Position numbers and translations under genes: made by a program
Notes under the pieces: generated by a model
Told to the model about the DNA's origin: nothing
The model's input: the letters and a program-made list of their open reading frames with translations, nothing else
Databases searched by the model: none
Source of the DNA: an uncultured bacterium
Lineage (GTDB): Bacteria > Bacteroidota > Bacteroidia > Chitinophagales > Chitinophagaceae
NCBI GenBank assembly: GCA_903921675.1
Contig: CAIXQW010000161.1
Location: 1-46,858 of the forward strand
Direction of reading: 5' to 3'
Length of the DNA stretch: 46,858 nucleotides
Shown: positions 1 through 46,858 of the stretch, piece after piece
How the letters are laid out: each line of letters opens with the position of its first letter
Numbering within the stretch: position 1 is the first letter of the stretch

Positions 1-222
1 GTAAAAGTATCAATCTTCGCTTTAGCATTAGGCGTATTCGCATCTTGCGGTGAAGCTACAGAAACTCAAGCTGCTGTGGCTGCTGCAACTCCAACAACTG
101 AAGCTGCTGCTCCTGCTGCTACTACAGAAGCTACAGCTACTCCAGCTGCTGATTCTACTAAGCCAGCTACAACTGAAGCTGCTCCTGCTGCTACTCCAGC
201 TGCTGATAGCACTAAAAAATAA
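1..222 (+). CDS. Ala/Thr/Pro-rich small lipoprotein, copy 1 (5' truncated by window edge)
   Basis: Frame 1 is open from the first base to TAA at 220-222. It reads VKVSIFALALGVFASCGEAT, then a low-complexity tail of Ala, Thr, Pro and Glu ending in ADSTKK. By comparison with the intact neighbour at 369-605, only the first four codons (Met-Thr-Asn-Phe) lie outside the window. The hydrophobic stretch followed by FASC is a lipoprotein signal with the acylated Cys at the lipobox, so the mature product should be a lipid-anchored peptide of about 58 residues with no folded domain. Two Asp-Ser-Thr triplets fit the D(S/T)(A/I/L/V/M/T) O-glycosylation motif known from Bacteroides; glycosylation here is inference. 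Function is unknown. Confidence 0.8.
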   Translation, partial: VKVSIFALALGVFASCGEATETQAAVAAATPTTEAAAPAATTEATATPAADSTKPATTEAAPAATPAADSTKK

Positions 223-246
223 TTTTTTAAAAAGCTAGCAAAATAT

Positions 247-276
247 AAAAAACCGTTCCAATGGAACGGTTTTTTT
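247..276 (+). terminator. Rho-independent terminator of lipoprotein copy 1
   Basis: AACCGTTCC and GGAACGGTT form a 9-bp stem around the loop AAT. The stem is extended by AAAA/TTTT and followed by a T run. It lies 25 bases after the lipoprotein stop codon. The same stem sequence recurs after copy 2. Confidence 0.9.
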
Positions 277-368
277 ATGGATAAAATTTTTTAAAAAATA
301 TTTAAACTTGTGGGTTACCTTTTTTTATTTCAAATATTAATAGCATAACAATTTAAAAAATAAACAAA

Positions 369-605
369 ATGACAAATTTCGTAAAAGTATCAATCTTCGC
401 TTTAGCATTAGGCGTATTCGCATCTTGCGGTGAATCTACTGAAACTCCAGCTGCTGAGGCTGCTGCAACTCCAACAACTGAAGCTGCTGCTCCTGCTGCT
501 ACTCCAGAAGCTACAGCTACTCCAGCTGCTGATTCTACTATGCCAGCTGCAACTGAAGCTGCTCAACCAGCTGCTACTCCAGCTGCTGATAGCACTAAAA
601 AATAA
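369..605 (+). CDS. Ala/Thr/Pro-rich small lipoprotein, copy 2
   Basis: A 78-residue protein. Residues 1-19 are a signal peptide ending in the lipobox FASC, with Cys20 as the predicted lipid-anchored residue. The rest is a low-complexity Ala/Thr/Pro/Glu tail with the motif TPAADST twice. It is a near-identical paralogue of the upstream copy and differs by a few substitutions and one extra residue (EAAQPAAT here, EAAPAAT there). The Asp-Ser-Thr triplets match the Bacteroidota O-glycosylation consensus. The tail resembles a mucin-like or spacer lipoprotein rather than an enzyme. The repetitive codons also leave the antisense strand open, which I take to be a composition effect. No family was recognised. 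Confidence 0.8.
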   Translation: MTNFVKVSIFALALGVFASCGESTETPAAEAAATPTTEAAAPAATPEATATPAADSTMPAATEAAQPAATPAADSTKK

Positions 606-628
606 TTTTACCACAAAATTATACCAAG

Positions 629-657
629 AAACCGTTCCTCTATGGAACGGTTTTTTT
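629..657 (+). terminator. Rho-independent terminator of lipoprotein copy 2
   Basis: AAACCGTTCC (629-638) pairs with GGAACGGTTT (644-653) around the loop TCTAT and is followed by a T run. The stem is the same as that of the copy 1 terminator. Confidence 0.9.
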
Positions 658-714
658 GTTTATAAATCATTCGTAATAAAAAGTTATTTAGCTAATTCTG
701 TTTGCAACAAATAT

Positions 715-722
715 TACCTTTG
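715..722 (+). promoter_or_regulatory. Candidate -7 element upstream of purF
   Basis: TACCTTTG matches the Bacteroidota -7 consensus TAnnTTTG, 11 bases before the purF ATG. No TTG is found at the usual 17-23 base spacing, so this is a partial match. It implies a very short 5' leader. Confidence 0.45.
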
Positions 723-733
723 CATCTCCTACC

Positions 734-2584
734 ATGAGCGACAGCATCAAACACGAATGCGGATTAGCTTTTATCCGACTGCGTAAACCTTTTGCGCATT
801 ATCATCAGCAATACGGCACATCTTTTTACGGAATCAACAAATTGTTTTTGTTGATGGAAAAACAACATAACCGAGGCCAAGACGGCGCTGGTTTTGCCAC
901 CATTAAGCTAAATGCGGAGCCTGGGCATCCATACATGAGGCGCATACGTAGCAATGTTACACAGCCTATTGTAGATATTATGCAACAGGTAAAAAAAGAA
1001 ATTGATGGTGTAGAAAAGCATTACCCAGATTTGCGCAAACACCCTGGCATGACCAAAGGATACCTTAGCTTTATGGGAGAAGTATTAATGGGCCACATGC
1101 GTTATGGTACACAAGGCAGAAATAATATAGAATATTGCCATCCGTTTGTAAAAGCAGACATCAACCCAAATAAACATTTGGTAATGGCTGGCAACTTTAA
1201 CCTAGTTAATACCAAAGAATTATTTGACAAATTACATAAAGAAGATTTAGCTAATCTTAAAGCAGATAGTGATTTAGCTGCTATGATAGAAACCATTCAT
1301 GCAAAAATGGTAAAGCAGATAGATAGCGCATTTGGCAAGCACGATTGGAAAAAAATATTAGGTGAAAGCACTGCTACATTTGATGGTGGATTTGTTGCCG
1401 GAGGCTTATGTGGCAACGGTGATGCATTTGTTGTGCGCGATAAAAATGGCATCAGACCATGTTTTTATTATATAGACGACGAAGTAATAGTAGCAGCAAG
1501 CGAAAGACCTGCTATTATGACTGCATTTAAAGTGCCAATAGAAAGTATCCAAGAGTTACCAAAAGGTCATGCACTAATTGTAAACGCAGATGGCGAATAC
1601 GCTGTTGAACAAATTTTAGAAGAAGCACCACAAACTAGTTGCAGCTTTGAAAGAATTTATTTTAGCCGTGGTAGCGATGCAGATATTTATAACGAGAGAA
1701 AAAACCTTGGCAGAGCTTTGAGTGAGCAGGTACTAAAAGCTATTAATCATGATTTGCGCAATACGATATTTTCTTTTATCCCTAATACTGCAGAAACTGC
1801 ATTTTATGGATTGATAAAAGGAGCAGAAGCGTATTTGAATAATATAAAAATACAACGCATTACAAGCTGGGAGAAAGAATACGACGAGGAGAAACTTGCT
1901 GAAATGATAAACCGTAGAGTGCGTATAGAAAAACTAGCAATAAAAGATGCTAAAATTCGCACATTTATCAATGATGATGAAAGTAGAAATGAGTTGGTAC
2001 AGCATGCTTACGATATTACTTATGGTACTGTAAGGCCAGGTATAGATAATATTGTAATAATAGATGATAGTATAGTTCGTGGTACTACATTGAGAGAAAG
2101 TGTTATTAGAATGCTAGATAGATTGGGTGCTAAAAAAATATATATTGTAAGTAGCGCTCCACAAATACGCTACCCTGATTGCTATGGTATAGATATGAGT
2201 AAGATGGGAGAATTTATTGCCTTTCAGGCAGCAGTAGAGTTACTAAAAGACAATAACAATATTAGTAAATTAGATACCATTCACACACAAATACACGAAG
2301 CAGAGAAAGCAAATACACTGCATACTGCCAACTTTGTAAAACAAGTTTATGAAGACTTTAGCCCAGAACAAATTAATGCAAAAATAGCTACCATGCTTCG
2401 GGCAGAAGATATTAATGCCGAAGTAGAAATTATCTACCAAAGTATAGAAGGATTACGAATGGCATGCCCTAACCATACCGGTGATTGGTACTTTACAGGC
2501 AATTATCCAACACCTGGTGGCAATAGTGTTGTAAATAGGGCATTTGCCAATTATATGTTGGGCAAAGTAGGTAGAGGATATTAA
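734..2584 (+). CDS. purF: Amidophosphoribosyltransferase (glutamine PRPP amidotransferase), long Bacteroidota form
   Basis: This is the first committed enzyme of purine synthesis: it transfers the glutamine amide nitrogen to PRPP to give 5-phosphoribosylamine. The N-terminal class II glutaminase domain has the nucleophile Cys9 (KHECG), which implies removal of an eight-residue propeptide, and the motif NRGQDGAG. The phosphoribosyltransferase domain carries the PRPP loop IVIIDDSIVRGTT at about residues 440-452. At 616 residues it is longer than the 470-510 of E. coli or B. subtilis PurF, but this length is usual in Bacteroidota. The C-terminal part contains ACPNHTGDWYFTGNYPTPGG. The gene stands alone here, followed by a convergent GH16 gene. 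Confidence 0.93.
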   Translation: MSDSIKHECGLAFIRLRKPFAHYHQQYGTSFYGINKLFLLMEKQHNRGQDGAGFATIKLNAEPGHPYMRRIRSNVTQPIVDIMQQVKKEIDGVEKHYPDLRKHPGMTKGYLSFMGEVLMGHMRYGTQGRNNIEYCHPFVKADINPNKHLVMAGNFNLVNTKELFDKLHKEDLANLKADSDLAAMIETIHAKMVKQIDSAFGKHDWKKILGESTATFDGGFVAGGLCGNGDAFVVRDKNGIRPCFYYIDDEVIVAASERPAIMTAFKVPIESIQELPKGHALIVNADGEYAVEQILEEAPQTSCSFERIYFSRGSDADIYNERKNLGRALSEQVLKAINHDLRNTIFSFIPNTAETAFYGLIKGAEAYLNNIKIQRITSWEKEYDEEKLAEMINRRVRIEKLAIKDAKIRTFINDDESRNELVQHAYDITYGTVRPGIDNIVIIDDSIVRGTTLRESVIRMLDRLGAKKIYIVSSAPQIRYPDCYGIDMSKMGEFIAFQAAVELLKDNNNISKLDTIHTQIHEAEKANTLHTANFVKQVYEDFSPEQINAKIATMLRAEDINAEVEIIYQSIEGLRMACPNHTGDWYFTGNYPTPGGNSVVNRAFANYMLGKVGRGY

Positions 2585-2607
2585 TTGAAATGACTAGCTA
2601 AGAATTA

Positions 2608-2637
2608 AAAAGAAAATTGTTTCTACAATTATCTTTT
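2608..2637. terminator. AT-rich bidirectional terminator between purF and GH16 gene
   Basis: AAAAGAaAATTGT (2608-2620) and ACAATTaTCTTTT (2625-2637) form a 13-bp stem with one mismatch and a TTCT loop. It lies between two convergent genes, with A and T tracts on both sides, so it can serve both. Confidence 0.6.
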
Positions 2638-2657
2638 ATAAAATAATGTAAAGCAAA

Positions 2658-3686
2658 CTATTGCAAAATTAGTTTATTTGTCCATTGCTGTTGATTGCTT
2701 TTTAATGTCAAAAAGTAAATGCCTTTCGGAAAATCGAATAATGATAATTCTAATTCATTATTCATATTTTTTGTAGAAGTATATTTTTTTACTATTGTAC
2801 CATATACATTATAAATACAAATTTCCATAAAACTATTCTCTTGTAAAGTTTCCAAATTAATTTTCACAGTTTTTTCTGTTGGATTTGGATAAAAGTTGAA
2901 AAGTTTGCTATTTTGTATAGCAGAAACAGCAGTAGGAAAATTCTGAAAAACATGAATATAATCTACAAACATGGTATCTGGAAATACAGAATTTGTTGCA
3001 GGACTTCCGGGCCAATTGCCGCCTACAGCCATATTTAAAATAATAAAAAAAGGTAAATGAAAAGCAGAAGTATTATTAATACTATTTTTTATAGTGTTTT
3101 TGTAATACACATTATTATCCAAAAGCCATTTAATAGAATCGGCACTCCATTCTATACCATATAAATGATACTGGGTAGCATTGCAAAATGCACTATTGCC
3201 TGCTTGCACATGGCCATTATTATTCCAATGCATTGTTCCATAAATTTTATTTTCTGTATTGATATGTTCCAAAATATCTAACTCGCCACATGTTGGCCAA
3301 CTCACTTGATTAATATTATTGCCTAACATCCAAAAAGCTGGCCATACTCCTTGGGTTTGTTGCAATTTAATTCTTGCTTCTATTTTTCCATAGGTCCAGG
3401 TTTGAAGATCTTTACTTACCATTCTAGCAGATGTATAATTACTGCCTTGATAGTTTTCTTTTTTTGCAATAATTAATAAATTGCCATTGCTAACAAGGGC
3501 ATTATCTGCTCTATTGGTATAATACTGCAACTCATTATTACCCCAGCCTCCATCTCCAATTTCAAATTTCCAATTTTGGAGTTTGATACTATTATTAAAA
3601 GAGTCAGCCCATACTAAGTTCCAATTTTGAGCATTTACATTTGCACAAATAGTAAGGTGAAGGATGAGAACCAAAAATATTTTCAT
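2658..3686 (-). CDS. Secreted family 16 glycoside hydrolase (beta-1,3-glucanase/laminarinase type) with T9SS sorting domain
   Basis: A signal peptide (about residues 1-19, ending ANVNA|Q) is followed by a GH16 jelly-roll domain (about 22-250). Its catalytic signature GELDILEH supplies Glu135, Asp137 and Glu140, which fits the ExDxxE pattern. The C-terminal 75 residues (FYPNPTEKTVKINL to KLILQ) form a type A T9SS sorting domain, so the enzyme should be exported through T9SS and attached or released at the cell surface. The likely substrate is a beta-1,3 or mixed-linkage glucan; the exact linkage cannot be read from sequence. ATG at 3686 is preferred over an upstream in-frame TTG at 3701 because the signal peptide begins there. 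No other polysaccharide-utilisation genes are adjacent. Confidence 0.88.
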   Translation of the reverse strand: MKIFLVLILHLTICANVNAQNWNLVWADSFNNSIKLQNWKFEIGDGGWGNNELQYYTNRADNALVSNGNLLIIAKKENYQGSNYTSARMVSKDLQTWTYGKIEARIKLQQTQGVWPAFWMLGNNINQVSWPTCGELDILEHINTENKIYGTMHWNNNGHVQAGNSAFCNATQYHLYGIEWSADSIKWLLDNNVYYKNTIKNSINNTSAFHLPFFIILNMAVGGNWPGSPATNSVFPDTMFVDYIHVFQNFPTAVSAIQNSKLFNFYPNPTEKTVKINLETLQENSFMEICIYNVYGTIVKKYTSTKNMNNELELSLFDFPKGIYFLTLKSNQQQWTNKLILQ

Positions 3687-3770
3687 AACTCTTTTTTTCA
3701 ATTAGTTTATAAAAGTATTCCATAACTTTCAAATAGTTGTATTCAATTTAATAATAGACTATATTTAATT

Positions 3771-3778
3771 TACTTTTG
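3771..3778 (+). promoter_or_regulatory. Candidate -7 element for the SixA-like/unknown pair
   Basis: TACTTTTG matches TAnnTTTG, 38 bases before the ATG at 3817. No clear TTG is present at the expected upstream distance. Confidence 0.4.
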
Positions 3779-3816
3779 TAGTAGAGAGTAGTTTTAAATT
3801 AATTTTTACACATATC

Positions 3817-4317
3817 ATGAAAACCATTATCATTACCCGCCATGCAAAATCTAGCTGGGATAATATTTTACAAAAAGATTTTGATAGAACATTAAATAGC
3901 AGAGGATACCATGACGCACCGATGATGGGAAAGCGTTTGGAAAATAGAAATTTATCAATATCAAAAATAATAAGCAGTGCGGCAATTAGAGCAAAGGAAA
4001 CTGCATTGCTCATCGCTAATGAATTACAATATGCATCCGAAAATATTTTGTTTTTAGAAGAATTGTATCATGCCCCGCCAAACCGCATCAACGATGTAAT
4101 AATTGCTTTGGATGATAGCATAGAAACTGCAATGATTGTGTGCCATAATCCAGGAATTACAGATTGGGTAAATGAACAAGCAGGAACAATAATTGCAAAT
4201 ATGCCAACATGTGCAATGGCTGCATTTACAGCTAATGTGCAGCATTGGCATCAGTTTGCAAATGCAAAAAAAGAATTATTTTTTTTAGATTTTCCGAAGA
4301 ATGGAATTGGTGATTAA
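3817..4317 (+). CDS. Histidine phosphatase, SixA-like
   Basis: A 166-residue protein of the branch-2 histidine phosphatase superfamily, which uses a phosphohistidine intermediate. The catalytic motif TRHAKSSWD (Arg8-His9) is at the N terminus, and the second catalytic His is in IVCHNPGITDW near residue 109. The length and the RHAKS signature fit SixA, which dephosphorylates phosphohistidine domains; the substrate here is unknown. There is no signal peptide, so it is cytoplasmic. The next gene starts 11 bases after its stop, suggesting a two-gene operon from the TACTTTTG element upstream. Confidence 0.85.
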   Translation: MKTIIITRHAKSSWDNILQKDFDRTLNSRGYHDAPMMGKRLENRNLSISKIISSAAIRAKETALLIANELQYASENILFLEELYHAPPNRINDVIIALDDSIETAMIVCHNPGITDWVNEQAGTIIANMPTCAMAAFTANVQHWHQFANAKKELFFLDFPKNGIGD

Positions 4318-4328
4318 AATTGTAGCGC

Positions 4329-4886
4329 ATGAATTTTACAATACACCCAAATGGAGAAATATCTAGATTATTTTTAGAAAATAATTGTAATACATTTTCT
4401 GAAGCATCTAATTTTATTAACCATCTAACTTATAAAAGAAATGCGAATAAAAATAATATTAGTTGCGTTTTTACAGATAAATGTGGCACATGTAGCACCA
4501 AACATGCAACGCTTAAGCAACTCGCTATAGAACAACGTCAACCTATAAAATTAATGCTAGGCATTTTTAAAATGAACAAAACAAATACACCAAGTATTGC
4601 CAATATCTTATTAGCAAACAATTTAGCATATCTACCAGAAGCACATAATTATTTACGAACCAATTCTACAATTATCGATTGTACAAAACAGAATTGGTCT
4701 GCAACAAATTTCGAAAACGATTTATTGGAAGCAATAGAAATTCAACCCAAGCAAATAACAGATTTTAAAGTAACCTATCATCAGCAGTTTATAAAAAAAT
4801 GGCTGCAAACCCAACCTCAAATTAAATTAACAGAAACAGAAATTTGGCAAATTCGCGAGCAGTGTATTCAAGTTTTTGGCGGATAA
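4329..4886 (+). CDS. Conserved-looking protein with transglutaminase-like Cys/His/Asp arrangement
   Basis: A 185-residue cytoplasmic protein that I cannot name. The motif DKCGTCSTKHATLKQLA places Cys55 at the start of a predicted helix. Further on, PEAHNYL gives His106, and ten residues later TIIDCT gives Asp117. A Cys at a helix start, then His, then Asp on a following strand is the order of a transglutaminase or papain-like triad, so a Cys peptidase or transglutaminase-like fold is possible. This rests on motif order only. The gene starts 11 bases after a SixA-like phosphatase gene and is probably co-transcribed with it. Confidence 0.7.
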   Translation: MNFTIHPNGEISRLFLENNCNTFSEASNFINHLTYKRNANKNNISCVFTDKCGTCSTKHATLKQLAIEQRQPIKLMLGIFKMNKTNTPSIANILLANNLAYLPEAHNYLRTNSTIIDCTKQNWSATNFENDLLEAIEIQPKQITDFKVTYHQQFIKKWLQTQPQIKLTETEIWQIREQCIQVFGG

Positions 4887-4912
4887 TTTTTTCTACAATT
4901 GACAGATAATTA

Positions 4913-4943
4913 TTGCTTACAATTCACCGAAAAAATACTTTTA
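4913..4943 (+). promoter_or_regulatory. Candidate promoter of the HmuY-like gene
   Basis: TTG at 4913-4915, 20 bases, then TACTTTTA at 4936-4943. This is close to the Bacteroidota pattern TTG-N17-23-TAnnTTTG, with A instead of the last G. It predicts a 5' leader of about 95 bases that contains the 11-bp repeats. Confidence 0.45.
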
Positions 4944-5024
4944 TATTAAAGCAATACCCCATTCTTCGATAGTCTAAAACCGTTTACATAAAAAATGCTT
5001 GACTATGCTCATTTATTAACTATT

Positions 5025-5056
5025 ATGACAATTCTATGACAATTCTATGACAATTC
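5025..5056 (+). repeat. Three 11-bp tandem repeats carrying overlapping ATGA start/stop codons
   Basis: ATGACAATTCT occurs at 5025, at 5036, and (without its last base) at 5047. The copies are 11 bases apart, so their ATGs lie in three different frames. The first two each open a four-codon ORF (Met-Thr-Ile-Leu) whose TGA overlaps the next ATG as ATGA. The third ATG opens the HmuY-like gene. Confidence 0.85.
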
Positions 5057-6084
5057 AGATGGAACTTTACACGGTGAATGTAAGCAATATAAGGACCATT
5101 GGGTTATTGATAGCTGTTGTAATTGGATTTAGTGCTTGTTTTAAAAAGGATGTGCAAATAAAACTTCCTGCAAAGACTGGCGCTAGTTTGATGCAAATTA
5201 CTATGGGTTCAACCTACGATACCTGCTATTTTATAAATTTGGATAATGCTGCTGTGATTAAAAAATATTTAATTACAGATTGGGATATTCGCTTTGACGC
5301 TACAGATAATGGGCACGTTGTATTAATGAACTCTGGCAATCATAACCTGCGCATCATAAAATCTAGTACAGATAATATGAAAGGAGCAATTACGATACCA
5401 CCTTTAGATACAACATGGGGCTATGATTCTCCGACAGCTTGGGTGGATAGCGCATATTTACAAAATTGGCAAGATGGTAATGGCAATACAAAAAATGAAG
5501 TGTATTTAGTAAGAAGAGGCGATGCTGTAAATGCGCTTAGCTATTATAAATTCAAAATATTAAGTGTATCGCAAGGTGAGTATGTAATTCAATACGACAC
5601 AGTGGATGGCATAGAACCTAAAACAATTAGTATACCTAAAAATGCAGAAAAAAACTTTAGCTATTTTAGTTTTAATAATGGCGGAAAAGTTGTAGATATT
5701 GAACCTGCAAAAACTTCTTGGGACATATGCTTTACGCAATATCACCAACCATTTTACAACTTCACTCCATTTTTATATTATCCGGTTGTAGGTTGCTTAA
5801 GTAATAGTTACAATACGCAATGCGGCGGTGATACAACATTTGCTACAGGCTTTAATACCTTTTCTTTAGACCAAGTCAATCAGTATCCATTAAATAGTTT
5901 TGCCAATACCATTGGTTACAACTGGAAAAAACCAGATGCTAATTTTATATATACAACCTACCCCGAATATTTGTATTTAGTAAAAACGCAACTAGGCCAT
6001 TTATATAAATTACATTTTCTAGATTTTTATTATCAAGGATTAGAAAAGGGTGCACCAAAATTTGAATTTGAAAGATTGGATTAA
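5047..6084 (+). CDS. HmuY-family-like lipoprotein
   Basis: A 345-residue lipoprotein. A hydrophobic segment ending in the lipobox GFSAC puts the acylated Cys at residue 31. The rest is beta-rich, and KVVDIEPAKTSWDICFTQY is the kind of stretch seen in HmuY-type haem-binding lipoproteins of Bacteroidota. Haem binding is inference, because no TonB-dependent receptor or other haem gene is adjacent. The start could be the ATG at 5047, which closes the chain of 11-bp repeats, or an in-frame ATG at 5059; both precede the signal. The gene is convergent with the beta-propeller gene and only four bases separate their stops. Confidence 0.7.
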   Translation: MTIQMELYTVNVSNIRTIGLLIAVVIGFSACFKKDVQIKLPAKTGASLMQITMGSTYDTCYFINLDNAAVIKKYLITDWDIRFDATDNGHVVLMNSGNHNLRIIKSSTDNMKGAITIPPLDTTWGYDSPTAWVDSAYLQNWQDGNGNTKNEVYLVRRGDAVNALSYYKFKILSVSQGEYVIQYDTVDGIEPKTISIPKNAEKNFSYFSFNNGGKVVDIEPAKTSWDICFTQYHQPFYNFTPFLYYPVVGCLSNSYNTQCGGDTTFATGFNTFSLDQVNQYPLNSFANTIGYNWKKPDANFIYTTYPEYLYLVKTQLGHLYKLHFLDFYYQGLEKGAPKFEFERLD

Positions 6085-6088
6085 TTAT

Positions 6089-8626
6089 TTATTGAACCAT
6101 TATTTTTTCTACCAAAGTGTTGCCAAATTTATTTTCTATTGCTATAAAATAAATCCCTGACATCAAAGCATTATTTGCAATTACAAAATTGTTTTCACCA
6201 GTTTTCAATTGAATTGGTTCTTGCAATAATAATTTTCCATTGGCATCTACAATCCTGTAGTTGGTAAGTTGGCTATTGGCGGCATTTACAGTAACCACCC
6301 ATTTGTTTTGTGCATTAGCTACTGAAATAATTTCTTTCGATTTTACATTTACATTAGCAACTGCTAATGCCGCTATCTTTCGTACAATTTGTGTTTCCCA
6401 TATCCCTCTACCATAGGTGGCTACTACCAGCTTTCCAGTGGCATATTGAATTTTCAAATCAGTAACTTCTGTATTGGGCAAACCAGCACTATAGTATTGC
6501 CAAGTAGTATCCATATCTTTTTTATAAAAAACGCCTCCCGCATCTGTACCAACATACATATCTACATTTGCGCTATCACTTTCTTTATCTATCATGATGC
6601 AATTTGCTGGTAAGTTTGGTAAATTAAATGTGTGGTTTTTAAAAGTATTACCACCATCTATGCTTTTCCAAACTTGCCTATTTATGCTATATCCAGATTT
6701 AGTAAACCATAATACTTTATCATTTTTTGGATGAACTGCAATAGAAGATATCTCCTCGAAACTACCATTAGAACTCGGTAAATTTTTTGTAGCCCATGTT
6801 GTACCTAAGTTCTTAGTGATAAACATTTTTTGATCTTTGCCAGCATATATTACATCGGTATTACTAGGTGCTACAGCCAATACTTTTAAATTATCATCAT
6901 TAGTAGGTCCTGCAAGATTATTACTAATTTTAGTCCAATTATCTCCATTGTCAGTGCTTTTGTACACATCTGTATAGCCTGCTACTAAAGCATTTGCATT
7001 TTTAGGGTCTATCTGATAAGGTGTAACCCAAGAGCCATAGTCGTTTTTATCTGGTGTAATTTCGTGGTAAGTATCATTTGTCCATTGATCACCACTTCTA
7101 TACAATTCTCCATTTACGTATGTAGAATATATTAGTTGTTCATTGGTTGGGTCAATAGCCACCTGCATTGCATCGCCGCCATTAGTTGCATCCCATTGGC
7201 CAATAGCTACTCTTTTTCTTCCTCCGTTATCTTGGGTGCCTCCTATCATAAATACAGTATCTGTTTGTGCAACATCTATTTTATAAAATTGTGTAATGAG
7301 TAGTCCATTACTCAAATCTTTCCAACTCATATTTTTTTCATTATATCTATACAATCCACCATCATTACACCAAAATATTTTATTGGTAATTGGATGCACA
7401 GCACCGCTTCTTTGATCTGCATGCACTACATCATCTATTTGGTTAACATACCATTTTGTAATGCGTATCCAGTTCATGCCAGCATCTGTACTTTTATACA
7501 CGTCTAATTCGCCCGTGTACATAATATTTTTATTAATTCCGCTTATTTGAAATACTTCATTTACCGGTATAATACTTTTAAAATTAATGGTATTACCTCC
7601 ATCATTACTTTCCCATAGTTCTTTATTTGTACTATGTGTAATAGCTAAGTAATTTGTATCTGCAGATGTAGTAGCCAATGTTATCCAGTTTTGGCTATAC
7701 ACAAAACTAGATTGCTGATTCCAAGTAACACCGGCATCTATGCTAATATATACTTGGCTCTGATTCCAATAGTCGTAACTAGCCGCATACCAAATATTGG
7801 GATTGCCTGGTTTTGGTAAAATATAACTTACACCTTTATTTAATACTTTTGACCAAGTAGCACCACTATCTGCTGTACGATACAAGCCATCATTTTCTGC
7901 AGAAAATACAATTTGTCCATTTGTAGGGTGAATAGCCAAGTCGTAAATTGTTTTGCCATCGGCATAGGCATGAGTCAGTCCTGTTGGGTGCCAAGTAGCA
8001 CCATCATCTGTGCTTTTATAAATACCAATTGTATAATTCCACCATCCATATCTATCATTTAAAGCAACGTATAGCGTATTGCTGAAGGTAGGATCTATTA
8101 CTACATCTCCACAAGCTACGGTTGGTAAATTATCGCCTACAGCGTTATAGGTATTGCCACCATCTAATGTTTTCCAAAGACCACCTTTTGGCGCTGCTAC
8201 ATAAAATATATTAGAATCTGTAGGATGAAAAGCGATAGAAGTAACTCTACCCATGCCATCATAGCCACTAATGGCAGTGGTTTGTGATATATTTTTCCAA
8301 GTATTACTTCTGGTTTTTTTGGCTTGTAAATTTTTATACATTTCCCAAGTAGTGGTAGGTTCGGGGAATGTACCATCTGGCATTAGTCTATTTTGCCAAT
8401 ACCATTCCCATCTTTTATATTGCACATAAGGGTTTTCTTCTCTATCTTCTTTTCCTTTTTTCAACTCTGGGTGCAAAGCAAAATATGCATTTGCTTGCTG
8501 TTGAATTTGAGTAAACGATTGTGCTGTTGCATCAATAAAACCCGGCAAGGTTTGTGAGAAAGCAATTCCTTCAACTATTGGAAAATTGATAAATAAAATT
8601 ATTAAAAATTTTGAAATCTGATTCAT
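6089..8626 (-). CDS. Secreted sortilin-like beta-propeller (BNR/VPS10-type) protein with T9SS sorting domain
   Basis: An 845-residue exported protein. The signal peptide (about 1-25) is followed by a long beta-propeller region with many Asp-box/BNR motifs of the form S-x-D-x-G-x-T-W (for example KSTDDGATW, RTADSGATW, KSTDNGDNW, KSIDGGNTF). The last 75 residues, ending in TLVEKIMVQ, look like a type A T9SS sorting domain. Such sortilin-like propellers are common at Bacteroidota surfaces and often bind or process glycans or proteins, but the ligand cannot be deduced. It begins six bases after the stop of the upstream outer-membrane protein gene, so the two are probably co-transcribed in the minus direction. 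Confidence 0.85.
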   Translation of the reverse strand: MNQISKFLIILFINFPIVEGIAFSQTLPGFIDATAQSFTQIQQQANAYFALHPELKKGKEDREENPYVQYKRWEWYWQNRLMPDGTFPEPTTTWEMYKNLQAKKTRSNTWKNISQTTAISGYDGMGRVTSIAFHPTDSNIFYVAAPKGGLWKTLDGGNTYNAVGDNLPTVACGDVVIDPTFSNTLYVALNDRYGWWNYTIGIYKSTDDGATWHPTGLTHAYADGKTIYDLAIHPTNGQIVFSAENDGLYRTADSGATWSKVLNKGVSYILPKPGNPNIWYAASYDYWNQSQVYISIDAGVTWNQQSSFVYSQNWITLATTSADTNYLAITHSTNKELWESNDGGNTINFKSIIPVNEVFQISGINKNIMYTGELDVYKSTDAGMNWIRITKWYVNQIDDVVHADQRSGAVHPITNKIFWCNDGGLYRYNEKNMSWKDLSNGLLITQFYKIDVAQTDTVFMIGGTQDNGGRKRVAIGQWDATNGGDAMQVAIDPTNEQLIYSTYVNGELYRSGDQWTNDTYHEITPDKNDYGSWVTPYQIDPKNANALVAGYTDVYKSTDNGDNWTKISNNLAGPTNDDNLKVLAVAPSNTDVIYAGKDQKMFITKNLGTTWATKNLPSSNGSFEEISSIAVHPKNDKVLWFTKSGYSINRQVWKSIDGGNTFKNHTFNLPNLPANCIMIDKESDSANVDMYVGTDAGGVFYKKDMDTTWQYYSAGLPNTEVTDLKIQYATGKLVVATYGRGIWETQIVRKIAALAVANVNVKSKEIISVANAQNKWVVTVNAANSQLTNYRIVDANGKLLLQEPIQLKTGENNFVIANNALMSGIYFIAIENKFGNTLVEKIMVQ

Positions 8627-8632
8627 GAAAAA

Positions 8633-9427
8633 TTATTTTTTAAACCTAAAACTATAACCACAACTTAAATAATAAGCAGGAGAAACAGTACTTAATCCTA
8701 ATCCTGCTGAAATATCAAATTGCTGATTTTCTGTAAATTGATATGTAATGCCACCATCGCATCTATTATCTTGATCTTTTATACCTTTCATAAATCCAAA
8801 AACCTCAATATATCCTCCTAACTTATTAGAAAAAGAATAACCTGTAGTTAAAGTATAAATAAAGGTAGCTATTGCATCATTGCCGTTCCACTCTGTACCC
8901 AAATTATAAGATAAATTCATCTTTTCACTAATTGTATGCATCATTGTAAACCGATAGGATGGTATATAAGATGCAGTTTTGTAGTACTTACTAGCTAATT
9001 GATTAATCCCTAAATGGCAGATTACTGAAGTTTGAGGAATAATTCCTTTTTCATCTGCAAGTTTAGCCTTAAAACCTATTGTCAATGGGGTTATTCCATT
9101 TACATATTTATTCAGAACATTATTCTGCATTATGTTTTCTGTAATTAAACGAAGTTCGAAATATTTATTTATACCATATTTAGTAAGTATAGTAGGTATT
9201 GTGTAATCCAAATTATTATTTTTAATTTTCATTGGATTCATTTGTTCCATTTGCAATCCACACTCCAATTGAAACCATCCAATAGGGGTTAAAAATGGGC
9301 ATTCCGTTTGATCTGGTCTATCTGTTTGTATAGCAGGTAAATCAGAATTTATACTTTCTTGTGCATTGCTTTTTGAAACGAAAAACAAAAGTGCAAGCAG
9401 CATTAAATAAAAAGAATTTTTATTCAT
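8633..9427 (-). CDS. Outer-membrane beta-barrel protein, MetA-pathway transporter-like
   Basis: A 264-residue protein with a signal peptide (1-22) followed by AIQTDRPDQTECPF. This opening is typical of the putative outer-membrane 'transporter' family related to the phenol MetA degradation pathway protein. The rest is alternating beta-strand sequence ending in SCGYSFRFKK, as expected of a 10-12-strand barrel. Substrate unknown. It is the first gene of a two-gene minus-strand unit with the sortilin-like T9SS protein and is divergent from the ferritin-like/CCC1 gene. Confidence 0.75.
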   Translation of the reverse strand: MNKNSFYLMLLALLFFVSKSNAQESINSDLPAIQTDRPDQTECPFLTPIGWFQLECGLQMEQMNPMKIKNNNLDYTIPTILTKYGINKYFELRLITENIMQNNVLNKYVNGITPLTIGFKAKLADEKGIIPQTSVICHLGINQLASKYYKTASYIPSYRFTMMHTISEKMNLSYNLGTEWNGNDAIATFIYTLTTGYSFSNKLGGYIEVFGFMKGIKDQDNRCDGGITYQFTENQQFDISAGLGLSTVSPAYYLSCGYSFRFKK

Positions 9428-9461
9428 ATTGGTAAATTTAACATCATGGATTGAAATAGAC

Positions 9462-9469
9462 TAATTTTG
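9462..9469 (+). promoter_or_regulatory. Candidate -7 element of the ferritin-like/CCC1 operon
   Basis: TAATTTTG is an exact TAnnTTTG match. It overlaps the upstream in-frame TTG codon at 9467, which argues that translation starts downstream, at ATG 9512. Confidence 0.45.
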
Positions 9470-9511
9470 ATAGACAAAACTAATCCAGAATTGGCAATCA
9501 ATCTTTTAGCA

Positions 9512-10627
9512 ATGATTAATTTAAAAAATATTCAAACAGAAGTAGACGCAAGCTACTTATATCATTTATTAGCCGAAAACGAAAAAGATGAAAACGTAGC
9601 TAAAGTATTTGTCCAAATGAGTGAAATAGAGCATGGTCATGCATTAGCATTTATGAAAAAAAACAATATAGATGTCAACCAAATGCCAGCGCCAAGTGGT
9701 AGAGCAAAAACACTAAAAACTATTGGTAAAATACTAGGCTACGATTATGTGCTTGGCGTATTGCTAGATACAGAAAAAAGTATTTCTACTGGCGTATTAA
9801 AAATGCGTAAGCAGAGCAATTCAGCATCCTCCTTGTCAGACACAGCCCATGTTACTATTTTAAAGAATATTTTAAATAATAACCACCAAGTTAGCGGATC
9901 TAATTTAGCCCGTTTTGAAAAACGACATCGCAGCGTAGGTGGCAATGCATTGCGTGCTGCTGTGCTTGGTGGCAATGATGGATTGGTGAGCAACTTTAGT
10001 TTGGTGATGGGTATTGCAGGTGCAACTGCAGGTGCTGAAAATAGCGGGCAACAAGAAATTTTATTAACTGGTATTGCGGGCTTATTAGCAGGTGCATTAT
10101 CTATGGCTTTAGGCGAATGGATAAGTGTGCAAAGCTCTAAAGAATTATACGAAAACCAAATGCAATTAGAAATGGATGAGTTAGAAACTAATCCAGAAGG
10201 CGAAGAAAAAGAGTTAGCATTGATATATTTTAGTAAAGGAATTCCTGAAGAGCAAGCCAAACAAATGGCGAAGGAAATTATGACTGATAAAGATAAAGCG
10301 CATCAAATATTAGTAAACGAAGAATTGGGCATCAACCCAGAAGACCTACAAGGTAGTGCTATGGAAGCTGCACTTACTTCTTTCTTTTTGTTTGCGATTG
10401 GGGCTATCATTCCTGTGATTCCATTCTTTTTTACAAGCGGCATGACAGCAGTAATTTGGAGTGCTGTGTGCAGTGCAGTAGGATTATTTTTGATAGGTGC
10501 AGCCATTACATTATTTACTGGCAAAACAGTTTTATTTAGTGGCATGCGTCAAGTAATATTTGGTTTATTAGCAGCAGCTATCACATTTGGTATTGGTAAA
10601 TTAATTGGCGTTTCTGTAGCAGGATAA
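9512..10627 (+). CDS. Ferritin-like/VIT1-CCC1 fusion membrane protein (iron/manganese transport family)
   Basis: With ATG 9512 as start the protein has 371 residues. About residues 5-130 form a ferritin/rubrerythrin-like four-helix domain with metal-ligand motifs (TEVDASYLY; SEIEHGHA). About 140-371 form a CCC1/VIT1 domain with LGGNDGLVSNFSLVMG, ALSMALGEWISVQS and three hydrophobic C-terminal segments. This fusion occurs in the family called ferritin-CCC1-like and is thought to move Fe(II) or Mn(II) out of the cytosol, the ferritin-like part binding the metal first; transport here is inference. An in-frame TTG at 9467 would add 15 residues but lies inside the promoter. The TSUP permease gene follows after three bases. 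Confidence 0.85.
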   Translation: MINLKNIQTEVDASYLYHLLAENEKDENVAKVFVQMSEIEHGHALAFMKKNNIDVNQMPAPSGRAKTLKTIGKILGYDYVLGVLLDTEKSISTGVLKMRKQSNSASSLSDTAHVTILKNILNNNHQVSGSNLARFEKRHRSVGGNALRAAVLGGNDGLVSNFSLVMGIAGATAGAENSGQQEILLTGIAGLLAGALSMALGEWISVQSSKELYENQMQLEMDELETNPEGEEKELALIYFSKGIPEEQAKQMAKEIMTDKDKAHQILVNEELGINPEDLQGSAMEAALTSFFLFAIGAIIPVIPFFFTSGMTAVIWSAVCSAVGLFLIGAAITLFTGKTVLFSGMRQVIFGLLAAAITFGIGKLIGVSVAG

Positions 10628-10630
10628 ATA

Positions 10631-11371
10631 TTGGAAGAAAAGTATTATATATTTTTTGTATTGGCATTACTTGCCGAAATTATTGGTACTATTAGTGGCT
10701 TTGGTTCTTCTATTTTATTTGTGCCTATTGCATCTATATTTATAGATTTTAAACTGGTACTTGGCATTACAGCAGTGTTTCATGTGTTTAGTAATATTAC
10801 AAAAATTGTTTTGTTCAAGCATGGCATTAATAAAGATATTATTATTAAACTAGGCATCCCTGCCGTAATATTTGTAATCATTGGCGCGTTGCTTACCAAA
10901 GTAATTCCGCAGAAAGAAATAGAATTGCTTTTAAATATAGTGTTGGTTGGTTTAGCAATTTTTTTATTGACAAACACCAACAAAACGATTCCTCCAACCA
11001 ATAAAAATTTATACTTAGGAGGTGTAAGCTCTGGATTTTTTGCAGGATTAATAGGCACAGGTGGTGCCATCAGAGGCTTGGTATTGTCGGGTTTTGGCTT
11101 AGAGAAAAATATTTTCATTGCTACATCTGCAGTTATAGATTTAGGTGTAGATAGTAGCAGAGCAGCAATATATATTTACAATGGCTATTTTTTAAAAGAA
11201 CATATTGTTTTTATTCCGGCTTTAATTGCAATTAGTATTTTGGGCACATGGATTGGTAAAATTTGTTTGCAATATATATCTGAAATAATTTTCAGAAAAT
11301 TTGTATTAATGGTAATTATATTTACCTCCGTTTTTTATACAGCAAAGTATATTTATGAATTGAATACGTAA
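10631..11371 (+). CDS. TSUP (TauE/SafE) family permease
   Basis: A 246-residue polytopic membrane protein with about seven or eight hydrophobic segments. It contains the paired glycine-rich family motifs EIIGTISGFGSSILFVP and FAGLIGTGGAIRGLVLSGF. TSUP proteins export sulfite, sulfoacetate or other anions; the substrate here is unknown. The start is TTG at 10631, three bases after the preceding stop, because no ATG is available before the first membrane segment. Tight spacing with the ferritin-like/CCC1 gene suggests co-expression, a pairing that does not obviously follow from known TSUP roles. Confidence 0.82.
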   Translation: MEEKYYIFFVLALLAEIIGTISGFGSSILFVPIASIFIDFKLVLGITAVFHVFSNITKIVLFKHGINKDIIIKLGIPAVIFVIIGALLTKVIPQKEIELLLNIVLVGLAIFLLTNTNKTIPPTNKNLYLGGVSSGFFAGLIGTGGAIRGLVLSGFGLEKNIFIATSAVIDLGVDSSRAAIYIYNGYFLKEHIVFIPALIAISILGTWIGKICLQYISEIIFRKFVLMVIIFTSVFYTAKYIYELNT

Positions 11372-11399
11372 ATAACACAATTGATTATTTTACTTACTA

Positions 11400-13211
11400 T
11401 TAATTCAGCACATCTCCCCTAAGCCTTCTATATTCTTTTCTTGCTTCTTGCACAAAGCTACTACCAGGAAATTCTAAAATTATTTTTTCAAATAGTTTCT
11501 TTGCTTCTTCATGATTCTCTAAATATTTTTCGTTGATTACAGCACTTTGATATATGGCGTCATCTGCCAAAATATCTTCGTTGTATTTAGTATATACTTT
11601 TTCTAAATATGCCAAAGCTTCTTTGTAATGGTGTTGCTTTACTTCCATGCTTGCTTTTGCCATCAATATATCATCTAGCAAAGCATGCTCTGGATACTCG
11701 TTTGTAATGCTATCCAATGCTTTATTTGCATCAGCTAATTTGTTTTGAAATATTAAAAGATCTGCTCTACTAAAAGTTTGCAACGGAGCAATGTTGCTAT
11801 CCAATCCGCTATTTTCTGTAATTAATACACTTAGGTTTAATGCATCGTTTGCTATCAATTCGCTAGTGCTTGCTTTCAAAATATCCAATTGACCTTGTGC
11901 CCATTTAAAGTCGCCGATGTAATAACTTAGTTTTGCATTTTTAAATCGTGCTTCTTCGCCAAGCATATCGTTTTTAAATTCTTTATCTACTTGGCTGTAC
12001 AACAATGTTGCTTCCCAATTATTATTATCTATTATTTGATAATCGCCAAGATCTAATTTGCATCTTCCTTTAAACATTGGATTGCCGCTGCTTAAAGTAG
12101 TAATTTTTTCTAAAGCAGAAATTGCATCTTTTGGTCTATTGGCATAGCGTGCCAAAAGCAATGCGTATTCTTGCTGAGGCTCTGCATATTGCCCACTAGG
12201 ATTGATGGTAAAATAAGCTTCGTAATCTGCCAATACATTATTTACGTCTTGCGCTGTATAGTTAGGTTTGGCTTCCAATTCTGTTTTAGACAAGCTAATT
12301 TTTTCGGCATTGGCTACCATGTAATACGGCGACTCTTTACCTAATTGTATAATATAATTGAATGCATCGCGTGCTGCGTTGTATTCTTTTTCTTTGGCTG
12401 CAATGCGTGCAAAACTTAATGGTCTGCGGCCTTGTTCCTTTAATCTTATATCCAATGCTTTTACTTGTGTAAATGCGCTTTCGTAATCTTTTTGTTGGAT
12501 ATACAACCAACTCAATATATCTGGGTACACCACATTTTCTGTTTGATCATTGATACGCTTTATCATTTTTTTGCGTACTGTTTCTACTTTATCTGGTTTC
12601 GTAAAAATGCGTAGCAATGCAGTTTTTACATCTTCTATCTTTTTTGGTTGCTGGCTTGCAAGGTCTAATAAGCTTTCTGTAGCTTTATCAAAATCTCCTT
12701 TTTTATCGTAAAGTGTAGCCAATTCTTCTGCAAACAAAAATAGATTTCCACTTTGCTTTTTACCACCTTCATACATTTCTATTGCATAATCATTCATGCC
12801 ATTTTCTATAAATAAATTTGCTACTCTGCGCAGGCTGCCTTCGTCATTCATATTATCTTCCATCAAAGACGCTATGGATTTGCGAGCTTTTTTATCATCT
12901 GCTTGTTGGCTATATACTTTATACAGTAGCAATGTATAATCAATATCTTTTTTATATTTCTTTAAAATAGATTTTAATAATTTTTCTGCATTCTTATAAT
13001 CTCTATTCCCTATTAAACAATTGATGTACCCTTCTGTAATATTTCTATCGCTTGGATTATTTTGATACAACTTAGCATATAATTCGCCAGCCTTTGGGTA
13101 ATCTTTATTACTTAAATATTCTTTGGCTAGTATTAATAATTGATCTTGTGCTTGCGAAATAGAGGCAAAGCATAAAAAACAAAGTAATACCAAATATTTA
13201 TTCCATTTCAT
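11400..13211 (-). CDS. Secreted or periplasmic tetratricopeptide-repeat protein
   Basis: A 603-residue protein with a signal peptide (1-21, ending ISQAQ) and helical repeats along its length. Clear TPR units include KDYPKAGELYAKLYQNNPSD near the N terminus and KEALAYLEKVYTKYNEDILA and EEAKKLFEKIILEFPGSSF near the C terminus. The C-terminal arrangement resembles the outer-membrane lipoprotein/CpoB-like TPR family, but there is no lipobox. It probably acts as a protein-interaction scaffold in the periplasm; no partner is evident. Convergent with the TSUP gene. Confidence 0.75.
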   Translation of the reverse strand: MKWNKYLVLLCFLCFASISQAQDQLLILAKEYLSNKDYPKAGELYAKLYQNNPSDRNITEGYINCLIGNRDYKNAEKLLKSILKKYKKDIDYTLLLYKVYSQQADDKKARKSIASLMEDNMNDEGSLRRVANLFIENGMNDYAIEMYEGGKKQSGNLFLFAEELATLYDKKGDFDKATESLLDLASQQPKKIEDVKTALLRIFTKPDKVETVRKKMIKRINDQTENVVYPDILSWLYIQQKDYESAFTQVKALDIRLKEQGRRPLSFARIAAKEKEYNAARDAFNYIIQLGKESPYYMVANAEKISLSKTELEAKPNYTAQDVNNVLADYEAYFTINPSGQYAEPQQEYALLLARYANRPKDAISALEKITTLSSGNPMFKGRCKLDLGDYQIIDNNNWEATLLYSQVDKEFKNDMLGEEARFKNAKLSYYIGDFKWAQGQLDILKASTSELIANDALNLSVLITENSGLDSNIAPLQTFSRADLLIFQNKLADANKALDSITNEYPEHALLDDILMAKASMEVKQHHYKEALAYLEKVYTKYNEDILADDAIYQSAVINEKYLENHEEAKKLFEKIILEFPGSSFVQEARKEYRRLRGDVLN

Positions 13212-13285
13212 TATTGTAAAAATGCACTTTTATTTATAGACTTGGTGTGAAAATATTATTAAAATAAATTTAACGCTAAATTAGA

Positions 13286-13313
13286 TTGTACTTGTTAATT
13301 CCGTTTACCTTTG
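13286..13313 (+). promoter_or_regulatory. Promoter of the START-like gene
   Basis: TTG at 13286-13288, a 17-base spacer, then TACCTTTG at 13306-13313. This is a full match to TTG-N17-23-TAnnTTTG. The predicted start of transcription near 13320 fits translation from ATG 13329 and excludes the upstream TTG at 13311. Confidence 0.65.
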
Positions 13314-13328
13314 TGGTATAATTATTTA

Positions 13329-13712
13329 ATGAAACAATACAAAAAATATTACATCATTCCTGCAGAGCCAGAAATTTTATATCCGGCTTTAACCAATGAA
13401 TACACCATTCAATTATGGACTGGCGATGAAGCAGAAATGAGTACAGAAATAGGTAGCGAATTTAGCTTGTGGGATGGCAGTATTGTTGGAAAAAATTTAG
13501 CCTTTGAGCCTAATAAATTAATTCAGCAAGAATGGTATTTTGGCGAGCAAGATGAACAAAGTATTGTTACCATTAAATTGCATGTGCACCCTAAAGGCAC
13601 TTCTGTAGAGCTATTGCATACCAATATTCCTGATGAAGATTTTGAAGATATTTGTGAGGGTTGGGATGATGCGTATTTTGGGAACTTGATGGATTTTTTT
13701 AGTGAAGGATAG
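13329..13712 (+). CDS. START/AHSA1-like (SRPBCC superfamily) domain protein
   Basis: A 127-residue cytoplasmic protein. The whole length fits an activator-of-Hsp90-homologue-like SRPBCC fold: IIPAEPEILYPALTN at the start, SLWDGSIVGKNLAFEPN and LIQQEWYFGE in the middle, and a C-terminal helix EGWDDAYFGNLMDFF. Such domains bind hydrophobic ligands or assist chaperones; no ligand can be named. The start at ATG 13329 is chosen because the in-frame TTG at 13311 sits within the -7 element. Confidence 0.8.
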   Translation: MKQYKKYYIIPAEPEILYPALTNEYTIQLWTGDEAEMSTEIGSEFSLWDGSIVGKNLAFEPNKLIQQEWYFGEQDEQSIVTIKLHVHPKGTSVELLHTNIPDEDFEDICEGWDDAYFGNLMDFFSEG

Positions 13713-13840
13713 GTTGGGAATTTTGGATGTAGGATTTACGTATGATTGAATATTTTATTTAACAACCTAAGATAGCCTAAGAAAAAGGAAGTTGTGAGTG
13801 TGAGTGATTGTCTAAATCTTACCTCGTCATGACTCCATTA

Positions 13841-15556
13841 TTATAGGAGGTTTTCCATTTCTGTATTTACAAATGCACTTAGTGTTTTAATTCTTTCTTT
13901 ACCAAAATCAAATTCAATACCAGCTGTTGTATACAATGTTTTTAAATCTTTTGTATTGCCAAGGCTTAATGCTGCAAGATAATTTTCTATTGCTTGCTTA
14001 GGATTATTCTTATATTGCATCCACATGCCAATGGCACCAAGTTGCGCTATGCCATATTCAATATAATAAAACGGTACCTCAAATAAGTGCAATTGCTTTT
14101 GCCAAAAATTTGCCCGATACTCTTCGTAGCCACTGTAATCAATATTTTTTACGCTAAACTCCTTTAAAATCTCCATCCACTTTTCGTTACGTTGTGCTAT
14201 AGTATGTCCCACATTTGTGTACAACCAATGTTGAAATTTATCTATCGTAGCTATCCATGGTAAAATAGTTAGCACTCTTTCTAACTCTTCTGCTTTGGCT
14301 CTTTGCAATTCATCTGTGCTAGTATAAAATTCATTCCAGTACTCCATGCTAAACAATTCCATACTCATGCTAGCCAATTCTGCCATTTCCATAGGGTATT
14401 CTTTAAATGCACTTAGTTGCAAATCATGACACACAAAACTATGTATCGCATGACCACCTTCGTGCATCATGGTTACTACATCATCTGCTGTGCTGGCTGC
14501 ATTCATAAATATAAATGGTACTCCTGTTTCTGCTAACGGACAGTTATAACCACCAGGAGCTTTGCCTTTGCGGCTATCTAAATCCAAGTGTTGCATGCTT
14601 TGCATAGTGCGCAGGCAATCGCCAAAAAATGGTCCTAATTTATCAAATACATTTATACTTTTTGTTGTTAAATCTTTACCATCTGCAAAAGGCGTAAGCG
14701 GTACAATCCCTTCTGGTTCTGCTTCTACATCATACCCATGCAAAGCAGCCAAGCCAAGTTTCTTTCTTTTTTCATCATAAATTTTTTCGCATAATGGAAT
14801 AATATATTCTTTTACTGCTTCATGAAACTGCTCGCATTCTTTTACTGTATAATCAAATCTGCCAAGCTCTTTAAACTTATAATCCCTATAATTATCAAAG
14901 CCAGCATTTACTGCTATTTGATGGCGCAATGCTAATAATTTATCAAACAAAATATTCAACTCCTTTTTGTCTTGCAAGCGCCTTGTAGAAATTTTATCAT
15001 ACACTTCTTTACGCAACTCTCTATTACTTTGCATTAAAAATTTTACAGCCTGTTGCAAAGTATATTCTTGCTCTTGCACTGTAATTGTCATTTTACTACT
15101 AATGCTGCCAAACTGCTGCGCCAACACACTTTCTTCGCTTTGCAATGCAATATTTTTTTCATTAAATAAATCAATATCTTTCTGCACAGCACGCAAATAA
15201 ATATGGTATTTATCCGCATCTAATTGTTGCGTAAATGGGCAACTCATTAATTTTTTATTCAATGCATCTGCTGCGGCTGCAATAGGCGGTTGTATATCTG
15301 TACAAAAGTATGTGTAAGATTTTTCCAACTCTTCGTTGGTGGTATCACAAGTCATTCTTATTTGTCGCCAACAAGCATCTTCGCTCACTACTGCTTGCAC
15401 CTCGCTAGCTTGCATCAGCCATTGCTCTAACTGCTCTAAACTATCTATAGTGGCATTTTGTAATGTTGTAAAATACGGTTCTATATCTTGCCAAGTATAT
15501 AAAAAAAAATCTGTAGGTATAAAATGGCGAGTAAGTTTTTGTAGTTGTACTGTCAT
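13841..15556 (-). CDS. pepF: M3 family oligoendopeptidase (PepF-like)
   Basis: A 571-residue zinc metallopeptidase of the oligoendopeptidase F group. The active site MMHEGGHAIHSF gives His365, Glu366 and His369, with the third ligand in the downstream helix EMAELASMSMELF. It lacks a signal peptide, so it should degrade short peptides in the cytoplasm. Length and motif order are normal for the family. A TACATTTG -7 element lies just upstream on the minus strand. The 128-base gap to the START-like gene holds nothing recognisable. Confidence 0.9.
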   Translation of the reverse strand: MTVQLQKLTRHFIPTDFFLYTWQDIEPYFTTLQNATIDSLEQLEQWLMQASEVQAVVSEDACWRQIRMTCDTTNEELEKSYTYFCTDIQPPIAAAADALNKKLMSCPFTQQLDADKYHIYLRAVQKDIDLFNEKNIALQSEESVLAQQFGSISSKMTITVQEQEYTLQQAVKFLMQSNRELRKEVYDKISTRRLQDKKELNILFDKLLALRHQIAVNAGFDNYRDYKFKELGRFDYTVKECEQFHEAVKEYIIPLCEKIYDEKRKKLGLAALHGYDVEAEPEGIVPLTPFADGKDLTTKSINVFDKLGPFFGDCLRTMQSMQHLDLDSRKGKAPGGYNCPLAETGVPFIFMNAASTADDVVTMMHEGGHAIHSFVCHDLQLSAFKEYPMEMAELASMSMELFSMEYWNEFYTSTDELQRAKAEELERVLTILPWIATIDKFQHWLYTNVGHTIAQRNEKWMEILKEFSVKNIDYSGYEEYRANFWQKQLHLFEVPFYYIEYGIAQLGAIGMWMQYKNNPKQAIENYLAALSLGNTKDLKTLYTTAGIEFDFGKERIKTLSAFVNTEMENLL

Positions 15557-15579
15557 ATAAGAATTATCAATTATGTATG

Positions 15580-15587
15580 CAAATGTA
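15580..15587 (-). promoter_or_regulatory. Candidate -7 element of the M3 peptidase gene
   Basis: On the minus strand this reads TACATTTG, an exact TAnnTTTG match 23 bases before the ATG. No TTG is found at the usual spacing. Confidence 0.45.
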
Positions 15588-15653
15588 ATGGAAAATGTAT
15601 TGGAGTAAAATACCTTATCAATTAAATAAATAAACTATTATAACTTTAGCACT

Positions 15654-15661
15654 TATTTTTG
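15654..15661 (+). promoter_or_regulatory. Candidate -7 element of the glutathione peroxidase gene
   Basis: TATTTTTG matches TAnnTTTG, 26 bases before the ATG at 15688. The region is AT-rich and no -33 TTG is visible. Confidence 0.35.
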
Positions 15662-15687
15662 TATCAATAATTAACTAAAAAAAATTT

Positions 15688-16236
15688 ATGAAATATTTAA
15701 TTGTAATTACTATGCTATTTGGACTATTTAAAACAAACACTGCGGAGGCGCAAAATATACCTGCATCCATATACGATTTCAAAGTAGAAGCATTGGATGG
15801 TTCTATAATAGACTTTAGTAAGTTTAAAGGAAAGAAAATTTTGATAGTAAATACTGCTAGTAAATGTGGTTATACTCCACAATACGAAGGATTGGAAAAG
15901 CTGTATGAACAATACAAAGACAAATTAGTAATTGTTGGGTTCCCAAGTAATAATTTTTTATTACAAGAGCCAGGAAGCAATGCAAATATTGCAGAGTTTT
16001 GTAAAAAGAATTATGGAGTTACTTTTTTAATGGCAGCCAAGATAGATGTAAAAGGTAGGTCTGCCCACCCGATTTATACATGGCTTACACAAAAGCAATA
16101 CAACAAATTTGACAATAGCGTTGTAAAATGGAATTTCCAAAAATATTTAATAGACGAAAAAGGAAATTTGGTGAACATGTTTGCACCTAGTGTAGAACCA
16201 ATGAGCCCAGAAATTGTAAATGCTATTAAAAAATAA
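15688..16236 (+). CDS. Exported glutathione peroxidase-family (thiol peroxidase) protein
   Basis: A 182-residue protein. Residues 1-22 form a signal peptide (ending TAEAQ), so the enzyme acts outside the cytoplasm. The catalytic motif NTASKCGYTPQYEGLE supplies Cys60 (Cys-type, not selenocysteine), and WNFQKYL holds the conserved Trp and Asn. Bacterial Cys-type members are usually thioredoxin-dependent peroxidases that reduce hydrogen peroxide and lipid peroxides. The usual central motif GFPCNQF is GFPSNNF here. Convergent with the DUF502 gene. Confidence 0.88.
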   Translation: MKYLIVITMLFGLFKTNTAEAQNIPASIYDFKVEALDGSIIDFSKFKGKKILIVNTASKCGYTPQYEGLEKLYEQYKDKLVIVGFPSNNFLLQEPGSNANIAEFCKKNYGVTFLMAAKIDVKGRSAHPIYTWLTQKQYNKFDNSVVKWNFQKYLIDEKGNLVNMFAPSVEPMSPEIVNAIKK

Positions 16237-16253
16237 TTTATTTTTTTGCTATG

Positions 16254-16871
16254 CTAAATTTTATTTTCTTCTAGCTCTTCATATCCTGCTACCCCACCCG
16301 ATATTGCCATCTTCATCGCATCGGAAGCACTAATATCTGTAATAGGTATTACATTATCTTTATGCACAATTACTGTAACACCACTAACGGCATAGCTATG
16401 TGGCATATAAACTGTCATTAAATTAATATCGCCTAGCAATTCTAAATTCTCCTGTGTAATAAATCCTATTTGCCATAACTCAGGATTGCTACGCATCAAC
16501 ACTCGCACTGGTTTTGTAAACTTGCGTTTGTTACCAGCAAAGGCTTCAAAAAAATCTTTTACAGTACTATAAATAAATTTTACACCCGGTGCCTTTTCTA
16601 GCATTTGGTCAAAAAATTTAAATAACCTACCAGTTATAAAATTGCTACTCAAATAGCCAATAATAATTAATGCCACAATGATAATGACAAACCCCAGTCC
16701 TTTGTTGTGCGAAACTGTATTGCCAAATCTATCTTGCGTAGTAAATATTGGCAACAAATTATCTATAGAACTAAAAAGCCAATATATTAAGTAAACTGTT
16801 ACTACCACCGGAGCAACTACTAATACACCTTGTAAGAAAAAAGTAAGTAATCTTTTTAAAGAAGTACGCAT
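16254..16871 (-). CDS. DUF502 family membrane protein
   Basis: A 205-residue inner-membrane protein. The start MRTSLKRLLTFFLQGVLVVAP leads into a first membrane helix (about 10-32), and a second helix (about 58-78) follows. The soluble part has the family signatures APGVKFIYSTVKDFFEAF and YMPHSYAVSGVTVIV. The open frame extends upstream to 17174 but that part overlaps the divergent hydrolase gene and is not protein-like, so ATG 16871 is used. The function of DUF502 proteins is not established. Confidence 0.85.
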   Translation of the reverse strand: MRTSLKRLLTFFLQGVLVVAPVVVTVYLIYWLFSSIDNLLPIFTTQDRFGNTVSHNKGLGFVIIIVALIIIGYLSSNFITGRLFKFFDQMLEKAPGVKFIYSTVKDFFEAFAGNKRKFTKPVRVLMRSNPELWQIGFITQENLELLGDINLMTVYMPHSYAVSGVTVIVHKDNVIPITDISASDAMKMAISGGVAGYEELEENKI

Positions 16872-16916
16872 GCTGCAAAGATGAATAAATATTTTATAAA
16901 CTACGCAATAATATTT

Positions 16917-16943
16917 TTGTATGAATTTGTATTTATACATTTG
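16917..16943 (+). promoter_or_regulatory. Promoter of the alpha/beta hydrolase gene
   Basis: TTG at 16917-16919, 16 bases, then TACATTTG at 16936-16943. This is close to the Bacteroidota consensus. The -7 element ends four bases before the ATG at 16948, so the transcript would be leaderless or nearly so. Confidence 0.5.
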
Positions 16944-16947
16944 TGTT

Positions 16948-17895
16948 ATGAAGAAAATTGTAATATTTTGTTTAAGCATTTTGTTTCCCTTTATAATAAA
17001 AGCGCGTATGAAAGTGGTAAAACGCTTTAATAGCAAGGAAATGATAATGGAAAACAAACTACATGGTACACTTACCACACCTGTACAAGGCGGAAATTTT
17101 CCAATAGTTATTTTAATAGCAGGCAGCGGCCCTACAGATAGAAATGGCAATAATAATATGGGGCTAAGTACCAATGGCTATGCAAAGCTAGCGGACTCTT
17201 TGGCCATGCATGGCATTGCTATGTTTAGATACGATAAGCGTGGCGTGGCAGAAAGCTTGGATAGTAATATGAAAGAAACAGATGTAAATTTTGATTCTTT
17301 TATAAATGATGCAAAAGCTATCATTAAAGAATTAAAAGCACAACAACAGTTTTCTAAAATAATAGTAGCAGGCCATAGCGAAGGCTCTTTGATAGGCATG
17401 CGCTGCCTAGCAGATGCAGATGCTTACATATCTATATCCGGAGTAGCAGAAGGTGTAGATAAAACATTAAAAACACAATTGAAAGGAAAACTTGGCCCAT
17501 TGGAACCATTGGTGTACAAGCAATTGGATAGTTTGAAAAATGGTAAAACAGTAACTTGCGCAGCACCAAGCTTGATGAGTTTGTTTAGACCAAGTGTGCA
17601 ACCATTTATGATTAGCTGGATGCAATACAACCCTAGTGCAGAAATCAAAAAAATTAAAAAACCAATACTAATTGTACAAGGCACAAAAGATTTACAAGTG
17701 GCTACTATTAATGGACAAAACTTAAAAAAGGCAAATCCAAAAGCAAAGTTAGTTTTAGTAAAAAACATGAACCACTGCTTAGTAACAATAGATGGTGGCA
17801 ACGACGAAAATTATTTATCTTACAACGAACCAAATAGAGAACTAACACCATTGCTAGTAAAAAGTATTGTGCAATTTTGTAGCAGTTTAAAATAA
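16948..17895 (+). CDS. Exported alpha/beta hydrolase
   Basis: A 315-residue serine hydrolase with a signal-like N terminus (MKKIVIFCLSILFPFIIKA). Alpha/beta-fold landmarks are IAGSGPTDRNGN (oxyanion region), RYDKRGVAES, the nucleophile elbow VAGHSEGSLIG and the catalytic His in VKNMNHCL, with Asp probably in GTKDLQVA. Bacteroidota relatives are annotated as dienelactone-hydrolase-like or acyl-peptidase-like hydrolases; the substrate is unknown. ATG 16948 is chosen for the signal peptide; the ATG at 16921 lies before the promoter's -7 element. Confidence 0.83.
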   Translation: MKKIVIFCLSILFPFIIKARMKVVKRFNSKEMIMENKLHGTLTTPVQGGNFPIVILIAGSGPTDRNGNNNMGLSTNGYAKLADSLAMHGIAMFRYDKRGVAESLDSNMKETDVNFDSFINDAKAIIKELKAQQQFSKIIVAGHSEGSLIGMRCLADADAYISISGVAEGVDKTLKTQLKGKLGPLEPLVYKQLDSLKNGKTVTCAAPSLMSLFRPSVQPFMISWMQYNPSAEIKKIKKPILIVQGTKDLQVATINGQNLKKANPKAKLVLVKNMNHCLVTIDGGNDENYLSYNEPNRELTPLLVKSIVQFCSSLK

Positions 17896-17923
17896 CTAAT
17901 TTAACATCTCCGTTTATTATTGC

Positions 17924-18481
17924 ATGCATACCATAGAACCTTATTACAATTGGCAGTATTTATATAATTCTGAAACAGACGAATTATCGCCGTATTATGG
18001 CGAAGAGCACAGCCTTTTTGAATTTAGCAATACCGTTTACAATTTTTATGTACACCCACAATGGGATGCTTTTGGCAGCGAGAATTTGTACCTAAAAATT
18101 TTATTTGTAGACTACGAAGATGGCTACTGCATTATAGAAATGATAGGCGAATGGAATGATGCGATTATTAATGATAGCATGACGCTAAAAAGAAATATTA
18201 TAGATGTAATGATTAAACAAAAAATTTATAAATACATCTTTATTACAGAAAATGTGCTGAACTACCACAGCGGCGGCGATGAATACTACGAAGAATGGTA
18301 TGATGATATTAAAGACGAAGGTGGATATATTGTATTTTTAAACCTACCTGAAAGCAGCCAATACGATTTTGTGCGCGGCAAAATAAGGCACTATGTGCAA
18401 CTAAACGAAGTGATTGAATGGCGCACCATGAAGCCTAATTTATTAGTAGAAAAAATTGAAGGACAGATGCTGTTGGGATGA
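17924..18481 (+). CDS. Hypothetical acidic protein
   Basis: A 185-residue protein with no signal peptide or membrane segment. It is unusually rich in Tyr, Trp, Asp and Glu, for example PYYNWQYLYNSETDELSPYY near the N terminus and GGDEYYEEWYDDIKDEGGY in the middle. Predicted alternating strands and a helix (LKRNIIDVMIKQKIYKYIF) suggest a compact alpha/beta domain. It follows the hydrolase gene by 28 bases and may be co-transcribed, ending at the strong hairpin at 18611-18650. I do not recognise a family. Confidence 0.7.
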   Translation: MHTIEPYYNWQYLYNSETDELSPYYGEEHSLFEFSNTVYNFYVHPQWDAFGSENLYLKILFVDYEDGYCIIEMIGEWNDAIINDSMTLKRNIIDVMIKQKIYKYIFITENVLNYHSGGDEYYEEWYDDIKDEGGYIVFLNLPESSQYDFVRGKIRHYVQLNEVIEWRTMKPNLLVEKIEGQMLLG

Positions 18482-18610
18482 TGATTAAAATAAAATACAT
18501 TTATAAATAAAACATTAAATGAACCTTGTGATAATTATCTGTTTTATTTTTTTAAGTTTTTTTTGTTACAAGTATAAATCCATATAATATTTTGTCAGCC
18601 CCTTCCCCAT

Positions 18611-18650
18611 AAACACACAAGGCGATAATTTCTTATCGCCTTGTGTGTTT
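18611..18650. terminator. Strong bidirectional terminator
   Basis: AAACACACAAGGCGATAA (18611-18628) pairs perfectly over 18 bp with TTATCGCCTTGTGTGTTT (18633-18650) around the loop TTTC. It lies between two convergent genes and can stop transcription from both sides. Confidence 0.9.
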
Positions 18651-18668
18651 ATTATATTTTAATTACTT

Positions 18669-21600
18669 TTATTGTATCACCAATTTATGGACATACATCG
18701 CTTGATGCTCGTCTGTAATTTGTATAGTATATGTTGCAGTTGGTAAGTGCTCTAGGTGTAATGTTTTCTTAGCTTTTTTACCATTTACTTCCATCATATC
18801 TCTTACTACAATTTGGCCTAAATCGTTAAGTATTCTTACTTGTAATAAGCCTATTGCTTTATCGCTATCTATATTAATGGTAACTATACCATTACTAGGG
18901 TTTGGATAAATACCAATCGATTGCCCCAATTGTACGCTTGCTAAATTTTCTGGTGCTTGTAATATTACTGCTGTTGCATAGCGGCAGCCTTTACTATCTG
19001 TAACCATCAAACTATATGTGCCAGCACCAAGACCAGTAAATACATTACTAGTTTGCACTTGTCCACCATTGATTGAGTACATATAGGTTGGCGTTCCACC
19101 AATCACATTAATAGTAATAGTACCTGTGTTTGGAGATGTTGTACCAGTTAATTGCAATACTGGAGGTTCTGTTATAGTACCTAAAGTAGTAACTGTGCAA
19201 TTATTTACATCCTTTGCCATTAAAGTATAAGTGCCAGCACCAAGGCCATTAAAGTAATAATAGGTACCGTAAGGGCTTGGTAAATTTGTGTATTGATATG
19301 GAGCTAAACCACCATTAGCATTTATAGCTATATTACCATTTAATTGGCCATTGCAATCAATATTATTGGTAACCAAAGTAATAGTAATAGGCTGTGGAGT
19401 AGTTAATTTTATTACTGTGTTAGCGGTACAATTATTTGCGTCTTTTACTTGTATGGTATAGTTGGCACCGCATAAATTACTAAATGTGCTGTTTGCTTGA
19501 TATGCACCTCCATTTAACGAATAAGTATATGCACTTACACCAGCATTTGCAATGCCTATTACTGTACCATCGCAAGTATTATAACATTTAGGATCTGTAA
19601 ATGCAGAACTTATAAGATTTAAACTACCACTTAAAGTTAAATCCGCCACCACAGTAGTAGTTACATTATCTACATCTTTTGCTGTAATAGTATACACACC
19701 AGCAGCTAAATTATTAAATTGAGCATTGCTACCAAATGCACCACCATTAATGCTATATTGATAAGGTTGTGTACCATTCTGCGCTATTGCTGTAATGCTA
19801 CCATTGTTCATGCCAGGACAAGCTTGCACTAAAGATGGAGCCGTAACTGTAATAGGCACCACTATCAACACTGTATAGGTATGGCATGCGCTACAGCCTT
19901 GTGCATCTTGTGTACACACTGTGTAAGTACCAAAACATAAGTTAGGGAAATTAGACCCTGCACCAAAAGCACCACCATTAATACTATATTGGTAAGGTCC
20001 TACACCGCCACTTGCTGTAGCATTAATGTAACCTGTACAGATAGTTGCACTTGGTGTACTAAAGCCTGTTGTAGCCACAGCCAATGAAGAATTAATTATC
20101 GTTACTACTGTAGTATTGGTTATATTAATTGCATCTTTTGCACCAATAGTATAAGTACCAGCAGCTAAGCCCGTAAATAAATTATTAATGCTATAAGCAC
20201 CACCATTAATATTGTATGCATACGGAGGAGTACCACCCACTACATTACCTGTGATAGTACCATTGGCACTTCCTACACAAGCTGTAGTCGTAGCTCCGTA
20301 TACTGTAATAAAGTTTAAGCTATTAATAATTGCAGTGGTGCATACAGAACAGTTATTTGCATCAGTTACACAAAGCGTATATAAACCAGTACATAAGTTA
20401 GAAAATGTACCGGTTGATTGCACTGCGCCGCCATTTATAGAATAAGTATAGGCTCCAGTGCCACCAGTTGCAGAAGCACTTACACTACCATTACATCCAC
20501 CAGTATTATCAATAGAAGTGTTGGTTAATACAATAGGTGTAGGTTGTGTAATAGTTATAGTTGTAGAAGCACTACAACCACTTGCACTAGTTGCAGAAAC
20601 TGTATAATTTCCTGCAGTTACGTTAGTGAAGTTACCAGTAGTATTTGCATTAGCACCATTCAATGTATAAGTATATCCAATGCCTGCATTTGCAGTTACG
20701 TTACCACCAGCACCATTACATAAAATAGATGTAGAAGTAGAAGTCATGGTTACAGGTGCAGTAGTAATAGGTACTGCTACTTTTGCGGTAGCACAACCAG
20801 AACTGATTCTCCAATCATAAAAATAACGATAACCATTATTATTACCTGATACATTTTTAAAGATAGAAATTACCCCTGGTATTGTATATGGAAAAGAAGA
20901 GCCAGAAGTATTTCTGTATAATGATGTAACTGTAGAACCTGTTGCAATCATTTTATAAGTTTTAGTAGCAGGGCAAGTAATATTTAAAAGTACTGGTACT
21001 TTTGTATTTACCTGAGCAGCTGTAACTGTAATGCTTGCTGTGCCAATACTAGCGCTTGTGATAGAGTCTTGTATATTTACTACTACATTACCTGCAGAAC
21101 CGGGATAAACAAAAACAGTATCAATTGTAAGATCTGTAGATACTTTAAAATATAATCCACTAGATAATGTATTGCTGGTAGATGTACCACCAATAGAATA
21201 ATCTACAGCGCCTACTGTATACTTTGTAGAAGAACCAGAGTTTACATAAAAAGTGGCACTGCTAGCAACATTTGTAGTAAACGGATTGCCTGTAAATACA
21301 GGCGTAGTTGCTGTAGGAGTATTATACCAATTCATGGTGCCTATTCCATTTGCGGTAAGCGTTACTTGACCACCACTACATATTGTAGTATTGCCAGATA
21401 CTGAATTTACACCATAACTATACACTGCTACTATATTACTTGTATCAGACATTCCAGAAGTTGCACACGTTACATAGGCTCTGTAATACATTACACCAGA
21501 AGTAGCAGGTGCAGAATAACTAATGCCGTTATTTACACCTACTGCATTTCCCCATGCAATTTGATCTGCAGAAGACTCCCATTGTACAGAAATACCTGTA

Positions 21601-22697
21601 CCTGTTGTAGCTCCATTTAAGAATAATGTTTTAGACCCAGAGCATAATGTATCTGTGTTTGACAAAGTAATTGCCCCAGCAAATGGAGTACCACTGCATG
21701 GCGCCACAGATGTGCATCCAAGACTATTTAGCAATGGATATCTAGCTCCACCTACTGCAAATAATGCTCCCATTCTTGTTGCTTGTCCTGCGGTAAACAT
21801 ATTCATACATGCATCATCTACATAGTCCATATAGTTCATAAACATAACACCCGGTGCAGCTGTTTGACATGCATCTAACAATGGGTAAGTAGGGCAACCA
21901 TAATTATTATCTCCTTGGTCTGGCGTATCACCTACCAAATCGCCAGTACCAGCACCTGCACCGCTACATGCACCACCATCGTCTGCCCATATATGGCGCA
22001 TATTCAACCAATGTCCTACTTCGTGAGTAGCTGTTCTACCTATATCATAAGAACCTCCACCAGGATTAGGGCTCAACATACTACCTACAGAAGTATACAA
22101 TACTACCACACCATCTGTTGCAGCTGCACCACCAGGAAACTGCGCATAGCCTAATAAACTACTACCTAGATTACATACCCAAATATTTAAATACTGATCT
22201 CTAGGCCAAGCATCGTGCCCACCACTAGAAGCAAATTTTATATTATTATTGGTACTAAAACTTGTTACTGTAGTTGGTGTATGTGTAATACCAGTTGTAG
22301 TATTACCCAATGGGTCGCGCACTGCTAAGCAAAACTGAATTTGTGTATTAGCCGCTAATCCAGAAAATGCTGCAGGTGTATTTGTCGCATCTGTGTTTAA
22401 ATGCGCAAAGTCTAAGTTTAGCTGATTCAACTGTGCAATACATTGGGCATCAGAAATATTTTGTGCTGCTGTATTGTACACCACATGAAACACAACTGGT
22501 ATTGTAACTATTGTTCTTGTTTTTTTACCAGCAGCAAACTGTTGTGCCTGCATATTGATAGCATCCATTTTTTGCTGCAATGTTGGATCTGCAGCTAATT
22601 GATCTGCCAGATAATCCATAGAACCACAACTGCGTTGACCAAAACTATTGGCAATAACAAGAATACTAAAGACTGTAAATAGTAAAATCTTCTTCAT
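18669..22697 (-). CDS. Secreted M43-type zinc metalloprotease with SprB-like repeats and T9SS sorting domain
   Basis: A 1342-residue exported protein. Residues 1-21 are a signal peptide. About 60-330 form a pappalysin-type (M43) catalytic domain with HEVGHWLNMRH (His225, Glu226, His229, His235) and a downstream Met-turn (MFMNYMDYVDD). About 340-640 hold Ig/PKD-like segments. About 640-1250 hold roughly eight repeats of the SprB type, each with the pattern GG-x-x-P/A-Y-x-Y-x-N/I-N/G-G and a G-x-Y-T/S turn. The last 80 residues (GIYPNPSNGIVTINI to KLVIQ) are a type A T9SS sorting domain. It is probably a large surface or released protease; SprB repeats also occur in gliding adhesins. Confidence 0.88.
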   Translation of the reverse strand: MKKILLFTVFSILVIANSFGQRSCGSMDYLADQLAADPTLQQKMDAINMQAQQFAAGKKTRTIVTIPVVFHVVYNTAAQNISDAQCIAQLNQLNLDFAHLNTDATNTPAAFSGLAANTQIQFCLAVRDPLGNTTTGITHTPTTVTSFSTNNNIKFASSGGHDAWPRDQYLNIWVCNLGSSLLGYAQFPGGAAATDGVVVLYTSVGSMLSPNPGGGSYDIGRTATHEVGHWLNMRHIWADDGGACSGAGAGTGDLVGDTPDQGDNNYGCPTYPLLDACQTAAPGVMFMNYMDYVDDACMNMFTAGQATRMGALFAVGGARYPLLNSLGCTSVAPCSGTPFAGAITLSNTDTLCSGSKTLFLNGATTGTGISVQWESSADQIAWGNAVGVNNGISYSAPATSGVMYYRAYVTCATSGMSDTSNIVAVYSYGVNSVSGNTTICSGGQVTLTANGIGTMNWYNTPTATTPVFTGNPFTTNVASSATFYVNSGSSTKYTVGAVDYSIGGTSTSNTLSSGLYFKVSTDLTIDTVFVYPGSAGNVVVNIQDSITSASIGTASITVTAAQVNTKVPVLLNITCPATKTYKMIATGSTVTSLYRNTSGSSFPYTIPGVISIFKNVSGNNNGYRYFYDWRISSGCATAKVAVPITTAPVTMTSTSTSILCNGAGGNVTANAGIGYTYTLNGANANTTGNFTNVTAGNYTVSATSASGCSASTTITITQPTPIVLTNTSIDNTGGCNGSVSASATGGTGAYTYSINGGAVQSTGTFSNLCTGLYTLCVTDANNCSVCTTAIINSLNFITVYGATTTACVGSANGTITGNVVGGTPPYAYNINGGAYSINNLFTGLAAGTYTIGAKDAINITNTTVVTIINSSLAVATTGFSTPSATICTGYINATASGGVGPYQYSINGGAFGAGSNFPNLCFGTYTVCTQDAQGCSACHTYTVLIVVPITVTAPSLVQACPGMNNGSITAIAQNGTQPYQYSINGGAFGSNAQFNNLAAGVYTITAKDVDNVTTTVVADLTLSGSLNLISSAFTDPKCYNTCDGTVIGIANAGVSAYTYSLNGGAYQANSTFSNLCGANYTIQVKDANNCTANTVIKLTTPQPITITLVTNNIDCNGQLNGNIAINANGGLAPYQYTNLPSPYGTYYYFNGLGAGTYTLMAKDVNNCTVTTLGTITEPPVLQLTGTTSPNTGTITINVIGGTPTYMYSINGGQVQTSNVFTGLGAGTYSLMVTDSKGCRYATAVILQAPENLASVQLGQSIGIYPNPSNGIVTINIDSDKAIGLLQVRILNDLGQIVVRDMMEVNGKKAKKTLHLEHLPTATYTIQITDEHQAMYVHKLVIQ

Positions 22698-22833
22698 AAT
22701 AATAATGTAAGGCGTAAATTTAATAAAAGTATTGATTTAATTGCCTAAACAATATCATATATTATACAGAAAGAGGCGGAAGTAGGCAAATGAAATGTTT
22801 TTGAGTAGGAAAATTTATTTATTCAATTTTAAA

Positions 22834-22965
22834 GCTGTGATATTTGTTAAATGGAATGTTGATGCGGATATCCTTTGTTTATTTATAAGATACAATCTCT
22901 TATTTATATTTATGACTTTTCTCGTATATTACCTATAATCAGCGTTTTTTGATAAATATCACAGC
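22834..22965. promoter_or_regulatory. Inverted repeat pair with an FNR/CRP-like box upstream of sdhC
   Basis: The 327-base gap before sdhC holds two inverted 17-base copies: 22834-22850 (reverse complement TTAACAAATATCACAGC) and 22949-22965 (TTGATAAATATCACAGC). They agree at 15 of 17 positions. The second contains TTGATaaatATCAc, one mismatch from the FNR-type TTGAT-N4-ATCAA. Binding by a Crp/Fnr-family regulator is inference. Apart from the -7 element at 22986 I see nothing else in this gap. Confidence 0.5.
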
Positions 22966-22985
22966 CGCCCCAATTTTTACTACGG

Positions 22986-22993
22986 TATTTTTG
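22986..22993 (+). promoter_or_regulatory. Candidate -7 element of the sdhCAB operon
   Basis: TATTTTTG matches TAnnTTTG, 31 bases before the sdhC ATG, and lies 20 bases downstream of the FNR/CRP-like box. That spacing would suit a regulator acting near the -33 to -45 region. Confidence 0.45.
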
Positions 22994-23024
22994 TAAGTAC
23001 ACAATTTAACTTAGATTACATTTT

Positions 23025-23696
23025 ATGGCTCTAATGCAAGCTTTCCAAACCTCCATCGGCAAAAAACTAGTGATGGGTTTTACAGGATTATTTTTGATTT
23101 CTTTCTTGGTGATTCATGCTACCGTAAATGGTATGATTTTCTTTAACGACAATGGTGCCATGTTCAACGAATGGGCAAAATTCATGAGCCATAACTGGAT
23201 TGTTCGCTTTTTGGAATTAGGTTTATTTGCTGGATTTGTATTACATATCATACAAGGTTTTTCTTTAACACTAAAAAACCAAAAAACACGCAATACCAAA
23301 TATGCTGTAAACCCAGGTAATGCTACAAGCAAGTGGTATAGCCGTAGCATGGGTATTTTAGGTAGTTTATTATTAATCTTTTTATGTGTGCATCTTGGCC
23401 AATTTTGGTTAGAAACCAAGGTAGACCTTTACGGCGCGCAAGACCCAAGCTATAATTTATATGCAGAATTGCAAGAAACATTTGAGCATCTTTGGGTGGT
23501 AATTGTTTATTTAGTGGGTGTTGTAGCTTTGGCTTGGCATTTATTACATGGCTTCCCAAGTGCATTTCAAACATTAGGAATCAATAATTCTAAATACAAT
23601 GGCATCATCAAAATGCTAGGAACTGCTTTTTCTATAGTAGTGCCTCTGTTATTTGCATTAATGCCAATTGCATTGCATTTTCATTGGTTAAACTAA
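23025..23696 (+). CDS. sdhC: Succinate dehydrogenase cytochrome b subunit (b558 type)
   Basis: A 223-residue membrane anchor of complex II. Five hydrophobic helices are visible, and His residues in or next to them (VIHATVNG, FVLHIIQGF, CVHLGQFW, HLLHGF) can ligate the two haems b of this single-subunit di-haem anchor. It passes electrons from SdhB to the quinone pool. It is the first gene of the operon; sdhA follows after 39 bases. No separate SdhD is present, as expected for this type. Confidence 0.92.
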   Translation: MALMQAFQTSIGKKLVMGFTGLFLISFLVIHATVNGMIFFNDNGAMFNEWAKFMSHNWIVRFLELGLFAGFVLHIIQGFSLTLKNQKTRNTKYAVNPGNATSKWYSRSMGILGSLLLIFLCVHLGQFWLETKVDLYGAQDPSYNLYAELQETFEHLWVVIVYLVGVVALAWHLLHGFPSAFQTLGINNSKYNGIIKMLGTAFSIVVPLLFALMPIALHFHWLN

Positions 23697-23735
23697 TTAT
23701 TACTATTTATTACTAAAACAAAAAATTAAAACACA

Positions 23736-25709
23736 ATGGCTTTAGAAAGCAAAGTGCCTGTAGGCAATATGGATGAAAAGTGGAGCAAGTATAAAAGTAC
23801 CTGCAAACTTGTAAATCCTGCTAATAAAAGAAATATTGATATTATAGTTGTAGGTACTGGCTTGGCTGGTGCATCTGCTGCTGCTACGTTGGCAGAGTTA
23901 GGCTACAATGTAAAAGCGTTTTGCTTCCAAGATTCTGCGCGTCGTGCTCATAGCATTGCCGCACAAGGTGGTGTGAATGCTGCTAAAAACTATCAAAATG
24001 ATGGAGATAGCGTTTATCGTTTGTTTTACGACACTATCAAAGGTGGCGACTATCGTGCAAGAGAAGGTAATGTGCATCGCCTAGCAGAAGTAAGTGGTAA
24101 TATTATAGACCAATGCGTTGCGCAAGGTGTACCTTTTGCTCGCGAATATGGTGGAATGCTTAGCAATCGTAGCTTTGGTGGTACACAAGTACAACGTACT
24201 TTTTATGCGGCTGGGCAAACTGGTCAGCAGTTGTTATTAGGTGCTTATAGTGCTTTGAATCGCCAAATTGGTTTAGGAAAAGTAAAAATGTATGCTCGCC
24301 ACGAAATGCTAGATGTAGTAAAAGTAGATGGTGTAGCGCGTGGTATTATTGCTAAAAATTTAATTACTGGTAAATTAGAGCGCCATGGTGCACATGCAGT
24401 ATTACTTTGTACTGGTGGATATGGCAATGTATTTTTCTTAAGTACAAATGCCATGGGTAGCAATGTTACAGCAGCTTGGAAAGCACATAAACAAGGTGCG
24501 TTTTTTGGCAATCCTTGTTTTACGCAAATTCATCCTACCTGCATTCCTGTAAGTGGAGATCATCAAAGTAAGCTAACCTTAATGAGTGAAAGTTTGCGCA
24601 ATGATGGTAGAATTTGGGTACCTAAAAAACAAAATGATACGCGTAAAGCGGTAGATATTCCAGAAGAAGAAAGAGATTATTACTTAGAAAGAAGATATCC
24701 TGCCTTTGGTAACCTTGTACCACGCGATGTGGCTAGCCGTGCTGCTAAAGAGCGCTGCGATGCTGGCTATGGTGTAGGTACAAGCAAAATGGCTGTGTAT
24801 TTAGACTTTGCAAGTGCAATAGAAAGGTATGGTAATAAAGAAGCTACGAAACGTGGTATGCCAAATGCCGATAAAGCTACAATCATTGCTATGGGTAAAG
24901 AGGTAGTGAAGGAGCAATACGGTAATTTGTTTGAAATGTATGAAAAAATTACTGGCGAAAATCCGTATGAAATGCCAATGCGCATTTATCCAGCGGTGCA
25001 TTATACCATGGGTGGTTTATGGGTAAATTACGAATTGCAAACTACCGTAAAAGGATTGTACGCATTAGGTGAGGCTAATTTTAGTGATCATGGTGCCAAT
25101 CGCCTAGGTGCAAGTGCTTTGATGCAAGGATTAGCAGATGGTTACTTTGTAATCCCTTATACAATTGGTAATTATTTGGCAGATGAAATTCGCACACCAA
25201 AAATAGATATAAACCAAGAGGCATTTGTGCAAGCAGAAAAAGCTACACAAGACCGCATGGAAAAATTAATGAACATTAAAGGGCAACATACTGTAGACTA
25301 TTTCCATAAAAAATTAGGATTAATTATGTGGGAGAAATGCGGTATGGCACGCAATGCAGCTGGTCTTACAGAAGCAGTTGCAGAAATTCAAGCCTTACGT
25401 GCAGAGTTTTGGAAAGATGTAAAAATACCAGGAAGCATTAACGAGTTCAATCCAGAATTAGATAAAGCAGGCCGCGTTGCAGACTTTTTGGAATTGGGAG
25501 AATTGATGTGTAAAGATGCATTGCAACGCGAAGAAAGTTGTGGTGGGCATTTCCGTGAAGAGTATCAAGAGGCAGATGGCGAAGCAAAAAGAGATGATAC
25601 CAACTTTATGTATGTCTCCGCTTGGGAAAACACCGGTACAGACTGGACATTGCACAAAGAGAGTTTAGATTACGAAGTAATTCATCCAAGCCAAAGAAAT
25701 TATAAATAA
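23736..25709 (+). CDS. sdhA: Succinate dehydrogenase/fumarate reductase flavoprotein subunit
   Basis: A 657-residue catalytic subunit that oxidises succinate to fumarate (TCA cycle) using covalently bound FAD. The dinucleotide motif [19 protein letters not shown] is at about residues 38-57. [14 protein letters not shown] supplies His72, the usual FAD attachment residue. The active-site segment near [12 protein letters not shown] and the C-terminal [16 protein letters not shown] are typical of the Bacteroidota/epsilon long form. It sits between sdhC and an inserted small gene, with sdhB 478 bases further on instead of immediately next. Confidence 0.95.
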
Positions 25710-25711
25710 TA

Positions 25712-26170
25712 GATATATTGTTGAGGTGTTATATTGTTTTATTGTTTTAATAAAATGGAAAAAAAAATACTTAACACTAAATGACATTGAATCTTATACT
25801 AGATCTTTTAAATTAAGTAATACAATTTGGGAAATAATTATCCTATGGAATTCTTTTGCAAAAGATACAATAGGCAAACAATTTGTAAGAGCTGCTGACT
25901 CCATTTCGGCTAATATTGCTGAAGGATTTGCAAGGCATTCTAAAAAAGAAAAAGTTCATTTTTATAGAATAGCAAAAAAATCTGTAAGTGAATGTTTGGA
26001 TTGGAATCAAAAAAGCAAAGTCAGAAAATTAATTACAGATGACGAGTATAATTTAATTTTCTTAGAGCTAAAAGAATTTCCCAGGTTACTAAATACCTTA
26101 ATTAAATATACTAATCAAAAATTAAAACAATAAAAAACAATTCAACAATACATCCATATAACAATATATC
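25712..26170 (+). repeat. Complementary arms bracketing the four-helix-bundle gene (IVS-like element)
   Basis: The left arm (25712-25751) reads GATATATTGTT, a 10-base spacer, ATTGTTTT, then ATTGTTTTAAT. The reverse complement of the right arm (26121-26170) reads GATATATTGTT, a 10-base spacer, ATTGTTGA, ATTGTTTTTT, then ATTGTTTTAAT. The outer 11 bases and the inner 11 bases are exact, and the right arm has one extra ATTGTT unit. In RNA the arms could pair and loop out the gene. The stop codon of the enclosed gene lies inside the right arm. Confidence 0.7.
25726..26133 (+). CDS. Four-helix-bundle protein of the 23S rRNA intervening-sequence (IVP/S23) family
   Basis: The domain begins at YLTLNDIESYTRSFKLSN and contains GKQFVRAADSISANIAEGFAR and ECLDWNQKSKVRKL, the hallmarks of the family first found as ORFs in 23S rRNA intervening sequences and related in fold to Avd of diversity-generating retroelements. 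The molecular role is unknown. The open frame begins at GTG 25726, whose first 14 codons are AT-rich arm sequence. The natural start is ATG 25755, but nine A's (25759-25767) put it one base out of frame; with eight it would read MEKKYLTLND. The gene splits sdhA from sdhB in the same orientation and must be transcribed with them. Confidence 0.85.
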   Translation: MLYCFIVLIKWKKKYLTLNDIESYTRSFKLSNTIWEIIILWNSFAKDTIGKQFVRAADSISANIAEGFARHSKKEKVHFYRIAKKSVSECLDWNQKSKVRKLITDDEYNLIFLELKEFPRLLNTLIKYTNQKLKQ

Positions 26171-26187
26171 AATAAAACAATTCAATC

Positions 26188-26943
26188 ATGCAACATTATA
26201 CAATGAATTTAACTGTAAAAGTTTGGAGACAAGCTAACACAAATGCGCAAGGCAAATTTGAAACTTATCCAGTAAAAGATATTTCTAGCGAAATGAGTTT
26301 CTTAGAAATGATAGACGTTTTAAATGATCAATTAATTATAGAAGGTAAAGACCCTATTGCATTTGACCACGACTGCCGCGAAGGAATTTGTGGAATGTGC
26401 AGTATGTATATAGATGGTAGAGCACATGGTCCGTGGACTCAAAATACTACTTGCCAATTGCATATGCGTGCTTATAAAGATGGTGATACTATTACTATTG
26501 AGCCTTGGCGCGCAACAGCCTTTCCGGTAATCAAAGATTTGGTTGTAGATAGAACAGCATTTGACAGAATACAACAGGCTGGTGGATATATCACAGTAAA
26601 CACTGGTAATGCAGTAGATGGTAATAGTATTCCTATCGAAAAAGCAAATGCCGATGCAAGCTTTGCTGCTGCTATGTGCATTGGATGTGGTGCATGTGTG
26701 GCTGCTTGTAAAAATAGTAGCGCAATGTTGTTTACCTCTGCCAAAGTAAGCCAGTATGCTTTATTACCTCAAGGAGAAATAGAGCGCAGTACCCGCGTAC
26801 TTAATATGGTGGCACAAATGGATAAAGAAGGTTTTGGTAGCTGCACCAATACTGGCGCTTGCGAAGCTGAATGTCCTAAAGGAATTTCTATCAGCAATAT
26901 TGCTCGCTTAAATAGAGAGTATATAAATGCGAGTTTATCTTAA
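26188..26943 (+). CDS. sdhB: Succinate dehydrogenase iron-sulfur subunit
   Basis: A 251-residue electron-transfer subunit linking SdhA to SdhC. The [2Fe-2S] ligands are in [11 protein letters not shown] (Cys63, Cys68, Cys71) and Cys89. The C-terminal ferredoxin domain has [11 protein letters not shown] (Cys164, 167, 170, 174) and [14 protein letters not shown] (Cys219, 225, 229) for the [4Fe-4S] and [3Fe-4S] clusters. All ligands are present, so the operon should be functional despite the insertion upstream. The start could be ATG 26188 or the in-frame ATG 26203. Confidence 0.94.
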
Positions 26944-26964
26944 AATTTATTTTCTATTTCATTC

Positions 26965-26998
26965 AAAACTCAATCTATTGCAGATTGAGTTTTTTTTT
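26965..26998 (+). terminator. Terminator of the sdhCAB operon
   Basis: AAAACTCAATCT (26965-26976) and AGATTGAGTTTT (26982-26993) form a 12-bp stem with the loop ATTGC and a run of T's, 22 bases after the sdhB stop. Confidence 0.9.
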
Positions 26999-27052
26999 GC
27001 CGTTTAACCAATTTCTAAAATTTAATATATTTAAAATATCTACTTTCACACC

Positions 27053-27769
27053 ATGAAAAAAATAACAACATTATTATTTATTCTGGCTAGCCACTTGGCC
27101 AATGCGCAAATCAATTTAAAATTAAATGTACAACCTGGTTTTAAAATGAAAGGTGTGTACGATATGACAATGAAGATGAGTATGATGGGTAAAAAAATGG
27201 ATATGCATGCATTGTATTATATATCTGGTATAGCTAATAATACAAATGATAAAAAAGAAACTGAATGGACTTTTATTGTAGATAGTTTAATTATGGATAG
27301 CAAGCAAGGCAAAGAGGTGCATCATATTAACTCTAATGATCCTAAAACAATGCAAGATGCACCAAGCAAAATAACAGATGCTGTAGGAAAAAAAATATTG
27401 GTGATGGTAGATGAATTTGGAAATGTGAAAAACATGGAAAACAAAGATGAATCTGCCATGATTATCAAGTCTTTATTTATACAATTTGCTGGAAAAGAAA
27501 TTGCAAAAAAAGAAAAATGGAATAAAGAAACAGCCATGGATGTAATGGGACAATCTTTTACGTCTAATACAGAATTTAGTATAGATGCAGAAGATGCAAA
27601 TACCTATTGCATTACAGGTAGTGCTAGTAATGAAATGATGGAAGATCCAATTGTTACAAAATATATTGTAGATAAAAAAACAGGTTTGATACAATCATGC
27701 AGTTCTGAAGTTGAAATGAAAATGATGGGAAGTATTAAAACAAATGTGCAATACAAAGCTCAGTGGTAA
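27053..27769 (+). CDS. Secreted hypothetical protein (DUF6263-like)
   Basis: A 238-residue protein with a signal peptide (1-18, ending LANAQ). The mature part is beta-rich and notably Met-rich near the N terminus (MKGVYDMTMKMSMMGKKMDMH) and near the C terminus (VEMKMMGS). The layout of a two-lobed beta protein with the phrase VDEFGNVKNMENK resembles DUF6263-type periplasmic proteins of Bacteroidota, but the match is from memory and weak. The Met clusters might bind copper; this is speculation. It has its own start region after the sdh terminator. Confidence 0.65.
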   Translation: MKKITTLLFILASHLANAQINLKLNVQPGFKMKGVYDMTMKMSMMGKKMDMHALYYISGIANNTNDKKETEWTFIVDSLIMDSKQGKEVHHINSNDPKTMQDAPSKITDAVGKKILVMVDEFGNVKNMENKDESAMIIKSLFIQFAGKEIAKKEKWNKETAMDVMGQSFTSNTEFSIDAEDANTYCITGSASNEMMEDPIVTKYIVDKKTGLIQSCSSEVEMKMMGSIKTNVQYKAQW

Positions 27770-27822
27770 TTCTATTTTACCTATTATTTAAATTGTATTC
27801 AATCAAAACTATATTTTAAAAA

Positions 27823-28833
27823 TTGGACTCCCTATCACACGTTGTAATTGGCGCTGCCATTGGTGAAACACTTTTAGGAAAAAAAATTGGTAGATGGGGA
27901 ATGCTACTTGGTGCTATTGCCAAAAGTATGCCCGACTTCGATTTGTTTTATACAGGCCTGCAAGACCCGCGTGCCTATATGTGTCAGCACAGAGCACATA
28001 CGCATAGTTTATTGATAGAAGCCTTATATGCTATACCAATTGCATTTTTATTTGTAAAATTATTTAGGAATAAAGTTTCATTTAGCCGAATGCTAGTGTT
28101 TATGCTTGCATGTCTTTGGGGACATTCTTTGTTAGACTGGTGTACCAATTTTGGCACACAACTATTATTACCGTTTACCAATAAAGGATACTCTTTAAAT
28201 ACAATTGCAATAGTAGATTTATTATTTACGCTGCCAATGTTAGTATTAACTATTATTGCATTAATTACTGGCAATAAAAACCGCAGATATAAGTTATCTA
28301 AAGTTACATTAGCTTATTGCACGTTGTATATATGCTTTACATTTTACAACAAAAGCCAAGCAAATACCATCGCTAATCAATCTATCCAACAAAATCATAT
28401 ACCAGCTACTGCACATATCACTAACCCTACGATGCTGAATAATATTTTGTGGTATGTATTGGCGAGTAATGATAGTACTATTTTTATTGGCGAGTATAGT
28501 TTGCTACATAAATCAAGACCAATTACATGGCAGAGTTATCCGCGTAATATTGCATTGATGAATGCAAGCAAAAGCAAAGAAGATGTGGCGCGCATCAAAT
28601 GGTTTGGCGACCCTTACACCATTGCAACAGCCAATGGCGATACGCTTAATATGTATGCTGTAAAATTTGGCAGAACCAATATGAAAGAAACAGAACTGCA
28701 AAAAACTTTTATATTTCATTACAAACTATTTCAGCAAAATGGTGTTTGGCAAATGGGTATGGAAGAACCAAATCAAGAAAATGCAAACCTCAAAGAAGGC
28801 TTTATGGATTTGTGGAGTAGAATATTTTATTAA
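27823..28833 (+). CDS. Membrane-bound metal-dependent hydrolase family (YdjM/DUF457-like)
   Basis: A 336-residue protein. The N-terminal DSLSHVVIGAAIGE and the later MPDFD and HRAHTHSLL are the metal-site signatures of the YdjM family, followed by about four membrane helices (near 75-90, 95-112, 128-148 and 156-172). The soluble C-terminal half (about 175-336) is an extra domain seen in Bacteroidota members. The start codon is TTG at 27823, directly before the conserved DSLSH, with no ATG nearby. The reaction catalysed is unknown. Confidence 0.8.
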   Translation: MDSLSHVVIGAAIGETLLGKKIGRWGMLLGAIAKSMPDFDLFYTGLQDPRAYMCQHRAHTHSLLIEALYAIPIAFLFVKLFRNKVSFSRMLVFMLACLWGHSLLDWCTNFGTQLLLPFTNKGYSLNTIAIVDLLFTLPMLVLTIIALITGNKNRRYKLSKVTLAYCTLYICFTFYNKSQANTIANQSIQQNHIPATAHITNPTMLNNILWYVLASNDSTIFIGEYSLLHKSRPITWQSYPRNIALMNASKSKEDVARIKWFGDPYTIATANGDTLNMYAVKFGRTNMKETELQKTFIFHYKLFQQNGVWQMGMEEPNQENANLKEGFMDLWSRIFY

Positions 28834-29004
28834 CTATTTGGTTCACCATCTTTTTATTTCTAAATTTTTGAATATAGATTACAAAATTTAAAAAGTAGTT
28901 CTTCTTCTAAATATTTTTCAGTACCTTATTTGTTATTGTTAACAATGAAATTGAATGCAGCTTACTAACTTTTTATTTCGGTGAAAATAGATTGGTCAAT
29001 AAGT

Positions 29005-29038
29005 AAAAGCCCTTTGCTGAAATATCAACAAAGGGCTT
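29005..29038 (-). terminator. Terminator of the ileS/DksA-like operon
   Basis: AAGCCCTTTGCTGA (29007-29020) and TCAACAAAGGGCTT (29025-29038) form a 14-bp stem with one mismatch and the loop AATA. On the minus strand a TTTT tract follows. It lies just beyond the end of the minus-strand DksA-like gene. The rest of the 228-base gap 28834-29061 holds nothing recognisable. Confidence 0.8.
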
Positions 29039-29061
29039 CATTTATTTAATTTTATTTCTTT

Positions 29062-30294
29062 CTATCTAGCATTTTTTGCTTCCATGCTTAATGTAGCATG
29101 TGGCACTGCTTTCAATCGGTTTTCTTCAATCAATTTGCCTGTAGCACGGCATACACCATAAGTTTTGTTTTCTACACGGCCCAATGCTTGCTCTAGTTTT
29201 TCTACCAAAGTAATTTGGCGGCTAGCTAATTGGTTTAGCATTTCTCTATCTTGGCTTGCACTGCCATCTTCCATACTTGCAAATTTGTTTTCGGTATCTT
29301 CTGTACCTGCTTCATTTTTGCGAGTAATAATGCCCTGTAAAAAATCTAATTCTTTACGAGCTACGCCTAATTTTTTAATAATTACTTCTTTAAATTCTCC
29401 TAATTTTTCATCGCTATATCTAAAGCGTGGAGCAGCGTCATCTAAGGTATCCAACAAACTACGGTTGTAGCTAGGACTTACTTCTATTACAGCTGGCACT
29501 TCTTTTTCGCGGCGTTTCATTTCGCTAGTTACTCTATGTGCAATTACAGTATCTACACTTTGCGGAAATTTTTCTGCAATTGTTTTCTTAGGTTTTACTT
29601 CGCTGATAGAAGCTTCTATTATTCTTTTTACAGGCTCTTGCGGTCTGTAGCTTTGTACCATTTTTCTAGCAGGAACCTTTTTTGGTTTTGGTTCTGGCTT
29701 CGGTTTTGGTTCTTTTGCAACTTTAGCTGGCTTTTCAGCTTTTGCAGGCTTTGCAGCCCTTTTTACTTTTACAGAAGCTACTTTAGCAATTGGTTTTACA
29801 GGTGATTTTGCCACAGTTTTTGCAGGCGCTGCTTTTTTAACAACTGGTTTTGCTGATGCTTTTGCCACAGGTTTTGCAGGCGCTGCCTTTTTAGCAACTG
29901 GTTTTGCTAGGGCTTTTGCCACAGGTTTTGCAGGTGCTGCCTTTTTAGCAACTGGTTTTGCTAGGGCTTTTGCCACAGGTTTTGCAGGTGCTGCCTTTTT
30001 AGCAACTGATTTTGCTGGGGCTTTTGCCACAGGTTTTATAGGTGTTTTACTTGTTGGTTTTGCCACTGATTTTTTTGGTGCTGGTTTTGGAGCGCTTTTA
30101 GGCGCTGGTTTAGGTGCCGGTTTAGCAGGAGCTTTGGCGGCTGGCTTTGCTGCTGCTTTTTTTGCAACAGGTTTTACAGAGGCTTTAGGTGCTGGTTTTG
30201 CAGAAGGTTTTACTGCTTTAGCAGCTGGCTTAGCTGGAGCAGCTTTCTTTGCTGTAGCTGCTTTTTTTGCGGGAACATTTTTTTTTGTTGCCAT
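29062..30294 (-). CDS. TraR/DksA-like protein with long histone H1-like Ala/Lys/Pro tail
   Basis: A 410-residue protein. Residues 1 to about 205 are almost entirely Ala, Lys and Pro (repeats such as KPVAKKAAPAKPVAKA), a basic, disordered tail like bacterial histone H1-like proteins. About 275-410 form a DksA-like coiled-coil and C-terminal region (EFKEVIIKKLGVARKELDFL; LNQLASRQITLVEKLEQALGRVENKTYGVC). The normal four-Cys zinc finger is degenerate: only YGVCRATGKLI keeps a Cys, and the CxxC partners are missing, a feature I associate with Bacteroidota homologues. It may bind RNA polymerase and nucleic acid. The gene follows ileS by 10 bases and is probably co-transcribed with it. Confidence 0.85.
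   Translation of the reverse strand: MATKKNVPAKKAATAKKAAPAKPAAKAVKPSAKPAPKASVKPVAKKAAAKPAAKAPAKPAPKPAPKSAPKPAPKKSVAKPTSKTPIKPVAKAPAKSVAKKAAPAKPVAKALAKPVAKKAAPAKPVAKALAKPVAKKAAPAKPVAKASAKPVVKKAAPAKTVAKSPVKPIAKVASVKVKRAAKPAKAEKPAKVAKEPKPKPEPKPKKVPARKMVQSYRPQEPVKRIIEASISEVKPKKTIAEKFPQSVDTVIAHRVTSEMKRREKEVPAVIEVSPSYNRSLLDTLDDAAPRFRYSDEKLGEFKEVIIKKLGVARKELDFLQGIITRKNEAGTEDTENKFASMEDGSASQDREMLNQLASRQITLVEKLEQALGRVENKTYGVCRATGKLIEENRLKAVPHATLSMEAKNAR
29804..30038 (-). repeat. 54-bp tandem repeats inside the Ala/Lys/Pro tail
   Basis: The block GCTTTTGCCACAGG (plus strand) recurs at 29858, 29912, 29966 and 30020, with a variant at 29804, each exactly 54 bases apart. This encodes an 18-residue unit (core KPVAKKAAPAKPVAKA). 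The three central copies are nearly identical in DNA, which indicates recent expansion and possible length variation between strains. Confidence 0.85.
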
Positions 30295-30304
30295 ATTTAA
30301 TACC

Positions 30305-33300
30305 TTATTGTTTAGTGATTAATACTTTTGTTTTATACTCATTTACTTCTATTTCTTCACCATCTACAATAGAAGCATAAAACTCTAACCTATCGGCCAA
30401 AATCTCCGAGCAAATGTAAGCGTTAAATTTATCAACTGATGCAATTAGCTCGTTAGTTTCCAACATTTTTACCACGATTCTATCCGTTACATCCAATCCT
30501 GAATCCTTGCGAATACCTTGGATTTTATTGACAATTTCTCTTGCCAAACCTTCTTGGATTAAATCTTCATTTAGTATAATATCTAATGCCACGGTAATGT
30601 TATTGCTAGTGGCCACACTCCAGCCAGGAATATCATTTGCACTAATTTCTACTTCTTCTGCAGAAATAGCAATTAGTTCTCCTTTTACATCTATTACAAT
30701 AGTTTTATTTTTCTCTAACTCATTGATTTGACCTTGGTTAAAGTTAGATATAACAGCTGCCGCATCTTTCATTTTAGCACCTAGCTTAGCGCCTAACAAT
30801 TTAAAATTTGGTTTTATTTTTTTACTAATCGTACTATCCGATTCTGTTACGTATACAATTTCTTTAATATTTGTTTCTGCCTTTATCAATCCTTCTACAT
30901 GCTGCAATTGATTTTGCATGGTACCATTCAAAACAGGAATCATTATTTTTTGTAGTGGCTGACGAACTTTATGTTTTTCTTTTTTACGAATAGATAATAC
31001 CAAGCTACATACTTCTTGCGCTAAATACATCTGTTCTTCCAAATTTACATCAATTGCATTTTTATCGCTTTTTGGAAATTCAGCCAAATGAACACTGCTT
31101 ACATTTTCTTTATTTGTAACAGTATTTAAATTGCTAAACATCCAATCAGCAAAAAATGGTGCAATTGGTGCCATCAATTTACTTAATGCAATTAGGCATT
31201 CGTATAACGTTTGATAAGCAGCTATTTTATCCTGCACATATTCTCCGCGCCAAAATCTTTTACGGCTAAGGCGTACATGCCAATTGCTCAAATGCAAATC
31301 TACAAACTCTTGTATAGCGCGTGCTGCACGCGTTGGCTCGAAGTCGTCACAATGCTCTGTTACTTCTTTTATTAGCGAATTTAATTTGCTTATAACCCAT
31401 CTGTCTATTTCTGGTCTGTCAGCCAAAGAAATTTTATCCTCCGCATAGCTAAAGCCATCAACATTAGCATACAATGCAAAGAAAGAATAAGTATTAAACA
31501 AGGTACCAAAGAACTTGCGTTGCACTTCTTGTATACCTGCCATATCAAATTTTACACTATCCCAAGGGCTGGCATTGCTTACCAAATACCATCTTGTAGC
31601 ATCTGCACTGTATTTTTCGATGGTTGTAAAAGGGTCAACTACATTGCCAAGGCGCTTACTCATTTTGTTGCCGTTTTTATCTAGCACCAAACCATTACTT
31701 ACTACAGTTTTATAAGCAACATTATCAAACAACATTACAGCCAAAGCATGCAAAGTATAAAACCAACCGCGTGTTTGGTCAACACCTTCAGCAATAAAAT
31801 CTGCAGGATACTGCTTCCAAGCATCTGCATCGCCAGCTTTTAGTTTTTCTGCATACGCTATGCCCCATTGTGCATAAGGCATAGCACCACTATCAAACCA
31901 TACGTCTATTAAATCTGGCTCGCGGCGCATCGGCTCACCTTTGCTACTTACCAATATTACATCGTCTACATAAGGCTTATGTAAATCTAAAATGCCATCA
32001 TGTAAGTAATGTTTGTTTACATCGCCACCCAATACTTCGCTGGCTTTTTTAATTTCTGCATGCAATTCGGCAATACTACCAATGCACTTTTCTTCGGTGC
32101 CATCTTCGTTTCTCCAAATTGGCAAAGGTGTTCCCCAATATCTGCTGCGGCTAAGATTCCAATCAACCATATTCTCCAACCAATTGCCAAATCTACCTTC
32201 GCCAGTAGCTTTTGGCTTCCAGTTGATAGTAGTATTCAATTCTACCATTCTATCTTTTACGGCAGTAGTTTTTATAAACCATGCATCTAGCGGATAATAA
32301 ATAATTGGTTTATCTGTGCGCCAACAATGGGGATAATTATGGTCGTACTTCTCTACCTTAAACGCATGCCCACTTATTTTTAATGCAATGCAGATATCTA
32401 CATTGACATCTTTATACTCTTTTTCATCTTTGTAATTTTTTACAAATCTACCAGTATACTCTCCTGTACCTTCTACAAATTTTCCTTCTCTATCTACTAA
32501 GGTTAATATACCTAAATTATTTTTTTGTCCTACGCGGTAATCATCTGCTCCAAATGCAGGAGCTGTATGCACAATACCTGTACCATCTTCTGTGGTTACA
32601 AAATCGCCAAGCACTACTTTAAATGGATCGCCTTCTATTACTTCAAATTTATTGCTTTCGAAAGGCAATAATTGCTTGTAGCGCAAGCCTTCTAATTGGC
32701 TACCTTTTAATAAGCAAAGTACTTCGAAAGGAATATTTTTTTGCTCTGGAGTGTAGCTATCCATATCAATAGCTTCTGCATCCGTTTTAAAATATTTAGA
32801 TAATAATGCTTCTGCAAGAATTACAAACTGCAACTCGTGTGTGTATGGGTTAAATGTTTTTACAACTGCATAGTTGATATTTGCGCCTACTGTTAATCCA
32901 AGGTTGGATGGTAATGTCCAAGGAGTGGTAGTCCATGCTAAGAAGCCAACTTTGGTGCTTTCTGTAGCTACAAATTTGCCCCTGCTTTCTTGAATAGCTT
33001 CATCTATTAATAATTGTGTTCCATGGTTGGCATTTACCTCGCAAGCTAATTCAAATAAAACAGTAGCACTTGTATCTTTTACATCTTTGTAGCAACCCGG
33101 TTGGTTTAATTCGTGGCTACTCAAACCTGTACCTGCTGCAGGGCTGTATGGCTGAATGCTTACACTTTTATACAATAGTTTTTTAGCATGCAATTCTTTT
33201 AAGCACCACCACAATGTTTCTACATAGTCATTTTCGTAGGTTACATAAGGCTCATCTAGGTTAACCCAATAGCCCATTTTTTGCGTGATGTCGCTCCACA

Positions 33301-33697
33301 AATCGCGGTAACGCATGACTACTTCGCGGCATTTTTTATTATAATCTTCTACAGATATTTTAGTACCAATATCTTCTTTGGTAATGCCCAATTCTTTTTC
33401 TACACCCAGCTCTACTGGTAAACCATGCGTATCCCAGCCTGCCTTACGCGATACCTGAAAACCTTGCATGGTTTTATATCTACAAAATAAATCTTTAATG
33501 GTACGGCTAATAACATGATGAATACCAGGTAACCCATTGGCGCTTGGCGGGCCTTCGTAAAATACAAAAGTAGGCATGCCATTGCGTTCATCTATACTTT
33601 GCTGAAATGTATTATTTTGTAACCAATTTGCACCTACTTCTTTTTCTATGGTAGGCATGTTTAAATTAGGTAAATTATTATATTTTATTGTACTCAT
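30305..33697 (-). CDS. ileS: Isoleucyl-tRNA synthetase
   Basis: A 1130-residue class I aminoacyl-tRNA synthetase, the length of the long bacterial/eukaryote-like form usual in Bacteroidota. The ATP site is formed by the HIGH-type motif GLPGIHHV (Gly58-Ile-His-His61) and KMSKR (residues 678-682). The CP1 editing domain (about 190-410) contains LAWTTTPWTLPSNLGL. The anticodon-binding region includes VDLHLSNWHVRLSRKRFW. It ligates isoleucine to tRNA-Ile in the cytoplasm. It is the first gene of a two-gene operon with the DksA-like gene. Confidence 0.95.
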   Translation of the reverse strand: MSTIKYNNLPNLNMPTIEKEVGANWLQNNTFQQSIDERNGMPTFVFYEGPPSANGLPGIHHVISRTIKDLFCRYKTMQGFQVSRKAGWDTHGLPVELGVEKELGITKEDIGTKISVEDYNKKCREVVMRYRDLWSDITQKMGYWVNLDEPYVTYENDYVETLWWCLKELHAKKLLYKSVSIQPYSPAAGTGLSSHELNQPGCYKDVKDTSATVLFELACEVNANHGTQLLIDEAIQESRGKFVATESTKVGFLAWTTTPWTLPSNLGLTVGANINYAVVKTFNPYTHELQFVILAEALLSKYFKTDAEAIDMDSYTPEQKNIPFEVLCLLKGSQLEGLRYKQLLPFESNKFEVIEGDPFKVVLGDFVTTEDGTGIVHTAPAFGADDYRVGQKNNLGILTLVDREGKFVEGTGEYTGRFVKNYKDEKEYKDVNVDICIALKISGHAFKVEKYDHNYPHCWRTDKPIIYYPLDAWFIKTTAVKDRMVELNTTINWKPKATGEGRFGNWLENMVDWNLSRSRYWGTPLPIWRNEDGTEEKCIGSIAELHAEIKKASEVLGGDVNKHYLHDGILDLHKPYVDDVILVSSKGEPMRREPDLIDVWFDSGAMPYAQWGIAYAEKLKAGDADAWKQYPADFIAEGVDQTRGWFYTLHALAVMLFDNVAYKTVVSNGLVLDKNGNKMSKRLGNVVDPFTTIEKYSADATRWYLVSNASPWDSVKFDMAGIQEVQRKFFGTLFNTYSFFALYANVDGFSYAEDKISLADRPEIDRWVISKLNSLIKEVTEHCDDFEPTRAARAIQEFVDLHLSNWHVRLSRKRFWRGEYVQDKIAAYQTLYECLIALSKLMAPIAPFFADWMFSNLNTVTNKENVSSVHLAEFPKSDKNAIDVNLEEQMYLAQEVCSLVLSIRKKEKHKVRQPLQKIMIPVLNGTMQNQLQHVEGLIKAETNIKEIVYVTESDSTISKKIKPNFKLLGAKLGAKMKDAAAVISNFNQGQINELEKNKTIVIDVKGELIAISAEEVEISANDIPGWSVATSNNITVALDIILNEDLIQEGLAREIVNKIQGIRKDSGLDVTDRIVVKMLETNELIASVDKFNAYICSEILADRLEFYASIVDGEEIEVNEYKTKVLITKQ

Positions 33698-33821
33698 TGC
33701 TTTGCTAAAAATGTGCGCTAAGGTACATAAAAATGGGGATGGGAGGATATTTTTAAATTAGAGAATTTATAACAATGATTTAGAAATAAATGTAGCTCAA
33801 AAGCAATTGTACTATTAATTT

Positions 33822-35009
33822 TTAGCCTATCACTTCCTTCACACTCTCCCCAATCACATCTGCCATTGCTACAATTTGCTCTTCAGTAATTATTAAAGGC
33901 GGACTAATGCGCAACGCATTACTAGCAAATAAAAACCAATCTATAAAAACGCCTTTGGCAATGCAAGCATCAACAATTTTTTTTGTGATTTCGTAATCAG
34001 TAAAAAACAATGCCATCCACAATCCTTTACTACGAATACATTTTATGCCTTTATCTGTCAACAATTTTTCTAATAATGCTCCTTTGATTTCTACTTCTGC
34101 AATGATATTTTTTTTCAATAACTCTTGCATAGCAGCCAAACCAGCAGCGCAACTAACTGGGTGTCCACCAAAGGTAGAAAGGTGCCCCAATACAGGATGA
34201 TGCGTAAGCGAATCCATCAATTGTTTATTGGCAATAAAAGCACCCAAAGGCATGCCTCCGCCAATTGCTTTGGCCAGCAATAAAATATCTGGCACTATGC
34301 CATATTGCTCAAAAGCCCAAAGTGTGCCTATACGACCAAATCCACATTGCGCCTCATCCAAAATCAATAAAGTACCTGTAGATTTACATTTTTGATCAAT
34401 GGCTTGCAACCATTCTTTGCGCGCTGCATACACACCACTTTCTGCTTGCACAGGTTCTACAATTACACAAGCTACTGTTTCATCAATGCCATCCAGCACC
34501 ACATCTTCATTATAATTGTAGTGAAAAATATTGGGCAATAATGGTCTGAATGCATTGCGCCAATACTCATCGCCTATCAAACTTAATGCGCCTTGTGTAC
34601 TTCCATGGTAACTATTATTAAAAGCAATTATTTTTGTTCTATTTGTTACTCGCTTAGCTAATTTCATGGCGCCTTCTGTAGCTTCAGCACCACTATTTGT
34701 AAAAAAAACTGCATTCAATGATGCTGGTAAATAATCTGTCAATAGTTTAGCAAATTGCACTTGTGGGCTTTGCACCATTTCGCCATACACCATAGTATGC
34801 ATATAGGCATCTATTTGGTTTTTGGTAGCAGCTAAAACATGCGCATTACCATGCCCAATATTTGCTACACTTATTCCACCAATTGCATCTATATATTTTT
34901 TACCATCGGCATCATATAAATAAATGCCTTCTGCACTTGCAATTTCAAAGCATAATGGTGCATCGGAAGTTTGCCCACAATGTTGTAAAAATAATTGTCT
35001 GTTTGTCAT
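33822..35009 (-). CDS. Class III PLP-dependent aminotransferase (acetylornithine/ornithine aminotransferase-like)
   Basis: A 395-residue enzyme of fold type I. Family landmarks are FFTNSGAEATEGAMKLAKR, NSYHGST, the PLP-contact Asp in LLILDEAQCGFGRIG and the Schiff-base lysine in LLAKAIGGGMPLGAF. Members transaminate omega-amino groups (acetylornithine, ornithine, GABA and others). The exact substrate is not decided by sequence, and no arginine genes are adjacent. Full length, with all key motifs intact. Confidence 0.87.
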   Translation of the reverse strand: MTNRQLFLQHCGQTSDAPLCFEIASAEGIYLYDADGKKYIDAIGGISVANIGHGNAHVLAATKNQIDAYMHTMVYGEMVQSPQVQFAKLLTDYLPASLNAVFFTNSGAEATEGAMKLAKRVTNRTKIIAFNNSYHGSTQGALSLIGDEYWRNAFRPLLPNIFHYNYNEDVVLDGIDETVACVIVEPVQAESGVYAARKEWLQAIDQKCKSTGTLLILDEAQCGFGRIGTLWAFEQYGIVPDILLLAKAIGGGMPLGAFIANKQLMDSLTHHPVLGHLSTFGGHPVSCAAGLAAMQELLKKNIIAEVEIKGALLEKLLTDKGIKCIRSKGLWMALFFTDYEITKKIVDACIAKGVFIDWFLFASNALRISPPLIITEEQIVAMADVIGESVKEVIG

Positions 35010-35144
35010 TGCTAAATATTATTGTAAAAGTCTTGTATTTTTTTGAATAATAGGATATTGAGTTTTGCTAATACTTTATATGTTTATTAATCATTAATAA
35101 AATACAAGCGCAAACATTGCTACATATTATTTTACGAATGAAAG

Positions 35145-35747
35145 TTAATGCATTCTATCCCCTCTAGGTTGCATGTTTTTTAAAATTTCTGCTTCTGTAG
35201 CTAACCAAAATTGCCAACGAGATTCAACTTTATCATGCTCTACATATTCTTTGGCAAGGTCTATAAAAGTGCGATAATGCCCCGCTTCGCTTTCCATAAA
35301 TCGGTAATAAAATTTCTGCAATCTTTCTTCTTGCAAGCCAAGCGTAAGCAATCTAAATCTTTCGCAGCTGCGCGCCTCTACCATTGCAAATATTAATAGT
35401 TTATCTAGCAATGCATCTTTCCAATCACCACCTTTGTGCATATGGGCGCGTAATGCATTTACATACTCGTCCCGGCGCTGTGGGCCCAATTGAAATCCTT
35501 GTTTTTTAATTTCATTAAGCACCAATCTAAAGTGCCCCCACTCTTCTGTTACAATTGGCGAAAGCTCGTCTACTAATTTAGTTAAATGAGAATATTGTTG
35601 AATTAAACTAATAAAACTAATTGCAGCTTTTTGTTCACAGAAAGCATGGTCTGTAAGAATTTCTTCTAAACTAATTTCTGCAAGATTTACCCAACGTGGG
35701 TCTGTAGGCAATTGCAATCCTAAAATATTATTGTGTTGGTCAGACAT
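35145..35747 (-). CDS. miaE: tRNA-(ms2io6A)-hydroxylase-like di-iron protein
   Basis: A 200-residue four-helix di-iron protein. It has two ExxH motifs, EEWGH (Glu69, His72) and SEAGH (Glu154, His157), plus Glu residues in the paired helices (FCEQKAA and MVEARSCERF). This arrangement matches MiaE, which hydroxylates the isopentenyl side chain of the modified adenosine 37 of tRNA. It is divergent from the M1 peptidase gene, with about 100 bases between the two ATGs. An in-frame extension of the M1 gene into miaE is not used. Confidence 0.85.
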   Translation of the reverse strand: MSDQHNNILGLQLPTDPRWVNLAEISLEEILTDHAFCEQKAAISFISLIQQYSHLTKLVDELSPIVTEEWGHFRLVLNEIKKQGFQLGPQRRDEYVNALRAHMHKGGDWKDALLDKLLIFAMVEARSCERFRLLTLGLQEERLQKFYYRFMESEAGHYRTFIDLAKEYVEHDKVESRWQFWLATEAEILKNMQPRGDRMH

Positions 35748-35844
35748 GATCTGCGAAGTTAAAAAGAAAAGGAAAGTAGAAATTGTGATTTCTGTAGCAA
35801 AATATCACAACACTCATTTCAAAAATTACCATTATTTTTACGGA

Positions 35845-38800
35845 ATGAGAGTATTATCTATTCTAGTAATTGTGCTATTTGGCTTGCAAGCATTTGCCCA
35901 AAACACTTATAAAAATAGCCCAAGATATTGGAAAAACAGAAAGCCAAATGCTGCCTATTGGCAGCAAGATGTGCATTATACCATTAATGCTACTATCGAT
36001 GAAACAAAAAATTTGATAGACGCAACAGAAAAATTGGAATACACCAACAATAGCCCCGATATATTGCCATTTGTTTATTTTCATTTGTATCAGAATGCAT
36101 TTGTAAAAGATTCTTATTTAGATGAGCTGTACCACGTAAATAAAGCAGAAACTTGGTATGGAAAAAATTTAGCACAAGGCCTTGGCACAGTCTTGCAAGA
36201 AATAACAATAGATGGAACTGCATGTAAAACAGAATTGGATAATACTGTTTTAAAAGTATATTTACCAAAACCTTTAGAACCAAATAGCTCTATTACATTT
36301 GATTTAAAATTTAAAACCTATTGGGATAATGGCGCAATCCGACGCAGAATGCAATTTTTTAGAAGTGGCGATTTTATGCATTATAATGGTGTACATTGGT
36401 ATCCGCGCATTAGTGTGTATGATAAAAAGAAAGGTTGGGATACAGATCAACATTTGAATAAAGAATTATATGGCGATTTTGGCACCTTTGATGTAAGCCT
36501 AAATTTTGCAAGTAATTATTTTGTAGAAGCTACAGGTATGCTACAAAATAAAAATGAAGTGTTGCCGCAAGAACTTTGGGAACAAGTCCAAATCAAAAAT
36601 TTTAAAAACAAACCTTATGGCGAAGCTGCTAGCACAATTATTGCCTACAATGCAAAGGAAAGAAAAACATGGAAATACCATGCAGACTTTGTGCATGATT
36701 TTGCATTTACTGCCGACCCTAGTTACCGCTACGAAGAGCAAGAAGTATACGGTGTAAAATGTGTAGCTATTGCTATGGAAAGCCATGCTGGCAAATGGCA
36801 AACAGCTGCTACTTACGTAGCAAAAATTATTAAAACATTAAGTGATGAATTTGGCATGTATGAATACCCTAAAATGGTAGCTGCTGATGCGAATGATGGT
36901 ATGGAATATCCAATGATAACAATGGATGGTGGTGCAGAGCCAGATTTTCATAGTTTGTTTGTGCACGAAATTGCACACAATTGGTTCTATGGCATGATAG
37001 GGAATAACGAAACTTACCGCGCTGCATTAGATGAAGGCTTTACACAATTTGCTACTGCAGAGGGATTGCAAAAAATAGATGGCGATACAGCTATTGCCAC
37101 TCCTGACAAGCGGGCATATATTCGCAAGCACAGAAAAAATACATTAGTGTATGATAGAACCTATTTAAACAGATATACTATTGATGCAATGCGCGGCGAC
37201 GACAAAGCACTGAATACACACAGTAATGATTTTAATAGTGGCTTAGCACACGAAAATGGTTATAATAGTGTATATCAAAAAACAGCAAGTATGCTTTTAA
37301 ATTTGCAATACACAATAGGCGATACACTGTTTGATAAAGCCATGAAGCACTATGTAGAAAAATGGAAATTTGCACATCCTTATTTTGAAGATTTTAGAGA
37401 AGCCATTATAGAATATACGCATGTAGACTTAAATTGGTTTTTTGATCAATGGCTAGAAACTACAAAAACAATTGATTATAAAGTAGACAATTATTGGAGA
37501 ATTAAAAAAGCTACTAACGAATATGGTATACGGCTACAACGTAAAGGTGATATGCAAATGCCAATAGATGTAACTATTACAGCCAAAGATGGTAAACAAT
37601 ATAATTATCATATACCCAATACAAATTGGTTTGTAAAAAACACAAGTGCTACTGTGCTTCCTAAATGGTATGGCTGGGATTTACTAAACCCAACTTATAC
37701 GTTTACCGATACTGTACCAAGTGGTATTAAAAATGTGCAAATAGACGCTAGCTACAGAATGGCTGACGAAAATATGAGTGATAATTTTTTAAATAAAGGA
37801 TTTTTAGAGAATCAACGAAATACAGATGAAAATCTTGATTTTGGTTTAAGAAATACGCTAAATAGAAGAAAATATGTAAACTATTACAGACCAGATATTT
37901 GGTGGAATCCTATAGATGGCATTAAATTGGGTATACATACAGAAGGTAGTTATATGAATTTTTTACATAAAATATCTGCAGATTTCTGGATAAATACTAG
38001 ATTACTTTCAGAAAATAATAAATTAAAATCAAGCTATGTAAGCAATCCAAATTTATTTGATTACAACATCACTTACGAAACGCCACTCAAAAAAATAAAC
38101 AGAAAATTATTTATTGGTGCGCAACTAAAATCTTTAGATGGCTTAATGAAAAACCAAATATATTTTAATTGGAATATTAAGCCAAACCAAACTATACACA
38201 TAGATGCTACTAATCTGCAACGCTATTATGGACCTACCTATCAGAACTATGCAACAGAATGGAGTAGCTTTGTAAATGCTAATGTAGATAGTTTATATAC
38301 TTCTCTACCCCAAAGCAGTAATAATTACATTCAAATGAGTTATACAAATAATTTTAAAACTTTAAAAACAAATGGAAAATATATAATTACTGGAAGGACA
38401 AGTGTACCTTCTATTGTTTCTGATTTCAACCATTTCAACTATACTTATTTACAACTAGAGGGAATCATTAATAAGACTTGGAAAAAATTAGACATTCGTA
38501 CTAGATATTTTGCAAGATTTGGCTGGGGTAATAATATACCTACAGAAAGTGCAGTGTATTTGGCAGGAGGCAACCCTGAAGAAATGTCTGACAATAAATA
38601 TACTAGAACAGCTTTTTACAATAATGCTAATTACAACCAAATTCAAACTAATAGCTTTAGTAATTTACATTACGGTGGAGGAATGAACTTAAGAGGTTAC
38701 ACTGGCTATTATGCAGTTGAAGATTTTGGTGGCAATCAATACATGAATTACAAAGGCCGCAGTGGTACTAGTTTGAATATAGAAGCAGACTTTGATCGGT

Positions 38801-39129
38801 ATATAAAATTTGCACCAAAAGCAACGCGCAATTGGTTGAAAATGGATGCCTATATTTTTGGAGATATCGGAAGAATTAGCAATGGCACAATAAATTTATT
38901 GGATATTTATTCTTTAAATCCGAATGTAGAAAATAATTGGAGCTCTGCTAGAATAGATGCTGGATTGGGTACAATTATCACCATTAAACAATGGGGTAAA
39001 TTTGAAAAAGCGAATCCGCTAAGCCTGCGCATAGATTGGCCATTATTTGTAAACACATTACCTAATGCTTATGCCTACGATTATTTAAGCGCAAGAAGAT
39101 GGGTGATAGGCGTTGGTAGAAGTTTTTAA
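35845..39129 (+). CDS. M1 family zinc aminopeptidase with C-terminal outer-membrane barrel-like region
   Basis: A 1094-residue protein. Residues 1-18 are a signal peptide (ending LQAFAQ). About 40-560 form an M1 peptidase domain with HEIAHNW (His374, Glu375, His378) and the third ligand Glu397 in LDEGFTQF, spaced HExxH-18-E as in the family. The usual GxMEN motif is GMEYPMITMDGG. About 700-1094 are beta-rich with alternating aromatic strands, contain GGGMNLRGYTGY, and end in RWVIGVGRSF. A terminal Phe and an internal RGY suggest an Omp85-type barrel, which would anchor the peptidase at the outer membrane; this is inference. ATG 35845 is chosen because it starts the signal peptide. The GNAT gene follows after six bases. 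Confidence 0.83.
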   Translation: MRVLSILVIVLFGLQAFAQNTYKNSPRYWKNRKPNAAYWQQDVHYTINATIDETKNLIDATEKLEYTNNSPDILPFVYFHLYQNAFVKDSYLDELYHVNKAETWYGKNLAQGLGTVLQEITIDGTACKTELDNTVLKVYLPKPLEPNSSITFDLKFKTYWDNGAIRRRMQFFRSGDFMHYNGVHWYPRISVYDKKKGWDTDQHLNKELYGDFGTFDVSLNFASNYFVEATGMLQNKNEVLPQELWEQVQIKNFKNKPYGEAASTIIAYNAKERKTWKYHADFVHDFAFTADPSYRYEEQEVYGVKCVAIAMESHAGKWQTAATYVAKIIKTLSDEFGMYEYPKMVAADANDGMEYPMITMDGGAEPDFHSLFVHEIAHNWFYGMIGNNETYRAALDEGFTQFATAEGLQKIDGDTAIATPDKRAYIRKHRKNTLVYDRTYLNRYTIDAMRGDDKALNTHSNDFNSGLAHENGYNSVYQKTASMLLNLQYTIGDTLFDKAMKHYVEKWKFAHPYFEDFREAIIEYTHVDLNWFFDQWLETTKTIDYKVDNYWRIKKATNEYGIRLQRKGDMQMPIDVTITAKDGKQYNYHIPNTNWFVKNTSATVLPKWYGWDLLNPTYTFTDTVPSGIKNVQIDASYRMADENMSDNFLNKGFLENQRNTDENLDFGLRNTLNRRKYVNYYRPDIWWNPIDGIKLGIHTEGSYMNFLHKISADFWINTRLLSENNKLKSSYVSNPNLFDYNITYETPLKKINRKLFIGAQLKSLDGLMKNQIYFNWNIKPNQTIHIDATNLQRYYGPTYQNYATEWSSFVNANVDSLYTSLPQSSNNYIQMSYTNNFKTLKTNGKYIITGRTSVPSIVSDFNHFNYTYLQLEGIINKTWKKLDIRTRYFARFGWGNNIPTESAVYLAGGNPEEMSDNKYTRTAFYNNANYNQIQTNSFSNLHYGGGMNLRGYTGYYAVEDFGGNQYMNYKGRSGTSLNIEADFDRYIKFAPKATRNWLKMDAYIFGDIGRISNGTINLLDIYSLNPNVENNWSSARIDAGLGTIITIKQWGKFEKANPLSLRIDWPLFVNTLPNAYAYDYLSARRWVIGVGRSF

Positions 39130-39135
39130 AAATTA

Positions 39136-39585
39136 ATGATGACAACAATAAGACCTGCTCAAATACAAGATTGCCAAGCTATGCTAGCTTTGGTAAAAGA
39201 ATTAGCGGTGTATGAAAAAGCACCTGATGAAGTAACCATTTCTTTGGAGCATTTTATGGAAAGTGGGTTTGGTAAAAACCCTGTGTATTGGGCATTTGTA
39301 GCAGAAGAAAACAATATCATTATTGGCTTTGCTCTTTGCTATAAAAGGTTTAGTACTTGGAAAGGTCAACGATGTTACTTAGAAGATATTATAGTAACAG
39401 AAGAGCATCGCGGTAAAGGAGTAGGCAAACTACTAATGGACAAAGTACTACAAGATGCCGAAGAAAAAAACTTCCATGGTGTAAGCTGGCAAGTATTAGA
39501 TTGGAACACCCCTGCAATAGAATTTTATAAAAAATACAAAACTAATTTTGATGCAGAATGGGTGAATTGTATGGTAACTTTTTGA
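39136..39585 (+). CDS. GNAT family N-acetyltransferase (diamine acetyltransferase-like)
   Basis: A 149-residue cytoplasmic enzyme that transfers an acetyl group from acetyl-CoA. The acetyl-CoA loop is EEHRGKGVGKLLM, preceded by the strand CYLEDIIV and followed by SWQVLDWNTPAIEFYKKY. The sequence pattern is close to the spermidine/diamine acetyltransferase group, but the substrate is inferred. It is six bases downstream of the M1 peptidase stop and probably shares its transcript. The start may be ATG 39136 or the adjacent ATG 39139. Confidence 0.87.
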   Translation: MMTTIRPAQIQDCQAMLALVKELAVYEKAPDEVTISLEHFMESGFGKNPVYWAFVAEENNIIIGFALCYKRFSTWKGQRCYLEDIIVTEEHRGKGVGKLLMDKVLQDAEEKNFHGVSWQVLDWNTPAIEFYKKYKTNFDAEWVNCMVTF

Positions 39586-39600
39586 TAGAATCTGCACGCT

Positions 39601-40596
39601 TTACTTCAACCAATCTTGTGCATTTTTCCAAAGCAATTTTTCTTGCAATGCTTTGTCATTAATGTGTTCTTCAATTAATTTACCAGGAGGGTTTAATTCG
39701 CCAAGTGGAAATGGATAATCGCTGCCACAACAAATCTTATTTTCGCCAATTACATCTAAGCAATAGTCTAAAGTTTTAGCATCATGCACCAAACTGTCTA
39801 TCCAAAATTTTCCTAAATACTCACGCGGATTTATAGCATTATCTATAGCGCATAAATCTGGTCGCACATTAAAGCCATGCTCTATTCTGCCTATTGTAAA
39901 AGGAAAGCTTCCACCACCATGTGCAAATGCAAATTTCAATTTTGGATAACGCTCCATCACCCCGCTAAATATCAAACTGCTAATTGCTCTTGCTGTTTCT
40001 GCCGGCATACCTACCAACCAAGGCAACCAATATTTGGTCATATCATTTTCTCCCATCATATCCCACGGATGCACAAAAATGCTACAGTTTAATTCCTCTG
40101 CAGCTTGCCAAAATGCATCAAATTTTTTATCGCCTAAATTAGCTTGATTAATATTGCTACCAATTTCTATACCAGGCATTTTTAATTCTTTTACACAGCG
40201 CTCCATTTCGGCAATTGCCATATCTACATCTTGCAAAGGCACTGTACCAATACTGATAAACCTACTAGGATGCTCAGCTGCACAACTTGCTAAATGATCA
40301 TTAAAAAACCGACTGGATTCTAAACCATGTGCAGGCTTTGCCCAATAATTGAATAATACAGGAATAGTACTTAATACTTGTACACCCACAGCAGTAACAT
40401 CCATTTCTTTAATACGCGCTTCATTGCTCCAACAGTTTTCTTCTATCTCTCTAAAAAATTTATCTCCCTTCATCATTTTGGCACAGCATGGTTTGTGATG
40501 CTGTAATGTGATAAAATCTCCGTAGCCAAATTTATCGAACCAATTTGGAATTTTTTCTGGAAGTATATGTGTGTGGATGTCTATTTTTTGATGCAT
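39601..40596 (-). CDS. 2-amino-3-carboxymuconate-6-semialdehyde decarboxylase (ACMSD)
   Basis: A 331-residue amidohydrolase-fold decarboxylase of the kynurenine pathway. It removes CO2 from ACMS, diverting tryptophan catabolism away from quinolinate and NAD. Zinc ligands are in DIHTHILPE (His8, His10), VHPWDMMG and FAHGGGSFPF, with the catalytic Asp in CGSDYPFPLGE. ENCW, YWAKP and KYWLPWLVGMPAET are shared with animal ACMSD as I recall it. No other kynurenine genes are in the window, so the pathway must be encoded elsewhere or the enzyme has another role. Convergent with the GNAT gene. Confidence 0.9.
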   Translation of the reverse strand: MHQKIDIHTHILPEKIPNWFDKFGYGDFITLQHHKPCCAKMMKGDKFFREIEENCWSNEARIKEMDVTAVGVQVLSTIPVLFNYWAKPAHGLESSRFFNDHLASCAAEHPSRFISIGTVPLQDVDMAIAEMERCVKELKMPGIEIGSNINQANLGDKKFDAFWQAAEELNCSIFVHPWDMMGENDMTKYWLPWLVGMPAETARAISSLIFSGVMERYPKLKFAFAHGGGSFPFTIGRIEHGFNVRPDLCAIDNAINPREYLGKFWIDSLVHDAKTLDYCLDVIGENKICCGSDYPFPLGELNPPGKLIEEHINDKALQEKLLWKNAQDWLK

Positions 40597-40736
40597 GTAA
40601 AATATTAAAAAAGTAAAATTACGAGATTATTATTATTAAATTGAATTTATAGCTTTTGTAAAACTTCTGTCAGATACCATATCTCAGACAATAAAAACCA
40701 TACTATATAAGTTATTTTATCAAAACCAAAAACATC

Positions 40737-41258
40737 ATGACCGATATCCAAACATCCAACAGCGTGCCACGCAAAGGCAGAAGTAGTCGTCATTCTTTGC
40801 GCATAGATATGACGCCAATGGTAGACCTAGGGTTTTTATTAATTACTTTTTTTGTATTTACTACAAGTATGGTGGAGCAAAAAAGTGTAGTGATAAATTT
40901 CCCATCAGAAGAGCCACAGCAAAAAGGTAAAGATCTGCAAGCCGCTAGTATTATACATTTTGTAATTGGGAAAAATAATCAAATATTTACCTATCCCGAA
41001 AATCATTTAGAAGCTTGGAGGCAAATTACTGGTAGGCAAGATTTATTTCAAACCATTTATCAGCACAAATTAGGTGTAGATAATTTAATAGCAAATAGAA
41101 AATTGGCAAGCGTAGATAGTAGTATTATATTAATAGAACCTACAAAAGAAAGCGTTGTACAAAATATTACAAATGTAATTGATGTACTTACAGAATTGAA
41201 AGTTTACCAATATACATTAAACGATGTAAGTGCAGAAGCTTTACAAAAAGTAAAATAG
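40737..41258 (+). CDS. ExbD/TolR-family proton-channel protein
   Basis: A 173-residue protein with a short cytoplasmic N terminus, one membrane helix (about 30-48, LGFLLITFFVFTTSMV) preceded by MTPMVDL with the conserved proton-path Asp30, and a periplasmic domain. ExbD works with ExbB to energise TonB at the outer membrane. Here the gene stands alone, with ACMSD divergent on the left and a convergent gene on the right; ExbB and TonB must come from elsewhere. The periplasmic part is somewhat longer than in E. coli ExbD. Confidence 0.86.
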   Translation: MTDIQTSNSVPRKGRSSRHSLRIDMTPMVDLGFLLITFFVFTTSMVEQKSVVINFPSEEPQQKGKDLQAASIIHFVIGKNNQIFTYPENHLEAWRQITGRQDLFQTIYQHKLGVDNLIANRKLASVDSSIILIEPTKESVVQNITNVIDVLTELKVYQYTLNDVSAEALQKVK

Positions 41259-41263
41259 ATATA

Positions 41264-42160
41264 TTATTTTTTCGATGATATAAAAAATGAAATGGACAAT
41301 AAAATTAACGCGATATACGTAAAACATAATCGTATCCAAAATAAAGTATTGGTAGCCTGGTAACTTTGCGTAAAAGATGCATACCAAGGCATGGGATACA
41401 AGAGCATTTTTAGTTTAGTAAATTTACTTACATGGTCTTGATAATAAAAATGATAATCTACTGTTGGCAATAAACATTTTTTTTCATTGCATATTGTATT
41501 TTGCCATTGCATTAATTTAGTTGTATCTGCCACATATACAATTGCTGCGCCCGAAAAATTTTTATCCAGTACTGCTTGTTGAATTTGAATTGTATTTTTA
41601 AAATGCCCTACACTATCTTGTATCAATAATTTATTCGTATTCATATCTGTATAAGCCCATTCCTTATTTTCCGGAAAATATACTTCAGAAAACACATGAT
41701 TGCCTATAGTAATATCTGGAATATTTGCCACGCCAACCCTACGATATTTGATTTGATTAGCCGTAAAAAACAAATTCATAATTTGTGTATATGCACCACA
41801 GTCTGGCTTTATTTGATGATTCATACTATTTTGTAAATATTGTAATGCTATAGAATTTGGCATTGCAATATCAACAGGTTTTATTGCATGCTGAATGGTA
41901 TCAAAAATAAATTCTTCTATCGCTAATACCTTTTGGATAGTTGGCAAATTTGGTACCAAAGGCAATAGTTTTTTTGCTAAAGCTATTTCGCTGCTTTCAA
42001 ATTCATTCTTATAATTGAATACCTGCTGCATTGGATTATCATAAATTTCTCTAGGGCTAACAATAATTTGATAATACCTACTTTTGGGCAAAAAGACTAG
42101 CATTAAAATGCTTACAATAGCAATAAGCGCGCCTAAATATTTTAAAAATTTTTTTTGCAT
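41264..42160 (-). CDS. Membrane protein with periplasmic transglutaminase-like domain
   Basis: A 298-residue protein from ATG 42160. An N-terminal membrane helix (about 8-25) is followed by a transglutaminase-like domain. The likely triad is Cys in IKPDCGAYTQIM, His in IGNHVFSEVYF and Asp in WAYTDMNTN. A second membrane helix (about 275-293) ends the protein. This layout suggests an enzyme domain facing the periplasm and held by both ends; the reaction (cross-linking, hydrolysis or none) is unknown. The longer frame to 42220 is rejected because the -7 element TACATTTG lies within it. Confidence 0.75.
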   Translation of the reverse strand: MQKKFLKYLGALIAIVSILMLVFLPKSRYYQIIVSPREIYDNPMQQVFNYKNEFESSEIALAKKLLPLVPNLPTIQKVLAIEEFIFDTIQHAIKPVDIAMPNSIALQYLQNSMNHQIKPDCGAYTQIMNLFFTANQIKYRRVGVANIPDITIGNHVFSEVYFPENKEWAYTDMNTNKLLIQDSVGHFKNTIQIQQAVLDKNFSGAAIVYVADTTKLMQWQNTICNEKKCLLPTVDYHFYYQDHVSKFTKLKMLLYPMPWYASFTQSYQATNTLFWIRLCFTYIALILLSISFFISSKK

Positions 42161-42172
42161 TGATGGATTGTA

Positions 42173-42180
42173 CAAATGTA
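42173..42180 (-). promoter_or_regulatory. Candidate -7 element of the transglutaminase-like gene
   Basis: On the minus strand this reads TACATTTG, an exact TAnnTTTG match 12 bases before ATG 42160. It implies a very short leader and fixes the start choice. Confidence 0.5.
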
Positions 42181-42250
42181 CTGTTGTATTGGCATAAAAA
42201 AATCCTTGCCAATTGTACAAAGATTTTATAATTATTTAAAAGTTGCAGTA

Positions 42251-42529
42251 CTAATCTTTTTTATCACCAAACAAACCTTTTAGTTTATAGCGTGCATCTT
42301 CTGTTTTTCCATTATCACCGCCTGAAAAGTGTGCAACTTTGTCCATCATGCTAGCTTGTGTAACTTCAGGAGTTATATCTGCACCCATTGGAGATTTACC
42401 AGCTACCAAATTATCTATACTTGCACAAATGGTAGGTGGTAATACATTTTTTACATAACCTACTAAAATATGTAAAGCTTTTGTAGCTTGTTAGCAAGTT
42501 AGTACTACTTCAGACATTAATACTTGCAT
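42251..42529 (-). pseudogene. Small gene interrupted by an in-frame TAA
   Basis: Read on the minus strand from ATG 42529, the frame gives MQVLMSEVVLTC, then TAA (42491-42493), and continues in the same frame as QATKALHILVGYVKNVLPP to GLFGDKKD with a stop at 42251-42253. The part after the TAA is plainly protein-like. The pattern QATKAL-x3-VGYVK-x2-LPP resembles small helical Bacteroidota proteins whose N terminus is needed for the fold, but I cannot name the family with certainty. No ATG lies close after the TAA. Probably a recent pseudogene. The rest of the 42161-42556 gap is featureless. Confidence 0.65.
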
Positions 42530-42556
42530 TCTTTTTATTATTTAACTGTAAAAAAA

Positions 42557-43195
42557 TTATTTATTTACACTGTTTTTTAACTCCTCTAATTTTGCCTTAG
42601 CACTTTCTAATTCTCTTAATAACTTTGCTTGTTCTGCTTTATTATCCTCTATTTTGCGTTGCAATTTTTCTAAATCTTTTTGATAATATTTGCCATCAAC
42701 CACACTACTATTATATGCTTTATCACATTTTTTAGTTACACTTTCTTGATCCTCTATATCATGCCTCCATTGATTGGCACTAGCATATGCTACCATTGTA
42801 TTTAACCAATTTTCTACAGCGCTTATTGTAGCGCTGTCACTTTTTGCAGTCATAAAATTATCATAGCCTCTACTAACAGCTACATAGCAAATACTACTTT
42901 CTTTTTTACCATCTGTTTTCATATAGATATCCATTTTTTCGGTACCAAATTCTGGAAGGTTTACACCACGATATACTCTAAAACCTTTGCTTTTACCTGG
43001 ACTAGGTACTTTAGCAGATTCCATTCTTCCTTTAATGGTTTCGTCTAATAAATCTTGGCTAAAATTATAAGTAGCCATTACACATGGTTGGCTTACTTTC
43101 ATAATATTAATTGTGCTTTCTGTAGCATTTTGAGCAGAAGTAGCAAAACCAATTATTACAAATAATAAACTTAAAATTAGAGATGTTTTTTTCAT
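42557..43195 (-). CDS. Secreted hypothetical protein with C-terminal coiled coil
   Basis: A 212-residue protein with a signal peptide (1-21, ending TSAQ). A globular part of about 130 residues (with FRVYRGVNLPEFGTEKMDIY) is followed by about 45 residues of charged heptad-like sequence (KDLEKLQRKIEDNKAEQAKL, then LRELESAKAKLEELK), a coiled coil. No family recognised; possibly a periplasmic oligomeric protein. ATG 43195 is chosen for the signal peptide; the frame is open further upstream but that part is not protein-like and contains the promoter. Confidence 0.7.
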   Translation of the reverse strand: MKKTSLILSLLFVIIGFATSAQNATESTINIMKVSQPCVMATYNFSQDLLDETIKGRMESAKVPSPGKSKGFRVYRGVNLPEFGTEKMDIYMKTDGKKESSICYVAVSRGYDNFMTAKSDSATISAVENWLNTMVAYASANQWRHDIEDQESVTKKCDKAYNSSVVDGKYYQKDLEKLQRKIEDNKAEQAKLLRELESAKAKLEELKNSVNK

Positions 43196-43213
43196 ATATT
43201 TATATTTATCCAT

Positions 43214-43221
43214 CAAAGATA
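43214..43221 (-). promoter_or_regulatory. Candidate -7 element of the coiled-coil protein gene
   Basis: On the minus strand this reads TATCTTTG, an exact TAnnTTTG match 18 bases before ATG 43195. Confidence 0.45.
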
Positions 43222-43411
43222 ACAATAAACTTTTTTGATAATACGTTTCTTTTCTAATAGTAACGGTACAAGCTACAGCTAGCCTATCCAATAATTTAGA
43301 ATTTCTACAAAAGTCATTTCTCAATACATAACCAATTTATGTTTTTAAAAAGTAACTTAGTATCAGATAAACTTAAATACAATTTTACTAATGGATTCTT
43401 ATAAAAAAAAT

Positions 43412-43419
43412 TACATTTG
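43412..43419 (+). promoter_or_regulatory. Candidate -7 element of the flippase gene
   Basis: TACATTTG is an exact TAnnTTTG match, 36 bases before the GTG start at 43456. Confidence 0.45.
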
Positions 43420-43455
43420 CCAAGCATTTTTCTATTTCATTAAAAATCAACAACT

Positions 43456-44958
43456 GTGAGCATAAAAAGTTTGGCCTCGCAAACATTGTGGTATGGCCTA
43501 AGTAATATTTTGGGGAGATTTCTCAATTATTTTCTTACACTTATACTTTTTTATATATATAAGCCTGAGCAAATTGCTGGAGTAATGCAAGTGTATGTAA
43601 TAGTTCCCTTTTTAAATATCCTATTTACATTAGGTTTAGAAACTTCTTATTTTAGATTTAGCCAAACAGTAGATAAGCAAAAACTATTTAATACTTTGAA
43701 TACTTTTTTGTTTGGCAGTACTATAATTTTAACAATCATCATGATACTATCCAATGGTGGAATGACTTCTTTATTAGACATGCAAAGAAATACTACTTAT
43801 TATACTTGGATGATATGGTTGGTAGCAATAGATACTTTAAGTACTATTCCATTTGCAAAATTAAGGCACGAAAATAGGCCTAAGCGCTTTGCTGCTATAA
43901 AATTATTAAATATCGTAATCAATGTAGTGCTGGTATTATTTTTTCTTGTATTATGCCCTAAAATAATAGCATCAGGAACTACAATACCAACATGGTTGTA
44001 TCATCCTGCTATTGGCATTGGCTATTTTATTCTTGCAAATTTAGCTGCATCTATTGTTACCTTCTTTTTGCTATTACCACAATGGAAAGGCTATGTAATG
44101 CAAATAGATAAAGGATTATTAAAGCAAATTATGATATACTCTTACCCTATAATTATAGTAGGTTTTGGTGGAATGATTAATGATTTTTTAAGTAGAATTA
44201 CCTATTATAAAGTATTGCATAATCCATTACCAGAATTAGATAGAGAGTTTGGAATTTTTATTGCCAATTATAAATTGGCAGTGCTTGCTACCTTATTTAT
44301 TCAGGTATTTAAAATGGGTGCAGAGCCTTTCTTTTTTAAACAAAGTGGTAGCAAAGATGCACCAGCTACTTATGCCAGAGTTACCAAAATATTTTCTATT
44401 ATTTGTTGTGTATTGTTTTTATTTATTGCCATGAATTTAGATATATTCAAACTATTAATAGCCAGAAAAAATGTAGAATACGCAGAAGGTATACATATCG
44501 TACCAATACTCACACTTGCAAATATTTTCTTGGGGATGTATTACAACCTTAGTGTATGGTATAAAGTAACTAACAATACGATGAAAGGTGCGTTGATTAC
44601 ATTAATAGGTGTGATAATTACAATTGCATTAAATATAATATTTGTGCCAATTTTTCACTATACAGGCGCAGCATGGGCAACATTCTTTTGCTACTTTACT
44701 ATGCTAGTTATTTCTTACATATGGGGGCAAAAATATTATCCAATACCATATGATGTAAAAAACATTTTTATCTATTTTGGATTAGTAGTTGGCATGTATT
44801 TTTTGAGCACTTACCTATCTAATGCAATGCAAATTGGTGGTATTTTATATGGTATTGCATGTTTTATTATTGCTACCATTGTATTTTTATTTGTAGCTAT
44901 AAAGATTGATAAAACTGAATTTGCAAGTTTGCCTTTGATAGGAAAATATATTAGCTAA
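43456..44958 (+). CDS. Wzx/MATE-type polysaccharide flippase
   Basis: A 500-residue integral membrane protein with about 12-14 hydrophobic segments. The opening SIKSLASQTLWYGLSNILGRFLNYF is the family start, with the later GGMINDFLSRITYYK and AEPFFFKQ. Members of the MOP superfamily flip lipid-linked oligosaccharides for O-antigen, capsule or exopolysaccharide. No glycosyltransferases are adjacent, so this is a standalone copy. The start is GTG 43456, directly before the conserved N terminus. The 260-base gap upstream (43196-43455) holds only the two divergent promoters. Confidence 0.87.
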   Translation: MSIKSLASQTLWYGLSNILGRFLNYFLTLILFYIYKPEQIAGVMQVYVIVPFLNILFTLGLETSYFRFSQTVDKQKLFNTLNTFLFGSTIILTIIMILSNGGMTSLLDMQRNTTYYTWMIWLVAIDTLSTIPFAKLRHENRPKRFAAIKLLNIVINVVLVLFFLVLCPKIIASGTTIPTWLYHPAIGIGYFILANLAASIVTFFLLLPQWKGYVMQIDKGLLKQIMIYSYPIIIVGFGGMINDFLSRITYYKVLHNPLPELDREFGIFIANYKLAVLATLFIQVFKMGAEPFFFKQSGSKDAPATYARVTKIFSIICCVLFLFIAMNLDIFKLLIARKNVEYAEGIHIVPILTLANIFLGMYYNLSVWYKVTNNTMKGALITLIGVIITIALNIIFVPIFHYTGAAWATFFCYFTMLVISYIWGQKYYPIPYDVKNIFIYFGLVVGMYFLSTYLSNAMQIGGILYGIACFIIATIVFLFVAIKIDKTEFASLPLIGKYIS

Positions 44959-44983
44959 TTAATTTTCTAGATAAAAATTCATT

Positions 44984-44991
44984 TACTTTTG
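44984..44991 (+). promoter_or_regulatory. Candidate -7 element of the pentapeptide-repeat gene
   Basis: TACTTTTG is an exact TAnnTTTG match, 15 bases before ATG 45007. It suggests the gene is expressed separately from the flippase. Confidence 0.45.
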
Positions 44992-45006
44992 AACAGTTAA
45001 AAATTA

Positions 45007-45567
45007 ATGAAAGACAACAAGCAACTTGATTGTAAAGATTTCTCTATCCATCCTTTATCCGAAACAGAATATGATGATTGCATATTTACCAATTGTAATT
45101 TTAATTCTATTTCAATGGCAGCAATTAAATTTACCAGCTGTCAGTGGATAGCTTGCAATCTAAGTAATGCAATTATTACACAAACAGCATTCAGAGATGC
45201 TACCTTTACAAACTGTAAAATGCTTGGCTTACAGTTTGACGAATGCAACGAATTTTTATTTGCTGTTAGTTTTGCAGATTGCGTACTTAACTATTCTTCG
45301 TTTTATAAAAGAGCCTTAAAGAAAACAAGATTCACCAATTGCCAACTAACTGAAGTAGATTTTACAGAGGCTGATTTAAGTGCTGTATTATTTGACAATT
45401 GCAATTTATCTGGAGCAGTTTTTGAACATACCAATTTAGAAAATACAGATTTTAGCACTGCATATCATTTCAGCATACATCCAGAATTAAATAAATTAAA
45501 AAAAACGAAGTTTGCTAAAGAAAGCCTTAGTGGCTTATTAGATAGATATGATTTAGAAATTGAATAG
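45007..45567 (+). CDS. Pentapeptide-repeat protein (Qnr/MfpA-like fold)
   Basis: A 186-residue cytoplasmic protein made almost wholly of pentapeptide repeats with Phe or Leu at the central position (CIFTNCNFNS, CNLSN, TRFTNCQLTEVDFTEADLSA, CNLSGAVFEHTNLENTDF). This pattern folds as a right-handed quadrilateral beta-helix. The length and a central irregular break (about 75-95) resemble the Qnr group that mimics DNA and protects gyrase, so a topoisomerase-related role is possible but unproven. It ends at a strong terminator at 45584-45616. Confidence 0.85.
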   Translation: MKDNKQLDCKDFSIHPLSETEYDDCIFTNCNFNSISMAAIKFTSCQWIACNLSNAIITQTAFRDATFTNCKMLGLQFDECNEFLFAVSFADCVLNYSSFYKRALKKTRFTNCQLTEVDFTEADLSAVLFDNCNLSGAVFEHTNLENTDFSTAYHFSIHPELNKLKKTKFAKESLSGLLDRYDLEIE

Positions 45568-45583
45568 CAAAGCAACACATAAT

Positions 45584-45616
45584 AAAAAGCCCATTACAAC
45601 TTGTAATGGTCTTTTT
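45584..45616 (+). terminator. Terminator of the pentapeptide-repeat gene
   Basis: AAAAAG-C-CCATTACAA pairs with TTGTAATGG-T-CTTTTT around a single-base turn, with one mismatch, and ends in a T run 45 bases after the last T of the tract's own gene region. The actual loop probably opens to four or five bases. Confidence 0.85.
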
Positions 45617-45759
45617 ATTAGGTAATGTGGTCAAAATTAGGAGGTTTTTTGTTCCATATTTCTTTAGAACTTTGTCAAGTTAGTATAAAAGGAAATAGGC
45701 TCTGCTGAGGAGCAACCTATCAGAGATACTACTAATGTGCGACTAAAATAATAGTTGGA

Positions 45760-45786
45760 TTAATGAGGGTTTCTTACCCTCATTAA
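45760..45786 (-). terminator. Hairpin downstream of the transposase gene
   Basis: TTAATGAGGGT (45760-45770) and ACCCTCATTAA (45776-45786) form a perfect 11-bp stem around TTCTT. It lies 21 bases beyond the transposase stop on the minus strand, with only a weak T tract. A second, weaker hairpin (ATAGG/CCTAT with inner GCTC/GAGC) is at 45695-45720. Nothing else is recognised in 45617-45807. Confidence 0.6.
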
Positions 45787-45807
45787 TATTTTAAGAGCAC
45801 CTTATTT

Positions 45808-46731
45808 CTAAAAAAACCTATCTGGGTTGTTTTTCATATAGAGATACCATTTAATAAAATTTTTCTTAGCTTCAAATCTTAGTCCTCTATGTATTCTCAG
45901 TTTGTCCTTTAGATGTGTAAAATAATTTTCAATTCTATTTGTTGTATTTGGAATTTGTTCATCATCCAAATAATTAAACATATTTGGAATAGCATTTTCT
46001 AATAAGGAGAAAGCAGCATGTAAATTCTTATGTGTGTACCAAAATCTTCCTGTATTTTGACTTTGTGTTTTTTGATTTATGAACTCGTGATTTATTTTAT
46101 ACCAGTTAAAAAACGCCCCAAGCCAGATATTAGAGTCTTCAATAGACTTAATAGATGTTAATTGATTAGATAGTTTTAAAAGCGATGCAGATTGTTCCAA
46201 TTTTGGCTTAGAGCTTAGATAATTGCGCACTTGCCTTTTTATATGTACTAGGCATCTTTGAATAATTGCATTGGGAAATACCTTTTTTATTGACTTTAAA
46301 ATAGCTTTATGTCCATCACACGTAACACTATAAACATCAACACCTAACTTTTTTAAATTCTGCAAATCCTCTTTAATCTCCGTATATTTTTCTTGATTAG
46401 TTTCTCTATATAGTTGCACATATCTTAAATTATGGTCATAATATAAAATCAAGCATAAGCCATTCGGAAAATAACTGCCATCTATTAATAAATGAACTCT
46501 CGTTTTACTTCGAACTTCAACAACTGGTGCTGAATTTAAATATTGATTAAATATCCTTTGAATTTTACTTTGAGAGTAGCCACTATCTCTAACGAGATAT
46601 TTGTATACTTGTCTTTCAATAATCCATTTCTTAAACCAAATAAACTCATTTTTATTTTTTACATCATGCCGAAGGAGTAAAAAACTAAAATTACACTGCT
46701 TACAAAAATACCTTTGCTTGCCATTTTGCAA
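45808..46731 (-). CDS. IS256-type (IS1249-like) transposase, N terminus out of frame
   Basis: A 307-residue frame from TTG 46731. The RNase H-like DDE core is complete: Asp84 in LLIDGSYFPNG, Asp139 in VTCDGHKAILKSI, the Cys/His pair in QRCLVHIKRQ and Glu268 in TTNRIENYFTHLKDKLRIHR. The N-terminal zinc ribbon is split. CKQC lies in this frame, while the upstream half (GNPKCKICGL) is in the same frame but has no start codon. The natural ATG at 46787-46789 is one base out because of seven A's (46780-46786); with six it would read MKKGNPKCKICG. Either a broken element or one using slippage. Confidence 0.85.
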   Translation of the reverse strand: MQNGKQRYFCKQCNFSFLLLRHDVKNKNEFIWFKKWIIERQVYKYLVRDSGYSQSKIQRIFNQYLNSAPVVEVRSKTRVHLLIDGSYFPNGLCLILYYDHNLRYVQLYRETNQEKYTEIKEDLQNLKKLGVDVYSVTCDGHKAILKSIKKVFPNAIIQRCLVHIKRQVRNYLSSKPKLEQSASLLKLSNQLTSIKSIEDSNIWLGAFFNWYKINHEFINQKTQSQNTGRFWYTHKNLHAAFSLLENAIPNMFNYLDDEQIPNTTNRIENYFTHLKDKLRIHRGLRFEAKKNFIKWYLYMKNNPDRFF

Positions 46732-46858
46732 GCCACGTTTTTGGCTTGATAAACCACAAATTTTACACTTTGGATTGCCTTTTTTTCATCTGTAAATTTA
46801 ATCCTAAGAAACCGTTTTCATAAACATTGAATAAAAGATAAGCCTAGACTGAATTACA

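Follow-up and report, generated by a model that had tools for sequence, protein, structure and literature searches.

The sdh operon described here raises the question of what a small gene enclosed by complementary repeats is doing between sdhA and sdhB. The window, a 46,858-nucleotide contig (CAIXQW010000161.1) of an uncultured Chitinophagaceae bacterium positions 1 to 46,858, carries the sdh features described next on its forward strand. An sdhC-like gene (23025-23696) is assigned as the cytochrome b subunit by position and had no Pfam match at E 0.001. It is followed by sdhA (23736-25709), the flavoprotein subunit, with Pfam FAD_binding_2 and Succ_DH_flav_C matches, and further downstream by sdhB (26188-26943), the iron-sulphur subunit, with Pfam Fer2_3 and Fer4 matches and a conserved start at 26188, the N-terminus being kept among relatives as MEHYxMNLTxKxW. 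Between them lie a 5′ arm (25710-25752) that adjoins the sdhA stop codon, an IVP/S23 four-helix-bundle open reading frame (25726-26133), and a 3′ arm (26121-26187) that ends at the sdhB start codon.

The identity of the intervening gene, proposed in a sequence-only reading of this DNA, is borne out by profile searches. The frame matches PF05635 (23S_rRNA_IVP; E 4.8e-24, 85.1 bits; HMM match 25783-26094) and TIGR02436 (four helix bundle protein, 90.9 bits). PF05635 is the sole Pfam match of the sole gene in the element, which has no tyrosine (Y1) transposase, unlike REP/RAYT. Positions 25600-26300 had no match in Rfam, and the element is inserted between sdhA and sdhB rather than in rRNA; the protein had no defence-family match in PADLOC. 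The frame is open from GTG 25726. The likely native start at ATG 25755 is shifted out of frame by one base and is followed by GA9. This A9 run (25759-25767) could reflect a true frameshift or a site of slippage, or it could be an error of assembly. The frame here either starts at GTG 25726, within the 5′ arm, is frameshifted in this copy, or slips. The window's own genome has nine PF05635 matches. Because ATG 25755 is out of frame and other copies in this genome contain stops, the sdh copy may be decaying.

The arms are built of octads, of the type NNATTGTT in the 5′ arm and AACAATNN in the 3′ arm, which is the reverse complement of the 5′ arm. Positions 25709-25748 and 26134-26173 are 75% complementary. 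The outer 11 bases pair exactly (GATATATTGTT, 25712-25722, with AACAATATATC, 26160-26170), as do all 15 of 15 at the inner end (TTTTATTGTTTTAAT, 25737-25751, with 26121-26135). Exact ends of 11 bases had been claimed on both sides; this is correct for the outer end, and the inner one is 15 bases long. The ATTGTT unit named in the same reading does build the arms of the sdh locus and does not hold as a general unit, since each locus has its own. Folding the arm region, as that reading had proposed, paired the arms in the native sequence of 25690-26200 (z -3.3, with 0 of 100 shuffles equally good), and both arms joined by a short loop gave a folding z of -7.4.

Could such arms be ordinary AT-rich spacer, complementary by chance or composition? 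The window is AT-rich and contains 68 ATTGTT/AACAAT sites, which would favour this. Against it, flank complementarity reaches 25 at the IVP gene, more than at any other of 35 genes in the window (median 15), and at 20 the arm score exceeds that of dinucleotide shuffles (13.6 ± 2.0, p = 0.0065). The arms also have an 8-base period, and no segment of the window other than 26132-26193, in the 3′ arm, shows strong 8-base periodicity. A 7-base-periodic segment at 3543-3585 falls inside a reading frame and shows no evident arms. Control loci refute the chance reading: complementary flanks were found at 2/30 cold-shock genes (5.6% between loci), compared with 64/95 IVP loci of relatives. Such arms are thus not a general property of AT-rich gaps; the opposite outcome, which the earlier reading had named as fatal to its proposal, did not appear. 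We consider a chance or compositional origin highly improbable.

The armed layout extends far beyond this locus. PF05635 genes occur in 47/61 genomes of the relatives set, with up to 16 per genome. Collecting these genes and aligning their flanks, a comparison put forward in the sequence-only reading, gave a complementarity of at least 20 at the 64 loci above and in 4.6% of between-locus pairs, with medians of 22 within and 13 between loci. The same score was reached at 47/73 named IVP loci (11% between loci), drawn from Bacteroidota, Poribacteria, Chloroflexi, Planctomycetes, Acidobacteria, Proteobacteria, Nitrospirae, one cyanobacterium, and CPR. Arms in these sets are called by an alignment score that detects none at about one-third of IVP loci, and the pooled statistics are optimistic since pooled loci share ancestry. 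Clear heptad arms were seen in two of the four cyanobacterial plasmid IVP copies read, one of them between cas6 and cas4. On a Pseudanabaena plasmid (L400, 1273-1954), the gene between these two is an IVP gene flanked by long AAAGCTA/AAAGCCA arms.

IVP loci also share a position within operons. With neighbour genes called by a simple ORF rule, the IVP gene lies between two co-directional genes at 79/95 and 63/73 loci (83-86%), versus 11/29 controls. Host gene pairs include sdhA/sdhB, nuoA/nuoB (L009), argC/argD (23 loci), groES/groEL, and cas6/cas4, and the upstream stop and downstream start codons often directly adjoin the arms. In the window's own genome, a truncated armed IVP gene sits between nuoA and nuoB (L009, 1445-1669). 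This recurrence of armed IVP loci in operon gaps supports the proposal that an element like the rRNA intervening sequence (IVS) resides in protein-coding operons.

Across loci the arms follow a common grammar. Each consists of roughly five imperfect 7-mers in a row, with the consensus TNAGYTW in the 5′ arm and its complement in the 3′ arm, and a period of 7 was the best lag in 92/126 IVP arms, while the gene control was flat. The polarity is fixed, the AG:CT counts being 440:148 on the 5′ side and 179:518 on the 3′ side. Most often a 3′ arm has five units (68/168) and a 5′ arm four to five, and shuffled arms almost never reach four. In a non-redundant set of 44 loci (protein identity below 50%), the five-unit mode is only suggestive, since 3′ arms with five units (11/44) are accompanied by 14/44 with three. 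The IVP relatives 2gsc and 2rld in the PDB have five chains each, and an IVP-family protein of Xanthomonas is reported to be a homopentameric toroid (PMC4990558). A match between five arm units and five IVP subunits is therefore no more than suggestive.

Arm units differ wholesale by genus. At argC-IVP-argD the arms stay complementary although the unit is TAAGTNN, TTAACGC, AAAGCTT, or TTAGGCT. Where argC-argD loci share a unit, arms match other loci as well as their own partner, and in a register test the own partner came first chiefly at loci whose unit is unlike that of the others. Exact arm pairing is therefore not required, as same-unit loci show no preference for their own partner arm. 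In some Flavobacterium IVP copies, each side has its own hairpin in place of one long stem.

The element is gained and lost while its protein is conserved. The dN/dS of the IVP gene is 0.063 in Flavobacterium and 0.10 in Pedobacter, indicating purifying selection. Among 107 groES-groEL junctions, mostly from the single genus Flavobacterium, 20 contain the element, and its scattered distribution implies that the tree saw 17 changes, of which at least four are forced by well-supported branches. The whole element is present or absent between species pairs whose groES/groEL flanks are 95-98% identical; for example, L283 and L335 have 98% identical flanks, one with a 521-base element and the other with an unrelated 82-base gap. 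In the closest pairs, neither a target duplication nor an exact empty site with an unchanged gap was found, and the whole gap sequence was replaced. The Flavobacterium groES-groEL gap (L223-L232, L282-L399) is a hot spot whose occupant changes between close species: it may be an IVP element, a single heptad array, an armed gap with no gene, or a member of an armed class rich in C (CCCCTCCC...GGGGTGGGG).

At the sdhA-sdhB junction itself, a comparison that the sequence-only reading had proposed showed no such gene in the gap of most readable relatives. The one other IVP locus found at this junction (L032) belongs to another subfamily and is enclosed by arms of its own, built on another unit, TTTGAAAA, so that no same-site gene without arms, the other observation named as counting against the element, was seen. 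Two further genomes (G014 and G031) have GxxExxY genes there. Since the window's genome and L032 hold different IVP subfamilies and these two hold GxxExxY genes, the gap has been filled repeatedly and independently. In two relatives, L011 and L023, it holds yet another gene, roughly 900 bases long, that on visual inspection resembles a glycosyltransferase.

GxxExxY/PDDEXK_3 (PF13366, TIGR04256) resembles IVP in being a small gene set in complementary repeat arms, at the same sdhA-sdhB junction, and differs in its unrelated fold, arm period of 9, and less strict operon placement (57%). Complementary flanks were found at 18/29 of these genes versus 3.9% between loci, and the period of 9 peaked in 19/38 arms. 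The arms at L129-L158, L134, and L135, the sdhA-sdhB junction included, have CACAGAG/CGCAGAT-like units with a 9-base period. The two families could represent a minimal class of operon-gap element in which a small protein sets the repeat period of its arms, the IVP pentamer reading five 7-mers, one per subunit, and PDDEXK_3 reading 9-mers. This generalization is tentative and, in our estimate, possible rather than probable. The TRAP ring, which reads its own triplet array, offers a likeness for an IVP pentamer on a 7-mer array.

What, then, do the arms do? We regard 25710-26187 as a copy of a gained-and-lost operon-gap element, consisting of 5′ arm, IVP gene, and 3′ arm, whose arms would be cis ends recognised by the IVP pentamer for spread or upkeep, a reading to which we give a probability of about 0.5. 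The arms are favoured as IVP's own recognition ends because their period tracks the gene family, their polarity is fixed, and the protein is under purifying selection. The homopentameric IVP ring may recognise them in single- or double-stranded form, with each subunit perhaps reading one unit, and may thereby help the element to spread or to persist. Inserted in the sense direction into an operon that is itself transcribed, the element would not obviously need its own promoter. If the arms pair in the mRNA, the gene could be looped out and the upstream stop brought near the downstream start, which might allow essential operons to tolerate the element.

The sequence-only reading suggested that the arms may pair in the sdh mRNA and that the stem could be cut, as RNase III does in 23S IVSs, giving sdhCA and sdhB parts or changing the SdhA:SdhB ratio. 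The strong predicted stem and the strict sense orientation of IVP loci within operons fit this proposal, as do the 23S rRNA IVSs that carry an IVP-family gene, whose complementary ends are cut by RNase III (PMC4990558). The arm mismatches do not: selection on a sense-RNA stem is expected to leave G:U mismatches, and these are not in excess over A:C (118:170 and 101:149), the GU fraction being 0.41 and 0.40 in the two sets and 0.455 between unrelated loci. The separate hairpins on each side at some loci also argue against it. Such selection is therefore unproven and the cutting step lacks support. We consider the processing account rather unlikely; RNase III processing is not what visibly shaped the arms and, by analogy with the rRNA IVSs, might still occur. 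The mismatch pattern fits copying at the DNA level, as would be expected if the arms were passive selfish DNA, that is, REP/MITE-type tandem-repeat hairpins that grow by slippage or template switching at operon gaps and carry IVP genes along, with DNA copying maintaining arm identity. Gene-less single arrays and gene-less armed gaps at groES-groEL (L372, L341) and the turnover of arm units as a block are consistent with this. Purifying selection on the IVP protein, a period that follows the gene family (7 for IVP, 9 for PDDEXK_3), and a polarity relative to the gene that is fixed across phyla are not, and we judge passive spread unlikely.

The armed IVP element has several partial counterparts. 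REP/BIME palindromes with RAYT transposases, and MITEs, are short inverted repeats in intergenic gaps, some of them gene-less. The IVP element differs in having no tyrosine transposase or terminal consensus and in arms that vary per locus, and its gene encodes a four-helix bundle without known enzymatic activity, unlike RAYT. Avd of diversity-generating retroelements is a related four-helix-bundle pentamer that acts on nucleic acid; no reverse transcriptase or template/variable repeats were seen in the IVP loci read. Cyanobacterial STRR heptamers are 7-base tandem repeats between genes, as in IVP arms. The TAACTGA repeat of Beggiatoaceae (PMC4679880) is one fixed 7-base repeat between genes, mostly direct. 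Unlike IVP arms, neither it nor STRR is known to have been described as complementary arms enclosing a gene. The 23S rRNA IVSs with an S23p/IVP ORF (Coxiella, Leptospira) share the protein family, complementary ends, a transcribed essential RNA host, and sporadic presence. They differ in that the sdh element lies in a protein-coding operon gap and has arms that are polar arrays of period 7/8, the unit being particular to each locus. In the open-access literature searched, no account was found of arms flanking IVP genes at sites other than rRNA; as the search took in few subscription papers or bioRxiv preprints, priority is uncertain.

IVP/S23 genes are common and unexplained small genes in Bacteroidota that have so far been studied mainly as rRNA insertions. 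The cross-phylum rule of operon gap, sense orientation, and polar, locus-matched arms makes IVP function directly accessible to tests of binding and of transcripts. It also bears on the interpretation of operon organisation and subunit ratios at the sdh, nuo, arg, and groESL loci. A poorly understood family thereby gains a concrete home and testable partners.
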